From Oceanococcus sp. HetDA_MAG_MS8 (lineage in GTDB: Bacteria; Pseudomonadota; Gammaproteobacteria; Nevskiales; Oceanococcaceae), in assembly GCA_019192445.1 (NCBI GenBank), contig JAHCMK010000002.1, positions 62,001-126,000 on the forward strand: 64,000 nt of DNA. The letters are read 5' to 3'. Made by a program: the position numbers and the translations under genes. Under the pieces are notes generated by a model. That model saw only the letters and a program-made list of their open reading frames with translations, searched no databases and was not told where the DNA came from. Numbering within the stretch: the stretch's first letter is position 1; the number at the start of each line of letters is the position of its first letter. Below are positions 1 through 64,000 of this stretch, one piece after another.

Positions 1-558
1 GCTGCGCTGAGCCGACTGCGCTTGGAGTTCCCGCAGCAGTGCTTCGTGGGGATGGAACCGGCCATCAAACCAGCCGCGCAATTAACCCGTAGCGGTGTCA
101 TCGGACTGCTCGCCACACCAGCCACGCTAGCAGGCGAGCTGCTGGCCCAGACTCGGGCCCGCCATGCCGCACATGTGCGCATCGTCTCGGACCCCTGCCA
201 GGGCTTGGTGGAGGCCATTGAGAGCACCGACCCGCAACAGGTGAATGCCACCCTAGCGCAGATTTTGCCGAGGATCTTGGAGGCTGACAGTGACGTACTA
301 GTGCTCGGGTGTACGCACTATGTGTTTGCCGCAGAGGCCATGCGCGCCCAGATGCCTAGCGACGTTCAGATTCTGGATCCAGCTCCCGCAGTCGCCGCCC
401 AGGTCAATCGCCTGCTTCCTGCACCCACACAGCGCAGCGGCCAACGCCAGTTTTGGACCAGCGGCGACCCGCAGACCTTTAGCCGCCGAGCGTCTGCCCT
501 GCTCCAGCACAGCATCCAGGCACAGCACGCGGACTGGGTCACAGCACCCCTGCCCTAG
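1..558 (+). CDS. murI: Glutamate racemase, C-terminal part (5' end outside window)
   Basis: Glutamate racemase interconverts L- and D-glutamate in the cytoplasm and supplies D-glutamate for peptidoglycan. The frame is open from base 1, so about 185 C-terminal residues are present and the start lies outside the window. The stretch MEPAIKPA followed by VIGLLATPAT matches the family core. LGCTHYVF near residue 103 carries the second catalytic cysteine; the usual motif is LGCTHYPL. The gene converges on the mtn operon with about 70 bases between them. The first catalytic cysteine is not visible, so activity cannot be judged, but the family is clear. Confidence 0.93.
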   Translation, partial: AALSRLRLEFPQQCFVGMEPAIKPAAQLTRSGVIGLLATPATLAGELLAQTRARHAAHVRIVSDPCQGLVEAIESTDPQQVNATLAQILPRILEADSDVLVLGCTHYVFAAEAMRAQMPSDVQILDPAPAVAAQVNRLLPAPTQRSGQRQFWTSGDPQTFSRRASALLQHSIQAQHADWVTAPLP

Positions 559-629
559 TCAAAAGCGACAGCTAATCGCGCCAAGCGTGCAGGCTGGATT
601 AAGGCGCAGTCTCAGACTGCGTCACCTGA

Positions 630-1328
630 CTAGGCTAGGGCGAGGTCCAGTTCGGCAAAGCTATGCACAGATGCATGCTGCTGCGCGGCTTGGGTCCCAT
701 CCTCGGGGCGTATGAGCTGTACAACCTGGAGCCCGCTTGCTTGGGCCGCATCCAGCTCTTCGGCCACATCGGACAAAAATAAGATGTGCTCTGGAATCAC
801 TCCCAGAGCCTGTACGATGCGAGCGTAGCTACCTGCCTCACGCTTGGCGCCAACACGGGTGTCAAACCACTGGGAGAACAGCTCCCGCAGGTCTCCTTGC
901 GGCGTGTGTCCAAACAATTGCTGCTGTGCGGCCACCGATCCTGAGGAATACACCCCTAGCCCAATGCCGGCGGCATGCCAAGCTTTGAGAGCGGGAACCA
1001 CGTCCGGATAGACGTGGCTTTGCAGCTGGCCATCGGCGTAGCCACGACGCCAAATCATGCCCTGCAAGGCCTTCAAAGGCGTCACCTTTTGGTCGGCGTC
1101 CATCCACGACAACAAGGTAGCCAAGATCGTTGGATGGTCATCGGGTGAGCACTCAGCCAGCATCGCTGTAGCCACCACCTCGGCGCGCACCTCAGGATCG
1201 TGAGCATGCTCACGCAGAAACTCCGGCAAGGCCGCGCGGGCAAAAGGGAACAAGGTGTCGTGCACGAAGGCAATGCTGGTGGTGGTTCCTTCAATATCGG
1301 TGAGCAGAAAACGCACGCTCAGGTTCAT
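630..1328 (-). CDS. mtnC: Enolase-phosphatase E1 (acireductone synthase)
   Basis: A HAD-family bifunctional enolase/phosphatase that turns 2,3-diketo-5-methylthiopentyl-1-phosphate into acireductone in the methionine salvage pathway. The protein has 232 residues, the usual length. LLTDIEGTTTSIAFVHDTLF near the N-terminus is the MtnC form of HAD motif I, with its nucleophilic aspartate. GVYSSGSVAAQ is the motif II region, and LFLSDVAEELDAA near residue 190 is the C-terminal acidic motif. It is the last gene of mtnB-mtnD-mtnC, and its start overlaps the mtnD stop by four bases, which indicates translational coupling. Confidence 0.96.
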   Translation of the reverse strand: MNLSVRFLLTDIEGTTTSIAFVHDTLFPFARAALPEFLREHAHDPEVRAEVVATAMLAECSPDDHPTILATLLSWMDADQKVTPLKALQGMIWRRGYADGQLQSHVYPDVVPALKAWHAAGIGLGVYSSGSVAAQQQLFGHTPQGDLRELFSQWFDTRVGAKREAGSYARIVQALGVIPEHILFLSDVAEELDAAQASGLQVVQLIRPEDGTQAAQQHASVHSFAELDLALA

Positions 1329-1888
1329 CTGCCGGCCTCCGGCAATGGTTGCATCGGCGCATAACGCTTGGCCACGTCATCGCCGGTAAACTCCGCCACC
1401 CAGCCATCTGCTTGGGTGAAGAACCGCAGGGCCACAAAGTACGGGGCCTCACTCATATCAAACCAATGGGTCATTCCCGCCGGCACGCTGATCAGATCGC
1501 CAGCCGTGCACAGCAATACATACACCCGGCCATTCTGGCGCAGATAGAACAGCCCGCCACCGGCGGCGAAGTAGCGCATCTCAAAATCTGCATGCGTGTG
1601 CTCTTGGAGAAACTTTTCACGGGCCGCCGCTGCGCCGGGGTGATCAGGAAACAGAGCCACCACATCCATGGCCGAGAAGCCGAATTCGTCTTGCAAAGCC
1701 TCAAGCGGCCCACTGTAAGCCCGTAGAACCTCTTCGCTTGGCGTTTGTGGCCCGATGCCGTCAACCACCGCCCAGCGCCGGAATAGCACCCCGATGGACT
1801 GCATGTGAGCCTCAATCGCTGCTGTTGATTGATGCTCTTCCAACAATTGCGGCTGGTCTTGGTCGGCGAAGATTCGCAAGGTGGTCAT
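1325..1888 (-). CDS. mtnD: Acireductone dioxygenase
   Basis: A cupin-fold metal dioxygenase that oxidises acireductone to 2-keto-4-methylthiobutyrate and formate in methionine salvage. The metal site is visible: HTH (residues about 97-99) and a glutamate in FEMRYF form HxH-x3-E, and MTHWF supplies the last histidine. The frame stays open nine codons further upstream, but the ATG at 1888 gives the normal N-terminus (MTTLRIF), about 187 residues, and an ATGA overlap with the mtnB stop. The bound metal, iron or nickel, decides the product and cannot be read from sequence. Confidence 0.95.
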   Translation of the reverse strand: MTTLRIFADQDQPQLLEEHQSTAAIEAHMQSIGVLFRRWAVVDGIGPQTPSEEVLRAYSGPLEALQDEFGFSAMDVVALFPDHPGAAAAREKFLQEHTHADFEMRYFAAGGGLFYLRQNGRVYVLLCTAGDLISVPAGMTHWFDMSEAPYFVALRFFTQADGWVAEFTGDDVAKRYAPMQPLPEAGR

Positions 1889-2514
1889 CGGATTTGCAAC
1901 TCCATGAGCTGGCATTGAAGTAGAAACTCCAAGCTTTCATAGCGCCAAAGCGCTTGTTCAACAGTCGTTCCCCAAGCATAGACGCCATGCCCGCGGATGA
2001 TGTAGCCGTGTTCTATAGGCCGTGCGGCATGCCGAGCACGAATATGCGCGGCCAGCCTGTCCATATCCTGGTCATTATCAAAAAGGGGCACGGCCACCGT
2101 GGCGTCGTGGGATTGCACGCCTCCCAAGCCTTTGAGCATTTCGTAGTCCTGCAGCTCCAACCAAGGCTCCGCGTGCCGCCGCCCCAGAACGGTTGCTGCC
2201 GGTGAATGGCCATGCAAGACGCAACCAATAGCCGGCAGGGCGGCATAGCGCTCACAGTGTAAAAGCGTTTCGGCCGACGGGGTCCGCCCTGCTTCCAGGC
2301 TTTGACCAGCGGCATCGACCAAGAGAAAGTCGTTCTCGCTCAGATGACCTTTATGCCGCCCGGACACAGTGAGCAGGAACTGCCCTGGCGCCAGTCGCAC
2401 AGAGAAATTGCCGCCACCGCCTGGAACCCAGCCATGACGATCCAAGCGCTGGCCGGCGGCGATCAACGCCTGCCGATATTCCTGTTGTGACACCAGTGCT
2501 CCGTCATGTTCCAA
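1885..2514 (-). CDS. mtnB: Methylthioribulose-1-phosphate dehydratase
   Basis: A class II aldolase/adducin-fold zinc enzyme that dehydrates 5-methylthioribulose-1-phosphate in methionine salvage. The 209-residue length is typical. LHGHSPAAT gives the HxH zinc ligands and YIIRGHGVYAWG gives the third histidine. It is the first gene of the overlapping mtnB-D-C operon, whose three steps are consecutive. mtnA and mtnN/mtnP are not in the window. Only 34 bases separate its start from the divergent lipoprotein gene at 2549, so both promoters must lie there or inside the neighbouring gene. Confidence 0.95.
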   Translation of the reverse strand: MEHDGALVSQQEYRQALIAAGQRLDRHGWVPGGGGNFSVRLAPGQFLLTVSGRHKGHLSENDFLLVDAAGQSLEAGRTPSAETLLHCERYAALPAIGCVLHGHSPAATVLGRRHAEPWLELQDYEMLKGLGGVQSHDATVAVPLFDNDQDMDRLAAHIRARHAARPIEHGYIIRGHGVYAWGTTVEQALWRYESLEFLLQCQLMELQIR

Positions 2515-2548
2515 TATGTGCCAAGTTTAGCAATCTGCCTCGCTGCCC

Positions 2549-3448
2549 ATGCGCTTTTCCCGCTCTGCTTCCACCCTAGGCTTGGCCGTATTGAGCGTAG
2601 GCCTCATCGGCTGCGAAGGCGCGCTGACCCTCGATATATTGGCCGACGCCCCCGCCCCGCAAGGCCAGCTCACTTTGGCTGTAGACCAAATCGAGCTGGT
2701 CCACAGCGATGGTGGCGTAGAGACCTTCGACGTGGAGCAAACGCTCACCATCGATTCCGGCGGCTTAACGACCACCCGCCTGCTGAGCGGAGAAACGGTA
2801 CGCGACGGAAACTACACGGGCATCCGTCTTCGCCTGCAACAAGATCAGAGCAGCTACGACCCAGATGTCACGGACACCGTCGATGCGCTAGACCTCAACC
2901 TCATCAACAACCCAGCCGAAGCCAACAATCAAAGCTTTAGCGTGAGTGAGGATGAAGTGACAGAACTCAGCCTCAAGCTCGGGAGTTTTGTGAGCTTGAG
3001 TAACACCTCTGACAGCAGCAGGAACAGCCAAGACTTCAACCCCGCCTTGGAACTGAGCCGCACGGCAGACACCCGCAGCGTGAGTTTTAGCTTGCAGGGC
3101 TTAAGCGCCTTCGAGAGCGTTTGCGCCTCTACAGTATCGGGACTACCCCGACTGTACATCTTTAATAACTTCATCAATCAAGCCCTTGATGATGTTGACG
3201 GCGGCGCCAATGACCCGCTGCGGGTATTGCATGCCCAGCCCAGCACCGACGATGCTGACACTCGTAGCTGGCGTGCGCCCCGCCTGAGTAGCGGCACCTA
3301 CCGGCTCGCGCTGAGTTGTTCGGATGACGACCCCGCATTTAACGAAACCGTCGTCTTTTTCTGCACCAGCACCCAGACCCTAGACTCCGATACCAGCGTA
3401 GACTTGGTGGCTAACAGTACCGATGCAGGCTGCCCTCCGGAAAGCTGA
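2549..3448 (+). CDS. DUF4382-like lipoprotein
   Basis: A 299-residue predicted lipoprotein. A basic N-terminus and hydrophobic stretch end in the lipobox VGLIGC (cysteine about residue 22), so the mature protein should be anchored in the envelope. Residues about 38-95 (QLTLAVDQIELVHSDGG, then RDGNYTGIRLRL) resemble the DUF4382 fold: a beta-rich domain with a serine/threonine-rich core and the pattern in which a beta strand follows GxYtxIRL. The remainder is rich in Asp and Ser, with cysteines in VCAST, ALSCSDDD, FFCTST and GCPPES. No enzymatic motif is seen and the function is unknown. It is transcribed away from mtnB. Confidence 0.7.
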   Translation: MRFSRSASTLGLAVLSVGLIGCEGALTLDILADAPAPQGQLTLAVDQIELVHSDGGVETFDVEQTLTIDSGGLTTTRLLSGETVRDGNYTGIRLRLQQDQSSYDPDVTDTVDALDLNLINNPAEANNQSFSVSEDEVTELSLKLGSFVSLSNTSDSSRNSQDFNPALELSRTADTRSVSFSLQGLSAFESVCASTVSGLPRLYIFNNFINQALDDVDGGANDPLRVLHAQPSTDDADTRSWRAPRLSSGTYRLALSCSDDDPAFNETVVFFCTSTQTLDSDTSVDLVANSTDAGCPPES

Positions 3449-3642
3449 ATCGAGCTCAGCGATAGACACCGTTGCTCTGCCCTACTGGTTCGCTAGGGAA
3501 GCTCTGAAGACACCCGCAAGCCACGCCAGGTGGCCAGCTGCCGGAGCGCAAATGCCACGGACTCTGTGCGGCCTTGAGCCATTGACTGGCGAGCATCGCC
3601 GGAGGGCGAGGCGGCAAGCACAGCAATGTATTGAGCGCTTCC

Positions 3643-4929
3643 TTAGTGGATCAGACGAATGCGGTCATCCTCAAAGGGTGACAAGTCCGGTGCCAGCAGC
3701 TGGATGTAGCGGTCAAAGTACAGCAGCTGTTTGAGCAACAAAGCGAACTCCTTGGGAAAGCGGATGCCATGCCGGCGCCCAATATCCACGATGGAGAGCA
3801 TGAACTGCTCGGCATCATCTACGCCCAAATCCATGGCCGGATCACCCTCAATAACACCGCGGGCAACATCCACAACGCCCCGAATGTCACGGGCAAGGCG
3901 CGCCACATCTACATCCTCACTGGTGATGCCAATAGTGACTAAGCATTGCGCCATGAGCATGTAATCTTCGGCGGCCCGCGCTGACATGAAATCGATAATG
4001 GCCTGCCAGGTTTCTTTGCGGATGCGCCCAACGATGCCAAAGTCGATAAAGCCCACACGGCCATCCTCCAGCACCATTAAATTCCCCGCATGCACATCGG
4101 CATGGAAGAATTGGCAACGCACCAAAGAATCCATCCAGGTATTGAGCGCGTTAATCAGCGTCCACTCCGGCTGCGGCGAGTATTTGCGAATACTGTCGAG
4201 ATCGGTGAAGGGAACCCCGTAGAACCGCTCCATGGTCAGCACCCGACGGGTGGTCGCCTCGTGGTATACACGCGGCGCGCGGGCAAAGTCGTTCTGGGTG
4301 TCCTGCAAAAACTGCCGGAATGCCTCGATGTTGGCCGCCTCAGCCAAGAAGTCACACTCCTTAAGCATGGTGGCCTGCACATCACCCACAATCTCAGAGG
4401 CTGAGGCACGGGTCACCGCAGGCACGAGCTTCTCAAGCACTTTCACGGCCAGGTAGAGCACGTTGAAATCGGTGGCAAGTACCGTACGCACACCGGGCTT
4501 TTGCACCTTCACCACCACGTCTTCGCCGCCGACCAAGGTCGCCGCATGCACCTGAGCGATCGATGCCGTGGCCAGTGGCTCGGGGTTGATCTTGGCGTAG
4601 ATTTGCGTGAGGGGTTGCTGAAACTCCTCTTCCAGAATCTGCTGCACCACGCTAAAGGGAATGGGTGGAGCGGCATCCAGGCAGCCCTGGAATGCGTCGA
4701 CGTATTCCCGCGGGAACAAAGAGGGCGCGCTGGCGACAAATTGGCCAAGCTTGATATAAGTCGTCCCTAAGCGCTCAAAGGTTTGCCGCAGCAACTCCGG
4801 CCGCGGCGGCCGCTTACCCAGCAAATACTCGACTCCGGTGCGCCCAATCACACTCGCGGTCTGGCCCAAGCGCATCCCGCTGGTCACTGTGTCACGCGCT
4901 ACCCGAAGCGCCTTATAGCGTTGCAACAT
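3643..4929 (-). CDS. ABC1/AarF/UbiB-family atypical kinase
   Basis: A member of the ABC1 (UbiB/AarF/ADCK3) protein-kinase-like family, which supports ubiquinone biosynthesis in bacteria and mitochondria. The signature motifs are visible: YIKLGQFVAS (KxGQ), the alanine-rich loop ASIAQVHAA, VVVKVQKPG with the invariant lysine, HADVHAGNL (catalytic loop) and FIDFGIVGR (DFG-like metal loop). At 428 residues it is shorter than E. coli UbiB (about 546) and lacks the C-terminal pair of membrane helices, so I do not assign ubiB. It lies downstream of tesB on the same strand. ubiA is elsewhere in the window. Confidence 0.88.
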   Translation of the reverse strand: MLQRYKALRVARDTVTSGMRLGQTASVIGRTGVEYLLGKRPPRPELLRQTFERLGTTYIKLGQFVASAPSLFPREYVDAFQGCLDAAPPIPFSVVQQILEEEFQQPLTQIYAKINPEPLATASIAQVHAATLVGGEDVVVKVQKPGVRTVLATDFNVLYLAVKVLEKLVPAVTRASASEIVGDVQATMLKECDFLAEAANIEAFRQFLQDTQNDFARAPRVYHEATTRRVLTMERFYGVPFTDLDSIRKYSPQPEWTLINALNTWMDSLVRCQFFHADVHAGNLMVLEDGRVGFIDFGIVGRIRKETWQAIIDFMSARAAEDYMLMAQCLVTIGITSEDVDVARLARDIRGVVDVARGVIEGDPAMDLGVDDAEQFMLSIVDIGRRHGIRFPKEFALLLKQLLYFDRYIQLLAPDLSPFEDDRIRLIH

Positions 4930-5024
4930 CCATTGCCCTCATATCGATCCTTAGGCCGCAATGGCTTGCGGCGGGTCCGCATTATAAAGGGGCCGGAGGG
5001 CCCGACGCCTGCGTCCCCGCAGTC

Positions 5025-5903
5025 TTAGTCTGAGTCCTGGCCCAGGCGTGTATCGCGCATGAGGCTCTCCTGAGCAACGCTAGCAACGAGCTCACCACTG
5101 CGATTGAAGATCAAGCCCCGCGACAGGCCGCGGGCTCCCTGAGCCGTAGGGCTATCCATGGAATACAACAGCCATTCGTCTGCGCGAAATGGCCGATGCA
5201 ACCACAAAGCGTGGTCTAAGCTGGCCACAACCATATGCGGCTGCACAAAGCTGCTGGAATGGGGGAGCAGCGCCGTGGACAACAAATTGAAGTCCGAGGC
5301 ATAGGTCAGCACCGCCTGATGCAGCAACAAATCATCGTCGAGGCTTCCGTCCGCGCGAAACCAAATAGCTTGCTGCGGCGCACGGGCCTCGGGCCGGAAG
5401 GGGTTCACTGGGTGTACCGGACGAAACTCAATCGCCAGCTGGCGCTGGAAGCGCTCGCGAAACGCCGGAGGGCAATCCTCTAACCATTGCTCTCTCCATT
5501 GGGCCTGCGACTTTAGGGCTTCTGGCGGCGGCACCTCCGGCATGGGGCTAGCATGGCTGGGCCCTAGCTCTTCGCGGTGAAAAGACGTAATCATGGAAAA
5601 AATGGGCCGACCATGCTGGATGGCATGGACTCGCCGCACACTAAAGCTGCGCCCATCACGGATGCGCTCGACTTCGTAAACGATGGGGGCATCCATACGA
5701 CCTGGACGCACAAAATAGGCATGCATGGAATGCGCGCTCGCACCCGCTACCGTTCGCTGCGCGGCCACCAAGGCTTGGCCCAGCACCTGCCCGCCGAAGA
5801 CGCTCTTCCCCCCTAAATCACGGGATTGCCCACGAAAAAGGTTGTCTTCAATTGTTTCGATATCCAGCAGGGCAATCAGGTCGGCAAATACAGCATTGGT
5901 CAT
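5025..5903 (-). CDS. tesB: Acyl-CoA thioesterase II
   Basis: A double hot-dog-fold thioesterase that hydrolyses acyl-CoA of medium and long chain length to free fatty acid and CoA in the cytoplasm. LFRGQSRDLGGKSVFGGQVLGQAL near residue 25 is the TesB N-terminal hot-dog signature. The C-terminal half has LDHALWLHRPFRADEWLLY and GARGLSRGLIF, with the active-site Asp/Gln/Thr region. The length of 292 residues is normal. About 95 GC-rich bases separate it from the ABC1 kinase gene downstream, and about 106 bases separate it from the divergent SRPBCC gene. Confidence 0.95.
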   Translation of the reverse strand: MTNAVFADLIALLDIETIEDNLFRGQSRDLGGKSVFGGQVLGQALVAAQRTVAGASAHSMHAYFVRPGRMDAPIVYEVERIRDGRSFSVRRVHAIQHGRPIFSMITSFHREELGPSHASPMPEVPPPEALKSQAQWREQWLEDCPPAFRERFQRQLAIEFRPVHPVNPFRPEARAPQQAIWFRADGSLDDDLLLHQAVLTYASDFNLLSTALLPHSSSFVQPHMVVASLDHALWLHRPFRADEWLLYSMDSPTAQGARGLSRGLIFNRSGELVASVAQESLMRDTRLGQDSD

Positions 5904-6009
5904 GGTCGATGCGAAAGCGCTCTAGGTCAGCGCACAGCATAGCGCTCACTCCTGCCGCGCAGGGGCAGTACACTGCCAGACAATCGTCTATTGATACTGT
6001 GACCTTGTC

Positions 6010-6444
6010 ATGTCCGAACATCGCATCACACTGCAGGCAGATATTGCAGCCCCCGTTGAGGAGGTTTTTGCAGCCTTTGCCGACCATGAAACCTTCGGCA
6101 AGCTTTGGCCGGGCCGTACCCAGCGTATTCGCGAAGGAGCCACGCACCCCAATGGCGAGGGTTCGGTGCGGCATGTGCGTAGCGGACTGGTGGAGCTGGA
6201 AGAAACCACGACCGTTTATCAACCCTCAGAGCAGCTTGAATATCGCATCACGCGGGGCACTCCGCTGCGCGACCATTACGGACGCCTGCACTTCCATGGC
6301 AGCGACAGTGGGACACGGGTGGACTATGAAGTTTATTTTCGCTGTCCAATCCCCTTACTCGGCAGGCTGATCGCACGCCAGCTCAAACAATCCTTCAATC
6401 GCCAGATCGGCCCCTGGTCTGAGGCCCTTCAAGCAACAACATGA
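6010..6444 (+). CDS. SRPBCC (START-like) family protein
   Basis: A 144-residue SRPBCC/polyketide-cyclase-like protein, a small helix-grip fold that binds hydrophobic ligands. The N-terminus (MSEHRITLQADIAAPVEEVFAAF) is the typical first strand and helix, and LEYRITRGTPLRDHYGRLHF with VDYEVYFRC is the strand-rich core. No catalytic residue can be assigned and the ligand is unknown. It is the first gene of a four-gene run. Its stop overlaps the sixA start by four bases (ATGA), so the two are probably cotranscribed. Confidence 0.85.
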   Translation: MSEHRITLQADIAAPVEEVFAAFADHETFGKLWPGRTQRIREGATHPNGEGSVRHVRSGLVELEETTTVYQPSEQLEYRITRGTPLRDHYGRLHFHGSDSGTRVDYEVYFRCPIPLLGRLIARQLKQSFNRQIGPWSEALQATT

Positions 6445-6950
6445 GCTCCGAGCTGCTGCTGTTGCGTCATGCCAAAAGTGACTGGAATTCCCAGGCACGC
6501 AGCGACGCTTTGCGACCCTTAAACCCCCGCGGGCGGCGTGCAGCACCACAAATGGGAGCCTTTATCGCCGCGAATAATTGGCTCCCCGACCGCGTTCTAT
6601 GCTCACCCGCTTTGCGCACGCGGCAAACTCTGGACGGCGTCGCTCAGGAACTGCCCTGCCCACTCCCCACCATCTGGGACGAAGCCATTTATGCAGCGAG
6701 CCTGCAAGCTCTGCTCCAATGCTTAAGCGACCATTGGCACCCTGGAGAGCGCATGCTGCTGGTGGGCCATAACCCCGGCCTGGAAGAGCTGCTATGCCAC
6801 GCACTGCCGCAGAGCGACTGGCCGCCGGGCCCCAAACGTATGCCGACCTGCGCTCTTGCTCGTTTGGCCTGGGAGCCCACCCAGCTGACGCAGTCGGGTA
6901 GCGCTATGTTGTTGCACTGGCAACCGGTCAAGGCCCTCACCAACGCATGA
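6441..6950 (+). CDS. sixA: SixA-type phosphohistidine phosphatase
   Basis: A histidine phosphatase of the SixA branch, which removes phosphate from phosphohistidine on HPt domains or the nitrogen PTS. LLLRHAKSDWN at residue 6 is the RH(G/A) motif with the nucleophilic histidine. CSPALRTRQTLDG holds the second arginine, and LVGHNPGLEELL is the C-terminal catalytic His motif. At 169 residues it matches the family. It overlaps both neighbours by four bases. The substrate is inferred from the family; the flanking cyclase suggests a signalling operon. Confidence 0.9.
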   Translation: MSSELLLLRHAKSDWNSQARSDALRPLNPRGRRAAPQMGAFIAANNWLPDRVLCSPALRTRQTLDGVAQELPCPLPTIWDEAIYAASLQALLQCLSDHWHPGERMLLVGHNPGLEELLCHALPQSDWPPGPKRMPTCALARLAWEPTQLTQSGSAMLLHWQPVKALTNA

Positions 6951-7585
6951 ATACCCCGCGCAGTCCCGTTACCCATTTCGCGCTGATTACCTGCGGGCTG
7001 ATGTTTGTACTGCAGGGCTTTGGCGGCGGCCAGGACGTACTCTTACGCCATTTGGCCTTGTGGCCCAGCCTCAGCGCCACAGCTGGGCCAGAGTGGCCAA
7101 GCTTTGCCCCCTGGCAGCTACTGAGTTACGCCCTACTCCATGGCAGTGGCTTGCACTTGTTCTTTAATTTGTTCGGCCTATGGATGTTTGGCCGCCCCGT
7201 AGAGTGGGCCATTGGCAGCCAAAGGATGGCGTTTTATGTCGGTTTAGGCATTATCGGCGCCGGCCTATGCCAACTGGGAGCTTTGAGTCTGGAGGGTCGG
7301 CATGTGCCCACAATCGGCATCTCCGGAGGTGTGATGGCGCTACTGCCGGCGTTTGCACTGCTCTACCCACGGGCCAAGATCATGCTGCTCTTTCCGCCGA
7401 TCCCCCTGCCGGCGCCCATCTTCGTATTGCTCTATGCAGGGCTGGAATTGGGCCTAGGCGCCACCGGCGCTCGCACCGGCATTGCCCACTTCGCCCATCT
7501 GGGCGGAATGTTGGCAGGCGCCATTGTACTGGCCGTGTGGTACTTCAACGGCGAGCTGCGCCCGCGCCGACTCCCCGAGTCCTGA
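6947..7585 (+). CDS. Rhomboid-family intramembrane serine protease
   Basis: An integral membrane protease of 212 residues with about six hydrophobic segments. Family landmarks are present: HGSGLHLFFNLFGLWMFG (HxxxN oxyanion-hole region after the first helix), GISGGVMALLPAF (GxSG with the catalytic serine) and IAHFAHLGGMLAGA (catalytic histidine). Substrates are unknown. It starts inside the sixA stop codon context with a four-base overlap. Rhombosortases, which process GlyGly-CTERM proteins, are a related branch. This sequence looks like an ordinary housekeeping rhomboid, although proteins with GlyGly-CTERM-like tails occur 40 kb away. Confidence 0.9.
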   Translation: MNTPRSPVTHFALITCGLMFVLQGFGGGQDVLLRHLALWPSLSATAGPEWPSFAPWQLLSYALLHGSGLHLFFNLFGLWMFGRPVEWAIGSQRMAFYVGLGIIGAGLCQLGALSLEGRHVPTIGISGGVMALLPAFALLYPRAKIMLLFPPIPLPAPIFVLLYAGLELGLGATGARTGIAHFAHLGGMLAGAIVLAVWYFNGELRPRRLPES

Positions 7586-7594
7586 GCTGACAAC

Positions 7595-8869
7595 ATGGCG
7601 CATGTCTACTTAGCCGCACTGGTCATCCTAGGCCTAGGCTTGGTGTTTCTGTGGACCGATCCACGCAGCCGCAGCAGTCAGGCTCTGGCCGGCAGTTTGG
7701 TATTCAGCGGATTGAGCATTGCGCTGAATAGCTGGTTGTATGCGGGAGGCACGCAGGATGCAGCCGCCGGCCTGGGACGCTGGGTCGCCACTCTGGACGC
7801 CCTGGCCATTTGGTTGGCTTTTGCCTGGGCGCGCCAGCTGCGTCGCACCCTGCCGCAGCACAGCGGCATGAACACCCGCTTTGGCGACCGTCTGCTCACT
7901 CTAGGCAGCCTGAGCGTCGGGGTGTACTGGCTGTTATCGCTGAGTTTCCCTCAGCAACGGGCAGACTCTTTTCTCAACGCCTTTAGCGTGGATCGCGTCA
8001 CCAGTGATTTTTGGTTTTTTGTGTTCAGCCTGCCGCTGGAATTCGCCTCCTTAGCTGCTCTCGGCGCCATGTTGCTCCTCCTCCGGCGCCCTATTGACCG
8101 CGCCGAGAAGAAGCGCCTCTTGGCCATGTGCCTCGCCATGCCGGTGATGCTCAGCGGGCTGGTATTGCCCATCGCTTTTGCCCCCTTCGTCACCGTGAGC
8201 GGCGCACTCATACTGCTGATTGGGGCTACGCAATACCACGTAGAACAGGGGCGACGAAGTGAGTTCTTAGGGCGATTTTTGTCACCCAGCGTGGCCGGAT
8301 TAGTGCGCGACCGCGGCCTGGAGGCCATGCGCCGTGAAACCCGCACGGTGAGCGTGCTGCATTGTGATATCCGCGGATTTACCAAGCGCTGCCAGGATCT
8401 CAGCTCCGAAGAAATTCTGGATCTGCTCCGCCAGTTTTATGCCGTTGTGGGCCGTTGCTGCGAGACCTATGAGGCGACGATCAAGGACTACGCTGGTGAC
8501 GGCGTCATGGTCTTGGTCGGCGCACCTTTGCCCATTGAGAATCCTGGCAGTCGCGCCATGCAACTGGCGCAAGCCTTGCATGAAGAGTGCGCACCCCTAC
8601 TGCGGGCTTGGAGCCGCCCTAGTAGCCCCCTAGGCTTGGCCGTCGGGGTCGCCACCGGGCCGGTGACTCTGGGCGTTATTGGTGCACTTCGCTTGGAGTA
8701 CGTTGCCGTGGGGTCGACAGTGAACTTAGCCGCCCGTTTGTGCGAGTCGGCCGGTGCCGATGAAACCCTGACCGATAGCGCTGCGCTGAAGCATTTGGTG
8801 CCACGCACTCTAACCCTGAAGGGTTTTGCCAAAGACGTTGCCGCTTACTCCACCCGCGCAGCTGTCTGA
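7595..8869 (+). CDS. Membrane-bound class III adenylate/guanylate cyclase
   Basis: 424 residues. Residues 1-215 contain about six or seven hydrophobic helices and the rest is a cytoplasmic class III nucleotide cyclase domain that makes cAMP or cGMP. The two metal-binding aspartates are in VLHCDIRGFTKRC and KDYAGDGVMVLVG. The transition-state Asn and Arg are in STVNLAARL, preceded by GVATGPVTLGVIG. It follows the rhomboid gene by nine bases. Its 3' end overlaps the convergent gene at 8845 by 25 bases. The sensory ligand of the membrane part is unknown, and base specificity was not resolved from sequence. Confidence 0.9.
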   Translation: MAHVYLAALVILGLGLVFLWTDPRSRSSQALAGSLVFSGLSIALNSWLYAGGTQDAAAGLGRWVATLDALAIWLAFAWARQLRRTLPQHSGMNTRFGDRLLTLGSLSVGVYWLLSLSFPQQRADSFLNAFSVDRVTSDFWFFVFSLPLEFASLAALGAMLLLLRRPIDRAEKKRLLAMCLAMPVMLSGLVLPIAFAPFVTVSGALILLIGATQYHVEQGRRSEFLGRFLSPSVAGLVRDRGLEAMRRETRTVSVLHCDIRGFTKRCQDLSSEEILDLLRQFYAVVGRCCETYEATIKDYAGDGVMVLVGAPLPIENPGSRAMQLAQALHEECAPLLRAWSRPSSPLGLAVGVATGPVTLGVIGALRLEYVAVGSTVNLAARLCESAGADETLTDSAALKHLVPRTLTLKGFAKDVAAYSTRAAV

Positions 8870-9645
8870 ACTGCCGCCTGGGGCTTGCTGCGGACGCGGG
8901 CTGGCACCAGGGCGCCCGGAGCTGACCAATCTTGTTGAAGCTCCCACAGGGGTTGTCGCTGCCGGCCCTGCAAATAGTCGTGATGAAACTTGATCAGGCC
9001 TTCCTGCCCGGCCTCGTTGCGCACCTCTAAGTAGAACCCGCCCAAGCCTTTGGTATGACCATATCGGCGTGTTTCCACGCCCAATACCGTCAATGGCTCG
9101 TCGGCGAACAGCGGGAAAGAGCGCCACTTGCTGGGCGTGTACAAACGATGATTGGGCTCCAAACCGGCGCTGCGAACGCGTAACACTTGCCCGACCAAGC
9201 TGCGTGCAAAGCTTAGGGTTTGCAAAAAGTACACGCGTCCCACTGACTGCAAATGCAAAAAGGGCCCTTCATCAGCGTGCGCGCTGGTATCCATAGCGTA
9301 CACATAGCTGCAGTCCTCGAGCTGTGCCGGGAACCAGCGCTCCCCCTGAGCGTAGAAATAGGCCCCGCTCAACACGCCCTGGCGCCCCCCATAGCCGGCG
9401 GACAAGGGCTCGGCAAGCAAGCTGGGGCGGCGGCGCCAAAGCACAAAATCACCATCCAGCAAACTGTCGCTCAAGACCGGGAATGCGAAGCGTACTCCGG
9501 CGAGTTGCGCAAAGTTGCACTCTTGCTCCGGTGGCAGCAGCCGGGGTTCTGGTAGGGAACCGGAGTCCGCTGCCACTGGTCGCATCAGCATTGCCACCAG
9601 TAGAATGGTGGCCCATGCGACTCCCCAAGCTGACCTTAAAGCCAT
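8845..9645 (-). CDS. Secreted/periplasmic hypothetical protein
   Basis: A protein of 266 residues that I do not recognise. The N-terminus is a clear signal peptide: MALRSAWG, a hydrophobic core, then PVAA|DSGS as a likely cleavage site near residue 25. The mature part is beta-rich with many aromatic residues (for example FYAQGERWFPAQLEDCSYVY), with no metal or catalytic motif. The open frame continues 90 codons upstream, but that stretch is antisense to sufT and has no signal character, so I start at 9645. That ATG lies on the same CATG as the divergent sufT start. The 3' end overlaps the cyclase gene by 25 bases. Confidence 0.7.
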   Translation of the reverse strand: MALRSAWGVAWATILLVAMLMRPVAADSGSLPEPRLLPPEQECNFAQLAGVRFAFPVLSDSLLDGDFVLWRRRPSLLAEPLSAGYGGRQGVLSGAYFYAQGERWFPAQLEDCSYVYAMDTSAHADEGPFLHLQSVGRVYFLQTLSFARSLVGQVLRVRSAGLEPNHRLYTPSKWRSFPLFADEPLTVLGVETRRYGHTKGLGGFYLEVRNEAGQEGLIKFHHDYLQGRQRQPLWELQQDWSAPGALVPARVRSKPQAAVQTAARVE

Positions 9646-10198
9646 GTTGAATGCCGACACCGAAATCGTAAAGCTCAATCGAGAGGTTATCGCGGTCTTG
9701 GTGCCCGATGGGCAAAAAGTGCGCATTCCTCCTGGCACCCAATGTGGCATCACGCAAGCTCTAGGCGGGAGTTTTACTGTGTACATCGAAGGGCGTCTAT
9801 TTCGTGTTAACGGCGAAGATGCCGATGCCTTGGGCAAACCGCATCCGCCACGGATTTCCCTACCCGCGGACGCGGATGAAGACGAAGTGGAGCGCATTGT
9901 TTGGCAACAGCTCAAGACCTGTTACGACCCAGAGATTCCAGTGGATATTGTTGAACTGGGCCTTATCTACAAATGCAGAGTCGAGCCACTGGGTCATGAC
10001 CAGCGCAAGGTCAGCGTAGAAATGACGCTCACAGCACCGGGGTGCGGCATGGGCGATGTGTTGGTGGCTGATGTGCGGCACAAGCTCGAACAAATTCCCA
10101 CCGTGACGGACACCTCCGTGGAGTTGGTTTTCGACCCACCCTGGAACCAATCCATGATGAGCGAAGCAGCGCGTCTGCAAACAGGCATGTACTACTAG
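9644..10198 (+). CDS. sufT: Putative Fe-S cluster assembly protein SufT
   Basis: A SufT-type protein of 184 residues with a DUF59 (MIP18-like) domain, involved in maturation of iron-sulfur proteins. The N-terminal extension REVIAVLVPDGQKVRIPPGT followed by ITQALGGSFTVY is the SufT hallmark. The DUF59 core follows: CYDPEIPVDIVELGLIY, then MTLTAPGCGMGDVLVADV with the conserved cysteine, and FDPPWNQSMMSEAA. No other suf or isc genes are in the window. A further in-frame ATG lies at 9605, but 9644 gives the normal family N-terminus. The start shares a CATG with the divergent gene. Confidence 0.92.
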   Translation: MLNADTEIVKLNREVIAVLVPDGQKVRIPPGTQCGITQALGGSFTVYIEGRLFRVNGEDADALGKPHPPRISLPADADEDEVERIVWQQLKTCYDPEIPVDIVELGLIYKCRVEPLGHDQRKVSVEMTLTAPGCGMGDVLVADVRHKLEQIPTVTDTSVELVFDPPWNQSMMSEAARLQTGMYY

Positions 10199-10351
10199 GC
10201 GCATCGCCCATGGAGGCGGCCGGAGATAAGGACAAGGCCGAGTGGATGAGGCCTAGTCTATTGTGACCAACCCCACCGAACTACGACTCGGGTTAAAGTA
10301 ATGCCGGGCGCCAAGCACTAGGCTGGCAAAGACACCCGAGGGGACGAAACC

Positions 10352-11761
10352 ATGGCGAGAAAACTGCCGATTACTGATGCGGCTTGGCTCATGCTGGAGA
10401 ACCGCGAGCGACCCATGCACGTGGGCGGCCTGCAGCTATTTGAGTTGCCCAAAGATGCGCCACCGCATTTCTTACATCAAGTGGCGGAAGAGTTTCGCGC
10501 CGGCACCCTTGTAAAACGCCCGTTCAACCAGCGTCTCAAAACCCCATATTCGTCCACGGGCAGCTTCCAGTGGGTGGAAGACACCGACTTTGACCTGGAC
10601 TACCACTTTCGCCACTCGGCTCTGCCTGAGCCGGGTCGTGTTCGGGAACTGCTAAGCCTAGTGTCACGCCTCCACTCTTCCCTGCTAGACCGACACCGTC
10701 CGCTGTGGGAATGTCATCTCATCGAGGGCTTAGAAGGCAATCGTTTCGCCGTCTACACCAAGATTCACCACTCCGTGGTGGATGGTGTGGCGGCCATGAA
10801 ACTGGCAATGAGTTCGTTTACCGAAAATGCCAAGAGCCGCGACCTGCCCCCGCCTTGGGCCGAGCACAGGGATAACCTCACCCGCAATCGGCAATTGCGC
10901 GGAGGCGGCACCCTCGCGCCAGGCCTGGGGCTGGTGCGGCAGCAATTGGGCACCATCCCCCCGGTTCTACAGGCCTTTCGCGATCAATATCGCCAGGCGC
11001 GCAAAACCGAGCATGAAATCATGCCTTACCAGGCGCCGCGCAGCCTGCTGAATAAACCCATCACAGGGTCGCGCCGCGTTGCCGCACAAAGCTACCCGTT
11101 GGATCGCGTGAAGAACATCGCTCAAGCTTTAGACGGCACCGTCAATGATGTGGTGATGGCCATGTCCGCATCCGCGATTCGTGCTTATCTCATCAGCCAG
11201 CATGCCCTACCTACGGAACCACTGATTGCCAATGTCCCGGTCTCCATTCGGCCCGCTGATGATGACTCCGGCGGGAACGCCATTGGCTTCATGCTATGCA
11301 GCCTAGCGACCAACGTGGGCGACCCTGGGCGCCGGTTTCAGATCATTCAAGACTCTATGCGCGCGGGTAAACAACGCCTGCGGCAGATGACCCGCGAAGA
11401 AATCACCAACTACTCCTTAGTATTGACTTCACCCATGGTGTTGGGACAGCTCATGGGTTTCAAGGGCGAGAAACGGCCGCCCTACAATGTGGTGATCTCC
11501 AACGTTCCCGGCCCGCGCAACACTTTGTACTGGAACGGGCTCAAGATGGCTGGTATGTACCCGGTGTCGCTGTTGCTGGATGGCCAAGCCCTCAATGTCA
11601 CCGTGGTGAGCTATGACGGCTCCTTGGAGTTTGGCATTACAGCCTGTCGTAAGTCTTTGCCGAGCATTCAAAGATTGCTGGATTACCTAGAAGACTCCAT
11701 GGCCGAGTTGGAGATGGTGGCCGGCATTGGCAGTCGTAGCAAAGGGCAGCGGGCCAGCTAG
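10352..11761 (+). CDS. Wax ester synthase / diacylglycerol acyltransferase (WS/DGAT family)
   Basis: A bifunctional acyl-CoA:alcohol/diacylglycerol O-acyltransferase that makes storage wax esters or triacylglycerol, as in Acinetobacter, Marinobacter and mycobacteria. The 469-residue length fits. The active-site HHxxxDG motif is KIHHSVVDGVAAMKL near residue 135. The N-terminus (ITDAAWLMLENRERPMHVGG) and the late block NVVISNVPGPRNTLYWNG are family-typical. GAGGGG-like purine-rich sequence precedes the ATG by about seven bases. It stands alone, so storage of neutral lipid is suggested by the family only. Confidence 0.95.
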   Translation: MARKLPITDAAWLMLENRERPMHVGGLQLFELPKDAPPHFLHQVAEEFRAGTLVKRPFNQRLKTPYSSTGSFQWVEDTDFDLDYHFRHSALPEPGRVRELLSLVSRLHSSLLDRHRPLWECHLIEGLEGNRFAVYTKIHHSVVDGVAAMKLAMSSFTENAKSRDLPPPWAEHRDNLTRNRQLRGGGTLAPGLGLVRQQLGTIPPVLQAFRDQYRQARKTEHEIMPYQAPRSLLNKPITGSRRVAAQSYPLDRVKNIAQALDGTVNDVVMAMSASAIRAYLISQHALPTEPLIANVPVSIRPADDDSGGNAIGFMLCSLATNVGDPGRRFQIIQDSMRAGKQRLRQMTREEITNYSLVLTSPMVLGQLMGFKGEKRPPYNVVISNVPGPRNTLYWNGLKMAGMYPVSLLLDGQALNVTVVSYDGSLEFGITACRKSLPSIQRLLDYLEDSMAELEMVAGIGSRSKGQRAS

Positions 11762-12198
11762 CTCGGTAGAGCACCGCGCAGCCCTGGCACTTCACAGATT
11801 GCCGCTGTGGCCAGTGCAGCGCTGGTAGTTGCTAGCAGCAGCGCGAGCACCGCCGCAGCGAGTCGATCTACGCAATGGCTGTGAAGAAGCTGGTCACAGA
11901 TGGAACGCCCTGGCTCGAGGCCGACCACTGCGCCGGGGATCGCTCCTAGGCTGCATCAAACCTGAGCTGCATCCAATCCATGGAGTTGCAAGGTAAACTG
12001 GTGCGCAGTTAAGCAATGTTGCTTACCTTTATGACTGCGTTGACCTCTCGTCGCCAAGGCCTCCGTTTAGGCATGAGAATGTCATACACCGTCGATATAT
12101 TCCTACAAGAGGTTGCCGTAGGCAGGCGGTCGCGCCAACAATAGACGCAGCCGAAGGCAACTTCACACTCTCGAATTCAAGACACGGGGAAGAAAACC
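11762..12198 (+). other. Intergenic region upstream of the OmpA gene
   Basis: 437 bases with no credible gene on either strand. A 14-base palindrome (AAGCAATGTTGCTT, 12011-12024) and an AT-richer stretch near 12085-12105 (GATATATTCC) sit in the second half, where the porin promoter would be expected. Neither can be assigned to a known regulator. The first half is GC-rich and featureless. Confidence 0.5.
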
Positions 12199-13299
12199 AT
12201 GAAGAAAACGCAACTGACAGCTGCGGCTGTTGCCGCTTTGGCCTGCACGAGCAGTGCCTGGGCGCAAGACAGTGAGGAACGCGCCACCTATTTCAGCGTT
12301 CTGGGTAGCTACATTGTTGCTGATGACCAGCGCGACGTTGATAACGCCGATGCCGGTCAGAATACCGCCATTGACGAAGGCTACGGCGTTCAGTTCGTTA
12401 TGGGCCAGATGACCTCCAGCGGTTTTGGCTTCGAGCTTTCCCTGTTCAATGACATGTTTGAAACCGACCAGAACAACGGTACGGACTTCTACCGCTACGG
12501 TGTGGGACTGGACGCCATCTACGCCTTTGGCGACTGGATTGGCCTGAGCAGCGATCGCAGCGGCTTTACCCCCTACGTGCTCTTGGGTGGTGGCGCCGTC
12601 TACAACGACGTCTTCCCCGATGACCGTGACGATTATGGCTACTACGCCAACGCCGGCCTGGGCATGGTGACCCCCGCACTGAACAAGTACGGTATGAAGA
12701 TCCGCTTGGATCTGCGCTACGTCTACGACGACTTCGAGTCCGGCTACGACGAAGAGTACAAAGGCAACATCGGTATTGAGTTCCCCCTCTTCGGCGAACC
12801 CAAAGTGGTGGAGAAGATCGTCGAGCAAGTTAAAGTGGTTGAAGTCGAGAAAGACAGCGGCCTGCGCGACTCCGACGATGACGGCATCGTGGATGGCAAA
12901 GACAACTGCCCCAACACCCCTGCTGGCACCCGAGTTGACGGCGAAGGCTGCCCCTTGGGCGACGTGGTTGCCTTGGACGGCGTGACCTTTGAGTTCAACA
13001 GCGATCGTCTGCGCCCCGATGCGGCCACGATCTTGCAAGATGCCGCTGAAGTCCTTGAGCGTTATCCCGAAATGTTGGTGGAAGTTGCTGGCCACACCGA
13101 TTCCATCGGTGGCGACAGCTACAACCAAAGCCTGTCCCAACAACGTGCAGAGTCGGTGCGTCAGTACCTGATCACGCAGGGCATTTCTGCCGAGCGCTTG
13201 ACGGCTGTGGGTTATGGTGAGAGCGAGCCGCGTGCGACCAACGACACCGAAGAGGGTCGTGAGTTGAACCGTCGGGTTGAGCTGCGCATCCAGAACTAA
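12199..13299 (+). CDS. OmpA-family outer membrane protein with thrombospondin-type-3 repeat
   Basis: An outer-membrane porin/anchor protein of 366 residues. A signal peptide ends in SSAWA|QDSEE. Residues about 25-205 alternate polar and aromatic residues like an eight-stranded barrel (YVLLGGGAVYNDV, YYANAGLGMV). A short linker with EKIVEQVKVVEVEK follows. The repeat DSDDDGIVDGKDNCPNT is a calcium-binding thrombospondin type 3 motif. The C-terminal OmpA domain, with FEFNSDRLRPDAA, AGHTDSIGG and QQRAESVRQYL, binds peptidoglycan. A GGGGAA ribosome site precedes the ATG. The arrangement resembles OprF/OmpA hybrids. The downstream lipoprotein shares the calcium motif. Confidence 0.92.
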   Translation: MKKTQLTAAAVAALACTSSAWAQDSEERATYFSVLGSYIVADDQRDVDNADAGQNTAIDEGYGVQFVMGQMTSSGFGFELSLFNDMFETDQNNGTDFYRYGVGLDAIYAFGDWIGLSSDRSGFTPYVLLGGGAVYNDVFPDDRDDYGYYANAGLGMVTPALNKYGMKIRLDLRYVYDDFESGYDEEYKGNIGIEFPLFGEPKVVEKIVEQVKVVEVEKDSGLRDSDDDGIVDGKDNCPNTPAGTRVDGEGCPLGDVVALDGVTFEFNSDRLRPDAATILQDAAEVLERYPEMLVEVAGHTDSIGGDSYNQSLSQQRAESVRQYLITQGISAERLTAVGYGESEPRATNDTEEGRELNRRVELRIQN

Positions 13300-13351
13300 T
13301 TGGGAATGCGTTTTCACACCAGTTTTTACGCAATCTCATAGGAGTTCTTCA

Positions 13352-14278
13352 ATGAACAGACAATGGAAACTAGCGATGGCCGCCTCGGCCATCGCTCTCT
13401 TCGCCGGCTGTGAAGCCGATGGCGGTTTCCCTGGCGGCGGGGGCAATCCTGGCGGCGGTACCAACGATGCAGATGGCGATGGAGTGTTTGACTCCGCTGA
13501 CCTTTGCCCAGGTACCGATGCAGACGCCTCTGTAGATGGAAACGGCTGTGCCACCGATCAGTTCGGAGGAGCCATTCCCAGCGGCTTTCAGTGCAGCAGC
13601 CCTTACTCGGCGAACGCAACTGCAGGAGCTGCTGAAGGTAACCTCTGTGTGCTCGGGGCTGTGCTGGACCCGATTCTGGGAATCCTGGGCACGGAAACCT
13701 GTTCCGTCACCGATGTGGAGAACGCAGGCGACGGGAACTTGGAAACATTCGCTCAGCTCGAAACCACCGCAGCATTGCTAGACCCGGCCACCTTTGGCTT
13801 TGGTCTGGGTGATCCGGTGGATGGGGATGTATCGATCACCTTGGATGGCTTTGGCACGCGGGGGCCCGGCAGTTTGGCGGCCTTCGACCTTGAAATCCCT
13901 GGGGGGCTCGTGGACCTTGGAGTGCTCAACTCCATCCGGATCGATACCTTGCTCGATGGCCAGTTGACGAATGACTCCGTAGAGGCCGCAGCCGACGGGA
14001 GCCTAGATCCGATTGGACTACTTACCCTTGATCTGCTGGGCATTATCAGTGCATTCCAGGGCAATGAGCGTTTCACCGCCGGCCTGATTGCCAGCGAGCC
14101 CTACAACGCTTTGCGCATCACGGCTTCGGCTAGTTTGCTCGGCGCCCAGGTCGGCCTGCAGGAATCAGATGCCAACGTGTACGTCTATGATGGCTGTAAT
14201 GATGCCATAGCACCTACGCCCACTCCGACGGCAACGCCGGCGCCAACCCCCACGCCGACCCCGACTCCGGACCCTTAA
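13352..14278 (+). CDS. Lipoprotein with thrombospondin-type-3-like motif and proline/threonine tail
   Basis: A 308-residue predicted lipoprotein: MNRQWKLAMAASAIALFAGC has a lipobox with Cys about residue 20. It is followed by a glycine-rich spacer (FPGGGGNPGGG) and DADGDGVFDSADLCPGT, a calcium-type motif almost like the one in the upstream OmpA protein. Residues about 80-285 form an unrecognised domain with cysteine pairs. The last 22 residues are a Pro-Thr repeat (PTPTPTATPAPTPT) ending just before the stop. AGGAG lies six to seven bases before the ATG at 13352, which rules out the longer upstream reading. It is 52 bases from ompA and followed by a strong terminator. Confidence 0.8.
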   Translation: MNRQWKLAMAASAIALFAGCEADGGFPGGGGNPGGGTNDADGDGVFDSADLCPGTDADASVDGNGCATDQFGGAIPSGFQCSSPYSANATAGAAEGNLCVLGAVLDPILGILGTETCSVTDVENAGDGNLETFAQLETTAALLDPATFGFGLGDPVDGDVSITLDGFGTRGPGSLAAFDLEIPGGLVDLGVLNSIRIDTLLDGQLTNDSVEAAADGSLDPIGLLTLDLLGIISAFQGNERFTAGLIASEPYNALRITASASLLGAQVGLQESDANVYVYDGCNDAIAPTPTPTATPAPTPTPTPTPDP

Positions 14279-14301
14279 GCTTCAGGCGGTTCCGTGAGTT
14301 G

Positions 14302-14334
14302 AAAAAAAAGCCCCGCAGTCGCGGGGCTTTTTTT
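14302..14334. terminator. Bidirectional rho-independent terminator
   Basis: A 7-bp stem GCCCCGC/GCGGGGC (14310-14316 and 14321-14327) with an AGTC loop is flanked by eight A's on the left and seven T's on the right. It can therefore end both the lipoprotein transcript and the convergent isocitrate dehydrogenase transcript. Confidence 0.93.
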
Positions 14335-14363
14335 GTGCGCAAGCTCGTGGAGCTGAGTGCGAA

Positions 14364-15875
14364 CTACTGCCCCTGGCCCATGGAATAGCCCTTCACAGCA
14401 TCGAACTCGCACAGGTTTTCGGTTTTGATGATGTCGATGCCAGCCGCATGCAGTTCGCCCAGCAGTTGCAGCACTTGGGCGTAAATAATGCCGTGACCGG
14501 GTTTGGCCATGAAGCGGCAACGCCAATGATCGGTGCAGTGAGTTTCCTCCATACCGCCAGGCCATACCTTCACGCCGCGATTGGTAATCATCTGCAGGCT
14601 CAGGCCATAACCAGCCACCGCGGATAAGCGCTGCCCCAAACTATCTGGGCTGACCTGCGGGGCATCTACAAACACATCAACGCCCACCAAGGCCTTGTTT
14701 GGCCGGCTGCGGCGCACGGATGCAGCCGGAGCGGGAGCGGCCTGCACGGGAGCTTGATCTGCGTATTCCACCTTCGGCAGCACCTGCGGCTCTTGGCCCA
14801 ATCGGGCGACGACCGCTTGGGCAAAGGCTTGGGTGCCTAAGCGAGCCTGAGTGTGCTCCGAGAGCATATCTGCCGTGTGTTGGCCATCTTCCAGGGTGCG
14901 CAGCCAGGCATTGTGAATGCGCTGCGCGACGTCCGCCTGCCCAATATGAATCAGCATTTGCACCGCGCCCAGAAGCAAGCCACTGGGGTTGGCAATGTCC
15001 TGACCGGCAATATCCGGGGCACTGCCATGAATGGCCTCAAACATAGCCACCTGGTTGCCAATGTTGGCACTGCCCGCGAGGCCTACGCTTCCACTGACTT
15101 CGGCAGCAATGTCGCTGATGATGTCGCCATAGAGGTTGGTGGTCACAATGACATCAAAGCGCTCTGGCTGAGTCGCCAGCCGCGCCGCACCAATATCGAT
15201 GATGTAGCGCTCTGTTTCTAAGTCTGGGTAGTCCTGAGCAATCTCTTCAAAGACCTCATAAAACAGCCCATCGGTGAGCTTCATGATGTTGTCTTTGACC
15301 ATGCAGGTCACCTTGCGGCGACCATGGGCGCGGGCATACTCAAAGGCATAGCGCACAATGCGCTCGCAGCCCGGCCGAGTGATAAGCTTCAAGCACTGGT
15401 AAACATCGGCAGTTTGGCGGTGCTCAATGCCCGCGTACAGGTCTTCTTCGTTCTCCCGGATAATGACCACATCCATTCCGGGATGTTGGCTGCGCACAAA
15501 AGGGGCGTAGGTAGTGCAGGGGCGCACATTGGCGTATAGCCCCAAGGATTTGCGAATGGTTACATTCAGGCTTTTATAACCACCCCCGCTCGGCGTGGTG
15601 ATTGGCGCTTTCAAAAATACTTTAGTCCGGCGCAGACTGTCCCAAGCCTCAGGAGCAATACCGGCGCTATGCCCGGAGGCATACATTTGCTGACCAATGC
15701 TGATGGTTTCCGGGGCAATCCGCGCCTTGGCGGCAGCCAGAATATCCAAGGTGGCCTGCATGATCTCCGGACCAATACCGTCGCCCATCGCCACCGTGAT
15801 GGGGGTGAGGTTGGTAGCGCTTTGGGGGATGGGGGTTTCGCCGGTCGCCAATACGGTGCTTGGGTCTTGCTTCAT
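14364..15875 (-). CDS. icd: NADP-dependent isocitrate dehydrogenase, long form
   Basis: A decarboxylating isocitrate dehydrogenase of the isocitrate/isopropylmalate dehydrogenase family, in the TCA cycle. Residues about 25-370 are the catalytic core: TVAMGDGIGPEIM, SLNVTIRKSLGLYANVRPC, IIRENEEDLYAGIEHRQT, KDNIMKLTDG and NLYGDIISDIAAEVSGSVGLAGS. After an Ala/Pro-rich linker, a further C-terminal domain of about 100 residues occurs, as in the long Rickettsia/Thermus-type enzymes. An ATG at 15875 and a GTG four codons upstream are both possible starts, and neither has a good ribosome site. Cofactor choice is family-based. The LysR gene diverges 103 bases away. Confidence 0.9.
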   Translation of the reverse strand: MKQDPSTVLATGETPIPQSATNLTPITVAMGDGIGPEIMQATLDILAAAKARIAPETISIGQQMYASGHSAGIAPEAWDSLRRTKVFLKAPITTPSGGGYKSLNVTIRKSLGLYANVRPCTTYAPFVRSQHPGMDVVIIRENEEDLYAGIEHRQTADVYQCLKLITRPGCERIVRYAFEYARAHGRRKVTCMVKDNIMKLTDGLFYEVFEEIAQDYPDLETERYIIDIGAARLATQPERFDVIVTTNLYGDIISDIAAEVSGSVGLAGSANIGNQVAMFEAIHGSAPDIAGQDIANPSGLLLGAVQMLIHIGQADVAQRIHNAWLRTLEDGQHTADMLSEHTQARLGTQAFAQAVVARLGQEPQVLPKVEYADQAPVQAAPAPAASVRRSRPNKALVGVDVFVDAPQVSPDSLGQRLSAVAGYGLSLQMITNRGVKVWPGGMEETHCTDHWRCRFMAKPGHGIIYAQVLQLLGELHAAGIDIIKTENLCEFDAVKGYSMGQGQ

Positions 15876-15978
15876 GCGGGGGCTCACTGCGGGAGGTCGG
15901 AAAAGGTGCAGCCACTGTACGCGGACAAAACATTTTGAAAAAATACTTTGTTCTGATGCTATTCATAGGTTTTTGTCT

Positions 15979-16890
15979 ATGACAGTCGCCCTCCGAGAAT
16001 TGCTCCGCATTACGCCACAGCAATTGCGGGCCTTTGAGGCCACCGCTAGATTGGGCGCGGTCACCCGGGCCGCACGCGAACTGCACATCACCCAGCCTAC
16101 GGTCAGCGTGCAACTCAAAGAGCTGGCGCAAACCGTGGGCGCTGAACTATTCCTCAAGTCTGGCCGCGGCATTGCCCTCACCCAGGCAGGCGAGGCCTTG
16201 GCGCTCACCATCAACGACATTCACGATTGCTGGCGGCGCTTTGAAACGACATTATCGGATTTGCAGGGCCTGATTCAGGGCCGGCTTCGCATTTCGGCAG
16301 TCACCACCGCCGAGTATTTCGTGCCCGATCTGCTGGGCCCGTTTGCCCAAGCCTATCCAGGAGTGGATGTAGAGCTCATTGTGGATAGTCGGGAGCGTAT
16401 TGTGGAACGCATGCAACGCTTCGCTGATGATGTCACGGTAATGACCCTGCCCCCGCAGGACCTACCCTTGGCGCAACTCCCCTTCCGCGACAACCCTGTG
16501 GTTGTCATCGCTGCCCAGGACCACGCCTATGCTGGACGTCGCTGCAGCTTGGAAGATCTCGCCAATGACTCTTGGCTAATGCGCGAACCGGGCAGCGGGA
16601 CTCGGCGACTGGCCGAAGATCATTTTCGCGGCGTCGGCTTTGAGGCTCAGGTTCGCATGAGCCTGGGGAGCAACGAAGCCATCAAACATGCGGTGCGCGC
16701 AGGCTTGGGTTTAGGAGTCATTGCCGAAATCGCCCTGCAGCCACACGCGCCAGGCCTAAGCATCGTGCAGGTAGACGGCTTTCCCCTGCAGCGGCGCTGG
16801 CAGGTGGTCTACCGCCGTGATCGCCCGCTATCCAGCGCCGCTCAAGCCTTGGTGCGCTATCTTCAAGACAGTCCACACGAGCGCGCATGA
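15979..16890 (+). CDS. LysR-family transcriptional regulator (CbbR-like)
   Basis: A 303-residue LysR-type activator/repressor. The N-terminal winged HTH is QQLRAFEATARLGAVTRAAR followed by LHITQPTVSVQLKELAQ. The rest is the periplasmic-binding-like effector domain. The closest resemblance is to CbbR-type regulators, but no Calvin-cycle genes are seen. The ATG at 15979 gives the standard N-terminus; the longer reading runs into the icd 5' region. It is divergent from icd, with an AT-rich spacer holding the palindrome CTATTCATAG (15959-15968). LysR proteins often control the divergent gene, so icd is a candidate target. Its stop overlaps the next start (ATGA). Confidence 0.9.
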   Translation: MTVALRELLRITPQQLRAFEATARLGAVTRAARELHITQPTVSVQLKELAQTVGAELFLKSGRGIALTQAGEALALTINDIHDCWRRFETTLSDLQGLIQGRLRISAVTTAEYFVPDLLGPFAQAYPGVDVELIVDSRERIVERMQRFADDVTVMTLPPQDLPLAQLPFRDNPVVVIAAQDHAYAGRRCSLEDLANDSWLMREPGSGTRRLAEDHFRGVGFEAQVRMSLGSNEAIKHAVRAGLGLGVIAEIALQPHAPGLSIVQVDGFPLQRRWQVVYRRDRPLSSAAQALVRYLQDSPHERA

Positions 16891-19460
16891 TGCTGACTCT
16901 CTGTGCCAATGAACTCCAAGCGCGGCTACTCCGTGATGATCACAACCAGGCCCATTGGAGGGCTGGTGAGGCGGCCTGGGAGGCGGCCAACATTTGGTCA
17001 TTCGAGCGCTGGACGCGGCAGCACTGGCTCAATCAATGGCCCCCAGAAGAGTTGATTTCGCGCACCAAAGAGCGCTGGCTATGGCTAGAACTCATTGCCG
17101 CAGAACCCTTGGCGAACACCGTGCTCGCCCCCGAACAGCTGGCGCAGCAAGTTATGCGCACCTGGCGCCTCTGCCAACAATGGAGCATCAACCCAGAACA
17201 CGCTCCTCGGTGGACGCCAGAGCAGGAACTCTATGCCCGGCTGCATCAGGCCATGCACACGCAGCTACAAGACCGCGGATGGATTACCGATAGCCAGCTC
17301 GCAGGGGCCATATTGCCCACCCTCCAGCCCCAGAGCGCAATCCAACTGGCGCCTGGGGTGTGGAGCAACAACCTCCCCCCTATGCAGCGCAAAGTTTTGC
17401 AGCGGCTGGGCCTGCAGCTGCAGCGCCAGGACCAAGCACAGGCTGGCCCGCGGCAGGGCTGGCTATGCACGGACTCTGAGCAGCAGTGGCAAGCCCTGGC
17501 TCAGCGGCTGAGGCCTCTCATCACTCAGCCTGATGCGCGGGTGGTGGTCGGTGTACACAACCTCGCCCAACATCGCAACCAACTGGAAGATGCCTGGCGG
17601 GAAGAGCTGTGTGCTTGGGCCGATACTCTGCCAGCTGCTCGCGAAGACCATGAGCCGCCATGGCAAGTTGAGCTACCGCGTGCGTTGCCCGAATGGCCTA
17701 TGGCCAAGGCCTTGTTGGACGTATTACAGCTACTGCATGCGCCCCTGAGCTTCAGTGACCTCAGCGCGGTCTTGCGCCAACCTTTGTTCTATGACGCGCA
17801 GGAGTGGCTGTACTGTGTACAAGCCGAAGCGGGGCTACGCCAACGTGGGCTCCGCTTTAGCGTCAATGACCTGGAGCAGTCCCTCGCCGACGATGCTCCC
17901 CCAGCCCTCAAACAGCGCTTCGCTGCTTTGGCTCAGTGCATCCATGAACGACCGCGCAGAGCGCGGGCTGCGCAGTGGATTAATCACTTTCAGCATCTGT
18001 GGACCGTGTTTCCACTGCACCCCAACGCCGCCGTTTGGCGGCTACGCGAGGATCTCAGCCGTTCACTGGCCGGCTTTCAAAGCCTCGATGATGAATTGGG
18101 GCTGCTCAGCCCGCGCCAGGCAACGCGCTGGTTATTTCAGGTCTTAGACGATCACTACCATTCTCCCCCTGCACTGAAGCACAGCCCCGTGCTGGTCTGC
18201 GAGCTAGACCTTGCCTGCACCTTGCCCGCCTCACACACCTTTCTCTGCGGTCTAGACGGGGCCGCATGGCCTCCACCAGCGCCCTCTCAGCCCTGGCTGA
18301 ACCCAGAGCTTCTCGCCTCGGTGAAACACCCCGCGCAGTCCAGCGCGAGTTGGTACGCGGATCAGCAAGCCTATTGGCAGAGCGCACTGAATCAGCCTGC
18401 ACAACTCGAGCTGTATGCCTGCGCACAAGACAGCAGCGGCCAAACGGTGCAGCCCAGCCCCTGGCTGGCCGCCAGCTGGCAGCAGACGCCCACCACAGAT
18501 TCCGAACACCGAGTGGGCACCCAAGACATTCTCGAAGCGCCCTTGGCCACCTTAGGCCCGCAGAGGCTGCAAGGCCAAAGGCGCGCGGTGAATATGTTGC
18601 GGCATATGGCGCGCACACCCTTTGCCGCCTTTATCTTGGATCGGCTGCGCACCAACCAGCTACCAGAGATTGCCCAAGGCCTAGCGCCCGACCGCCAGGG
18701 GAGCTGGGTGCACGCCATGCTCGATCAGGCCTGGGCGCATTTACGCAGCTCGCGCAAGCTGGCGGCCACTAGTGATGAGGCTCTACTCGGCTTACTCCAA
18801 GACATCAGCAGTGATACCGGCCATGAGTACCTGCCGTCCAGCCGCTTTGGCCCCTTCCTCAGACGCCTAGAAACTGATCGTATCGTGCAGCTGTGTCTGC
18901 GCTGGTTACAGCACGAGCGCCGGCGGCGGGACCCTTTCGAGGTCATCTATCGCGAACTCGATATCGAAGAAACGCGCGCCCAGCTACCCATGCGGATGCG
19001 CATCGACCGTATCGACCGCGTGCTACTGCCTGATCGCCCGCGCCTGCTGATTGTTGACTACAAAACCGGCCAGGCCGACTTTAGCGGCTGGTCCAGTGAG
19101 GGCCTCCACGAACCACAACTACCGCTATATGCCACCAGCCAAGCACTGGCAGCGCACGGGCTGCACCCGGTGGACGGTATTTGCTTTGCCCGCGTCCACC
19201 ACCGCCAAATGGCCTTGGTGGCGGCTACCAATTGGTGCCAAAAACTGATTGAAGATCGTCAAGAAAAAGCCTGGCGGGGGGCCTGGGAAGAAGAGCTTCA
19301 GGCCTGGGAGCGACGCCTCAGGGCCCTCATTGCTGACTACGCTCAAGGCGAGGCTCGGCATGCCACACAGTACGCACTTCAACAAGACTGGAGCCTGCGC
19401 GCCTTAGGGTTTTTGTTGGATGCAGACGGCGCTCAGGAGGATGCACATGGACCTGGATAG
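16887..19460 (+). CDS. AddB-like PD-(D/E)XK nuclease (probable DNA repair protein)
   Basis: An 857-residue protein of the AddB/RexB-like group, the nuclease partner in an AddAB-type double-strand-break repair complex. The N-terminal 600 residues are an inactivated helicase-like body; no convincing Walker A is seen. The C-terminal domain has the PD-(D/E)XK nuclease motif RLLIVDYKTGQADF followed by PQLPLYA near residue 720-750. I do not see the four-cysteine iron-sulfur pattern of Bacillus AddB. It overlaps the LysR stop by four bases and the helicase gene by 14, which implies a common transcript. Sequence similarity to AddB is weak apart from the nuclease end. Confidence 0.85.
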   Translation: MMLTLCANELQARLLRDDHNQAHWRAGEAAWEAANIWSFERWTRQHWLNQWPPEELISRTKERWLWLELIAAEPLANTVLAPEQLAQQVMRTWRLCQQWSINPEHAPRWTPEQELYARLHQAMHTQLQDRGWITDSQLAGAILPTLQPQSAIQLAPGVWSNNLPPMQRKVLQRLGLQLQRQDQAQAGPRQGWLCTDSEQQWQALAQRLRPLITQPDARVVVGVHNLAQHRNQLEDAWREELCAWADTLPAAREDHEPPWQVELPRALPEWPMAKALLDVLQLLHAPLSFSDLSAVLRQPLFYDAQEWLYCVQAEAGLRQRGLRFSVNDLEQSLADDAPPALKQRFAALAQCIHERPRRARAAQWINHFQHLWTVFPLHPNAAVWRLREDLSRSLAGFQSLDDELGLLSPRQATRWLFQVLDDHYHSPPALKHSPVLVCELDLACTLPASHTFLCGLDGAAWPPPAPSQPWLNPELLASVKHPAQSSASWYADQQAYWQSALNQPAQLELYACAQDSSGQTVQPSPWLAASWQQTPTTDSEHRVGTQDILEAPLATLGPQRLQGQRRAVNMLRHMARTPFAAFILDRLRTNQLPEIAQGLAPDRQGSWVHAMLDQAWAHLRSSRKLAATSDEALLGLLQDISSDTGHEYLPSSRFGPFLRRLETDRIVQLCLRWLQHERRRRDPFEVIYRELDIEETRAQLPMRMRIDRIDRVLLPDRPRLLIVDYKTGQADFSGWSSEGLHEPQLPLYATSQALAAHGLHPVDGICFARVHHRQMALVAATNWCQKLIEDRQEKAWRGAWEEELQAWERRLRALIADYAQGEARHATQYALQQDWSLRALGFLLDADGAQEDAHGPG

Positions 19461-22400
19461 CCAGGCTCGGCAACAGGCGCTGGACCTACGCCAATCGTTT
19501 TGCGTGCGCGCCCCGGCCGGCTCTGGAAAAACCGGACTTTTGGTTAGTCGCGCTTTGGCCGCTCTGGCCCAAGTCGATGAACCTGAACAGGTTTTGGCCA
19601 TTACCTTCACCCGCAAAGCCGCCTTCGAGATTCGGGAGCGCTTACGTGAAGCCTTGGACAGCGCCGATGCTCCCCCACCCGCAGATAGTTTTGCTCAGCA
19701 TATTCATGCCCTGGCGATGCGTGTCCGCCAGCGCGACCGCGAGCGCGGCTGGGAACTGCAACACAACCCCAACCGGCTGCGGGCCACCACAATTGATGGG
19801 CTTAACCGCGATCTGGCCCGGCATATGCCCTTGATGACAGGCTTGGGAGCCCCCTTACAACCGCTGGATGATGCTGCGGAGTTGTACCGACAAGCTCTGG
19901 TGCGCGCGCTGGACCGGCATGAAGACGCGCAGCTTGATGGCGCCCTGCGGCAAAGCCTAGACCAGGTTCTGCAACTAGGCCAAAACCGGTTGGACCCCTT
20001 ACTGCAAAAACTCCATCAACTGCTGGCCGAGCGCGGCCAATGGGCTGGCATTGACCCCAGTGAAGACGCTTGGGAGCGAGGCCAGTATTGGCTAGAGCAG
20101 TGGACCCTCAGCAGCATGTGCGACATTCTCGCCCAACTGCCCTTAGCCACGGCCGATGCCTGGGCTCTGACGCTGGCTGAACTGGCTCAGGCCCAACCCG
20201 ACAGCCCCTGGCAGCCCGTGCAAGCAGCCACGGCATGGCCAGCAGCGCTGCCGGAGCATATTGAGCAGTGGCAGTGCTTAGCACGCAGCCTGCTGACTCA
20301 AACCGGGGCATTACGCAAGCCAGGCGGCTTGAATGTTCGGTCTGGTTTTCCCAAAGGACCTACAACCGCCCGGGCCAAAGAGCTTATGCAAGAGTGGCAG
20401 GATCACCTGTCTCCTAGCTGCGTGCATGCCCTGCGTGCACTGCTGGATTTGCCGAGCCGTTATAGCCAAGAGGAGGCCGAACGCAGCCAACACTTGTTGG
20501 TGGTGCTGCGCCTCGCCTTGGCCGAACTCAAGCTTATATTCGCCGAAAGCGGGCGCTGCGACCACACAGAAATCGCCCTAGCCGCGGCCACCGCCCTGGC
20601 CAATGAGAGCAGCGGCGTAGGGCAACGCATGGACGCCCGCATTCAACACCTGCTGGTCGATGAAATGCAGGACACCAGCCAGAGCCAACTACAGCTACTC
20701 GCCATGTTGGTTCGCGACTGGCAGCCTGGCGATGGGCGTAGCCTCTTCCTGGTCGGCGATCCCCAGCAAAGCATTTATGCATTTAGACAGGCGCGGGTCG
20801 AAGGCTTCCAGCGCCTACTGCAACCAGGCGCCAGCCTTGGCCCGGTCCCCCTGCAGGCGCTACAGCTAGCACGTAATTTTCGCTCTAACCCCACTTTGGT
20901 CGAGTGGACCAATACGGTCATGGCGCGTATTTTTGAAGCCCATGGCAGTCCTATTCGCTTTGCCCCCAGCACAGCTGCCCGAACACAGGCCACAGCGAAC
21001 CACGCCATCGTCTGGCACAGCTGCCAGAGCGAGGCTGAGGAGGTCCAGCTTGCCCTGACTCAGATCCGTCAGCTTCAGGCTCAGCAGCCCAATACACGCA
21101 TTGGTATGCTGGCTCGCACCCGCGCTCACTTGCTGCCATTGGCTCAGGCCCTACGCCAAGCCAACATGACATTTAGCGGCATCGACCTCCAGCCCCTCTC
21201 CGAGCAAGCCCATGTGCGCGACTTTTTGGCAGGACTGCGACTATTGCACCACCCGGCAGACGAACTCAGCTGGATTCGCTGGCTACGCAGCCCAGCCCTG
21301 GGACTCAACTGGGCACAAATTGACCAGCTCCGGGCCACGGATCTGCAGAGCAGTTGGGCCCGCCTAGTCCTCGCCGCCAGCCCCCCGGAGGACTATCCAG
21401 AAGCCCGCTGGCAACACGCCATCGACACCTTAAGCAACGTGCTGCAGCGGCGCCAAAGTGGCCTCGCCCTCGCCGAGGCGGCGCGCTTACTCTATGCGGG
21501 ATTAGGACAGCACCATGCCCTAGACGGCCCGGCGCGCACGGATATCTCCAGGGTTTTGGCCTTTTTGCGCGAGCACTGCATGGGTGGGCAGCTGCGCGAT
21601 GAAGCCGCTTTTCTGCGCGGTCTGCAGCGCTTATGGGCGGCGGCTGCCACCGCGCCGCTAGAACTGATGACCGTGCACAAGTCCAAGGGCTTGGAGTTTG
21701 ATCAGGTCTTCCTCATGGGCTTAGGCCGAGGAGGCCGCGGCGGCGAAGAACCACTACTGGGCTGGCACCCCGATCATCCCGAAGCGGTGCTGAGCATTCA
21801 ACCCAGCGCCATGGACAGTGATAGCGAGGCCTCAATCTACCCCTGGCTTCGGCGCACCACCCGACACCAGGAAGCCGCGGAGCAGTTGCGGCTGCTCTAT
21901 GTGGCATTGACCCGGGCCCGCGACGGCCTGCATCTGTTCGCCCTGCCCAAAGCGGCCTCCGGTAGCTTGGGCGCAGCCCTGGCCAGTGTAGGGCAGTGGC
22001 CAGAAGTCGATGAGGACAGGGCTGAAGAGGCCTCGGCCGGCGGTCTGGAGTGGGTCCGCCAGCGCTGTTTTAGCACTGTTCCCAAGGCGCCAGAACAACC
22101 TCAGTTTGAGATGGCGCCCAGGCGAGGACCCTCGCCCAGCCAATTAGGCGCAGCGCAGGACCCAGCCCCAACATTGAGTGCAGAGCGGCTTAAGGCCACC
22201 GTTCTGGGCACAGCTGTGCATCAAACTTTGGAATACCTCGCCATCCATGGGCTGGAGCAATGGGAACATCGGCGGGAACAGATGCTGCAATCACTCCGGG
22301 CCGCATTAACCCGACAAGGACTCCCCCAAGTCGATGCTGCGTCCACACTGACGCAAGTCGAAGCGATGATCGACCGTGCCACCCAGGGCCAGGCCCGCTG

Positions 22401-22719
22401 GCTGCTCCAAGACCACCCTTGGCAGCGCAACGAATACGCTCTGGCAGGCCGACTGGAGGGGCGCTTGGTCCAAGGCGTGATCGATCGCTGCTTCATCACC
22501 CAGGATGGAGAGCTTTGGCTGGTGGACTACAAAACCAATCACCCCCCTGCCGAGCTTGAGCAGGCTGCTTGGATTGCCAGCATGGAGCAACAATACCGCG
22601 TGCAGATGGATCGCTATGCGCAGCTCTTGCTGGGTACTCAGCCCGCAACTCAGCACTGCATCTGTGCCTTGTATTTGGTGGCCACGGATAGCCTGCATAG
22701 CTGGCGTTTTCCGGCATGA
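19447..22719 (+). CDS. AddA-like UvrD-family helicase/nuclease
   Basis: A 1090-residue superfamily 1A helicase fused to a nuclease, the AddA partner of the preceding gene. Helicase motifs in order: Walker A APAGSGKTGLL, Ia AITFTRKAAFEIRERL, II LLVDEMQDTS, III VGDPQQSIYAFRQA, IV LARNFRSNPTLV, V MTVHKSKGLEFDQVFL and VI LLYVALTRARDGLHLF. The C-terminal PD-(D/E)XK nuclease is LWLVDYKTNHPPAELE. Two in-frame ATGs exist; AGGAGG at 19435-19440 favours the one at 19447. A two-gene set like this replaces RecBCD in many bacteria. I saw no recB/C/D-like genes in the window. Confidence 0.92.
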   Translation: MDLDSQARQQALDLRQSFCVRAPAGSGKTGLLVSRALAALAQVDEPEQVLAITFTRKAAFEIRERLREALDSADAPPPADSFAQHIHALAMRVRQRDRERGWELQHNPNRLRATTIDGLNRDLARHMPLMTGLGAPLQPLDDAAELYRQALVRALDRHEDAQLDGALRQSLDQVLQLGQNRLDPLLQKLHQLLAERGQWAGIDPSEDAWERGQYWLEQWTLSSMCDILAQLPLATADAWALTLAELAQAQPDSPWQPVQAATAWPAALPEHIEQWQCLARSLLTQTGALRKPGGLNVRSGFPKGPTTARAKELMQEWQDHLSPSCVHALRALLDLPSRYSQEEAERSQHLLVVLRLALAELKLIFAESGRCDHTEIALAAATALANESSGVGQRMDARIQHLLVDEMQDTSQSQLQLLAMLVRDWQPGDGRSLFLVGDPQQSIYAFRQARVEGFQRLLQPGASLGPVPLQALQLARNFRSNPTLVEWTNTVMARIFEAHGSPIRFAPSTAARTQATANHAIVWHSCQSEAEEVQLALTQIRQLQAQQPNTRIGMLARTRAHLLPLAQALRQANMTFSGIDLQPLSEQAHVRDFLAGLRLLHHPADELSWIRWLRSPALGLNWAQIDQLRATDLQSSWARLVLAASPPEDYPEARWQHAIDTLSNVLQRRQSGLALAEAARLLYAGLGQHHALDGPARTDISRVLAFLREHCMGGQLRDEAAFLRGLQRLWAAAATAPLELMTVHKSKGLEFDQVFLMGLGRGGRGGEEPLLGWHPDHPEAVLSIQPSAMDSDSEASIYPWLRRTTRHQEAAEQLRLLYVALTRARDGLHLFALPKAASGSLGAALASVGQWPEVDEDRAEEASAGGLEWVRQRCFSTVPKAPEQPQFEMAPRRGPSPSQLGAAQDPAPTLSAERLKATVLGTAVHQTLEYLAIHGLEQWEHRREQMLQSLRAALTRQGLPQVDAASTLTQVEAMIDRATQGQARWLLQDHPWQRNEYALAGRLEGRLVQGVIDRCFITQDGELWLVDYKTNHPPAELEQAAWIASMEQQYRVQMDRYAQLLLGTQPATQHCICALYLVATDSLHSWRFPA

Positions 22720-23068
22720 GCCCGCACTGAGTTGGGTCTGGGGTTGAATAGCCATTGCCAAACGAGCACCACCTCAGTATTTGCGGCTGTACGACGAGGC
22801 CTTTTTTTACCCATGGTTCTAACTCAGACCTTCATTGAAGAACTGACCTTAAGTCGATGTTGATTCAGGATTTTTCGGAGATACCCACAAAGCCTGTGGA
22901 TAAGTCTGTGGAAGAGAGTCGAAAAGTGTGGCTAAGTGCCCGAAAGATGGGCTGTGTCAGCCTCTGGACAATTCGTCACCATTTTGTCATCGACCATATA
23001 AATCAATCACTTACAGATCTTCTCATTCATCACAGTGGCCGCTTGACACAGACCAAGGAGGCTGACCT
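22720..23068 (+). other. Intergenic region with a perfect DnaA-box sequence
   Basis: 349 bases between the helicase gene and thiD, lower in GC than the surroundings. It contains TGTGGATAA at 22895-22903, the complement of the consensus DnaA box TTATCCACA, and an 8-base repeat CTGTGGA/TCTGTGGA close by. AAGGAGG just upstream of 23069 is the thiD ribosome site. There is no TPP-riboswitch core. The short frame 22857-23108 looks non-coding. Confidence 0.5.
22895..22903 (-). promoter_or_regulatory. DnaA-box-like 9-mer
   Basis: TTATCCACA read on the minus strand is the consensus DnaA box. One copy alone is not evidence for an origin; no dnaA, dnaN, gidA or parAB gene lies nearby and no cluster of boxes was seen. 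It might titrate DnaA or be chance. Confidence 0.35.
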
Positions 23069-23857
23069 ATGGATGCCAGGGTTGTGCATAACAGCAAAGT
23101 CCCAATAAATCAGACTTTGCTGCAGAGCAGCATGCCTGCAATTCGCGCAGCACCGCGCGTCATGGGTGTCATCGCTGGCTGGGATCCTAGTGGGGGCGCC
23201 GGCATGTTGGCTGACGTTGCCACCGCACAAGCCCTACAGGTCCGAACGCTGGGCCTGGTGAGCTGCTTAACGGCGCAAAGCCTGCAGCACTGGGCGCATG
23301 TTCAGGCCACGGACAGCGCCTTACTTGAAGCCCAGATGCGCTGCTTGCAGCGCGACCCCCTGCCCCCAGTGTGGAAAGTGGGCGCCTTGGGCAGTGCGGC
23401 CAATAGCCAAGCCCTGGCGCAGTGGTTGGGTGCACAGCGGCCCAAACCTACGGTGGTGCTAGACCCGATTCTGCACAGCAGCTCTGCAGGCCAACTCGGG
23501 ATGGCCGCGTGGCTGCAGCCATGGCTGCCGCTTAAACCGCTGCTGTGCCCAAACAGCGCAGAGTGGGAGCACATCGGTACACAGCTACCTGCAGCCAGCC
23601 AGTGCCCGCGCCTGATTACCGATGCGCCGCATGGAGCGCGACTGTACAGCCCTGATGATGCTGCCATCGAGTTTGAATACACGCGCCGCCCCGGCGAATG
23701 GCGCGGCACCGGCTGCACCTTGGCCACCCTCATCGCTATAGCGCTCAGTGCCGAGCTACCCACTGCGCAGGCCTGTGGCTTCGGGCTTGCACAGCTGCAA
23801 AGTTGGCTCGCTCAGTCTGCCCCGCCCCATATTCAACGTCGTCCGGAGGCGATGTGA
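23069..23857 (+). CDS. thiD: Hydroxymethylpyrimidine / phosphomethylpyrimidine kinase
   Basis: A ribokinase-fold enzyme that phosphorylates HMP and HMP-P to HMP-PP for thiamine biosynthesis. VIAGWDPSGGAGMLAD near residue 35 is the substrate-binding motif, VVLDPILHSSSAG is the central loop, and GEWRGTGCTLATLIAIAL near residue 205 holds the GTGC anion hole. With 262 residues it is normal. The GAGG-rich ribosome site AAGGAGG (about 8 bases upstream) supports the start at 23069. It is followed immediately by thiE (stop and start share TGATG). The N-terminal 25 residues are an unusual extension. Confidence 0.92.
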   Translation: MDARVVHNSKVPINQTLLQSSMPAIRAAPRVMGVIAGWDPSGGAGMLADVATAQALQVRTLGLVSCLTAQSLQHWAHVQATDSALLEAQMRCLQRDPLPPVWKVGALGSAANSQALAQWLGAQRPKPTVVLDPILHSSSAGQLGMAAWLQPWLPLKPLLCPNSAEWEHIGTQLPAASQCPRLITDAPHGARLYSPDDAAIEFEYTRRPGEWRGTGCTLATLIAIALSAELPTAQACGFGLAQLQSWLAQSAPPHIQRRPEAM

Positions 23858-24498
23858 TGACTCCTCAGAGCCGCCTGCAGGTACAGGGCCTGTATTTGCT
23901 GGTAGACCCGGAAGTGCTCCCGGCCAAGCAATGGATGCGCGTACTGCCGCAGGTCCTGGCCCAACCATGGGCCTTGGTCCAACTTCGGGCCAAGATTGGC
24001 GATGCAACCCAGCAGCTGAGCTGGGCCAACAATCTCGCTGCCATGTGCCGAGAATATGCGCGTCCTTTGCTGATCAACGACCGTGTGGACTTGGCCTTGG
24101 CATGCAAAGCCCAAGGTGTACACCTAGGACAAAGCGACGGCAGCCTTCAGGCGGCGCGCCAAGCGCTAGGACCACAGGCCATCATCGGCCGCACCGCCCA
24201 TGCCGATCTGGCCTTAGTGGAGGAAGCCGCCCAAGACGGCGCAGATTATGCGTCTATCGGCGCCATTTTTGCCTCTGGAACCAAGCCTCAGGCTAAACCC
24301 GCTTCCTTGGCGCTGCTGCGCCAAGCCACCCAAACGCAGCGCATTCCCATATGCGCCATCGGTGGTATCAACACCCAGAATCTGGACGCAGTCCTAGACT
24401 GCCAACCAGCGCTCATCGCTGTCTGTGGCGCCGTGCTCTCAGCCGCAAATCCTGGCCAACAGGCCGCGGATCTTATGCGATCATTAAGACATGACTAA
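23857..24498 (+). CDS. thiE: Thiamine-phosphate synthase
   Basis: A TIM-barrel enzyme that joins HMP-PP with THZ-P to make thiamine phosphate. 213 residues from the ATG at 23857. Motifs: [10 protein letters not shown] (pyrophosphate), [39 protein letters not shown] (the GPIFxTxTK region) and ICAIGGIN. It sits between thiD and hemL with one-base and eight-base overlaps, the same order as in pseudomonads. The frame stays open upstream inside thiD, but that part has no ThiE similarity. Confidence 0.94.
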
Positions 24499-25792
24499 TC
24501 GCGAATCCAGCCGTTCTGAGCAACTCTTCGCTCAGGCCCAAAACTGCATCCCTGGCGGAGTGAACTCTCCGGTGCGTGCCTTTGGCGCTGTGGGTGGTAC
24601 CCCACGTTTCGTCGCTAGGGCTCAAGGGGCCTATATCCACGACGAAGATGGCCAGTCCTACATCGACTACATTGGCTCTTGGGGGCCGATGATCCTGGGT
24701 CACCAGCATCCGGAGGTCCTCGCGGCTATTCGTCAGCAGCTTGAGCTGGGTGTGAGTTACGGCGCCCCGACGGCGCTGGAAATTCAAATGGCCGAATTAC
24801 TGTGCCAGCGCCTGCCCTCCATGGAGCAGGTGCGCATGGTCAACTCCGGTACAGAAGCCACTATGAGTGCCCTGCGCTTGGCGCGTGGCTTTACCGGTCG
24901 GGACGATGTACTCAAGTTTGAAGGGTGCTACCACGGTCATGGCGATGCCTTCTTGGTCAAGGCCGGCTCTGGCGCACTCACCTTTGGTGTACCGACTTCA
25001 CCGGGTGTGCCACAAGCAGCCACACAGCACACGCTGACCTTGCCCTACAACGATGTCCCAGCCCTGGAGGCCTTGTTCAGCGCGCGCGGCGATCAGCTCG
25101 CGGCCGTCATCGTCGAACCCATCGCCGGCAACATGAACTTCGTGCCACCCAGTGCCGAATTTCTCCAAACCCTCCGCCGACTTTGCGACCACCATGGCAG
25201 CGTATTGATCTTTGATGAGGTGATGACTGGGTTTAGAGTGGGGCCGCAAGGCGCTCAAGGCATTTATGGCATCCAGCCCGACTTAACCACCCTGGGCAAA
25301 ATCGTCGGTGGCGGTCTTCCTGTGGGGGCTTTTGGGGGTCGTCGCGACATCATGAGCCAGCTCGCGCCCACGGGGCCGGTGTACCAAGCTGGCACTCTGT
25401 CCGGAAACCCTTTGGCGATGGCCGCCGGATTAGCAACGTTGCAAACCTTGTTTGCGCTTGATCCCTGGGAGCAGTTGGCCCAGTCCACCCAGGCCTTGGT
25501 CGAGGGTGTGATCCAAGCCGCACAGACCAACGGCATATCTGCATGCGGCCGCAGCCAAGGCTCCATGTTCGGCTTGTATTTTGGGCTCAGCCAAGCTCCA
25601 AACAACATGGAAGAGGTCCAGGCCGGTGATAGCAAGCTTTTCGCCGCCATTTTCCATGGCATGTTGGAGCGTGGGGTGTACTTAGCGCCTTCGGCTTTTG
25701 AGGCCGGCTTTGTCTCCATCATGCACGGTTCGCAAGAGGTCGAGCAGACCATCGCTGCGGCCCAGGCTACCTTTGCCCAACTGAGCGAGTGA
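24491..25792 (+). CDS. hemL: Glutamate-1-semialdehyde 2,1-aminomutase
   Basis: A PLP-dependent enzyme converting glutamate-1-semialdehyde to 5-aminolevulinate, the first committed tetrapyrrole precursor. 433 residues. The N-terminus [50 protein letters not shown] and the PLP lysine in [19 protein letters not shown] are the family blocks. It starts inside thiE and overlaps the DedA-like gene by four bases (GTGA), so the cluster is a single transcript. Heme A synthesis genes appear 7 kb further on but the two are not physically linked. Confidence 0.97.
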
Positions 25793-27684
25793 ACGATCTC
25801 CCGGTCTGGTTACAAGACTGGCTAGGCTGGATCGAACATAACCCAGAGGTCAGCCTACTGGTGCTGATGCTGGCGGCCGGGGTGGAAGGCCTGTTTCTCA
25901 TTGGCCTGATCATCCCCGGGTCGGTCCTTATGTTCAGCGCGGGAGTATTAGCGGCGCAGGGCTACCTGGACCCCGTCACCACCATTTCTGCAGCCTTCCT
26001 CGGTGCTTGGGTAGGCGATCTAGCCAGTTTTGCGCTGGGACGCCACTACCGACACCGGCTTCCAGAGCTGACGGGGCGCTGGGCTTTGCTGCCACGTGCA
26101 GAGGCGTTTTTTGCGCGCCATGGCATCCTCAGTGTGCTGCTTGGGCGCCTCATCGGCCCCTTACGGCCCTTCATCCCGGCGGTTGCAGGAGCTGCAGGCA
26201 TGCCCAGCCCGCGATACGGGGTCGTCGCCGCCCTGGCTTGCGCCCTGTGGGCACTCAGCTATGCCCTGCCCGGCATGTTAGTCGGCGCAACTCTGCTCGT
26301 GCTCGCCGACCTGCTGGGCCGGGTCAGCATATTAGTGGGGCTGGCTTTGGTCGCCGCCTATGTGCTCTACCGCTTGGTGGTGCTGCTCATAGCGCTGAGC
26401 CAGCATTATGCCGAGCCGCTGCTCTTGCGCCTTATAGACTGGTCGCATCGACATCGCCGCTTGGGCCGCCTCGGCCCTGCCCTGGCTGATCGCCAACAAC
26501 CAGAAACACCTGTTCTCCTCGCCTGCTGGCTACTCCTTGCCCTGGTCATGGTGGGCTTGGAGGGGTTACTGCGCTGGGGCCAGGCCGGCGTGAATGACTG
26601 GAATTACGTCGTGCTGGACACCCTGGCGGGCTTACGCAGTCCAGGTACCCAACTGCTTGCCCAGTGGCTGGGTGGCTTGATTGATGCTGGTTTGCTAGTG
26701 GCGGTGAGCGTCAGCATGAGCCTGGGGTTTTTTCTGAGCGGGCGCCTACGCGAGGCTGCGCATTGGTTGGCAGGGCTGAGTGGCAGCGCGCTACTGGGCT
26801 GGGTGCTGGGCCAGCTCAGCCCACAGCCCGTGTCCTTGTTGCAACAGAGCTTGCCCCTATGGCAATGGAGCTGGGGGATTGGCTTGGCTATGCTCAGCGC
26901 CGGATTGCTGGTGACTTACCGCCCACGCAGCTGGCGTCTTGCCTCCTACTGGCTGGTGGGCAGTGTGGTCCTGCTCAGCATGGCCGGCCTGTGGTTACTA
27001 GCAGACAGCTATCCGGACCGCAGCCTATTGCTGGCGATTATTGTGTTGCTGTGGACCAGCCTAGTCACACTCGGCTTTCGTCGCCACGCGCGGCGCCGCC
27101 GGGGTCCGGCCCCGCTGTGGCCCTTGGTGGTGGTGGTCGGCCTGAGCGTGCTGCTGTGGTGGCAGCCGCGCCCCATCACCAGCCCCATCGAGCCCTTGGC
27201 ACGACTGATTCATCAGCGCCCGGATCGGATTAACCTACTTTGGACTGGCCGCCCTGCTGCGGCGCTGCAAGCCGCACAGTGGCAGCAGCTGCCGCCATTT
27301 AGCTGGCAGGCACTCCGTGCATGGCTGCAGTCGCCGGCTCCGCAACCGCTGGTTCCAGCGCTATTGGACGGTCAGCCACCGGATCAAACCTGGCGTTATC
27401 ACAACCAAGTCCTGCGACTCTGGCGCGCTCAGCGCTGGGGTGGCAGCGAAGCCCAGGACCTCTGGGTGGGTCAACACGGACTGGTGGAGAATGTACATTT
27501 GTTGGGCCAAATGACCCTCCCGCGAACACGGCCCACGCAATGGACAGATGCCGTGTGGCACGCCAGCGCACTGCCCGCCTCGGCGTCCTTGCTGGCACCG
27601 CTGAGCCCGCAGCTGATTCAATTGGGCAGCTCAGAGATACAACGCTCCCTGGAACTACCTCAGACCAACACGCCTAAGCCCTGA
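25789..27684 (+). CDS. DedA-family membrane protein fused to LssY-like domain
   Basis: A 631-residue polytopic membrane protein in three blocks. Residues 1-200 are a DedA/SNARE-associated (VTT) domain: [52 protein letters not shown]. Residues about 225-430 have six to seven hydrophobic helices in the position of a PAP2 phosphatase, but no KxxxxxxRP, PSGH or SRxxxxxHxxxD motifs are visible. Residues about 480-620 resemble the LssY C-terminal domain ([19 protein letters not shown]). DedA proteins help envelope homeostasis and lipid scrambling. The start is GTG, overlapping hemL by four bases. Confidence 0.82.
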
Positions 27685-27976
27685 GGGCCAATGGCACCCA
27701 GAGGAATAGAGCCGTTTTTGGCCTGCGGCGCGGCGCGAGCGTGTCAAAGCGGAGGTTTGGCAGCGTGCAAAGGCTAGCCCCGGCCTAGCGGCCCACAAGA
27801 CCCAGTCAAAAGGGCCCAGTCCAAGCGCTTTGCAGCATAGTGGTGTCCTGGCCTGGGTCATAAGCAATAGCGCGCTTGCAGTCGACAACAAGGTTGCCCC
27901 CCTGTTCCAGCAGCTGGTTAAAACACGCAGCCACAGGCGGGCTAGAATGACGCGCCGTCCGCAAACCCAGAATCTC

Positions 27977-28921
27977 ATGAGTGCCGACTCCTCCAGCAGC
28001 TTTGTCAGCCGTATGCGCGCCAAGATCAACCGTGGTGACTCATGGTTGACCTACGACCTGGGCAACCTGCTACCGGGTCAACAGCTGGACGAAAACGCGC
28101 TAGAAGAATTCGAGGATTTACTACTCAGCGCTGACCTGGGCGTTGATGTCAGTCAAACCATCAGTGAAACCCTGCGCGCCGAGGTGAATGCCGGCCGCGT
28201 CAAGCGCGTGGACCAGCTTCAAAAGTTGCTACGCAAAACCTTGATTGACCTGCTCAAGCCCTGCGAGGAGCCGCTGGTCATCCATGACTTTATTAAGCCC
28301 TTTGTGCTCATGGGGGTCGGCGTCAATGGCGTTGGCAAGACCACAACATTGGGCAAGATTGCCGCGCAACTCGCCCAGCAAGGCCGCGAAGTGATGCTGG
28401 CCGCCGGCGACACTTATCGTGCAGGTGCGGTCAAGCAACTGGGGCAATGGGCCGAACGCGGCGGCGTAGCCCTGATGGAGCAAGGCCAAAACGCGGATCC
28501 CGCCAGCGTGATTTTTGATGCTTTTTCCGCAGCGAAGGCGCGCGGAGTCGATGTGTTGCTGGCGGATACTGCCGGTCGCTTACATACCCAAGGCGGGCTG
28601 ATGGATGAGCTGCGCAAAATTAAACGGGTACTGCAGAAACAAGAAGCCTACGCCCCTCATGAAGTGCTGTTGGTGGTGGACGCCACCAGTGGCCACAATG
28701 CTCTACAGCAAGCCATACAGTTCCATGAGGCCGTGGGCTTAACCGGACTGGCCATTACCAAACTGGACGGAACGGCGCGTGGGGGGACGGTGTTCGCCAT
28801 CGCCAAGCGCTTGGGCTTGCCCATCCGCTTTATCGGGGTGGGCGAACAGCTAGACGATCTCGGGCCTTTTCAAGCCGAGGCCTTTGTAGACGCGTTGCTC
28901 AGCGGCAATACCCCCAGCTGA
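27977..28921 (+). CDS. ftsY: Signal recognition particle receptor FtsY
   Basis: An SRP-GTPase that docks SRP-ribosome complexes at the inner membrane. 314 residues from the ATG at 27977. G1 is GVNGVGKTTTLGKIA, G3 DTAGRLHTQGGLMDEL, G4 ITKLDGTARGG and the closing loop is IGVGEQLDDLGPF. The long acidic N-terminal A domain of E. coli FtsY is absent; only the N and G domains remain, which is common in many bacteria. In-frame ATGs at 27947 and 27830 are possible but add low-complexity residues. It opens the ftsY-ftsE-ftsX block, with ftsE four bases downstream. Confidence 0.95.
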   Translation: MSADSSSSFVSRMRAKINRGDSWLTYDLGNLLPGQQLDENALEEFEDLLLSADLGVDVSQTISETLRAEVNAGRVKRVDQLQKLLRKTLIDLLKPCEEPLVIHDFIKPFVLMGVGVNGVGKTTTLGKIAAQLAQQGREVMLAAGDTYRAGAVKQLGQWAERGGVALMEQGQNADPASVIFDAFSAAKARGVDVLLADTAGRLHTQGGLMDELRKIKRVLQKQEAYAPHEVLLVVDATSGHNALQQAIQFHEAVGLTGLAITKLDGTARGGTVFAIAKRLGLPIRFIGVGEQLDDLGPFQAEAFVDALLSGNTPS

Positions 28922-28925
28922 GCGC

Positions 28926-29603
28926 ATGCCCGAGCTGCTCAGGATTCATAACCTACACAAGCGCTTTCCGCCCGGAGAGCGGGTGTTTCATGGTGCGCAA
29001 GCACAATTGGCCGAAGGCGAGTTTGTCTGGCTGACCGGGCCTTCTGGCGCCGGGAAAAGCACCCTGCTGAATATGATTGCCGGTGTGGAAACACCATCGC
29101 AGGGACACATCTTGGTGCAAGGCCAAGACATCACCAAGCTTAGCCGCCGCCAGCTGCTCGCTTACCGGCAACACCTGGGGCTCATTTTCCAAGACCCCAT
29201 GTTGCTTCCAGACCGCGACGTGTATCACAACATCGCCCTGAGCCTGGAAATCCGAGGCCGCATGCCGGCGGCGGAGCAAAAGCGCCGCGTTGATCGCGCC
29301 TTGGCGCATGTGGGCTTAAGTGGGCGCGGCCGGTCCATGCCCGCCCATTTGTCCGGCGGTGAGGCCGCCAGGGTCGCCATTGCCCGGGCCTTGGTAGCTG
29401 GGCCCCGTCTGGTATTGGCTGATGAGCCCACGGGGAACCTCGATGCGGCGCTGGCGAGAGACATTTTGCAGCTATTTGTGGCCATCAATGAGCTGGGGGT
29501 GAGCTTGGTCGTCGCCAGTCACGACGAAAACCTCATTGCCGAGTACCCCGCCACACGCTGGCGGATTCATGAGCACCAGCTACAGGTGGGGCCCAGCACA
29601 TGA
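28926..29603 (+). CDS. ftsE: Cell division ATP-binding protein FtsE
   Basis: The ATPase of the FtsEX complex, which couples the divisome to peptidoglycan hydrolase activation. 225 residues. Walker A is GPSGAGKSTLL, the ABC signature is LSGGEAARVAIARAL (standard LSGGQ has E here, as usual for FtsE), and Walker B is LVLADEPTGNLD. The Q-loop lies in LGLIFQDPMLLPDR. It overlaps ftsX by four bases. The sequence is regular for the family. Confidence 0.95.
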   Translation: MPELLRIHNLHKRFPPGERVFHGAQAQLAEGEFVWLTGPSGAGKSTLLNMIAGVETPSQGHILVQGQDITKLSRRQLLAYRQHLGLIFQDPMLLPDRDVYHNIALSLEIRGRMPAAEQKRRVDRALAHVGLSGRGRSMPAHLSGGEAARVAIARALVAGPRLVLADEPTGNLDAALARDILQLFVAINELGVSLVVASHDENLIAEYPATRWRIHEHQLQVGPST

Positions 29604-30460
29604 ACTGGCGGGCGGCACTGCAGCGCCAGGATGCAGCCGAGCTCATTAGCATTGTGGTGATGGCCTGCGCTGTTGCGCTACCGGCCTTGCTATGGCAGTT
29701 GCAGCACGCTCTTAGTCAGAGCCTGGAGCAGCGCGCCAGTGGTGCAGTCGTGCTGTTTTTGACAGCAGACGCCGTGGGTAGTCCAAAGCTAGTCAAGGAT
29801 TTGGAAGAACATCCCCTGGTGGCGCAGGTCCAGGCGCTGAGCGCCCAGCAGGCCGCCGCTTCTTTTGCGGATTTCTTGGGCCTCAGCGCCCAGGAACGGC
29901 GAGAACTTCCCGAGCAACTCGTGCCAGCTACGGTGTCGCTGCGCCTGCAGCCGCAGGCTGACCCAGATGCGGTGGAGCAAGCTATACAGGCCTGGCAAAG
30001 TCGCCCAGCTGTACAAAGCCTGTGGTGGGATCGTGCCAGCCTAGAGCGCGGTCAACAGCTGTACTTCAGTTTGCGTAACTTAGGCCGTGGCCTCACTTTG
30101 GTATTGCTGCTGGCAGGCGTGGGTATCGTTGCCGCCGATGTCAGTGCACGCCTGGCGCGTAGCGCTCAGCAAGTAGAGGTTCAGACGCTGTTAGGCGCCA
30201 GCGATGAATTCATCTTACGTCCTTATCTCAGCCGGGCGATGCTACTGGGCGGCATCGCAGGCGGCGTGAGCCTGGTGCTGCTCGGGCTTGGCATTGCCGG
30301 CCTGCAGGGAGTGCTCCAGGAGCTGTCGCAGAGCTGGGGCCAAACGGTGCAATTGCACTACCCATCCCCGTCCAGCAGCGTGCTTCTTCTGCTGGCTCCA
30401 GCGGTACTGTCTGCGCTCACCACGGTCGGGGTGGTACTCAGCCGCTTACAGAGCCGCTGA
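29600..30460 (+). CDS. ftsX: Cell division protein FtsX
   Basis: The membrane partner of FtsE. 286 residues with one N-terminal helix (about 18-38), a periplasmic loop of about 120 residues, and three C-terminal helices (about 160-185, 205-235, 255-280). The loop contacts murein-hydrolase activators. VQTLLGASDEFILRPYLSRAMLLGG is the cytoplasmic coupling segment in FtsX. It ends the ftsYEX block and is followed after about 330 bases by rpoH, the order found across gammaproteobacteria. The length and topology are typical. Confidence 0.93.
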   Translation: MNWRAALQRQDAAELISIVVMACAVALPALLWQLQHALSQSLEQRASGAVVLFLTADAVGSPKLVKDLEEHPLVAQVQALSAQQAAASFADFLGLSAQERRELPEQLVPATVSLRLQPQADPDAVEQAIQAWQSRPAVQSLWWDRASLERGQQLYFSLRNLGRGLTLVLLLAGVGIVAADVSARLARSAQQVEVQTLLGASDEFILRPYLSRAMLLGGIAGGVSLVLLGLGIAGLQGVLQELSQSWGQTVQLHYPSPSSSVLLLLAPAVLSALTTVGVVLSRLQSR

Positions 30461-30738
30461 TGTTTGAGCTACCGTGCTGATTGAGGTCTGCCCTTGCGTC
30501 GGCGTGAGCCACGCCGTGCACATCCCAGCAGACCAAGTTCAGCGGCTCGCCGCGCGAAGTTAGCGCGTCAGCATCCGCTTTAACCACTGCGCAGCCGCTG
30601 GGTGCTAAGCCCTGTCTGCGCGGACCAGGACTGCCCCACCCATTCCCAACAAAACGCTGAATAGCCCCGCCATATGGAGCTTTGAACATCGTTTCATCCG
30701 GGGAACTTTCCCGCATGTCGGCGCTCCAATGATCAGTT

Positions 30739-30765
30739 TTGGCACTCTCGGCCTGAGAGTGCTAA
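30739..30765. promoter_or_regulatory. CIRCE operator (HrcA-binding site) upstream of rpoH
   Basis: The sequence reads TTGGCACTC, nine bases, GAGTGCTAA. The consensus CIRCE element bound by the HrcA repressor is TTAGCACTC-N9-GAGTGCTAA, so 17 of 18 arm bases match and the right half is perfect. It lies 26 bases before the rpoH start codon. HrcA binding is inferred from the motif; the hrcA gene is not in this window. Confidence 0.88.
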
Positions 30766-30768
30766 ATT
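30739..30768 (+). promoter_or_regulatory. Sigma-70-type promoter overlapping the CIRCE element
   Basis: TTGGCA (30739-30744) as the -35 hexamer and TAAATT (30763-30768) as the -10 hexamer are 18 bases apart. Both hexamers fall within or at the edge of the CIRCE arms, so a bound repressor would block polymerase. Hexamer matches are partial (TTGACA/TATAAT consensus). Confidence 0.55.
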
Positions 30769-30790
30769 ACCGTTCATGGGAGATTCCACG

Positions 30791-31672
30791 ATGACAAATA
30801 CGCTCGCTGTGTACTCCAAGCAAGCCATGCCAGTGCCGCTGACCGGCAGTCTGGACGCCTACATTAGTTCGGTGAACCAAATCCCTGTGTTGGATGTGGA
30901 CACCGAGCAAGCCCTTGCGCACAACCTGCAGGACAATGACGACCTGCAAGCGGCGCAGGCCCTGATTTTGTCCAATCTGCGCCATGTGGTGCACATTGCA
31001 CGCGGTTATATGGGCTATGGCTTGCCGCTGGCTGACCTGATCCAAGAAGGCAATATTGGCCTGATGAAGGCCGTGAAGCGCTTCGATCCAGAAGTGGGTG
31101 TGCGCCTGATTTCCTTTGCTGTGCATTGGATTAAGGCGGAAATACACGAGTACATCCTGCGCAACTGGCGCATCGTTAAGATTGCGACCACCAAGGCGCA
31201 GCGCAAACTGTTCTTCAACCTCCGCAGTAAGAAGAAACGCTTGGGTTGGATGAATAAGGCCGAAGTCGAGGCGGTTGCGGCAGACCTGAATGTGAAGCCT
31301 GAGACCGTGCTGCAAATGGAACGGCGCTTATCCGGCCAAGACCTGGATTTCAGCAGTCTGGGTGGTAGCGGCGACTCCGAAGATGCACCGTATGCTCCAG
31401 AGGAATATTTAGCCGCTGAGGATCAAGATCCGGCCCCCGCTCTAGAATCAGCGGAGTGGGAAGACCAGCAAATGGCCACACTCAGCAGCGCTGTGCAAGC
31501 CTTGGATGCGCGCTCGCAAGACATTATTCGTCGCCGCTGGATGTACGCCGAGCAAAAAACTGGGCTGCAGGAACTTGCAGACGAGTATGGAGTATCCGCG
31601 GAGCGCATCCGGCAGATTGAGTCGGCTGCGATGAAGAAGATCCGCAAAGCCTTGGAAGACGTTCAGGGCTAA
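30791..31672 (+). CDS. rpoH: Heat-shock sigma factor RpoH (sigma-32)
   Basis: The alternative sigma factor that directs transcription of heat-shock genes. 293 residues from the ATG at 30791. The RpoH box QRKLFFNLR in region 2.4-3 is diagnostic. [22 protein letters not shown] is region 2.1-2.2, [18 protein letters not shown] region 2.3-2.4, and [21 protein letters not shown] is the region 4.2 helix-turn-helix. GGGAGA about eight bases upstream favours this ATG over one five codons earlier. It has its own CIRCE-controlled promoter and a strong terminator, so it is a single-gene unit after ftsX. Confidence 0.97.
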
Positions 31673-31692
31673 GCCGCACCCCTACTGAAAAA

Positions 31693-31717
31693 GGCGACCC
31701 TCGGGTCGCCTTTTTTT
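31693..31717 (+). terminator. Rho-independent terminator of rpoH
   Basis: An 8-bp stem GGCGACCC/GGGTCGCC (31693-31700 and 31703-31710) with a two-base loop is followed by seven T's. It lies about 20 bases after the rpoH stop. The A-run on the other side is short. Confidence 0.9.
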
Positions 31718-31972
31718 GTGGTCCTTCACAGCCTAGTGTCACTGAACAGAATGGGGGGCCGAACCTGCCACCATCTGGTCTACGCCACCCACCCTTGCCC
31801 AGAGCCAGACGTCACATGCTAACCAGCCCAGGTTTGGCGGGGAAAAAGTGGCGTCCAAGCCACCGGACAAAGACATGTCGTCTGGTCCCGCTGCTTCAGT
31901 ATCGAGGGCGACCGCATCTGGCTCCAAGAACCACGCCCTCAACACACCGCAGAGAGGGCCGCACTCGGGGAA
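31718..31972 (+). other. Spacer between rpoH and ctaB
   Basis: 255 bases between the rpoH terminator and the 3' end of ctaB. No gene, repeat or regulatory motif was recognised; the short frames present lack coding character. Confidence 0.5.
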
Positions 31973-32863
31973 TTAGATCAAATAGTGGTCCAACAAAAGG
32001 GCGGCAAAAATGAGCATTAAGTAAACGATGCTGTAGCTAAACAGCCAGCCTGGCAGCGCTTTGGTCGGCCGCCGATAGAGCAGCCAGGTCTTGTACAAAT
32101 ACACTCCGCCCAGTGGCAGGGCTCCCATCGCGTAGAGCCAATGACTCATACCGATGGCCAAAGGTAGCAAGGTAATGGCAAAGAGCACCGCTGTGTAAAG
32201 CAGGATATGCAAGCGCGTAAAGTGCGCGCCATGAGTGACCGGCAGCATGGGAATTCCAGCTGCGGCGTATTCTTTTTCACGGTCCAAAGCCAGCGCCCAA
32301 AAGTGCGGCGGCGTCCAAGCGAAGATAATCAAAAACAGGATGAGCGCTTCGGGGTCCACCTGCCCGGTCACGGCCACCCAGCCCAGCAGGGGTGGTGCAG
32401 CACCTGCAGCACCTCCAATCACAATATTCTGCGGCGTGGCCCGCTTCAGGAATACGGTATAGATAAGCGCGTAGCCCACCAACGAGGCCAAGGTGAGCCA
32501 CATGGTTAAGGTGTTGGTCGTGGCAAATAGCACCCATGCTCCCAGCACACACAGCACGGCTGCAAAGCCCAGCGCGCGCGCAGTAGTGACCGTGCCGGTC
32601 GGCAATGGCCGACGCCGCGTGCGGGCCATGCGCGCATCGATTTCCCGGTCCGCCCACTGGTTAACCACCGCAGCAGCAGCAGAACACAACCAAATGCCCA
32701 AGCTGGCACCCAGCAGCACCTGCACATCCACGACCCCGGGTGTGGCCAGGAAGATGCCGATTAGAGCCGTGAAGACCAACAGCATCACCACCCGCGGTTT
32801 GGTGAGCTCCCAATATTCACGGACTTGAGCAAAAGGTTCGGTGGCACGCATGGTGTCAAGCAT
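31973..32863 (-). CDS. ctaB: Protoheme IX farnesyltransferase (heme O synthase)
   Basis: A UbiA-superfamily membrane enzyme that adds a farnesyl group to heme B, giving heme O for heme-copper oxidases (also called CyoE). 296 residues with about nine helices. The first aspartate-rich motif is NQWADREIDARMARTRRRPLP, and the second lies in AVTGQVDPEALI. YWELTKPRVVMLLVFTALIG is the typical N-terminus. The gene overlaps the ctaA stop by eight bases, so heme O and heme A synthesis are coupled. An alternative ATG lies at 32851. Confidence 0.96.
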   Translation of the reverse strand: MLDTMRATEPFAQVREYWELTKPRVVMLLVFTALIGIFLATPGVVDVQVLLGASLGIWLCSAAAAVVNQWADREIDARMARTRRRPLPTGTVTTARALGFAAVLCVLGAWVLFATTNTLTMWLTLASLVGYALIYTVFLKRATPQNIVIGGAAGAAPPLLGWVAVTGQVDPEALILFLIIFAWTPPHFWALALDREKEYAAAGIPMLPVTHGAHFTRLHILLYTAVLFAITLLPLAIGMSHWLYAMGALPLGGVYLYKTWLLYRRPTKALPGWLFSYSIVYLMLIFAALLLDHYLI

Positions 32864-33845
32864 TCGGCAAAGGCCTCAATCTAGAGTTCAGCGCAGCCAG
32901 GAACATCACCAACGCGGCTGCGCCTGCATTGTGCGCCGTGGCCAGCCACAAGGGCAGACCAAAGAGCACCGTGGTGATCCCAATGGTGAGTTGTGCGGTG
33001 AGGAGAATGGCCAGACCGCCCGCCCAGTTGCGCAGCCCCTCGCTGCGCCACAAGCGCCAAATCAGCCCTCCGAGTATCAGCGTAATGACGACCGCGCCGA
33101 GCCGGTGGGTGAGGTGTATGGCCGTGCGCGCTGGAGATTCCAACACGCCGTACTCGTAATTTTGATCTAATCCGCGCCACAACACAAAGGCTTCGGCGAA
33201 ATCCGCCTCCGGCCACCAAGATTGATGGCAAGTTGGGAAGTCCGGACACGCCAAGGCCGCGTAGTTACTGCTGGTCCATCCACCCAGATAAATTTGGGCC
33301 ATTAAAGCCAGCAAGGCAAAGGCAGCAAAACCAGCGGGGCCAAGCTTGAGCGCTGGCCCGGCACTGGGCTGGCGGCGCGCTGCGTAGCGCACATTGAGCC
33401 AAGTCAAAAGACCGAGGGTTGTCATTCCGCCCAACAAATGACCACTGACTGCCAGGGGTTTTAATTGCCAGGTGACCGTCCACGCCCCCAGCAAGCCCTG
33501 GAAGCACACCAAGCCCAACAAGCCGAGCAAAAATCCTCGAGGGGCCATACGCTGACGCCAGCCCAGTGCGAGCAGCAAAACAATGCCCAGGCCCACGCCG
33601 CTGGCGAAATAACGGTGAATCATCTCGCGCCAGGCCTTGCCCGTCTCCAGCGGCCGCTCGGGGTAGGCGGCATTCGCGGCCGCCGCATCTTCTGGCACCA
33701 GAATTTGACCGTAACAGCCAGGCCAATCCGGGCAACCCAGTCCGGCATCCGTCAGTCGCACGTAGGCGCCTAAAACCACCACACCCGCGCACAACAACCA
33801 GGTGGCTCGGGCAATCACACGAAAAGCATTGGAGGGAGGAGTCAT
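32856..33845 (-). CDS. ctaA: Heme A synthase
   Basis: A membrane monooxygenase (Cox15/CtaA) that converts heme O to heme A for the aa3 oxidase. 329 residues, about eight helices. VRLTDAGLGCPDWPGCYG carries the conserved Cys pair after helix 1, EMIHRYFASGVG the first heme-ligand histidine, and AIHLTHRLGAVVI another. The order SURF1, SCO-like protein, ctaA, ctaB runs on the minus strand. 73 bases separate it from the SCO-like gene. Confidence 0.96.
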   Translation of the reverse strand: MTPPSNAFRVIARATWLLCAGVVVLGAYVRLTDAGLGCPDWPGCYGQILVPEDAAAANAAYPERPLETGKAWREMIHRYFASGVGLGIVLLLALGWRQRMAPRGFLLGLLGLVCFQGLLGAWTVTWQLKPLAVSGHLLGGMTTLGLLTWLNVRYAARRQPSAGPALKLGPAGFAAFALLALMAQIYLGGWTSSNYAALACPDFPTCHQSWWPEADFAEAFVLWRGLDQNYEYGVLESPARTAIHLTHRLGAVVITLILGGLIWRLWRSEGLRNWAGGLAILLTAQLTIGITTVLFGLPLWLATAHNAGAAALVMFLAALNSRLRPLPNA

Positions 33846-33918
33846 TCGGCGGAAAGTCCTTCAGTGATTGAAGACAAATGGGGAATTGATGAGATCGATG
33901 AGGCGCAGACCAGCGGCA

Positions 33919-34533
33919 CTAGCCAATGTTGGAGAGCTTGAGCAGACGCTTGAGGTCGTCATACAGGCCACGTAAGTCCACCTTTTGCGGCGAGTAACGC
34001 ATGACAGCGTTGCCCAGCGGGTCAATGATGGTGACGGTCAGAGGGTCATCGCCTTGCAGGCGCTGGCGAAGCTGCGCGTGTTGGGAGGCCGACAACACCG
34101 CATATTCCAACAGAGGATGCTCTTGCTCAAGCCGGGACTTAAGAGCCCGGGCACTGCCTGCATCGGGTAACACCACGAGACGCTGCACACGGCTACGTTT
34201 GCGGTGTAGGGACTTACGCAATTGGCGGATGTCTATGAGACGACTCTCACAAGCCTGGTCACATTCAGACGGGAGCACTTGCAACAGTGTCCATTTTTCA
34301 TTCCATGGGTCGGCCAAAACCTGTCCTTGAAGGTCTTGCAGCGGCAGATCCACCGGAGCGATTGGCAGCAGCATCTCACCGTTGTTGGTCTGCCCATGAG
34401 GGCGCCATTCCTCCGGACCAAAGTACAACAGCCAGGCCAAGAAGAAGGGGGTGAAAAAGATGGCGGCAATGAGCAAAAATCGACGTCGGCCTCGGGGCTG
34501 AGGCGGCGCAGAGCTTGAGGTGGTCGAGGTCAT
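33919..34533 (-). CDS. SCO-like/thioredoxin-fold cytochrome oxidase assembly protein
   Basis: A membrane-anchored protein of 204 residues within the oxidase assembly block. One transmembrane helix (about 19-38, FLLIAAIFFTPFFLAWLLYF) leads to a periplasmic domain. LPSECDQACESRL is a CxxxC motif in the place of the copper-binding cysteines of SCO1/SenC, and the order of elements around it (WTLLQVLP before, RLVVLP after) looks like a thioredoxin fold. The conserved distal histidine of SCO proteins was not pinned down. It overlaps the SURF1 stop by four bases. A copper or redox role in CuA assembly is inferred. Confidence 0.75.
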   Translation of the reverse strand: MTSTTSSSAPPQPRGRRRFLLIAAIFFTPFFLAWLLYFGPEEWRPHGQTNNGEMLLPIAPVDLPLQDLQGQVLADPWNEKWTLLQVLPSECDQACESRLIDIRQLRKSLHRKRSRVQRLVVLPDAGSARALKSRLEQEHPLLEYAVLSASQHAQLRQRLQGDDPLTVTIIDPLGNAVMRYSPQKVDLRGLYDDLKRLLKLSNIG

Positions 34534-35243
34534 TGATCATCTCCGGAGCTGCGCCGGTTGAAGCGCAGAAAAATAAACAACAAGGTCAGTGCCAGGGCCG
34601 CCCACTGCACGCTATAGCCATAGTGGCGTTCTGGGGGGATTTCAAAACGCGCCCAGCGACGTGAATAAGCTCCTGGCAACTCAGGATCCATCAGCAGCAG
34701 TGCTGGCCAAATCGAATGACCCAGGCTGCATTCCAATAACTCTTGATCGGGGTAGTTCAGACGCGGCAGAGGGGCATCAGAGCATGTCTGCTGGGTCACC
34801 AAACCTGCTTTTGGCAGGTCCCGCAGGACTCCGCTTGGCACATTTGCTTGCGGGGCAAGAATGTCTGGAGACTCGCTGCGATTTAGCGGAGCGGCCAACC
34901 ATCCACGGTTAACCAGCAGCCAACTCCCATCATCGAGCTGGAAGGGAGTCAGTAGGTGCACACCAGGGCGACCATCTTGGGTTTGATTGTCGAGCAGGAT
35001 ATGCCGCGACCCCCATTGCCCCTGCAACTGCAAACGCTGGCCATAAGGCAGCACGTCTGGCCGTTTTGCCGTAGTCTGAGGTGCCGCGAGTGCGACCTGT
35101 GCGCGCTCGTTCTCAATGGCTGCTTTGTCCTGACCCCGCTGGTACTGCCACAGGCTCAAGCGCGCGCACAGGGCAATGCCTAGTAGGCTGATCAAGGCTA
35201 CTAGGGGGTGCGGCCGCCATGTTGTCCTAAAGGTATTGAACAT
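34530..35243 (-). CDS. SURF1-family cytochrome oxidase assembly protein
   Basis: A SURF1/Shy1-type factor that helps insert heme A into subunit I. 237 residues with a helix at about 14-30 and another at about 212-230, which is the family topology. LSLWQYQRGQDKAA after the first helix, LLDNQTQDGRPGVHLLTPFQ and NRGWLAAPLNRSE are SURF1 blocks. HYGYSVQWAALALTLLFIF forms the second helix. Its ATG abuts the start of the divergent DUF2909 gene in the palindrome CATATG, which leaves no promoter space between them. Confidence 0.92.
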   Translation of the reverse strand: MFNTFRTTWRPHPLVALISLLGIALCARLSLWQYQRGQDKAAIENERAQVALAAPQTTAKRPDVLPYGQRLQLQGQWGSRHILLDNQTQDGRPGVHLLTPFQLDDGSWLLVNRGWLAAPLNRSESPDILAPQANVPSGVLRDLPKAGLVTQQTCSDAPLPRLNYPDQELLECSLGHSIWPALLLMDPELPGAYSRRWARFEIPPERHYGYSVQWAALALTLLFIFLRFNRRSSGDDQ

Positions 35244-35453
35244 ATGCTCGTGAAGTCGGTGATCGTGCTCGGGCTACTGGGTGTGCTGGTAGCTCTGGGC
35301 TTTGCGTTTTATTACCTCATGACCGATGTCGGGCCGAAGAAGCGAACCGTCAACGCGCTGGCGATTCGAGTGTCTTTGTCCGTGGCCATCATTGTGTTTC
35401 TGGCCTTGGGCTATTGGCTGGGCTGGATTGAACCGCATGGGGTCGTGCCATAA
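35244..35453 (+). CDS. DUF2909-type twin-transmembrane protein
   Basis: A 69-residue protein with two helices: LVKSVIVLGLLGVLVALGFAF (with the motif YYLMTDVGPKKR after it) and VSLSVAIIVFLALGYWLGW. Small proteins of this type (DUF2909) lie among cytochrome oxidase assembly genes of pseudomonads. AAAGG about eight bases upstream supports the ATG at 35244. It is the only plus-strand gene inside the oxidase locus. Its role in oxidase assembly is guilt by association. Confidence 0.85.
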   Translation: MLVKSVIVLGLLGVLVALGFAFYYLMTDVGPKKRTVNALAIRVSLSVAIIVFLALGYWLGWIEPHGVVP

Positions 35454-35479
35454 CCGGCATTCGCCCCCAGACACAAGAA

Positions 35480-35501
35480 AGGGGTGCCCGCAGGCACCCC
35501 T
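35480..35501. terminator. Hairpin terminator between DUF2909 gene and ctaE
   Basis: A 9-bp stem AGGGGTGCC/GGCACCCCT with loop CGCA. The minus-strand reading is followed by TTTCTT and fits the end of the oxidase operon; the plus-strand side lacks a T-run. Confidence 0.7.
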
Positions 35502-35551
35502 CCCGTTCAATCCCCAACCCTGTTGCGGCGGCGTCGCTGCCGCCCCAGTTG

Positions 35552-36421
35552 TTACAGGATGTATACGAAGACGAACAGTCCTAACCAGACCACGTCCACA
35601 AAGTGCCAGTACCAGGCCACACCCTCAAAGCCAAAGTGCTTTTCAGGGGTGAAATGACCCAGGGCGAGGCGAATCGTGATGATCGCCAACATTAAGGTAC
35701 CCAGAGTCACGTGCATGCCGTGAAAACCAGTCAGCATGAAGAAGGTGGACCCATAGATCCCCGACTCCAGGGTCAGGTTCAGCTCCTGGTAGGCAACGAT
35801 ATATTCCTCGGCCTGGAAGTAGAGGAAGATGCAGCCCAGGGCAACGGTCGCCGCCATCCACGCAATGACGCTGCCCCGAGACTTACCCTCACGCAGACCG
35901 TGGTGAGCAAAAGTGAGGGTCACGCCGGAGGTCAACAGCAACATGGTGTTCAGGAACGGCACACCCCAGGGCGGGATCACTTGAAACTCGCCGCCCATGG
36001 CGCCAGGACCGTTGGAGGGCCAGGTCTTCTCAAAACCTTCCCACAGCAGCATGTTGGTCAGAAGGCCATCGCCAGAGCCACCCAGCCAGTTCAGGCTCAG
36101 GGCCCGCGCATAGAACAATGCGCCGAAGAAAGCGGCGAAGAACATCACCTCAGAGAAGATGAACCAAGCCATCCCCCAGCGGTAGGTCATATCCACCTGG
36201 TTCGAGTATTTCCCTGCCTCGCTTTCCTTCACGATGCCGCGGAACCAGACGAAGGTGAAATACAGCGTAATGGCTACACCGGCATAGATCGGCAGACTGC
36301 CGGTGTCGTTACCGTTGAGATAACCGGCAATGCCGTACACCAAAACGAACAGCCCGATGGTGAGGAAAAAGGGCCAGGACGTCGGTGTAGGTACGTAATA
36401 GGTGCCTGTTTGCGAGGACAT
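35552..36421 (-). CDS. ctaE: Cytochrome c oxidase subunit III
   Basis: Subunit III (CoxC) of the aa3-type oxidase, which stabilises proton uptake. 289 residues, seven helices. YYVPTPTSWPFFLTIGLFVLVYG starts the chain, FFFGALF-like FAAFFGALFYARAL follows, and the C-terminus HFTPEKHFGFEGVAWYWHFVDVVWLGLF is the classic subunit III ending. LLLTSGVTLTFAHHGL is conserved. It is 21 bases downstream of ctaG and ends at a hairpin. Confidence 0.97.
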   Translation of the reverse strand: MSSQTGTYYVPTPTSWPFFLTIGLFVLVYGIAGYLNGNDTGSLPIYAGVAITLYFTFVWFRGIVKESEAGKYSNQVDMTYRWGMAWFIFSEVMFFAAFFGALFYARALSLNWLGGSGDGLLTNMLLWEGFEKTWPSNGPGAMGGEFQVIPPWGVPFLNTMLLLTSGVTLTFAHHGLREGKSRGSVIAWMAATVALGCIFLYFQAEEYIVAYQELNLTLESGIYGSTFFMLTGFHGMHVTLGTLMLAIITIRLALGHFTPEKHFGFEGVAWYWHFVDVVWLGLFVFVYIL

Positions 36422-36442
36422 AGTGAAATTACTCCGAAAGGC

Positions 36443-37006
36443 TCACAGACCACCAACCTCGGCCAGGCCGGTGGCATCAAAAAAAGTGTAAGACAAGGTG
36501 ACGGTATCGATGTTTTTAGGAATATTCGGGTCGATCAGAAACCGAACCGGCATCACCTTGTGTTCACCGCTAGCGAAAGGCTGCGGGGTAAAACAAAAGC
36601 ATTCTGTCTTGCGCACGTACTGCGCGGCACTCCACGGAACCACGCTGGGCGTTGCTTGGGCCAACACATCTTTATCGCCATTGTTCCGCGCCTCAAATGT
36701 GACTGTGTGGAACTCACCCGGGTGCACCTCGATGCTGGGCTGGCTGGCGGCAAACTCCCAAGGGAGGTTGTTGTTGACCGTAGTCAGAAACTCCACACGC
36801 ACCGTCCGCGTTGCATCCGGCGACTCTTCCACCTGAGTTTCCAGCGTCAAACCACTGTTGGTCCCGTTGAGACCGGTGATGTCACACAGAAAGCCGTACA
36901 GAGGCACCAAGGCATAACCAAAGCCGAACATGGCTCCCGCTACCACGAGTAAACGTAGTGTTTCTGCTAGCGAGCGCTTCTTAGTGGAACTTTGCTCGGC
37001 GGCCAT
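36443..37006 (-). CDS. ctaG: Cytochrome c oxidase assembly protein CtaG (Cox11)
   Basis: A copper chaperone delivering CuB to subunit I. 187 residues: a cytosolic N-terminus with KKRSLAETLR, one helix (about 17-36), and a periplasmic immunoglobulin-like domain. KTECFCFTPQPFASGE carries the CxCF copper-binding cysteines, and VPLYGFLCDITGLNG holds another conserved cysteine. VTLSYTFFDATG is near the C-terminus. It follows the 40-residue gene within three bases. Confidence 0.96.
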   Translation of the reverse strand: MAAEQSSTKKRSLAETLRLLVVAGAMFGFGYALVPLYGFLCDITGLNGTNSGLTLETQVEESPDATRTVRVEFLTTVNNNLPWEFAASQPSIEVHPGEFHTVTFEARNNGDKDVLAQATPSVVPWSAAQYVRKTECFCFTPQPFASGEHKVMPVRFLIDPNIPKNIDTVTLSYTFFDATGLAEVGGL

Positions 37007-37008
37007 GG

Positions 37009-37131
37009 TTATGACATCGCAACGAAAATGCTGCCAAAGAAGAGCAGCGCAACCACCACCAAGGCGAGGGCCAAGCGCACATTGCGCTTGGCCACCTCGG
37101 GATCGTTGGGTCGAATGGGCTCTTGACTCAT
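37009..37131 (-). CDS. 40-residue membrane protein between ctaD and ctaG (small oxidase assembly protein)
   Basis: A reading frame of 40 codons plus stop encodes MSQEPIRPNDPEVAKRNVRL, then a single hydrophobic helix of about 17 residues, ending VAMS. It fills the 14-base-offset gap between ctaD and ctaG with two-base spacing to ctaG. Its soluble N-terminus plus one helix, and its location, match the small cytochrome oxidase assembly proteins annotated in beta- and gammaproteobacteria. Its stop is TAA. It is shorter than usual gene-finding thresholds and so easily missed. Confidence 0.78.
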   Translation of the reverse strand: MSQEPIRPNDPEVAKRNVRLALALVVVALLFFGSIFVAMS

Positions 37132-37144
37132 GAATGACTAGCTC

Positions 37145-38791
37145 TTAAGCCGGATTGGCTTCCGCTTGATGCTCATCGGCATGCGCACCTTGAACCTCGC
37201 TCTCATCGATGACGGGAGGAGTTTCAAAGGTGTGATAAGGAGCCGGTGAGGGCACAGTCCACTCTAAGCCAGTTGCACCATCCCACACGCGGGAAGGAGC
37301 CGCTTCGCCTTTCTTCATGATGCAGTACACGATCATGTTGTAGGCCCAGATGAACTGGACGACGAAGTACACGAAGGCGCCGATGGAGGAAATCACGTTC
37401 CAGTCGGTGAACTGGGTGGCGTAGTCCGGAATCCGGCGCGGCATACCGGCAAGGCCAGAGAAGTGCTGCGGGAAGAAGGTCAGGTTGATCGCGATCGCAG
37501 ACAACCAGAAGTGGATTTGACCCAACTTCTCGCTGTACATATGACCGGTCCACTTGGGAATCCAGTAGTAAATGGCCGCCAGAATCGAGAACACCGCACC
37601 CGGCACGAGCACGTAGTGGAAGTGCGCCACCACGAAATAGCTATCGTGGTACTGGAAGTCCACGGGGGCGATGGCCAGCATCAGGCCGGAGAAGCCACCA
37701 ATGGTGAACAGGAACACGAAGCCCAGTGCGAAGAGCATGGGAGTTTCGAAGGTCATGGACCCGCGCCACATGGTCGCGATCCAGTTGAAAACCTTCACCC
37801 CGGTGGGCACAGCAATCAGCATGGTGGCGAACATGAAGAACAGCTCACCTGCGAGCGGCATACCCACTGTGAACATGTGGTGAGCCCACACGATGAAGCT
37901 CAGGAAGGCAATGGAAGCCATGGCGTACACCATGGAGTCGTAGCCGAAGAGGCGCTTACGAGCGAAGGCGGGGATGATGGTGGAGATAATGCCGAAGGCC
38001 GGCAGAATCAGGATGTACACCTCGGGGTGCCCGAAGAACCAGAAGATATGCTGGAACATCACGGGGTCACCACCACCAGCCGCGGTGAAGAAGCTGGTGC
38101 CGAAGTATTTATCGGTGAGCAACATGGTGACGGCGCCGGCCAGCACCGGCATCACGGCTAGCAGCAAGTAGGCGGTAATCAGCCAGGACCAGACGAACAG
38201 CGGCATTTTGAGCAGGGTCATCTGCGGAGCACGCATATTCAAAATGGTCACGATGACGTTAATCGCACCCGTGATCGACGAAATCCCCATCAAGTGAACG
38301 GCAAAGATCAGGAAGGGGAAAGCATCACCCGTTTGCAGAACCAGCGGCGGGTACATGGTCCAGCCACCGGCTGGCGAACCACCGTCCATAAATAGGGTGG
38401 ACAGCAGCAGCGTAAAGGCGAAGGGCAAAATCCAAAAGCCCCAGTTGTTGACCCGTGGCAGCGCCAAGTCGGAGCAGCCGATCATCATCGGGATCATCCA
38501 GTTCGCCAAGCCCACAAACGCGGGCATCACACCACCAAAAATCATCACCAGCGCGTGCATGGTGGTCATTTGGTTAAAGAATTCAGGGTGTACGAATTGC
38601 AGCCCTGGCTGGAAGAGTTCAGCCCGGATCACCAGCGACATCAAGCCACCAATGAAGAACATGATCATGGAGAACCACAAATACAGGGTTCCCAAGTCTT
38701 TATGGTTGGTGGTCTTGATCCAACGCATGATCCCTTTTTCAGGGCCATGGTCGTGATCATGGTGGGCGTCGTGAGTAGCGGCGTGACTCAT
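37145..38791 (-). CDS. ctaD: Cytochrome c oxidase subunit I
   Basis: The catalytic subunit (CoxA) with heme a and the heme a3-CuB center. 548 residues, twelve helices. [16 protein letters not shown] carries a heme a ligand histidine, [17 protein letters not shown] is helix VI with the CuB histidine and the His-Tyr cross-link, [13 protein letters not shown] contains the two further CuB histidines, and [14 protein letters not shown] has the heme a/a3 ligands. The N-terminus [14 protein letters not shown] is histidine-rich, and this may bind metal. A 13-base gap separates it from the 40-residue gene. Confidence 0.98.
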
Positions 38792-38824
38792 AAGGGGGGG
38801 TACTCCGATTCCTATCCCTGGGGA

Positions 38825-40021
38825 TTAGCGTTGGGCGGCCACAGCAGCGGGCTCAACAACACCATAGTCGTTGCCCCAGCTGTTGCGGGTGTAAGTGATA
38901 ACTGCGGCGATATCTTCGTCGCTGAGGTACGCAAAAGGCGGCATCGCATTTTTGCCTTTGAGCACCTGCATGATTTGCTCTTCAGCAGGGCCTTTCACCT
39001 TTGGTGCGTCGACCAAAGACGGGAAGCCCGCGGGGGGCATGCCTACGCCGTTGGGCATATGACAAGCCGCACAATTTTGTTTGTAAACACCTTCGCCCTT
39101 GGCAACCAGCTCTTCCTTGGACATACCGGCGTCGCCACCAGCATCACCCTCGGCCAGCTGAATGTTGCCCAGCGCTGCAACTTCAATCGGTGCGGATGCT
39201 ACAGGCTGCGCCTGAGCAACCTGTGTATCTGTTTTGCCACCGCGGCTGGCCACCCACTGTTCGAATTCTGCGGGCTCAACAGCTTTAACGACGATGGGCA
39301 TGAAGCCGTGATCGCGGCCGCAGAGCTCTGCGCACTGGCCGCGATACACACCTGGCTCATCAATCTTGACCCACATTTTGTTCACGTAGCCAGGAATCGC
39401 GTCTTTCTTACCAGTGATTTCAGGCACCCACCAAGAGTGGATGACATCGTTGGCGGTCAGAAGCAGGCGGATCTTCTTGCCTACGGGCAGAACTAAGGGC
39501 TGGTCGACGTCGAGCAGGTAGTTATCAACCTTGGTGACATCGATGCCGGAGTCGAGTTGCCGAGCTTGGTTGGACTCTGGAGCCAAACGGGACAGGAAGG
39601 ACACTTCCTCGTCCAGGTACTCGTACTCCCACATCCACTGATAACCCGTGATTTTCACGGTGAGATCAGAGCCGGAGGTGTCATCCATTTCGATCAAGGT
39701 GCCTGCGGCTGGGATTGCCATGGCAATGAGGATCAAAAATGGCGCGACGGTCCAAGCAATTTCCACCTTCAGACTTTCGTGGAAGTCCGCTGGTTTTGGG
39801 TGCACGCTGCGGCGGTGCGCGAAGATCGAATAGATCATTGCGCCAAACACCACTACGCCGATAGCGCAGCAGATGTAAAAAATGAGCATGTGCAGACCGA
39901 ACACCTCGCGGGTAGTTTCAGTCACGCCCGGGGACATGTTGTAAGGCGCGACCGCATGGGCCAGCCCAGTTACCGACGTGGCCATGACAGCCAAAAGAGT
40001 TCGGTTCATCCGTGTAAACAT
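38825..40021 (-). CDS. ctaC: Cytochrome c oxidase subunit II with fused cytochrome c domain
   Basis: Subunit II (CoxB) carrying the CuA site and a C-terminal c-type cytochrome (caa3-like). 398 residues. The signal peptide ends near GLAHAVAPYN; two helices lie at about 35-60 and 80-105. CuA ligands are in HSWWVPEITG (His) and GQCAELCGRDHGFM (Cys, Cys, His, Met). Heme c is attached by CAACHMPNGVG near residue 310, with a distal methionine in NAMPPFAYLSD. A GTGGAG site precedes the ATG at 40021, so an upstream extension in the same frame is rejected. It is the first gene of the oxidase operon. Confidence 0.96.
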   Translation of the reverse strand: MFTRMNRTLLAVMATSVTGLAHAVAPYNMSPGVTETTREVFGLHMLIFYICCAIGVVVFGAMIYSIFAHRRSVHPKPADFHESLKVEIAWTVAPFLILIAMAIPAAGTLIEMDDTSGSDLTVKITGYQWMWEYEYLDEEVSFLSRLAPESNQARQLDSGIDVTKVDNYLLDVDQPLVLPVGKKIRLLLTANDVIHSWWVPEITGKKDAIPGYVNKMWVKIDEPGVYRGQCAELCGRDHGFMPIVVKAVEPAEFEQWVASRGGKTDTQVAQAQPVASAPIEVAALGNIQLAEGDAGGDAGMSKEELVAKGEGVYKQNCAACHMPNGVGMPPAGFPSLVDAPKVKGPAEEQIMQVLKGKNAMPPFAYLSDEDIAAVITYTRNSWGNDYGVVEPAAVAAQR

Positions 40022-40134
40022 TCGCAACTCCACTAACGGATTGACGCGCAAGAGCCTTGGTGCGAACCAAAAATCAGGGCTAGCGCGAGGTGATCTGCAA
40101 AGCCCGCTGATTTTAGTGCAAAAGTTGACCTGGG

Positions 40135-40791
40135 TCAGCACGCAGACTCAACCAATGTGCTTAAAACTTTACGCCAGTGGTTCTGGTCCAGATGCAGCCG
40201 AGGCCCAGCTAGCCATTGATTCAAGGTCGCTTCGTTCTCTTCCACCCAGGGCTGCAGTGGCGGCAGGCGATTGGCAATCCAGGCCCAAGGCAAGCCGGCT
40301 TTTTGCAAGGCCTGCGCGCTGAGCAGCGCGTGATTGATACAGCCTAAACGCATTCCGACCACCAAAACACAAGGCCAACCCTGGCCAGCGACCCAGTCCA
40401 GAAAGGTCAGTTTATCGGTGAGTGGGACTAGCAAGCCCCCAGCCCCTTCCACAATCACCCAGTCGTACTCTTGCGCCAAAGCGTGCGCGCCGGCTGCCAT
40501 GCCATCTGGGTCGATGCGCAATCCGCAATTGTCTGCCGCCAAATGTGGGGCAATTGCATCTGGCAGCGCGATGGGGTTTACCTGGGCGTAACTCAGGCCA
40601 GGCGAGCTCGCGGCGAGCAACTTGAGCGCATCCTCATTCCGCCATCCGTCTGCGCTTTGCTCACAACCGGCGGCGACAGGTTTATATCCCGCCACACTGG
40701 CGCCAGTTTCACGCAGGGCATGAATGAGTCGAAGACTGGTGTAGGTCTTACCGATTTCGGTATCGGTGCCGCCAACAAAAACAATGGGCAT
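40135..40791 (-). CDS. bioD: Dethiobiotin synthetase
   Basis: An ATP-dependent carboxylase closing the ureido ring of 7,8-diaminopelargonic acid to give dethiobiotin. 218 residues. The N-terminal P-loop is FVGGTDTEIGKTYTSLRL. KPVAAGCEQ, EGAGGLLVPLTD and the adenine-binding end ANRLPPLQP are in the expected order. It is the last of the bioB-bioF-bioD order on the minus strand, with 58 bases to bioF. bioA, bioC and bioH are not in this window. Confidence 0.96.
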   Translation of the reverse strand: MPIVFVGGTDTEIGKTYTSLRLIHALRETGASVAGYKPVAAGCEQSADGWRNEDALKLLAASSPGLSYAQVNPIALPDAIAPHLAADNCGLRIDPDGMAAGAHALAQEYDWVIVEGAGGLLVPLTDKLTFLDWVAGQGWPCVLVVGMRLGCINHALLSAQALQKAGLPWAWIANRLPPLQPWVEENEATLNQWLAGPRLHLDQNHWRKVLSTLVESAC

Positions 40792-40849
40792 AGTTTGGGA
40801 GTGCGCCTATGGTCGAAGATAAACCTGGGAATACCGCGCGTAGCGAGCC

Positions 40850-42043
40850 TCAGGCCACCGCCTGCTCAGCTGCGGTCTCTTGCGCGGCAATATCGTCTAA
40901 AGCGGCGACCAGCTCGTGAATATCCTCCGCCGTATGCGCTGCGGACAAGGTCACCCTGAGCCTCGCCGTATTGGCCGGCACGGTGGGTGGGCGAATAGCA
41001 CTCACCCAAAAACCACGCGCCTCAAGGGCCTGCTGCCAGGCTAAGGCACGCGCCTCCGTCCCTAACACTAAGGCTTGAATAGGGCTGGTCGATGGCAAGG
41101 CCTTCCAGCTACGCTGCTCAATCAACGCGCGCCATTGCGCAATGTTGCTGTGCAAGGCGGCGACATGCTCAGGCTCCGCGCGCAGAATGGCCAAAGCCTG
41201 GCGCGCTGCGGCGCAGACGCTGGGGGGGAGTGCTGTGGCGAACATAGTCGTCCGCCCCCGCTGCAGCAGCCACTCTAATAAATCACGATGACCCGCCAAG
41301 GCCGCACCATAACCACCGAGCGATTTGCCGAAAGTCACCATCTGTACCCAGTCATCGGGCACATCCATCCCCGCGCCGGCCACACTGCCACGACCGCCTC
41401 CGGCCCAGCCAAATCCATGCGCATCATCCAAATACACGGCTGCACCATACTGCGCGGACAAGGACTGCAGGCTGGGCAGCGCCACACTATCCCCCTCCAT
41501 GCTAAAGATGGCGTCACTCACAATGAGGGCATCGCGGCCAGCGGGACTATCCAAAAGTTGCGCCAAGGCCGCCATATCGTTGTGCGCGTAGCGCTGCACA
41601 GGCGTCTTGCTCAGGCGGCAGCCATCGATGAGAGAGGCGTGATTGAGGGCATCGGATGCAATGAGACCAGCCCCCTGACCCAGCAAGGGAATAGCGCCGG
41701 TATTCAGCGCGTAGCCGCTCCCGCCGACCAACACCCGCTCGACGTGTAGCCAATCCGCCAGCTCGGCCTCTAGAGCCTGCTGCTGATAGTGAAAGCCGCA
41801 AACATGCTGCGAGGCGGTACTGCCCTGCCCTAAGCCCTGGGCAGCAGCCGTCGCTGCCTGCTGTAAGCGCGCATCGGCAGCGAGGCCCAGGTAATCGTTG
41901 CTACAGAACACGCGCAATGAGCGCCCGTCGTCCAACATGGCCATACGTGCATCGCGCTGACGGATACAGCGGCGCTGGCGAATCTGCTGGTCTGCGCGAA
42001 TCCGCGCAAGACCGCTGCGCGCCTGATCAGACAGCCAAGGCAT
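40850..42043 (-). CDS. bioF: 8-amino-7-oxononanoate synthase
   Basis: A PLP-dependent enzyme joining pimeloyl-ACP/CoA with alanine. About 397 residues. [16 protein letters not shown] is the N-terminal block, [14 protein letters not shown] the aspartate region, and [15 protein letters not shown] holds the PLP lysine. Three in-frame ATGs (42061, 42052, 42043) are possible and none has a good ribosome site. I chose 42043, which gives [12 protein letters not shown], similar to other BioF starts. It overlaps bioB by 17 bases. Confidence 0.94.
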
Positions 42044-43031
42044 GAGCGTCATGCAGTGCATTGCGCGCCTGAGCCACCGGCGCCGCTTTAAAACCTAGTT
42101 TGTTTAACAACGCCTGATCCGCTTCGACATCCGGATTCCCGGTGGTCAGCAACTTATCTCCATAAAAAATGGAATTAGCTCCTGCCATGAAGCACAGCGC
42201 CTGCAGGCTTTCCTCCATGGCGCTACGTCCCGCAGAGAGCCGGACCACCGCATAAGGCATCAGAATGCGGGCGACCGCAATGCAGCGCACAAACTCAAAA
42301 GGGTCCACACCGGTGTTCTCGGCCATAGGCGTTCCAGGCACAGCCACCAGCTGATTAATCGGGACCGAATCCGGATGCGCTGGCAGATTGGCCAAGGTCC
42401 GTAGCATTTCGCCGCGATCCTGCCGACTCTCACCCAAGCCTAAAATCCCACCGGCGCAGACTTTAATGCCTGCGTCTCGCACATGTTGAAGCGTGTCGAT
42501 TCGACTCTGGAAAGTCCGCGTGGTGATGACCTTGTCGTAATAATCCGGGGAGGTATCGATATTGTGGTTGTAATAATCCAAACCGGCGTCGGCCAACTCT
42601 GCAGCCTGCTCCGGCTTCAACAAGCCCAGTGTCACGCAGGACTCCATACCCATGTCGCGGACGACGCCAATCATTTCCTTCACGACGCGCAGATCTTTGG
42701 CCTTAGGGCCACGCCAGGCCGCTCCCATGCAGAACCGCGTGGCGCCCGCTTGTTTGGCCAACTGCGCCGCCTGCCGCACCTCTTCAATAGAGGCCAGCTG
42801 CTCACGATCCAAGCCGGTGTCGTAACGAATGCTCTGGGAGCAGTATTTGCAATCTTCCGGACACCCCCCCGTTTTGATGTTCATGAGGGTCGACAATTGG
42901 ACCTGGCGCGGGTCATGGCACTGGCGGTGCACTTGTTGAGCCCTAAACAGCAGCTCGTTAAATGGCAGCCGGAACAGGGCCTGAACCTGGTCTGCCGTCC
43001 AATCATGGCGGGTAACAATGTCTGAGGGCAT
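42027..43031 (-). CDS. bioB: Biotin synthase
   Basis: A radical-SAM enzyme inserting sulfur into dethiobiotin. 334 residues from the ATG at 43031, which has an AGGAAGGA ribosome site. [13 protein letters not shown] carries the 4Fe-4S cysteines (CxxxCxxC), [19 protein letters not shown] and GGILGLGES follow, and [19 protein letters not shown] is the C-terminal block. A longer reading to 43073 adds 14 residues. It is the first gene of bioB-F-D, divergent from comF. Confidence 0.97.
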
Positions 43032-43071
43032 GGTGTCCTTCCTGGGGGCAAGCAGCAAGGCAGTGCTGCGC

Positions 43072-43800
43072 ATGAAGCCTCATGCTGGCTCAGCCACTCA
43101 GACTCGTCAACCAGTGATGGGCACCTGGGTTGACAAGTGCCTGGAGCGCCTGGGCATCTGTTGCTGCCCCCAATGTGGATCTGCGCTCAGCGGCTTAGCG
43201 CTCTGTACGCCTTGCGCAGACGCTTTGCCCCGCCTTGGAGCCGCCTGTCCTGACTGCGCCGAAGAGCAGCCCGTGGTTCAAAGCTGTGCACGCTGCCTGG
43301 CCAAGCCACCGCCATGGCATAGCCTGAGAGCACTCGCCCCTTATGCGCCCCCGTTCAGTCAATGGATGGTGCAGGCCAAATATTATGAAGACCCGGTCAG
43401 CCTGGGCATGCTGCGACTCCTCAGCGCCGGCCTGCCTTATTGGCGTGATTACCGCGTCTGTCCCATACCCACACCGGCAGCGCGCCTGCGAGCACGTGGC
43501 CTGAACTTGGCTGCGGCTTTGGCCTGGAGCTTGGCAAAGCCTCGCCGCCTGCCACTCACAGAGGCTTTAGGCTGCGACCAAACCATGCCAGCGCAGCAAG
43601 GCCGTAGCCGGCAGCAACGGCTGCAATCACGCCACAAGGCCTTCAAGGCAGAAGCCTGCGTCGCCGGCCAGCGCATTTTGCTAGTGGATGATGTGATGAC
43701 CACCGGAAGCACACTGATCGCCGCTACCCAAACCCTGTTGCGCGCTGGAGCACGCCGGGTGGATGTGGTGGTGTGGCTGCGCACGCCGCCACCCCACTAA
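43072..43800 (+). CDS. comF: ComF-family phosphoribosyltransferase-like protein
   Basis: A ComF/GntX-type protein, related to DNA uptake and repurposing. About 242 residues. An N-terminal zinc-binding region with paired cysteines ([26 protein letters not shown]) precedes a PRTase fold whose PRPP loop is [35 protein letters not shown] is the middle block. The start is uncertain: 43018, 43072 and 43117 are in frame. 43117 would leave more promoter room. It runs opposite to bioB. Confidence 0.88.
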
Positions 43801-43849
43801 GGACGCGCGGCTGTCGCCCCGGCACACGGCCGCCACCGCAGAGCGAGCT

Positions 43850-44764
43850 CTACGCCTGCGGGGCGTAATCTAAGAACAGCCCTAGGAATACTGCAGCTCC
43901 CAACCAATGGTTGTTCAGGAATGCGGCTAAGCAAGCTGCCGGTTCGCGATGACGAATGCGCCATTGTTGCCATAGCATCAACATCGCGGCGACGCTCAGG
44001 CCGGCCGCATAGTACCCGCCCAATTGCAGTAAATGCCCTAAAGCACCCAGCAGCAACAGCATCAGCACTTGCAGGGCAGCGGTGATCATCCGATCCGCAG
44101 AGCCAAACAAAAGCGCTGTGGACTTAATGCCAATCTTGCGGTCATCCTCGCGATCGACCATGGCGTAGAAGGTGTCGTAGATCACCGCCCAGAGTGTGGT
44201 GATGAGCAAGAGCAACCATGCCGCTGGAGGCACTTCAGCACGCACCGCAGCGAAGGCCATAGGCCCACCCCAGGCAAAAGCCAAGCCCAAATGCGCCTGC
44301 GGCAAGGAGGTCCAACGTTTGGCAAAGGGATAGCTCGCGGCCAAAGCAGCCGCCGGCAAGGACAACAACACCGTGAGCCGGTTCAATTGCAGCACCAAGC
44401 CCAAGGCCAGTAAACACAACATGGCAAACACCAGCAGCGCCTCCCATGGCGCAATCCGCCCAGTGGCTAGGGGGCGCTGCCGGGTACGTTGCACATGACC
44501 GTCAAAATCGCGATCGGCAAAATCGTTAATGGCGCAGCCCGCCGAGCGCATAAGCACCGTGCCCAGCACAAAGATCACCAAAATTGGCGCTGGAGGCACA
44601 CCTTCGGCAGCAATCCATAAGGCCCACAAGGTCGGCCAGAGCAATAGCCAAATCCCAATAGGGCGATCCAAGCGCACGAGCTGGGCATAGGCTTGTACCC
44701 GCGCCAGCACTAAGGCCAATACGCCAGCGGGCTGAGCTGATGTGGGCGTGGTCGAAGTCTGCAT
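43850..44764 (-). CDS. ubiA: 4-hydroxybenzoate octaprenyltransferase
   Basis: A membrane prenyltransferase attaching the polyprenyl tail to 4-hydroxybenzoate in ubiquinone biosynthesis. 304 residues, about eight or nine helices. [22 protein letters not shown] and [23 protein letters not shown] contain the first aspartate-rich motif, and [20 protein letters not shown] the second. The ATG at 44764 is used; the TTG six bases earlier is less likely. It converges on comF with about 50 bases between them. ubiC is absent. Confidence 0.95.
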
Positions 44765-44853
44765 AGTCAAAAGCAGCGAAATCTGCGGCGCAGCTTAGCA
44801 GGACACCAAAGCCAGGTTATGACCGACTCCCATGGCCGAACACATCGACTGGT

Positions 44854-46866
44854 TTAGCGTGCCACCTTGGGAGGCCGTCGCCGTCTGTGAGCGACCAGCA
44901 ATAGCCAACATAGCCCCACCAGTGTCCAGCCACTCAATGCGCCGCCTGCTTGCGCAGATCGGCCACGCGCTTGGGCCTGGCTTGGCTCCTGGGCTTGAGC
45001 GGGCCGCTGCCAGTCCAAGTGGTTTTTGAGCAAGCTGTAGCCGGTGTAGGTCACCGCATAGTTCTGCAAGCCAAAGGGGTGGTAGTACTCTTCGGTAGGG
45101 TCAGGCAGCAAGGCACCTAATATGCCAATGCGACCAGCCCCCAAAGCAATTTCGCCGTGAATCACGAAACCGGCAGAGTGCAATCCAGCGGTATAGCCTC
45201 CAGCGGCTTCCCAAGACTGCTGATTCACCTCCCAATTCGGCGCGACTTGAGCATCAGCGCCATTTCCAAAACGCATGCCAATAGGAACCGTGTCGTAGGT
45301 CTGACTGGCCACACCACGCAGCCCCGCATTTAAGGGATGGCCACGATCCGTGAACTCTTCTACCGAGCCGACATAGGCTGAGGTGCGGCGAATGTCACCG
45401 GGGTTGATGTCGGCAAGCAACTCAGGCAAAGCCTGCAGCGCGGCATCGGTGAGGAGCAGATTGCCGCCGTCGCGCACCCATTGCCCCAACCACGCGTACC
45501 ACTGCTGTAGATCGGCCACAGCCTCGGGTGCGGCATCATTGGCCAGCACTAAAGAGTCAAAATCGGACGCATCTACGGTGCCAGTCAATAGCTCGGCCAT
45601 GCGGACTGGCTGTAGAGCTTGGCTGGCCAGCCCTGCCAAGTCCTCAAAAAACTGCATGCGAGACACATCGTAGGGCGCTTGGCCAAAGCCGCCGGGGTCG
45701 CCCAAATCATTCCCAACCCCATTGGCGTCGTCATGGCGGATACGCTTGGGGTCGAACAGGTACGCGACGCGGCCACCCAGCTCAAATACATGCGCCTTGG
45801 GGTTCAAGGCTTGCTCAAACATGGTGTAGTTGATAGCTCTAATTGAGTCCACCCAAATCTGGTTCAGCGGCGCCAAGTAGGTGAATCGGTTGGAGCCCGC
45901 CGGATAGTTGTTGTAGCTCAACTCGGTCGCAAAACCGGTACCGGCTATGGTGTCGCGGGTATTGTAGTAATCAATGCTGGACCCGCTCGCCGAATAGCCC
46001 AAAATGTCGTAAAGCGTGCCCCAGCGGTAGGCCCCGGCATACTCCCCAACCACCTGCTGCACCTCAAACATCGAACTCGTGGACAGGTAGTTGCCCATGG
46101 ACTGCGCAATACCATCGGCAAAGCGGGCCAAGGTTTCCGACTTTTGATAATCGAACTCCCCCACAATTTGCAGGCCAGCTGCCAGGTAGCTATCGGCAAG
46201 TTGGCCGTGGTTATCCGTGCCCAAAAACCATTCACCCGCATGTTCTTGTAATAGCTGCGCAACAGCTACACCCTCCTGCTGGAAATAATCCGCATTGTCG
46301 TAGGCAAACCAGCCTTTGACTGGAAAATTCCGGTTGAGGTCGAAGCCGGTAGAGTTGGCGCGGGTGTACTGAAAACCTTGGCCGGCATTGGTCAATGGCT
46401 CGCCAGCGACCCAGCCATCGGGGTTGGCAAAAGTGAAATGCACAACAAAGCGAGTGAGTAGGTCCTGGATAAAGGGATCAGCACCGCGTCGCTGTGGGTC
46501 GACCATTTCTTCAATCATGCGGACGGCACCTTCGCGGGGACCAAACTCATTGGCATGAATGGAAGACATGACGAATAGACGTGGCTTGTCTTGTGCCCCC
46601 GCCTCATCAGTCAGGCGAATGTCATACAAGGAGTAGCCGGCTTCCGACTTACCCAACACCACCACCTCCATACGCTCCGGGAAACGGCTGTTTAAGGTTT
46701 GGATGCCGCACTCGAATTCCGCGAAAGTGACATAGGTGAGCGACAACACGGGTTCGGGGAACACTTTGCCATCCGGCGTTGGCGTCCCATCACAGCCCAC
46801 GGGTGTTGCCGCCGCAGGCAAACTCAGCCCCATCGTGACCAGCAAGGCCAGTGTCCATACTTTCAT
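44854..46866 (-). CDS. Secreted M14-family zinc carboxypeptidase with GlyGly-CTERM-like tail
   Basis: A 670-residue protein with a signal peptide (MKVWTLALLVTMGLSLPAAA). The M14 metallopeptidase domain spans about 40-350: SSIHANEFGPREG holds His104 and Glu107 of the HxxE zinc motif, ANPDGW and GFDLNRNFPV follow, and TDNHGQLAD supplies a histidine. The second half has a conserved segment GGNLLLTDAALQALPEL (about 467) shared with the fused peptidase at 56633. The C-terminus has GG at 641-642, a hydrophobic helix and RRRR, a GlyGly-CTERM-type sorting signal. A GGGGAA site supports the ATG at 46866. The frame upstream is not a gene. Confidence 0.85.
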   Translation of the reverse strand: MKVWTLALLVTMGLSLPAAATPVGCDGTPTPDGKVFPEPVLSLTYVTFAEFECGIQTLNSRFPERMEVVVLGKSEAGYSLYDIRLTDEAGAQDKPRLFVMSSIHANEFGPREGAVRMIEEMVDPQRRGADPFIQDLLTRFVVHFTFANPDGWVAGEPLTNAGQGFQYTRANSTGFDLNRNFPVKGWFAYDNADYFQQEGVAVAQLLQEHAGEWFLGTDNHGQLADSYLAAGLQIVGEFDYQKSETLARFADGIAQSMGNYLSTSSMFEVQQVVGEYAGAYRWGTLYDILGYSASGSSIDYYNTRDTIAGTGFATELSYNNYPAGSNRFTYLAPLNQIWVDSIRAINYTMFEQALNPKAHVFELGGRVAYLFDPKRIRHDDANGVGNDLGDPGGFGQAPYDVSRMQFFEDLAGLASQALQPVRMAELLTGTVDASDFDSLVLANDAAPEAVADLQQWYAWLGQWVRDGGNLLLTDAALQALPELLADINPGDIRRTSAYVGSVEEFTDRGHPLNAGLRGVASQTYDTVPIGMRFGNGADAQVAPNWEVNQQSWEAAGGYTAGLHSAGFVIHGEIALGAGRIGILGALLPDPTEEYYHPFGLQNYAVTYTGYSLLKNHLDWQRPAQAQEPSQAQARGRSAQAGGALSGWTLVGLCWLLLVAHRRRRPPKVAR

Positions 46867-47219
46867 TGTGCATTCCCCAAGTTCGAGTGCGTTGTCCACT
46901 CTGCATCGTCGGGCGTAGGCCCGATCCGCACACGGTTCCCGATTAAGCTTAGCCTCCTTCCGCTTTCGCCACCAGCCAAACTGCGCCGCGGTGTCGAGGA
47001 TCGAGCGATGCAAGAACTCCGCCAATTTCTCCGTTTCCACAGCGGCAGGCGGGTATGCGGGGCGGTAAGGCCTATCCGATTAAACTGGCCCGGTGCTTGC
47101 TTCGGCCTGCATGACAACCCTCTTTGCAGATGCAGCTCCGCATGGCGCTGTCCAGGAATTTAGGGGGTAGTATCTCGCTATACCTTGGGAGTGGCGCAGG
47201 CGCGCTCAAACGAACAAAT

Positions 47220-48692
47220 ATGACTGCGTATTTCGCTGCGGTGCGAAGCTCAAAGGCTTCCCAGATGCTATTGGCCTTATTCGGCTGTGGGCTGCCCTGG
47301 CCGGTCTTGGCTCATAGTTTTGGACGCACCTACAGTATTCCGGTGCCGGTTTGGATGTATTTATATGGGGCAGCCGCCGCGCTGGCCTTGTCCTTTCTGC
47401 TCATCGCCTGGTTCGCTACGAGTGCAGCAGAGCATGGCACGGGAGGGGAGCTTGACCTCAGCCGGACCCGGTTTACCGGGTTACTCCGTCGTTGCAGACC
47501 GGTACTCCAAGGCCTGAGTGTGGCTGGGCTTGTGCTCGCGATTGCGACCGCCTGGATGGGCAGCCCCAATCCTTATGTCAATTTCTCCATGACCTGGTTC
47601 TGGATTTTGTTTGTGCTGGGACTGGGCTATGTGAGTGTGATTGCTGGCGATGTCTACCGCTGGCTCAACCCTTGGCAGGTGCTGGCTCAGGTGATCGGGC
47701 GGCTTTGGCAAGGCTACTCGCAAGGCCGACTGAATTACCCTGCACGATGGGGTTATTGGCCCGCTTTAGGCCTTTACATGGGCTTTATTTGGCTGGAACT
47801 CGAAGCCGAACTTGATGTGCGTGATCTGGGCCGGCTACTCCTGAGCTACAGCCTGCTGAACATACTGGGCGTAGGGCTGATTGGCCGCCGCGACTGGTTT
47901 CGCTACTGCGAGTTTTTCAGTGTGTTTATGCGCCTGTTTGCTGCCATGGCCCCGGTTTACCTAGCCCCCAACCAAACCCTGCGCCTGCGTGCCCCCTTTG
48001 CAGGCCTCGTAGGCTGGAAGGCGCAGGGCTACAGCATGCTGCTATTTATTTTGTTCATGCTCTCGTCAACAGCCTATGACGGCCTGCGCGTCACAGTGCC
48101 TTGGGTGGAGCTGTTTTGGGTGGATTTGTACGCTGCGCTGGAGCCTTGGGTTGGCAATGAGCCTATTGCGGCCTATCACAAGATGAAGCCGCTGCACGCT
48201 ATTTGGTCCACCGGCGCTTTGCTGCTATCGCCGCTGCTGTATTTGGGCGTATACCTGCTCTTCATCGGTGCAACGCGTGTGATCACAGGCTCGACTATGA
48301 GCCTTGGTGAGCTGGCATTACGCTTTGGCCCCTCTCTACTCCCCATTGCCTTGGTGTATCACGCGGCGCATTACTGCGCCTTGTTTATCACCCAAGGCTC
48401 CAAAATGCTGGGACTCATATCAGATCCCTTCGGCTGGCGCTGGGACCTCTTCGGCACCACCCACCTACTACGCAGCAACTGGATACTCGATGCCGCTATT
48501 GTGTGGCATAGCCAACTCGCCCTGATTGTGGGCGGGCATATTGTCAGCGTCTACATCGCCCACCTGGTGGCCTTGGAGATTTTCCCCTCACGGCGCCAAG
48601 CCGCGCTGAGTCAGCTACCCATGTTGGGACTGATGATGCTGTTTACGGCCGGTGGGCTGTGGATCTTAGCCCAGCCTATCTCTGGTAGCTAA
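47220..48692 (+). CDS. Polytopic membrane protein, paralogue A (fenitrothion-hydrolase-like family)
   Basis: A 490-residue membrane protein with about twelve helices and a periplasmic N-terminal part. The signature HSFGRTYSIPVPVWMYLYGA resembles N-termini that I recall for actinobacterial proteins annotated as fenitrothion hydrolase (HGLVGRQDLPIP...). It is paralogous to the gene at 53062. Shared blocks are HYCALFITQG, DPFGWRWDLFGT, LDAAIVWHSQ, GGHIVSVYIAH and SQLPMLGLMML. Four histidines in predicted membrane segments are conserved between both copies. No ribosome site is strong and the start at 47220 is a choice. The function is unknown and metal binding is a guess. Confidence 0.7.
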   Translation: MTAYFAAVRSSKASQMLLALFGCGLPWPVLAHSFGRTYSIPVPVWMYLYGAAAALALSFLLIAWFATSAAEHGTGGELDLSRTRFTGLLRRCRPVLQGLSVAGLVLAIATAWMGSPNPYVNFSMTWFWILFVLGLGYVSVIAGDVYRWLNPWQVLAQVIGRLWQGYSQGRLNYPARWGYWPALGLYMGFIWLELEAELDVRDLGRLLLSYSLLNILGVGLIGRRDWFRYCEFFSVFMRLFAAMAPVYLAPNQTLRLRAPFAGLVGWKAQGYSMLLFILFMLSSTAYDGLRVTVPWVELFWVDLYAALEPWVGNEPIAAYHKMKPLHAIWSTGALLLSPLLYLGVYLLFIGATRVITGSTMSLGELALRFGPSLLPIALVYHAAHYCALFITQGSKMLGLISDPFGWRWDLFGTTHLLRSNWILDAAIVWHSQLALIVGGHIVSVYIAHLVALEIFPSRRQAALSQLPMLGLMMLFTAGGLWILAQPISGS

Positions 48693-48766
48693 GGCCTAAC
48701 TCGAAGGCAAGTGCCCAACGCACTCAAGCCGTCTACCAAATCAAGCTGCGCCTTCGGTCTCGGCAC

Positions 48767-48963
48767 GGCTGGCAGCCAAGCCTGCGCCTGTGTCCCCCGC
48801 GCCGCTACGCGGTTCCCTCCGGGGACGCGCTGCTCTGGGGGGCGTCTCGACGCAACGTCCTGTTGCGGCGAGACTCAATCCGGCGTCCTGCCGGATTGTC
48901 CCCCGGCACAGCGCACCCCTCCGGCGCTTCCTCCTTTACCAGGCGCAGGCTTGGATGCCAGCC
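48767..48963 (-). repeat. Foldback palindromic element, copy A
   Basis: About 197 bases bounded by near-perfect 24-base inverted ends (48767-48790 and 48940-48963, one mismatch). Inside are two hairpins with the same loop GTCCT: CGCAAC/GTTGCG and CAATCCGGC/GCCGGATTG. Read in reverse complement, it aligns with copy B: GCGCCGGAGG, CAAT..GG.., CAGGACG and CGGAGGGAAxCGCGxAGCGxCGCGGG in order. It may be a REP/MITE-like extragenic element. No transposase gene is present. Confidence 0.65.
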
Positions 48964-49140
48964 GCAGAGCAAAACCTTGGCATCCGGCGCGAGCTGGAGT
49001 TGTCACATCGCACTCCAGGAGTAGACATTAAGGTGAATGATTCCAGCCTGCATAACCTCTGTGCCGAATGAGAAGGGTGCTTGGTTCCTCACCCTGCCAA
49101 TGGCGAGACGTGTTGGTTCGCTGGGGCCGCGTTTGGCACC

Positions 49141-49280
49141 CGCGCCGGAGGCGCCTGGAGCGACTGTGGTCAATTGGCCATGGATGGCCGATTGAGGCTT
49201 GCCGCGACAGGACGTCGCGTCAAGCCGGCCACATCAAGCGCAAGGCACCGGAGGGAATCGCGAAGCGACGCGGGTGACTG
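49141..49280 (+). repeat. Foldback palindromic element, copy B
   Basis: About 140 bases. A 13-base stem (49196-49208 with 49214-49226, 12 of 13 pairs) encloses AGGAC. A further stem CAATTGGCCA/TGGCCGATTG (49171-49180 with 49185-49194) lies upstream. It carries the same motif order as copy A in opposite orientation. The sequence ...CCGGAGGGAATCGCGAAGCG... at about 49248-49267 is the shared right side. Confidence 0.6.
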
Positions 49281-49344
49281 CGGCCCTGGCGAACCAACAC
49301 GACCTCCAAGGCATGAGCCTGGAGGCTATCTAAGGTGTTGCTCA

Positions 49345-49379
49345 TAAAAAAAACGGCCCCGAAGAAACCCTCGGGGCCG
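49345..49379 (-). terminator. Rho-independent terminator of the LVIVD lipoprotein gene
   Basis: A 9-bp stem CGGCCCCGA/TCGGGGCCG (49354-49362 and 49371-49379) with an 8-base loop. In the minus-strand reading it is followed by eight or more T's (A-run at 49345-49353). It lies just after the stop of the gene at 49436. Confidence 0.93.
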
Positions 49380-49435
49380 CAAAGCTACAACAACGATCAA
49401 CTACAGAACCAAGCCTTAGGCTTGGCCGTAAAACC

Positions 49436-50848
49436 TTAGTTCAGGCTGAGCACTTCCAAACCTTTGGACAGATCCCCGGTGACCACCCAGCCATTGTGAT
49501 AAATGGCCTCCCAGGTGTCGGTAGCATCAGCGTATTGGCTGATGATGGAGGGCAGTGTGGGGTTGGTGAAATCCATCACCAAAGTACCCGCGCCATAAGC
49601 ACCAATGGTCATCAGATCACGCCCTTCATCATTAGGGATCAGGCGACCGAAGTGCACCGTACATGAGGTGGAATCTGCATTGACCAGAAAATGGGTCGCC
49701 GGAGCAATCCAACCCTGGAGCAAGGGACTGGTCTCATTGCTAACGTCATAGAAAAACATGGCGCCACTGGGAAAAGACAGGCTGGCTGCAGGGAATGGGC
49801 CAATCGGCGGTAACCCAGCGTGGGCAACACAAGCTGGTGCAGCACCACCTCCGGTCTCATCGCCCACAAATAAGACGGTGCCATCACTATTCAGACCGGC
49901 AAAATGACTAAAAATGGCCGGTGAGACTGCGGTGGACACCGTACCGGGAATGCCATGATGCACCGGCAGACTGACGATCAGCTCTGGTTGGGTGGGATCT
50001 TCAATATCCCACAGCTGCGTAAACTCCACGCCAGCACAAATAGCGCGGTATTTATCCTGCTCGGCATCAATCCAAAAGCTGATGTCATGGCAGCTCCAAC
50101 CATTCATGAAGGGCTCTAGCTCCACCGGGTTATCCGGATCGGATAAGTCCCAAATTTCGGTAAACCCGGAGCCCCCATTGGGGAGGTTGCCGCCGCCCAC
50201 AGATGCGCTGTTATAGACAATGGGCGTGCCCGGAACCACCCCAATATTGTGCTCGCCCTGAGCCGGGTCCAAGGTGTACATCTCAACCGGCCGCCGGGGG
50301 TCGGTGATGTCGACCACAGGCAAGTCATCGCTCTCTGTTGCGAACACCACAATCAGGCGTCCATCGGGGTAAGCAATGGTTTCGGCGCCGCGCAAGTTGG
50401 TGTTTAGCACCGCGCCCAAAAATTTCGGCTCTGCGGGGTTGGAAATATCAATGATGGAACCGTTATCCCCAAAGCCCGACAAAATGGCCAAGCTGCCGAA
50501 GATTTCAAAGCCGCCCGACTTGGTGGCCTCTGCCGGGGACCCGGCCAAGAACTCGAGTTCAAAAGACTCAGCCGCTGTTTCTGGAGCCGCAGGAGGCGCC
50601 CAGAACTCGGGCAGGTTTGCAGCAACCGGAGGATGTGAGGCCGTGGCGAAGTTATAGGCCGGGTGTGGAGCCAGGCGCGGGTCGCGCCAAAGCTCTGGGC
50701 CGGCCACAAAAGGCCCGGTTGGCACGCTGTCAGCACGGGCACCTACAACGTTCGCTCCTAAGTCCCCGGCTCGCCCTCCACCACCACACGCGGTGATGAG
50801 GGTACAAAGAGCAAGCGTAATCCCGCCCGCGGTTGGCCATTGATTCAT
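49436..50848 (-). CDS. LVIVD-repeat lipoprotein
   Basis: A 470-residue predicted lipoprotein: MNQWPTAGGITLALCTLITAC with lipobox cysteine near residue 21. The body contains repeated LVIVD-type strands such as NGSIIDISNPAEPKFLGAVL, LPVVDITDPRRPVEMYTL, TEIWDLSDPDNPVELEP and TQLWDIEDPTQPELIVSL. These suggest a beta-propeller surface protein. AGGAGG about nine bases before the ATG fixes the start at 50848. It is 60 bases downstream of the longer LVIVD-type gene on the same strand and probably shares its transcript. Function is unknown. Confidence 0.82.
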   Translation of the reverse strand: MNQWPTAGGITLALCTLITACGGGGRAGDLGANVVGARADSVPTGPFVAGPELWRDPRLAPHPAYNFATASHPPVAANLPEFWAPPAAPETAAESFELEFLAGSPAEATKSGGFEIFGSLAILSGFGDNGSIIDISNPAEPKFLGAVLNTNLRGAETIAYPDGRLIVVFATESDDLPVVDITDPRRPVEMYTLDPAQGEHNIGVVPGTPIVYNSASVGGGNLPNGGSGFTEIWDLSDPDNPVELEPFMNGWSCHDISFWIDAEQDKYRAICAGVEFTQLWDIEDPTQPELIVSLPVHHGIPGTVSTAVSPAIFSHFAGLNSDGTVLFVGDETGGGAAPACVAHAGLPPIGPFPAASLSFPSGAMFFYDVSNETSPLLQGWIAPATHFLVNADSTSCTVHFGRLIPNDEGRDLMTIGAYGAGTLVMDFTNPTLPSIISQYADATDTWEAIYHNGWVVTGDLSKGLEVLSLN

Positions 50849-50911
50849 GGCAGTTGTCCTCCTGAAAAATATGGGCGCAGATTGCCCACGCAAAGTCCTG
50901 AAAATCATGTG

Positions 50912-52906
50912 TTAGTCGACCGCGCGATGACGCTGAGCCGCCGCACTAGCACCACCCAGCCCCAGCAAAACCAGCAGCGCCCACCAGCTCACGGCGCCTC
51001 CAGTGCTGGGCGCAGCCGGGCGCGGTAGCGGTACATCGCGGGTAGGCACCTGCACAGCAGGTTGCATTTGCTCGGGGGCCGGTAATGTCACGCTGTACAC
51101 ATCCACCGCCGTACGACTGATGTCTGCCGATGTGCCCCAGTAGGTGAAGCTGCCGTCCGCGTTTTCTTCAAAGGCGAAAATATGTGAGACCCACTGCGTA
51201 CCGCCCTCCGGTATCCACCAAGCAGCCTCTTTCCATTCAAAGCTACCATCGGGGTTTTCGATGTAGTCCACCACTTGGGTGCCTTGGGAGTACCAGCCCA
51301 TGAAGATGCGGTTCTGGCCAGGAATCTGTTGGAAGAGATGTGCTGTGCAGAAGGTACCGCCCACCATACGTGGTGTTGCCCGGTAGATAGCCTTGTCCCC
51401 ATCCGGTGTGCGTGCATAGGCCACATCGGCCGCCTGGGCAATGGCTTCGGCTGTATCGGCACCCGGTGAGCCGGGGTATTCGGTATACAGACGGTCGACG
51501 GCATAGGCGTGGATTCCGCCGTTGCCATCGGCGTTCACCTCATTGCTACCCGGCGTAGGACAGGTGGCATCGGGAGGCGTTACTCCGCCACCACGCTCAT
51601 CGCTGACCAGCAAAAACTTACCGGAGTGGGTGAACTCAGCCTCGTGAGAAATGGCGACATCATCGGCAGGAAGACGCCCGCTGTTGGCCGCATGATTCAC
51701 AAAGCCGACCAGCTCCACACCTTCGACCGAGGGCGCGCCTTGTTCCAGCCATCCGCCCATGGTCAGCGGTCGGCCCTGGGCACCCAGCACGCAGTCGGTG
51801 ACAAGCGCGCCGGTGGCAAACACTCCGAGTTCATCTGAAGCGCTCTTGCGCACGGCGCAGGGCAGCGGTTCGCCGCGGATGGTGTCATCGGTGTAGTCGT
51901 TGGGGGTGCCGTTATCGTCAAAGACCCCCGACATATCCAAGACCAGGGTGGAGCTCAAGCTGGCGCAGGCTAAGCGGTCGTCTGGGTAGAGCTCTAATTC
52001 ATGACAGGCTCCGCCTCTACCGCTGTCGAAGGTGCCGCGAATCCAGTCTGGCTCGAACCGAAAACGGTAAACCTGCGGCCGGCACTGGGCGCGCTTGGTG
52101 GCAAGGTCGGTGCCCTCGGGAAAATTCATGCAGCTAGAAATGTCGAGCATTTCAAAGCCGTCGAGGTCGCCTTGCTCGCTGCGCGTGGGGTCCGCTGCAT
52201 CCGGACGATTCGCCAGAGTTACGTAATCAGAGGTGGAGGTGTAAACGATATGCGGACGCCGTGGGTCGACATTCACCGTATGCGCTTCACCAATATGACT
52301 GGTCAGGTGAATTTCGACGGGATTAGCCAGGTCGGTGATATCCACCAGCTCCAGACCGCCAGGAGGTTGGTCGAAACCAGCTGCGGCCAAACCCACCAGG
52401 GTTCCCTGGTCATGACAACGTCCGGGCGCATCCGTAGCGTCAATGAGAATCTGAGGCCGGCCGGTGTTCGCCATGCCTTTCCAATCGGTATTGAACAGCA
52501 CATCGCCCTTGGGTGTGACTTCCACATCGTGCTGCAAGGCCAAAGCCGCAGAGGCGTCGGTGACACACGCGGCTGAGCCATGAGCGGCGACGAAAGAGGG
52601 ATCTAGCTCACCGTTTTGGGTAAGCCTATAGATAACCTGGCCCCCTTCGTTGGGACCGATCGCCAAGGTCCCCGCAGCGACGTAGTAATCCCCGTCGACG
52701 CGAAAATAGTCCAGATCCGAGTGCGGATTGGCGCTATTCAAGGAGGTAAACACCTCCCACACAGCGCCATCCCCGCCAGAGTTCAGCGTACTCGCAGTAG
52801 GGGCATTCACCACACCCAACTCGCCTGGGCCATGATCAGCGAACACAGCCAAAGGCATGAATATCGCCACCACTGATGTAGCAGCGCTCAAGCGCGAAAC
52901 TCTCAT
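50912..52906 (-). CDS. Secreted LVIVD-type protein with GlyGly-CTERM-like tail
   Basis: A 664-residue secreted protein; the signal peptide is MRVSRLSAATSVVAIFMPLAVFA (cleavage before DHGPG). LELVDITDLANPVEIHL and GEAHTVNVDPRRPHIVYTS resemble the LVIVD strands of the neighbouring lipoprotein. There are several cysteines and acidic loops. The C-terminus has STGGAVSWWALLVLLGLGG, then a positive tail QRHR, which looks like a GlyGly-CTERM sorting signal (GG at 636-637). The two LVIVD-type genes are adjacent and probably paralogous. The start is divergent from the paralogue B membrane gene, with about 155 bases available for promoters. Confidence 0.8.
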   Translation of the reverse strand: MRVSRLSAATSVVAIFMPLAVFADHGPGELGVVNAPTASTLNSGGDGAVWEVFTSLNSANPHSDLDYFRVDGDYYVAAGTLAIGPNEGGQVIYRLTQNGELDPSFVAAHGSAACVTDASAALALQHDVEVTPKGDVLFNTDWKGMANTGRPQILIDATDAPGRCHDQGTLVGLAAAGFDQPPGGLELVDITDLANPVEIHLTSHIGEAHTVNVDPRRPHIVYTSTSDYVTLANRPDAADPTRSEQGDLDGFEMLDISSCMNFPEGTDLATKRAQCRPQVYRFRFEPDWIRGTFDSGRGGACHELELYPDDRLACASLSSTLVLDMSGVFDDNGTPNDYTDDTIRGEPLPCAVRKSASDELGVFATGALVTDCVLGAQGRPLTMGGWLEQGAPSVEGVELVGFVNHAANSGRLPADDVAISHEAEFTHSGKFLLVSDERGGGVTPPDATCPTPGSNEVNADGNGGIHAYAVDRLYTEYPGSPGADTAEAIAQAADVAYARTPDGDKAIYRATPRMVGGTFCTAHLFQQIPGQNRIFMGWYSQGTQVVDYIENPDGSFEWKEAAWWIPEGGTQWVSHIFAFEENADGSFTYWGTSADISRTAVDVYSVTLPAPEQMQPAVQVPTRDVPLPRPAAPSTGGAVSWWALLVLLGLGGASAAAQRHRAVD

Positions 52907-53061
52907 TGTCGGTTCTCCAGGTTCTGTGGAGTCAGACGCTGCGCACTACGACAGTGCACAATAAAAATGCGTCAAAAGCCGAATATTTCAGACTTATCGT
53001 TAATCGGCAAGCACACAGGCCCGCCAATCAAGGGCCTAGCAGCCTGGAGAATCCCCCACGC

Positions 53062-54570
53062 GTGGCCCACCCGACCTTGGATAGCAATAACTGGACCAGT
53101 TCTTCTCAGGCCCTCAAAACTGCGCCTTTGCAGGTTTTGGTGGCCAGTGTTTTGGTGCTCGTGAGCCACCCTGCAATCGCCCATGGCTTTGGGCAAATTT
53201 ATACCTTGCCGGTGCCCACATGGATGTACTTATATGGGGCCGCTGCGGCGCTTTTGGTGTCCTTTGTCATCTTTGGTTTTTTTGTCTCCGCGACGGCGCC
53301 ATCCGCTCACGCCCCACCCAAACAGCAGCCCAATAGCGACTATACCCATACACCCTCTCGAGCCCACAATAGGCTCAGCGCAGGGATAGGCCTACTTCTC
53401 TTATCCATCACTGTAGTCACTGGCTTTATGGGCGTGAGCGATCCCTATCGCAACCTCTCCATGACGCTGTTCTGGGTGATTTTTGCTCTGGGTTATGCCT
53501 ATTGGGTTGCGCTCTTTGGCAACCGCTACGCCTCGTGGAACCCCTGGCGGGCCCTTTGCAGCTGCATTACCGCCTTTGCCCCTCAAGCCTTTGTCGGGCG
53601 TTATCGCTACACGCTGGGTTATTGGCCGGCACTGGCTTTGTATATGGGGTTTATTTGGCTGGAGCTTCTTGGCCACGGCCGGCCTAGTCAATTGGCGATG
53701 GCTTTGAGTGCGTATACGGCGATTAACCTGGTCGGAGCTTGGTTATGGGGCGCAACTGCTTGGTTTCGCTACGCTGAGTTTTTTGGGGTGATGCTCCGCT
53801 TACTGGGCAAAATATCCCCGCTTTCGCGGCAAGTAGCCCCAAATGGTCATCGCCTGTCCTGGCGCTGGCCCTTTAGTGGATTGCTTGGTCCGGCACCGGC
53901 GCAAACAAGCCTTTTGCTGTTTATCTTGTTCATGCTCTCTTCCACCGCATTTGATGGACTCAAATCCAGCATGCCTTTTGTGCGCTTATATTGGGAAGAG
54001 CTCGCTGGAGTCATGGCGGCGTGGTTACCTGCAGCAAACATTGAGCGCTTGCGCCTGCTCAAAACACTTTACCCCTGGTGGCAAACGGCCGTACTTTGGC
54101 TCTCCCCCTTCATTTACTGGCTGATTTATATGGGCTTTGTGTGGCTGATGAGGGCAGTCACACGCAGCGCCTTCAGCCTCAGGGAACTGGCCTTAGCTTT
54201 TGCCTTCAGTCTGGTTCCTATTGCCTTTGTGTACAGCCTGACGCACTACTTCACGTTACTTTTCACCCAAGGACCAAGGCTGATCAACTTGCTTTCCGAT
54301 CCCTTTGGCTGGGGCTGGAACATCTTTGGAACCGCGCATTGGCGTACCCAGCTCATGCTCGACGCCGGAGTGGTGTGGCATATCCAGGTGAGTTTGATTT
54401 TGCTGGGTCATATCGTCAGCGTGTACTTGGCTCATGTGCAGGCCCTGAGCCTGTTTCCCACGCGCCGACAAGCCATCATCAGTCAACTACCCATGTTATT
54501 GCTGATGGTGATCTTCACTGTGGCTGGGTTGTGGATTCTGTCCCTGCCAATCAGCCCGCGGGCGACTTAA
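53062..54570 (+). CDS. Polytopic membrane protein, paralogue B (fenitrothion-hydrolase-like family)
   Basis: A membrane protein of about 502 residues, homologous to the gene at 47220 over its whole length. The N-terminus has HGFGQIYTLPVPTWMYLYGA; shared blocks are HYFTLLFTQG, DPFGWGWNIFGT, LDAGVVWHIQ, LGHIVSVYLAH and SQLPMLLLMVIF. Four histidines in helices are conserved in both copies. No ATG precedes the signal-like segment in this frame. I start at the GTG at 53062, with a GGAG site; TTG or GTG codons nearby are possible. The gene is divergent from the LVIVD protein at 50912. Function unknown. Confidence 0.68.
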   Translation: MAHPTLDSNNWTSSSQALKTAPLQVLVASVLVLVSHPAIAHGFGQIYTLPVPTWMYLYGAAAALLVSFVIFGFFVSATAPSAHAPPKQQPNSDYTHTPSRAHNRLSAGIGLLLLSITVVTGFMGVSDPYRNLSMTLFWVIFALGYAYWVALFGNRYASWNPWRALCSCITAFAPQAFVGRYRYTLGYWPALALYMGFIWLELLGHGRPSQLAMALSAYTAINLVGAWLWGATAWFRYAEFFGVMLRLLGKISPLSRQVAPNGHRLSWRWPFSGLLGPAPAQTSLLLFILFMLSSTAFDGLKSSMPFVRLYWEELAGVMAAWLPAANIERLRLLKTLYPWWQTAVLWLSPFIYWLIYMGFVWLMRAVTRSAFSLRELALAFAFSLVPIAFVYSLTHYFTLLFTQGPRLINLLSDPFGWGWNIFGTAHWRTQLMLDAGVVWHIQVSLILLGHIVSVYLAHVQALSLFPTRRQAIISQLPMLLLMVIFTVAGLWILSLPISPRAT

Positions 54571-54600
54571 AAGGGCGCAGGCCGTGGTGCCAGAAGCCCC

Positions 54601-55089
54601 TCAGCGTTCCTCGATCAGGAGCACCTGTTCCACCGGGTGTCCTTGATGGGCATATTCACGATGATCGTTACTATTGAGCACCACCCTGATCTCATGCGGG
54701 CCGGGTCCCAAGGCGGGTAGATGAAACCAGGGCGCATACACGCGCGCCTGCTTTTGACCATCGACATAAATATGCGCATGCCCCGTACCTGGTCGATGCG
54801 GGCCGTTGGCCAAGGCGGGCGCGAATGCAAAGTTGCGCACCTGCAAATGCACATTCCATCCACTGCTCGCGTCGGGCATGAGGGCGACGGCTAAGCTAGG
54901 CACGGCATCGTCCACTTCGAGCAGCCCGTGCTGATGCTCATGCGCCGCGGCGTGATCGGCATGCTCTGCTGTCATCGCCGCAGAATGTGCGGCCTCATGA
55001 TGCTCATGCCCCCCCGGACTCGCGCTAGCGGTACCCGACAACGCCAGGGCGACTAGCCCCCATCCAAGCTTCGGCATATGTTTGTTCAT
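54601..55089 (-). CDS. His-rich periplasmic protein
   Basis: A 162-residue secreted protein. The signal peptide is followed by a histidine-rich segment (HEHHEAAHSAAMTAEHADHA, then HEHQH) that suggests binding of metal such as copper, nickel or zinc. The C-terminal part GHAHIYVDGQKQARVYAPWF, then PGPHEIRVVLNSNDHREY, is beta-rich and looks like a conserved periplasmic domain often found near metal-handling genes. GGGAAGGG precedes the ATG at 55089. It is 71 bases downstream of nhaC-like gene on the same strand. Metal binding is inferred. Confidence 0.78.
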   Translation of the reverse strand: MNKHMPKLGWGLVALALSGTASASPGGHEHHEAAHSAAMTAEHADHAAAHEHQHGLLEVDDAVPSLAVALMPDASSGWNVHLQVRNFAFAPALANGPHRPGTGHAHIYVDGQKQARVYAPWFHLPALGPGPHEIRVVLNSNDHREYAHQGHPVEQVLLIEER

Positions 55090-55160
55090 CCCTTCCCTCT
55101 TTGCTGAAACGCGAATATCCGAACTGAGCCTGTGCTCCAGAGCCCGCGCATCAGTGTCAT

Positions 55161-56636
55161 TCAGCTCTGCGCTGGCTCTGGTGCCGAGTGGCGTGAGTCT
55201 TGGCGATGCCAACGAATACTGCGTCCACTCGCTATGTACCAAGCCGAAATCACCGGGCTGGCTAGGTTAAAAATACAAAAGGGTAAATAGGCCCAGGTGG
55301 CCACACCCAGCGTGGCGGCCATGTAGGCGCCACAGGTGTTCCAAGGCACCAATACCGAAGTGACCGTCCCGAAGTCTTCACTGGTGCGCGAAAGGGTCTC
55401 CGGCGCCAGCCCACGGGCCTCGACTTCACCGGCATACATGCGCGAAGCAATCACCAAGGACACATATTGGTCACCGGCCACCACGTTGGTGAGCATGGCG
55501 GTTGCACCGGCGCCGAACAGAATAGATTGCCCCTTTTGGAACAGGCGCAGTACAGCTTCCAGCAAGCGCTGCAGGCAGCCCGACCGTTCCATCATTCCGC
55601 TGAAAAACATCGCCGAAACAATCAGCCATACCGTGGTCAGCATGCTGTCCATACCGCCGCGGGAGAGCAGATCATCGGCCAGGGCCAACCCCGTCTGCGC
55701 TGCATAGCCATTGGCCGCGCTGCCCCAATACAGGCCCAGCGTCGCCATCGCTTGGGGATCGGCATGCTGCTGGAATACCGCGCCGAACACGCCGCCAATC
55801 ACAATCGAGGCCAGAATGGCCAGTAGCGCTGGAACCCCCTTATAGGCCATGGTGAATAGGCCCAAAAACGGCAGCAACAACCACGCTGAAATGGTGTAGC
55901 TATTGCCAAGCGCAGCACTGAGCTCGGCCAAGCCGGCGGTATCTGCTTCACCAGCCGCCAAAAAGCTCGCAGCCGCGAAAAACACAATAGCGACGCCCAG
56001 CGCAGGTACCGTGGTCCAGAGCAAGTATCGCACGTGGGTAAATAATGGCGTGCCGGCCAAGGCTGCGGCTAAGTTCGTGGTATCTGATAGCGGCGAGAGC
56101 TTATCGCCAAAATACACCCCAGAAATGATGGCGCCCGCAGTCATGGGCAAGGACAGCCCGGAGGCCGCTGCCACGCCAATGAGCGCAATGCCAACGGTGC
56201 CCGCGGTGGTCCAAGAGCTGCCCACGACCAAGGCCACCAAAGCCGATATGAGTAGGGCTGCCAAGTAAAAGATTTCGGGGTTGAGAATTTGGCTGCCATA
56301 CACGATCAATGCCGGAATAATGCCAGCGGCCATCCACACGCCAATTAAGCCGCCAATCGCCAACAAAATCATGATGGGCATCGAGGCCCGAGCCATGGTT
56401 GCGCCCACCGCAGCCTCGAGTTGCTCCCAGGCCACTCCCCGTACCATGCCCACGCCTCCGGCAGCGCAGCCGGCGAGCATTAAGCAAAGCTGAGTTGGCC
56501 CACCAATAGCCCCATCACCGAACAGGGCCAATGCTGTCACCAACAGAGCAATCAGCACGGCAACTGGTGTTAGGGCCAAGCCCAAAGGCATGGCCTGCTG
56601 AGGAGCCTGAGCCTTTTGTGAATGCGCCGAATTCAC
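55161..56636 (-). CDS. NhaC-family Na+/H+ antiporter
   Basis: An inner-membrane transporter of about 491 residues with eleven or twelve helices. GSSWTTAGTVGIALIGVA, GVYFGDKLSPLSDTTNLA, NVVAGDQYVSLVIASRM and SVLVPWNTCGAYMA are NhaC family blocks (GDKxSPLSDTT is diagnostic). The family includes sodium/proton antiporters and malate/lactate exchangers, so the substrate is open. The GTG at 56636 overlaps the stop of the double peptidase gene (GTGA), which points to coupling; an ATG at 56591 is the alternative. Its pairing with a peptidase may indicate uptake of hydrolysis products. Confidence 0.85.
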   Translation of the reverse strand: MNSAHSQKAQAPQQAMPLGLALTPVAVLIALLVTALALFGDGAIGGPTQLCLMLAGCAAGGVGMVRGVAWEQLEAAVGATMARASMPIMILLAIGGLIGVWMAAGIIPALIVYGSQILNPEIFYLAALLISALVALVVGSSWTTAGTVGIALIGVAAASGLSLPMTAGAIISGVYFGDKLSPLSDTTNLAAALAGTPLFTHVRYLLWTTVPALGVAIVFFAAASFLAAGEADTAGLAELSAALGNSYTISAWLLLPFLGLFTMAYKGVPALLAILASIVIGGVFGAVFQQHADPQAMATLGLYWGSAANGYAAQTGLALADDLLSRGGMDSMLTTVWLIVSAMFFSGMMERSGCLQRLLEAVLRLFQKGQSILFGAGATAMLTNVVAGDQYVSLVIASRMYAGEVEARGLAPETLSRTSEDFGTVTSVLVPWNTCGAYMAATLGVATWAYLPFCIFNLASPVISAWYIASGRSIRWHRQDSRHSAPEPAQS

Positions 56637-59600
56637 TCGCAGGCTCCGCGACCTCGGCGACGCACTGCCCCCAGTAACACCAGGAGCAGCAATGTCCAAT
56701 GCAGAGCCCCACCACGCGCCGCATCGAAGACGATTCGCGACTCTGGCGTGTCGCTCAGGTCGGCACCGGCAACTGCGGGTGTTGTGACATGCTCAAGTGT
56801 GGCGTTCAAAGCATTGGCGAAAACGATGTAGCCAGTGTCTAGAACACCATAGCCATTCAGACCAAAACCAATATTCGGGTCGGAGCTGTCGGGGTTTGGC
56901 AACAGCACACCAATAATATTGATGCGACCTGCGCCCACAGCAAGTTCACCCACCGAGGTTTGCCCACCAGAGACCCCGGCCGTGGTGCCGCCTACTGCCT
57001 CCCAGGCCGCTGTATCCACGCGCCATGTAGGCACGTTGGCGTCGTTCTCGACCCGCAACCCCATGGTGGCGGTTTCGGTGTTCATCCAGCTAATGTCGCG
57101 AATGCCGGCAGCAAGCTTATGACTGCGGTCATAACTGACCTTGCCACCATTATCCAAACGCAAAGTGATTTGCTCGGGGCTAATCTCGGCCACTAGCTCT
57201 GGGAGCAAGTTCAAAGCCGCATCGGTCAACACCAGATTACCGCCGCCCTGAACGTAGCTACGCAGCGCTGCTAAAGCCTCAGGGTTAGCAGCGAGCCCCG
57301 CTGTGTGCACCGTCACAGACTCGGGGAAGGCTGCCAGTGCAGCAGCCAGGCCGGCTCCACTCGTGGCTCTGAGGTCGCCGGCGTACCAAGGTGCGAGATC
57401 GCTAAAGAAATCAGCGGCACTCACCTCGACGCCCTCACGCACTGGATCGGCAATACGCGGGAAATCATCCACCCACAGCAAGCTACCGCCGACCATGCGG
57501 GTGTCATGTTCCACGGCGGCCTGCTCGATCATACCGGCCAGAATTCCGCGCACCGTGTCGCGGTAGTACTGCATTACCTCGGGGCGCGCCGTCAGCGAAT
57601 TCACCCCAGGGCTGACCAAAAAGTTATACAGCTCAATCGTCGACATAGAGGCTGCCCCACCGCCTTCGGGTTGGGATATCCAGTCGCCCAAGAACCCTGT
57701 GCCCGAGGCTGTGGACTCGGAAGCAATATTGCCGAACTCCGATGAGGCCGTCAGGACCATGGGCTCCACACCGCCGCTGATGGTGTTAATCAGGTCGCTG
57801 ACGGAGCTGTCGGCGAGCGATTCGATAATGGCGCTGCGCACCGCTTCGCCGTGATAACGCTGATTCAGCGCATCATCCAAGTTGAACTTCCCAGAGCTGA
57901 GCATCACCCAGGCTGCAGCATCGGTCACCTCACCATGAATATCCACCGCCACCTGAATATCGCCCTCGCTGGCGAGCTTGCGCACGTAGTCAACGAATGC
58001 GGTGGATTCTGGCTGCGACACCGGCCCCGAAGGATGCGAAATCCCGCGCCAGGGAGCTTGCCGGTTCAGGTCTACACCCAAGCCCAGATCGCCGACACCG
58101 GACACCGGGCCGGCACCATTTTGACGTGCCCAGAAATATGCCCCCCCGCCGGTTTGCACATGGTCGTGGTCGCCAGCCGTCCAGCCATCGGGGTTAATAA
58201 AGGTTTGTACTAAGCGAACCCGGTCCAACAAAGCGGTGCGCTCTGGGTCCAGCCCGGTCACCAGATCTTCGGTATAACGCGCTGCGCCTTCACGGCCGCC
58301 AGGCTCGTTGCCGTGCACCGACTGGTTCACCAGCACAATTTTGCGCTCGGCATAAGGGATGGGCGAATCCGGCGCCGTGACCTCTACGGCATATAGAGGC
58401 AAGCCATCGGCCGACCCCTGACCAAACTCTTCGAAGGTCACCCAGTCGGGGTATTCGGTGGCCAGAGCCTGCATCCCCAGCACCATTTCCCGATGGGTAA
58501 GGCCACCGATGGAATTCAATGGCTCGGCAAAAATACGCCCGCCGCAGAGTTCCATGGGTACCGGTGGCGTGCACACATCCGCGGCAGCCATTCCCGGCAA
58601 TAGCAGAGTGGACGCAGCCGCCAGGCGCACCAGCCCGCGCGCAAGCGCAGAGGGCTGCCGGCGCCGAACCAGCCCCAGCAGGCCAGCAGCCACACCCAGC
58701 CAAAACGGCATGGCGCCGCCGCCACTGCTCACCGGTGTAGCCGCGCGCGAGGTGGCGCAGTCACTGAGGCCTTGCGCTGCCACCAGATGACGCTCGCTAC
58801 GCCCATCCAGTAATAAGCCAATCACTGGCTCCGCAGCTTGCGCCATTGATACAAAAAGGCTGCCATCTGGCCGCTCTTCGGCCTGAATTCCGTGAATATC
58901 CATTGCTATCTCTAAGTCTTCTGAGACCAGTTCGGCCTCAATCTCGAAGCCGCAAAACGGGGGATCTTGCAGCGTCTGGGGGGAGTTGGCGCCGGTGATT
59001 GCACCGGCAACCGTCGTATCTTCATCCTGGCCATCAAAGAAGGTGGGCGCGCTCTGTAGGGCCCCCTCCTCGGTTTTGGCCTGCCTAGACTCGCGGGTGA
59101 GTTGCAAGCCTTGATCCGCAAATTCGCGCATGTATTCCAATGCGCAGTCAACCAGCTTTACCTGCGACTCCACCCGGCGGCGCATGCTGGCTGGCGCTCC
59201 GCCGAGGGTATTGCCGGTTGTGATGCCATCCAGCAATTCCTCCGGGTTGGCAGGGTTCATAGACACTGCCGACTCCACCAGGATGCCAAAGCTATGGCGT
59301 AAGCCGCCGACGTTGCGGGAAATGCCGTCATCCCAGTCGCCAGCTGTTTGCTGCAGGTCCAAATCACCCGCGGCTTGCAAGCCATACTCGTCCACGCTGT
59401 AACCAGCCGCCTCAGTACAGGGCGTGATGTGGTCCACAGAAAAGGCAAAAGCGGCATCTCGCAGTGGTGGGTACACGTTGAGATTACGCGGCCACAGTAT
59501 CAACACATCATCATCGTAGAGCACTGGGGTAGTGGGCCCGTACTCATGGTGGTCCATATTGATCACTGGCTTGTAGTCGCGGATAACACGCCCCATAGCG

Positions 59601-60124
59601 CGCACCTCGGGCTGGTCGACTTGCAGGTGCTGGCGATTCAGATCCACACCTTCGGCATTGGTGCGGCTATTGGTTTCTCGGCCATCAGGGTTGGCCGTGG
59701 GAATAAATAACGTGAGCTGCCGAGCCATTTGATCAATGAGCACAGGGTCGGTGCTCAAAGCCAGATCCCGCAGAGCGATCAAGCAGGCCTCGCGTCCGGC
59801 AGGCTCGTTGCCATGCTGAGTACAGATATGCAGTTCTACCGGCATGCTTTGCGCAGCGGACAGAGATACGGGCCGAGGATGGCCCAAACGCACCAGCTGC
59901 AGCGGGCGACCCTCATGCGACCAACCAATGGTCTGGATATCGATACGCTCGGTCAGGGCATCCACCTCTGCCAGAAAAGAGAGTTCCTCTTCATGGGTAG
60001 TCCAACGCGCCCCTTGAGTTTGCTCAAAGCCCGTCCTTGGCAGACTGTCTTGGGCAAGGGCAACGGTCGCCGCAGCGAGCAGGCCGCAGGCACTAAGCCA
60101 TTGGAAAAGCGCGAATTGTTGCAT
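56633..60124 (-). CDS. Tandem fusion of two secreted M14-family metallopeptidases, each with a sorting tail
   Basis: A single 1163-residue frame containing two complete secreted peptidases. First: signal peptide about 1-24, M14 motif CTQHGNEPAGREA (His104, Glu107), DLNRQ, MDHHEYGP, and a sorting tail with GGG at 468-470, hydrophobic 471-486 and RRR 487-489. A second signal-like segment (about 495-515, ending GMAAA) follows without a stop. Second: QSVHGNEPGGREG (His604, Glu607), GVDLNRQAPWRG, VDIHGEV, the GGNLVLTDAAL segment at 961, and a tail with GG at 1138-1139 and RRRGRG at the end. A GTG at about 58630 could start the second half, without a good ribosome site. Confidence 0.85.
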   Translation of the reverse strand: MQQFALFQWLSACGLLAAATVALAQDSLPRTGFEQTQGARWTTHEEELSFLAEVDALTERIDIQTIGWSHEGRPLQLVRLGHPRPVSLSAAQSMPVELHICTQHGNEPAGREACLIALRDLALSTDPVLIDQMARQLTLFIPTANPDGRETNSRTNAEGVDLNRQHLQVDQPEVRAMGRVIRDYKPVINMDHHEYGPTTPVLYDDDVLILWPRNLNVYPPLRDAAFAFSVDHITPCTEAAGYSVDEYGLQAAGDLDLQQTAGDWDDGISRNVGGLRHSFGILVESAVSMNPANPEELLDGITTGNTLGGAPASMRRRVESQVKLVDCALEYMREFADQGLQLTRESRQAKTEEGALQSAPTFFDGQDEDTTVAGAITGANSPQTLQDPPFCGFEIEAELVSEDLEIAMDIHGIQAEERPDGSLFVSMAQAAEPVIGLLLDGRSERHLVAAQGLSDCATSRAATPVSSGGGAMPFWLGVAAGLLGLVRRRQPSALARGLVRLAAASTLLLPGMAAADVCTPPVPMELCGGRIFAEPLNSIGGLTHREMVLGMQALATEYPDWVTFEEFGQGSADGLPLYAVEVTAPDSPIPYAERKIVLVNQSVHGNEPGGREGAARYTEDLVTGLDPERTALLDRVRLVQTFINPDGWTAGDHDHVQTGGGAYFWARQNGAGPVSGVGDLGLGVDLNRQAPWRGISHPSGPVSQPESTAFVDYVRKLASEGDIQVAVDIHGEVTDAAAWVMLSSGKFNLDDALNQRYHGEAVRSAIIESLADSSVSDLINTISGGVEPMVLTASSEFGNIASESTASGTGFLGDWISQPEGGGAASMSTIELYNFLVSPGVNSLTARPEVMQYYRDTVRGILAGMIEQAAVEHDTRMVGGSLLWVDDFPRIADPVREGVEVSAADFFSDLAPWYAGDLRATSGAGLAAALAAFPESVTVHTAGLAANPEALAALRSYVQGGGNLVLTDAALNLLPELVAEISPEQITLRLDNGGKVSYDRSHKLAAGIRDISWMNTETATMGLRVENDANVPTWRVDTAAWEAVGGTTAGVSGGQTSVGELAVGAGRINIIGVLLPNPDSSDPNIGFGLNGYGVLDTGYIVFANALNATLEHVTTPAVAGADLSDTPESRIVFDAARGGALHWTLLLLVLLGAVRRRGRGACE

Positions 60125-60512
60125 GAAGGTTCTCCATGGCCGGGCTCACCGGCCGCCCAGCCTTACGACTAGGACTGAAACAAGTGCGCGGTGGCAGAAC
60201 ATTCACTCTGACACCGCGCGCTTTGACTTAAGTTGGGGCCGCTATGCCTGCAAGCACCACTGGCACTCAAGCTACAGGCGTGTTGCGGCCCTGCCCCAGC
60301 CCACTGTCGGGGACGAGGGCGAACGCAAGCGCCAAGATTGCAAGCGCAGCTCGTTCCCCACCCCGTCGACGGTCGGCGATGAGGGCGACCGCGAGCGCAG
60401 CGAGGTCGGCCTACGCCGGAGCGGAGAAAGCGCAGCATATATTCCATATGTGAGCGTTTTGAGCACCGCCGTAGACCGAGATTGCAAGCGCAGCGCGCCC
60501 CTCATCGTCGAC
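60125..60512. other. Intergenic region with short direct repeats
   Basis: 388 bases between the double peptidase gene and the TonB receptor gene, both on the minus strand. It contains the repeats annotated at 60306-60398 and a 15-base repeat GATTGCAAGCGCAGC at 60336 and again at 60480. No gene or clear terminator was recognised. Confidence 0.55.
60306..60398 (+). repeat. 27-base direct repeat pair
   Basis: Copies at 60306-60332 and 60372-60398 agree at 23 of 27 positions (starting GTCGG, with GAGGGCGA in the middle). The separate 15-mer GATTGCAAGCGCAGC (60336-60350) recurs at 60480-60494. The function is unknown. Confidence 0.6.
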
Positions 60513-63374
60513 TCAGAAGCTGCGGCGCAGGCGCAGGTAGTACTGCCCACCATTGAAGCCAAACGGCGCCGTAGTTGGGTACTTCGCACCCGCAATACCG
60601 GCCACATCCGCAGGCAGGCGGTCGGGGAAGTTGTCGAAGACATTGGCACCACCCAAGGAAATCTCCAGACCATTGCGCAGGGTGGTCGTTGCTTCCAGGT
60701 CCACGGTCATTTCGCCGCCCAGATCCACCGGCACCTCTTCTAGGTGACCCTCAAAGTAGTCACCGTGGAAGTTCACCCGTGCCAAGCCGCGCCAAGCGCC
60801 TTGGGTGTGGTTCAGGCTGATGTTGCCCTTCCATTGCGGAATGTTCTCTTCCAACTGACGCAGGCGAATGTCACCAATGGGGCTAAACACGCCGCGCTCG
60901 GTCACCTTGGTTTCGGTGTAGTTAACGGCAGCAGACAAGTTACTGAAGCCACCAATGCCCAAGTTAATGGGCGAGGTCACCACCAGGTCCATACCGCGTG
61001 TGCGGGTATCGAAGTTGTTAGTAAACACACGGAATGCCGTGAGATCTTCTGCCCCCTCAAAATCATCCGCGTCGAAGCCATTGGTGCCATCCAGGGCATT
61101 AATGAGCTGACTGGTGGTGAGGTCTGGCTCACCTTGGTCTTGCTGCCCGTTATTGTTGGTGTCCTCATAGGTTTGCACGTCGTTTTCACGCGCAAAGCCC
61201 TGCAATTCGCCAATAAAGTCAATGTCATCAGTGGTGGCAATACGCCCGTCCAATTCAATCTGGAATACATCCAGAGTGATTTCTACCTTAGCTAGGTTCA
61301 GAGCCACACCAAGGGAATAGTTCACCGATTCTTCCGGACCCAATTCAAAGGGACGCTCGCCACGCGCGGCACGACGGCCGTTCACGAATTGGCCGGCGCC
61401 ACTGCTCAGCGGGATCACACCCACATCCTGCAAAACACCGCCCACAAATGCGGTGGTGACATTGACCACATTCGCCTGCCCCGCGGTCGGCGCGTGGAAA
61501 CCGGTGGAAACCGTGCCGCGGAAACGCACAGCAGGGTTCATCACGAATAAGCCGCCGAGCTTGTAATTAAAGGTGTCGCCGAAGGTGTTGAAGTCTTCAT
61601 AACGACCCGCGGCCTGCAGGGTGAGGCCTTTCATCACTTCAGACTCAGCCTCCAAGTACAGCGCCGTGTTGGTTTGCTCGTCTGAAGTGGCCACGGTGAA
61701 GCCACCAAAGCCGTTAGAGCTAGAGGCAAAGCCTTGCCCCAGCGGGAAGCCTTCAGACGGTGCCGCCAATGGACCTAACTGCCGGGAGGCCAGATCGCCA
61801 CGCGCAATTTGGAAGCGTTCACTGCGGTATTCCAAGCCGGCCGAGAGGAACAAGTCTGAAACGAAGGCCGCCACTGGCAAGCCATAGCTGAAGTCTAGGT
61901 TGAAGTTGTTATCGGTCTGGCGGTAGGCCCCAGGGTTAAAGCTGGTTGGCGTATTCGGCCCCAAGCTGGCATTGACCGTATTACGGATAAAGAACTCGGT
62001 TTCGTTGTCGCCGTAGGTGTAGCTGAAGTCGTAGTCCAAGCCGCGGCCCACAGGTAGCGTACCGCGGGTACCGAGCACCAAGGACATGTCCGTATTCTTG
62101 CCCCCAAAGCGTGGCACAAAGCCGCCTGGGAACATTTCGACAAAGGAGAAGCAGTTATCGTCTGCGCTCACATCGGCGAGGATGTCTTCATCCGGGATTA
62201 AGAAGTCAGGACCTTGCAGGGGAATCCCAGCCACGCAGTCACCAGAGTCTTCCACCGACAAATCACCGACCAGCACCGAAGGAACGCCCTCAGGATCGGC
62301 TTCGCCGGTTTCCGGATCAACCAAGGGGCCCTGGTAGACGCCAGCGCGGTTGGTGGGGTTGCGGTAGAAGAAACCACCATCGACTTCGCGGCTGGCGTAG
62401 TTACCAAAAGCGTAGCCTTCAACCATAGAGTTGAAAGACATACCGCTGTTGAAAAACAGCTTAATGTCGTCACGCACATTGGGCTGGCCCCAGATTTGGG
62501 TGACATCCGTAGTAATCGTGTTCACGCTGATGTCTTGCACAGCGGTGTTACCGGCAGCAATCAAGGCCGCGGCGTCATCCCGCTGTACTGAGCGAATGGT
62601 GTCATCGACCTCAGAGAACTCTGCTGAAAGGTTGATAAAGCCGGTATCCCCTAACGGCAAGCCAATGTTCCCGCCCAAACGGTAGTTGTCGCCGTCACCC
62701 TCGTACGTAGAGCCGTAGCGCGCTTCCAACATGCCGCCCTCGTAGTCGTCTTTGAGGACGAAATTGAGCACGCCAGCAATGGCATCGGAGCCGTACTGAG
62801 AGGAGGCCCCGTCACGCAGTACTTCCACCTGTTTCAAACCAATGGTGGGGAATACGCTGATGTCTGGCCCATGCGCGCCATCTGCAATACCACCACCCAG
62901 AAAGCTGATGACGGAAGCCCGGTGGCGGCGTTTACCGTTGACCAGCACCAAGGTGTTGTCCGGCGACAAACCGCGCAGGTTGGCCGGGCGAATGATGGTG
63001 GCCGCATCGGAGATGGGCTGGGTGTTCACGTTGTAGGAGGGCACCACAATACGCAGCATGTCGCCCACATCCGAGGGCGCCTGATTGGCGATGCTGGAGC
63101 CAGAAATAACATCCACCGGGGCCACCGTATCGGCTGCCGAGCGCGGTTGCCGCCGGGAACCGACCACAACAAGCTCATCCAACAGGGTGGACTCATCGTC
63201 TAAAACCGGTGCCTCGCTATCCGGCAACGGGATGGTGTCTAGCGCTTCCTCCTCAACCTGAGGCTCGGAGGTGTCCTCCTGCGCCTGCACGCTCCACGGC
63301 GCCACCAATACGGCCGCCAAAGCGGACCACGACACGCAGCGCGCAGCCGCGCCCCGCAACAACAGATTCCCCAT
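60513..63374 (-). CDS. TonB-dependent receptor
   Basis: An outer-membrane importer of 953 residues. The signal peptide starts MGNLLLRGAAARC and ends SVQA|QEDTS. The TonB box is DELVVVGSR near residue 68. The plug domain has PVDVISGSSIANQAPSDVGD, LVNGKRRHR, and QVEVLRDGASSQYGSDAIAGVLNF. The rest is a beta barrel ending in YYLRLRRSF with a terminal phenylalanine. GGGGAA five bases before the ATG at 63374 supports this start. The substrate is unknown; the downstream double peptidase and transporter suggest peptides. The long upstream frame extension holds a HTH-like relic (see findings). Confidence 0.93.
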   Translation of the reverse strand: MGNLLLRGAAARCVSWSALAAVLVAPWSVQAQEDTSEPQVEEEALDTIPLPDSEAPVLDDESTLLDELVVVGSRRQPRSAADTVAPVDVISGSSIANQAPSDVGDMLRIVVPSYNVNTQPISDAATIIRPANLRGLSPDNTLVLVNGKRRHRASVISFLGGGIADGAHGPDISVFPTIGLKQVEVLRDGASSQYGSDAIAGVLNFVLKDDYEGGMLEARYGSTYEGDGDNYRLGGNIGLPLGDTGFINLSAEFSEVDDTIRSVQRDDAAALIAAGNTAVQDISVNTITTDVTQIWGQPNVRDDIKLFFNSGMSFNSMVEGYAFGNYASREVDGGFFYRNPTNRAGVYQGPLVDPETGEADPEGVPSVLVGDLSVEDSGDCVAGIPLQGPDFLIPDEDILADVSADDNCFSFVEMFPGGFVPRFGGKNTDMSLVLGTRGTLPVGRGLDYDFSYTYGDNETEFFIRNTVNASLGPNTPTSFNPGAYRQTDNNFNLDFSYGLPVAAFVSDLFLSAGLEYRSERFQIARGDLASRQLGPLAAPSEGFPLGQGFASSSNGFGGFTVATSDEQTNTALYLEAESEVMKGLTLQAAGRYEDFNTFGDTFNYKLGGLFVMNPAVRFRGTVSTGFHAPTAGQANVVNVTTAFVGGVLQDVGVIPLSSGAGQFVNGRRAARGERPFELGPEESVNYSLGVALNLAKVEITLDVFQIELDGRIATTDDIDFIGELQGFARENDVQTYEDTNNNGQQDQGEPDLTTSQLINALDGTNGFDADDFEGAEDLTAFRVFTNNFDTRTRGMDLVVTSPINLGIGGFSNLSAAVNYTETKVTERGVFSPIGDIRLRQLEENIPQWKGNISLNHTQGAWRGLARVNFHGDYFEGHLEEVPVDLGGEMTVDLEATTTLRNGLEISLGGANVFDNFPDRLPADVAGIAGAKYPTTAPFGFNGGQYYLRLRRSF

Positions 63375-63700
63375 GTTTTTCCCCAAGTCGGTAATTGACG
63401 GCAAGCGAAGGTTCTTGACGCTGCCTGTTTTCTTCAACTTGCAATATAGCGCTTCCCGCGAAATGCCAAAAGCACTAAAACCAAAAGCCAAAGCGGTTAG
63501 CAACGGACGCGCCAACTCTGAAACCGTGCCGGGCACCGACCGGGCTAGGAGTGATAGCCCCACCCACAACCCCTGGAGCCGGTCACCAGCGCACCAAAAT
63601 GGAACACGTTAAACAGCGCCCCCTCATGGCTGCGCCTTGGGCTTGCAGATTTCCCGCACAAAGGCCATGGTGAGCTCCACATTTGCTTGGTGACGGATCA
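63375..63700. other. Divergent intergenic region of the TonB receptor and cupredoxin genes
   Basis: 326 bases. No complete gene is present. A possible minus-strand promoter lies at 63443-63471 (see separate entry). On the same strand and in frame with the receptor a 15-residue stretch similar to a Fis-type HTH is encoded at 63423-63467. Confidence 0.5.
63443..63471 (-). promoter_or_regulatory. Possible sigma-70 promoter of the TonB receptor gene
   Basis: On the minus strand, TTTTGG (63471-63466) and TATATT (63448-63443) are separated by 17 bases. The -10 match is good and the -35 match is poor. The leader to the ATG would be about 60 bases. Confidence 0.3.
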
Positions 63701-64000
63701 ATGCGAGGGCTGGTCTTCGTTTTTGTAGGCGCAGTTGTTCTGGTAGGACTGTTTGTGCTCATTCCCAAAGAACAGCCGGACGCTGCCGCGAGCTCGGCGC
63801 AGAATGCAACAACAGCCGAGCAATCACCCAGCCCAGAGGCCAAGCACAGCGATTCGGCACGCCCTAAACGCTTGAGCTGGCGGATTCAGGATGGCGTGAT
63901 CCAGGCCCTTGCCACCACTCCCCAGGTGCACAAAGGGGATGTGGTCCGCATTGAGGTGCTGAGCGACACCCACGATGAGGTCCATCTGCATGGGTATGAC
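63701..64000 (+). CDS. Cupredoxin-like membrane-anchored protein, N-terminal part (3' end outside window)
   Basis: An open frame of 100 codons that runs off the right edge. MRGLVFVFVGAVVLVGLFVL is a signal anchor, followed by an Ala/Ser/Glu-rich linker (about 24-55) and a cupredoxin-like domain: RIQDGVIQALATTPQVHKGD, VVRIEVLSD, then EVHLHGYD. EVHLHGYD is a strand end typical of cupredoxin-domain proteins, with two histidines. The copper ligands that come later in the fold are beyond the edge. It is divergent from the TonB receptor gene. It is too truncated to place in a specific family. Confidence 0.7.
   Translation, partial: MRGLVFVFVGAVVLVGLFVLIPKEQPDAAASSAQNATTAEQSPSPEAKHSDSARPKRLSWRIQDGVIQALATTPQVHKGDVVRIEVLSDTHDEVHLHGYD

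Follow-up and report, generated by a model that had tools for sequence, protein, structure and literature searches.

A predicted HrcA operator over the promoters of rpoH in Oceanococcus and other Gammaproteobacteria

The region upstream of rpoH in Oceanococcus sp. HetDA_MAG_MS8 contains a close match to CIRCE, the operator of the repressor HrcA, which encloses a sigma-70-type promoter and follows closely on a sigma-E-type promoter. We hold with high confidence, judging from sequence, that this operator is real, and it very probably functions in the repression of rpoH by HrcA. HrcA probably gates both the housekeeping and the envelope-stress transcription of the gene. Control of rpoH by HrcA, as proposed in the initial annotation, is supported by the position of the site, its conservation, the conserved promoter inside it and its co-occurrence with hrcA. 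The features are listed below; the window denotes the whole stretch of DNA that was analysed (64 kb), and coordinates refer to it.

27830..30460, + strand: ftsY, ftsE and ftsX, upstream of rpoH
30702..30708, + strand: -35 element of a sigma-E-type promoter, GGAACTT (exact), by sequence match
30725..30729, + strand: -10 element of the sigma-E-type promoter, TCCAA, 16 nt after the -35 element
30739..30765, no strand assigned: predicted CIRCE operator for HrcA, TTGGCACTC-N9-GAGTGCTAA, matching at 17 of 18 arm positions
30739..30744, + strand: -35 element of a sigma-70-type promoter, TTGGCA, inside the left CIRCE arm
30763..30768, + strand: -10 element of the sigma-70-type promoter, TAAATT, overlapping the end of the right CIRCE arm
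30778..30782, + strand: Shine-Dalgarno sequence of rpoH, GGGAG, read from the sequence
30791..31672, + strand: rpoH, encoding sigma-32 (293 amino acids), ATG at 30791
31690..31718, + strand: probable intrinsic terminator of rpoH, a GC-rich inverted repeat followed by a T run, identified by eye

The operator (full sequence TTGGCACTCTCGGCCTGAGAGTGCTAA, 30739-30765) is the sole match in the window to the consensus TTAGCACTC-N9-GAGTGCTAA when up to three mismatches are allowed. It deviates at a single position, A3 to G. No match occurred in 100 dinucleotide shuffles of the window, and none is expected by chance. The earlier count of 17 matching arm positions out of 18 stands. The span originally given for the site, 30739-30768, is correct for the operator as far as 30765, but its end takes in the -10 hexamer. 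A gap of 25 nt separates CIRCE from the ATG of rpoH. The downstream gene had been called sigma-32, and its product is indeed RpoH (NCBIfam TIGR02392, rpoH_proteo, 391.8 bits against a cut-off of 323.1). The gene order is ftsY-ftsE-ftsX-rpoH: ftsY scores above the cut-off of TIGR00064, ftsE was identified by its ABC-ATPase sequence and its position, and the frame at 29600 resembles FtsX models at scores below cut-off. A comparison of the rpoH region with Rfam yielded no RNA family above threshold.

The gene for the repressor, whose absence had been named as an objection to this wiring, is present. The genome encodes an HrcA (PF01628, E-value 1e-53; equivalog TIGR00331, 264.6 bits against a cut-off of 197.2) with the usual motif VGSK...SPATIR..LADLE..GLL...HTSAGRAPT in its N-terminal region. 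Just two CIRCE elements within three mismatches are found genome-wide, one at rpoH and one upstream of groES (C7:82686-82712, 2 mismatches). At groES, a near-consensus sigma-32 promoter, CTTGAAA-13-CCCCAA, stops 2 nt before the operator, and a near-perfect sigma-32 promoter for grpE, CTTGAAT-14-CCCCAT, lies within the end of hrcA (L003 2178-2204). The hrcA-grpE-dnaK locus (L003 1078-2208 and upstream; dnaK was assigned from its sequence) contains no CIRCE, HrcA apparently not repressing its own gene in this genome, and no good sigma-32 promoter was found upstream of hrcA. In contrast, G007, a genome of family f5, has a CIRCE close upstream of hrcA (C219:1533). The layout of promoters and operators predicts sigma-32 as the driver of groESL and grpE-dnaK, and groESL and rpoH as the targets of HrcA.

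Conservation of the arms upstream of rpoH in relatives, the lack of which had also been named as an objection, was assessed in 61 genomes of the host's order by comparing the positions of RpoH and CIRCE and reading the loci. This order is probably Nevskiales, since L032, from the sister family f2, has an RpoH with 100% identity over 270 residues to the one in a Nevskiaceae bacterium record (L107). The operator is located directly upstream of rpoH in 36 of them, including a neighbour within the genus and a second genus of the family, both with diverged spacers. Throughout the order the core arms are invariant and the spacer is variable, in a search that allowed mismatches. All 36 genomes are among the 43 that harbor hrcA, compared to 0 of the 18 without it (p 4e-10). 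Seven of the 43 genomes have hrcA and no standard CIRCE at rpoH: one of these has no rpoH in its assembly, and another has a spacer of 8 nt rather than 9 nt between intact arms (L022, genome G050). Family f6 consists nearly entirely of genomes without hrcA; in the loci read, no CIRCE was found at rpoH or groES, and sigma-E-like promoters at rpoH and sigma-32 promoters at groES are retained. In family f4, three of four genomes have hrcA and there is a CIRCE-like site at groES and none at rpoH. Where CIRCE at rpoH has been lost in these two families (L008-L010, L027, L029, L034), the upstream sigma-E-like element GGAACTT-N16/17-TCNNA is kept with at most one mismatch. A further observation concerns family f2, whose groES operator (among the order's groES loci, L185-L214) is consistently degenerate, TTAGCAGCC...GAGTGCTAA, with 2-3 mismatches; operators at rpoH have on average 0.44 mismatches, a value conditioned by the search pattern. 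The difference suggests that HrcA control is tighter on rpoH than on groESL.

For the class as a whole, we searched with a joint pattern comprising the CIRCE core, 265-325 bases, and the RpoH region 2.2 motif. Gammaproteobacteria, in the taxonomy used, include the former Betaproteobacteria. The arrangement is found in 173 of 369 genomes and 134 of 272 genera, counts that are lower bounds because the joint pattern is strict; the reversed pattern, used as a control, gave 0 matches everywhere. Among the matches listed are Methylocaldum, Nitrosomonas communis, Variovorax, Acidovorax, Dyella, Alcanivorax, Pseudoalteromonas luteoviolacea and a Geobacteraceae record. In a sample of the phylum, 17 of 299 genomes match, all from the same class, with 0 matches in about 212 genomes from other classes. 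The gene hrcA is present in 268 of the 369 class genomes and in 160 of the 173 with the site, the remaining cells of the table being 13 (site without hrcA), 108 (hrcA without site) and 88 (neither); Fisher's test gives p 7e-17, which, like the other p-values here, is descriptive, as the genomes share ancestry and independence is overstated. The 108 hrcA-bearing genomes are those that do not match the strict pattern, and part of these missing sites is explained by its stringency, since known variants are missed. Together with the exceptions in the order, they indicate that the link between hrcA and CIRCE at rpoH is not obligatory. Incomplete genomes make up most of the 13 that have a site and no detected hrcA, but completeness reaches at least 96% in G153, G194 and G372; for these three, in which PF01628 finds no HrcA, relic operators, a diverged HrcA or assembly gaps are possible explanations.

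The promoter TTGGCA/TAAATT had been described as enclosed by CIRCE, and its coordinates and 18-nt spacer agree with that description; its start is expected near 30775. Across 150 unique rpoH sites there is hardly any variation in the arms, in part because the search pattern demands it, and little constraint on the nine-base spacer. The three bases past the right arm lie outside the search pattern and finish a -10 hexamer, mostly TAAAAT, TAATAT or TAACAT. The overlapping sigma-70 promoter (TTAGCA-18-TAAaAT) is conserved at rpoH and absent from groES sites: a T at position 30 occurs in 140 of 148 rpoH sites versus 0 of 17 groES CIRCE sites. The embedded promoter is thus specific to rpoH and not a part of CIRCE itself.

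The sigma-E-type promoter was recognized by the pattern GGAACTT-N15..17-TCNNA, with GGAACTT-N16-TCCAA found at 30702-30729. The exact GGAACTT also lies 16 nt before TCNNA in both other members of the family whose rpoH locus was read (L006, L007). The genome encodes an RpoE of the sigma-E subfamily (TIGR02939, 287 bits, cut-off 236); no sigma-32 promoter for rpoH itself is found upstream of the gene within three mismatches. In the class alignment GGAACTT occupies positions -15 to -9 before CIRCE. Of 148 sites, 84 have a -35 element that begins at -16 to -14 and differs from GGAACTT by no more than one base, compared to a mean of 0.7 and a maximum of 3 in shuffles of the upstream sequence alone, with the operator kept. 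The full pattern is found in 86 of 148 sites versus 1.4 in shuffles, its TC being supplied by CIRCE itself. With the -35 element about 15 bp before CIRCE and a spacing of 16 nt, the -10 element consists of the TC of the left CIRCE arm and spacer bases 10-12; sites that have the sigma-E -35 element tend to carry an A at spacer position 12 (p 4e-10). The originally proposed circuit is supported as regards the HrcA input, but sigma-E control as known from E. coli is not replaced, as a sigma-E promoter lies in the same stretch.

The location of this second promoter bears on how far repression reaches. HrcA might control the sigma-70 promoter alone, with the upstream sigma-E promoter escaping as an independent stress route to rpoH. 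In the family of the window the sigma-E -35 element lies at about -36 relative to CIRCE, so that the promoter is shifted upstream and its -10 element (30725-30729) is clear of the operator, and families without CIRCE have the sigma-E promoter standing alone. We nevertheless regard escape as unlikely: transcription is expected to start at about 30735-30737, which places CIRCE at about +3 to +30, within the footprint of RNA polymerase, and in other members of the class the -10 element of the sigma-E promoter is inside the CIRCE arm itself. Much less credible is that the inverted repeat works chiefly at the RNA level, forming a hairpin in the leader of the longer transcript from the sigma-E promoter, or that it is a promoter whose symmetry is incidental, rather than an HrcA operator. 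The repeat would be contained in the transcript from the upstream promoter, and CIRCE hairpins have been reported to affect mRNA stability in Bacillus; against this, it is the arm sequence and not pairing alone that is near-invariant in the 150 unique sites (partly imposed by the search), the arms are also kept in the order-wide search with mismatches, the site would be outside the sigma-70 transcript, and it is absent from all 18 genomes of the order without hrcA. A chance or relic match without present function, for which nothing speaks except the single arm mismatch, is scarcely conceivable in view of the empty shuffles, the retention of the site in the genus neighbour and the second genus despite spacer divergence, and its occurrence across the class.

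Under the preferred reading, an HrcA operator acting on both promoters, HrcA folded with the help of GroEL/ES would occupy CIRCE in the unstressed cell and block the embedded sigma-70 promoter, as well as the sigma-E promoter, whose start point falls at the operator's upstream edge. The repressor would be lost once GroE is engaged by misfolded protein or heat unfolds HrcA itself, and rpoH would be transcribed; the sigma-32 made would then drive groESL and grpE-dnaK. HrcA would also repress groESL directly, where CIRCE abuts the sigma-32 promoter. Acting on groESL as well as on rpoH, HrcA would address both an activator and its target, a coherent feed-forward loop that would be closed by GroE restoring HrcA. 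The operator and promoter sequences, the repressor gene, the conservation and the co-occurrence are observed directly; the binding of HrcA, its dependence on GroE and the repression of both promoters at rpoH are modelled on other bacteria, in which GroE stimulates HrcA binding, and release by GroE titration or by unfolding has been reported for other HrcA proteins (PMC8533110).

Several known systems share parts of this arrangement. The HrcA/CIRCE regulon of Bacillus, Chlamydia, Helicobacter and Campylobacter (groESL, hrcA-grpE-dnaK) has the same repressor family, operator and modulation of HrcA by GroE; its targets are chaperone operons, whereas here one of the targets is the gene for the heat-shock sigma factor, and hrcA-grpE-dnaK is without CIRCE. 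In E. coli, rpoH is transcribed from sigma-70-type promoters and a sigma-E promoter (P3). The same holds for Pseudomonas aeruginosa (PMC9866376). In both species, unlike here, there is no HrcA and the promoters are separate rather than one being overlapped by an operator. Both RpoH and HrcA act on groE of Agrobacterium (Nakahigashi et al. 1999, cited in PMC11764788), as predicted here for groESL, but according to that citation they do so independently, while here HrcA is placed above RpoH. The wiring of HrcA to rpoH is not new in principle, as Rodionov et al. 2004 (Table 8; PMC545781) had already predicted a CIRCE ahead of rpoH in Geobacter sulfurreducens. There, the operator TTAGCACTC-N9-GAGTGCTAA lies upstream at -51 relative to the rpoH start codon, compared to -52 here, and groESL has a further CIRCE. 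G. sulfurreducens differs in being a delta-proteobacterium whose hrcA-grpE-dnaK-dnaJ also has a CIRCE; the prediction is computational, and the parts of the source consulted make no mention of an overlap with a sigma-E promoter. The papers searched contain no report of a class-wide CIRCE-rpoH arrangement or of the combined HrcA/sigma-E/sigma-70 layout; the survey of beta-, gamma- and epsilon-proteobacteria by Permina and Gelfand (2003/2004; doi 10.1159/000077248), the earlier work closest to this subject, may already include gammaproteobacterial cases of CIRCE at rpoH.

Textbook accounts present repression by HrcA and activation by sigma-32 as two heat-shock systems that are alternatives or run in parallel. 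In about half of the Gammaproteobacteria sampled, the repressor appears to stand above the sigma factor, at a spot shared with a sigma-E promoter. With an HrcA site in the rpoH promoter, usually beside a sigma-E promoter, heat-shock regulation appears to have a second, independent sensor that gates its main switch. There is an even chance that a single HrcA operator over sigma-E and sigma-70 promoters is the ancestral element of gammaproteobacterial rpoH, in which folding capacity, reported by GroE via HrcA, would veto the induction of sigma-32 by envelope stress, and that rpoH control of the E. coli type is derived, following loss of hrcA. Culturable species, for example of Dyella, Variovorax or a relative of Methylobacter, carry the same element. 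If HrcA does stand above sigma-32 in this way, three stress inputs would be combined in one short DNA element, and the wiring of E. coli would not be representative of its class.
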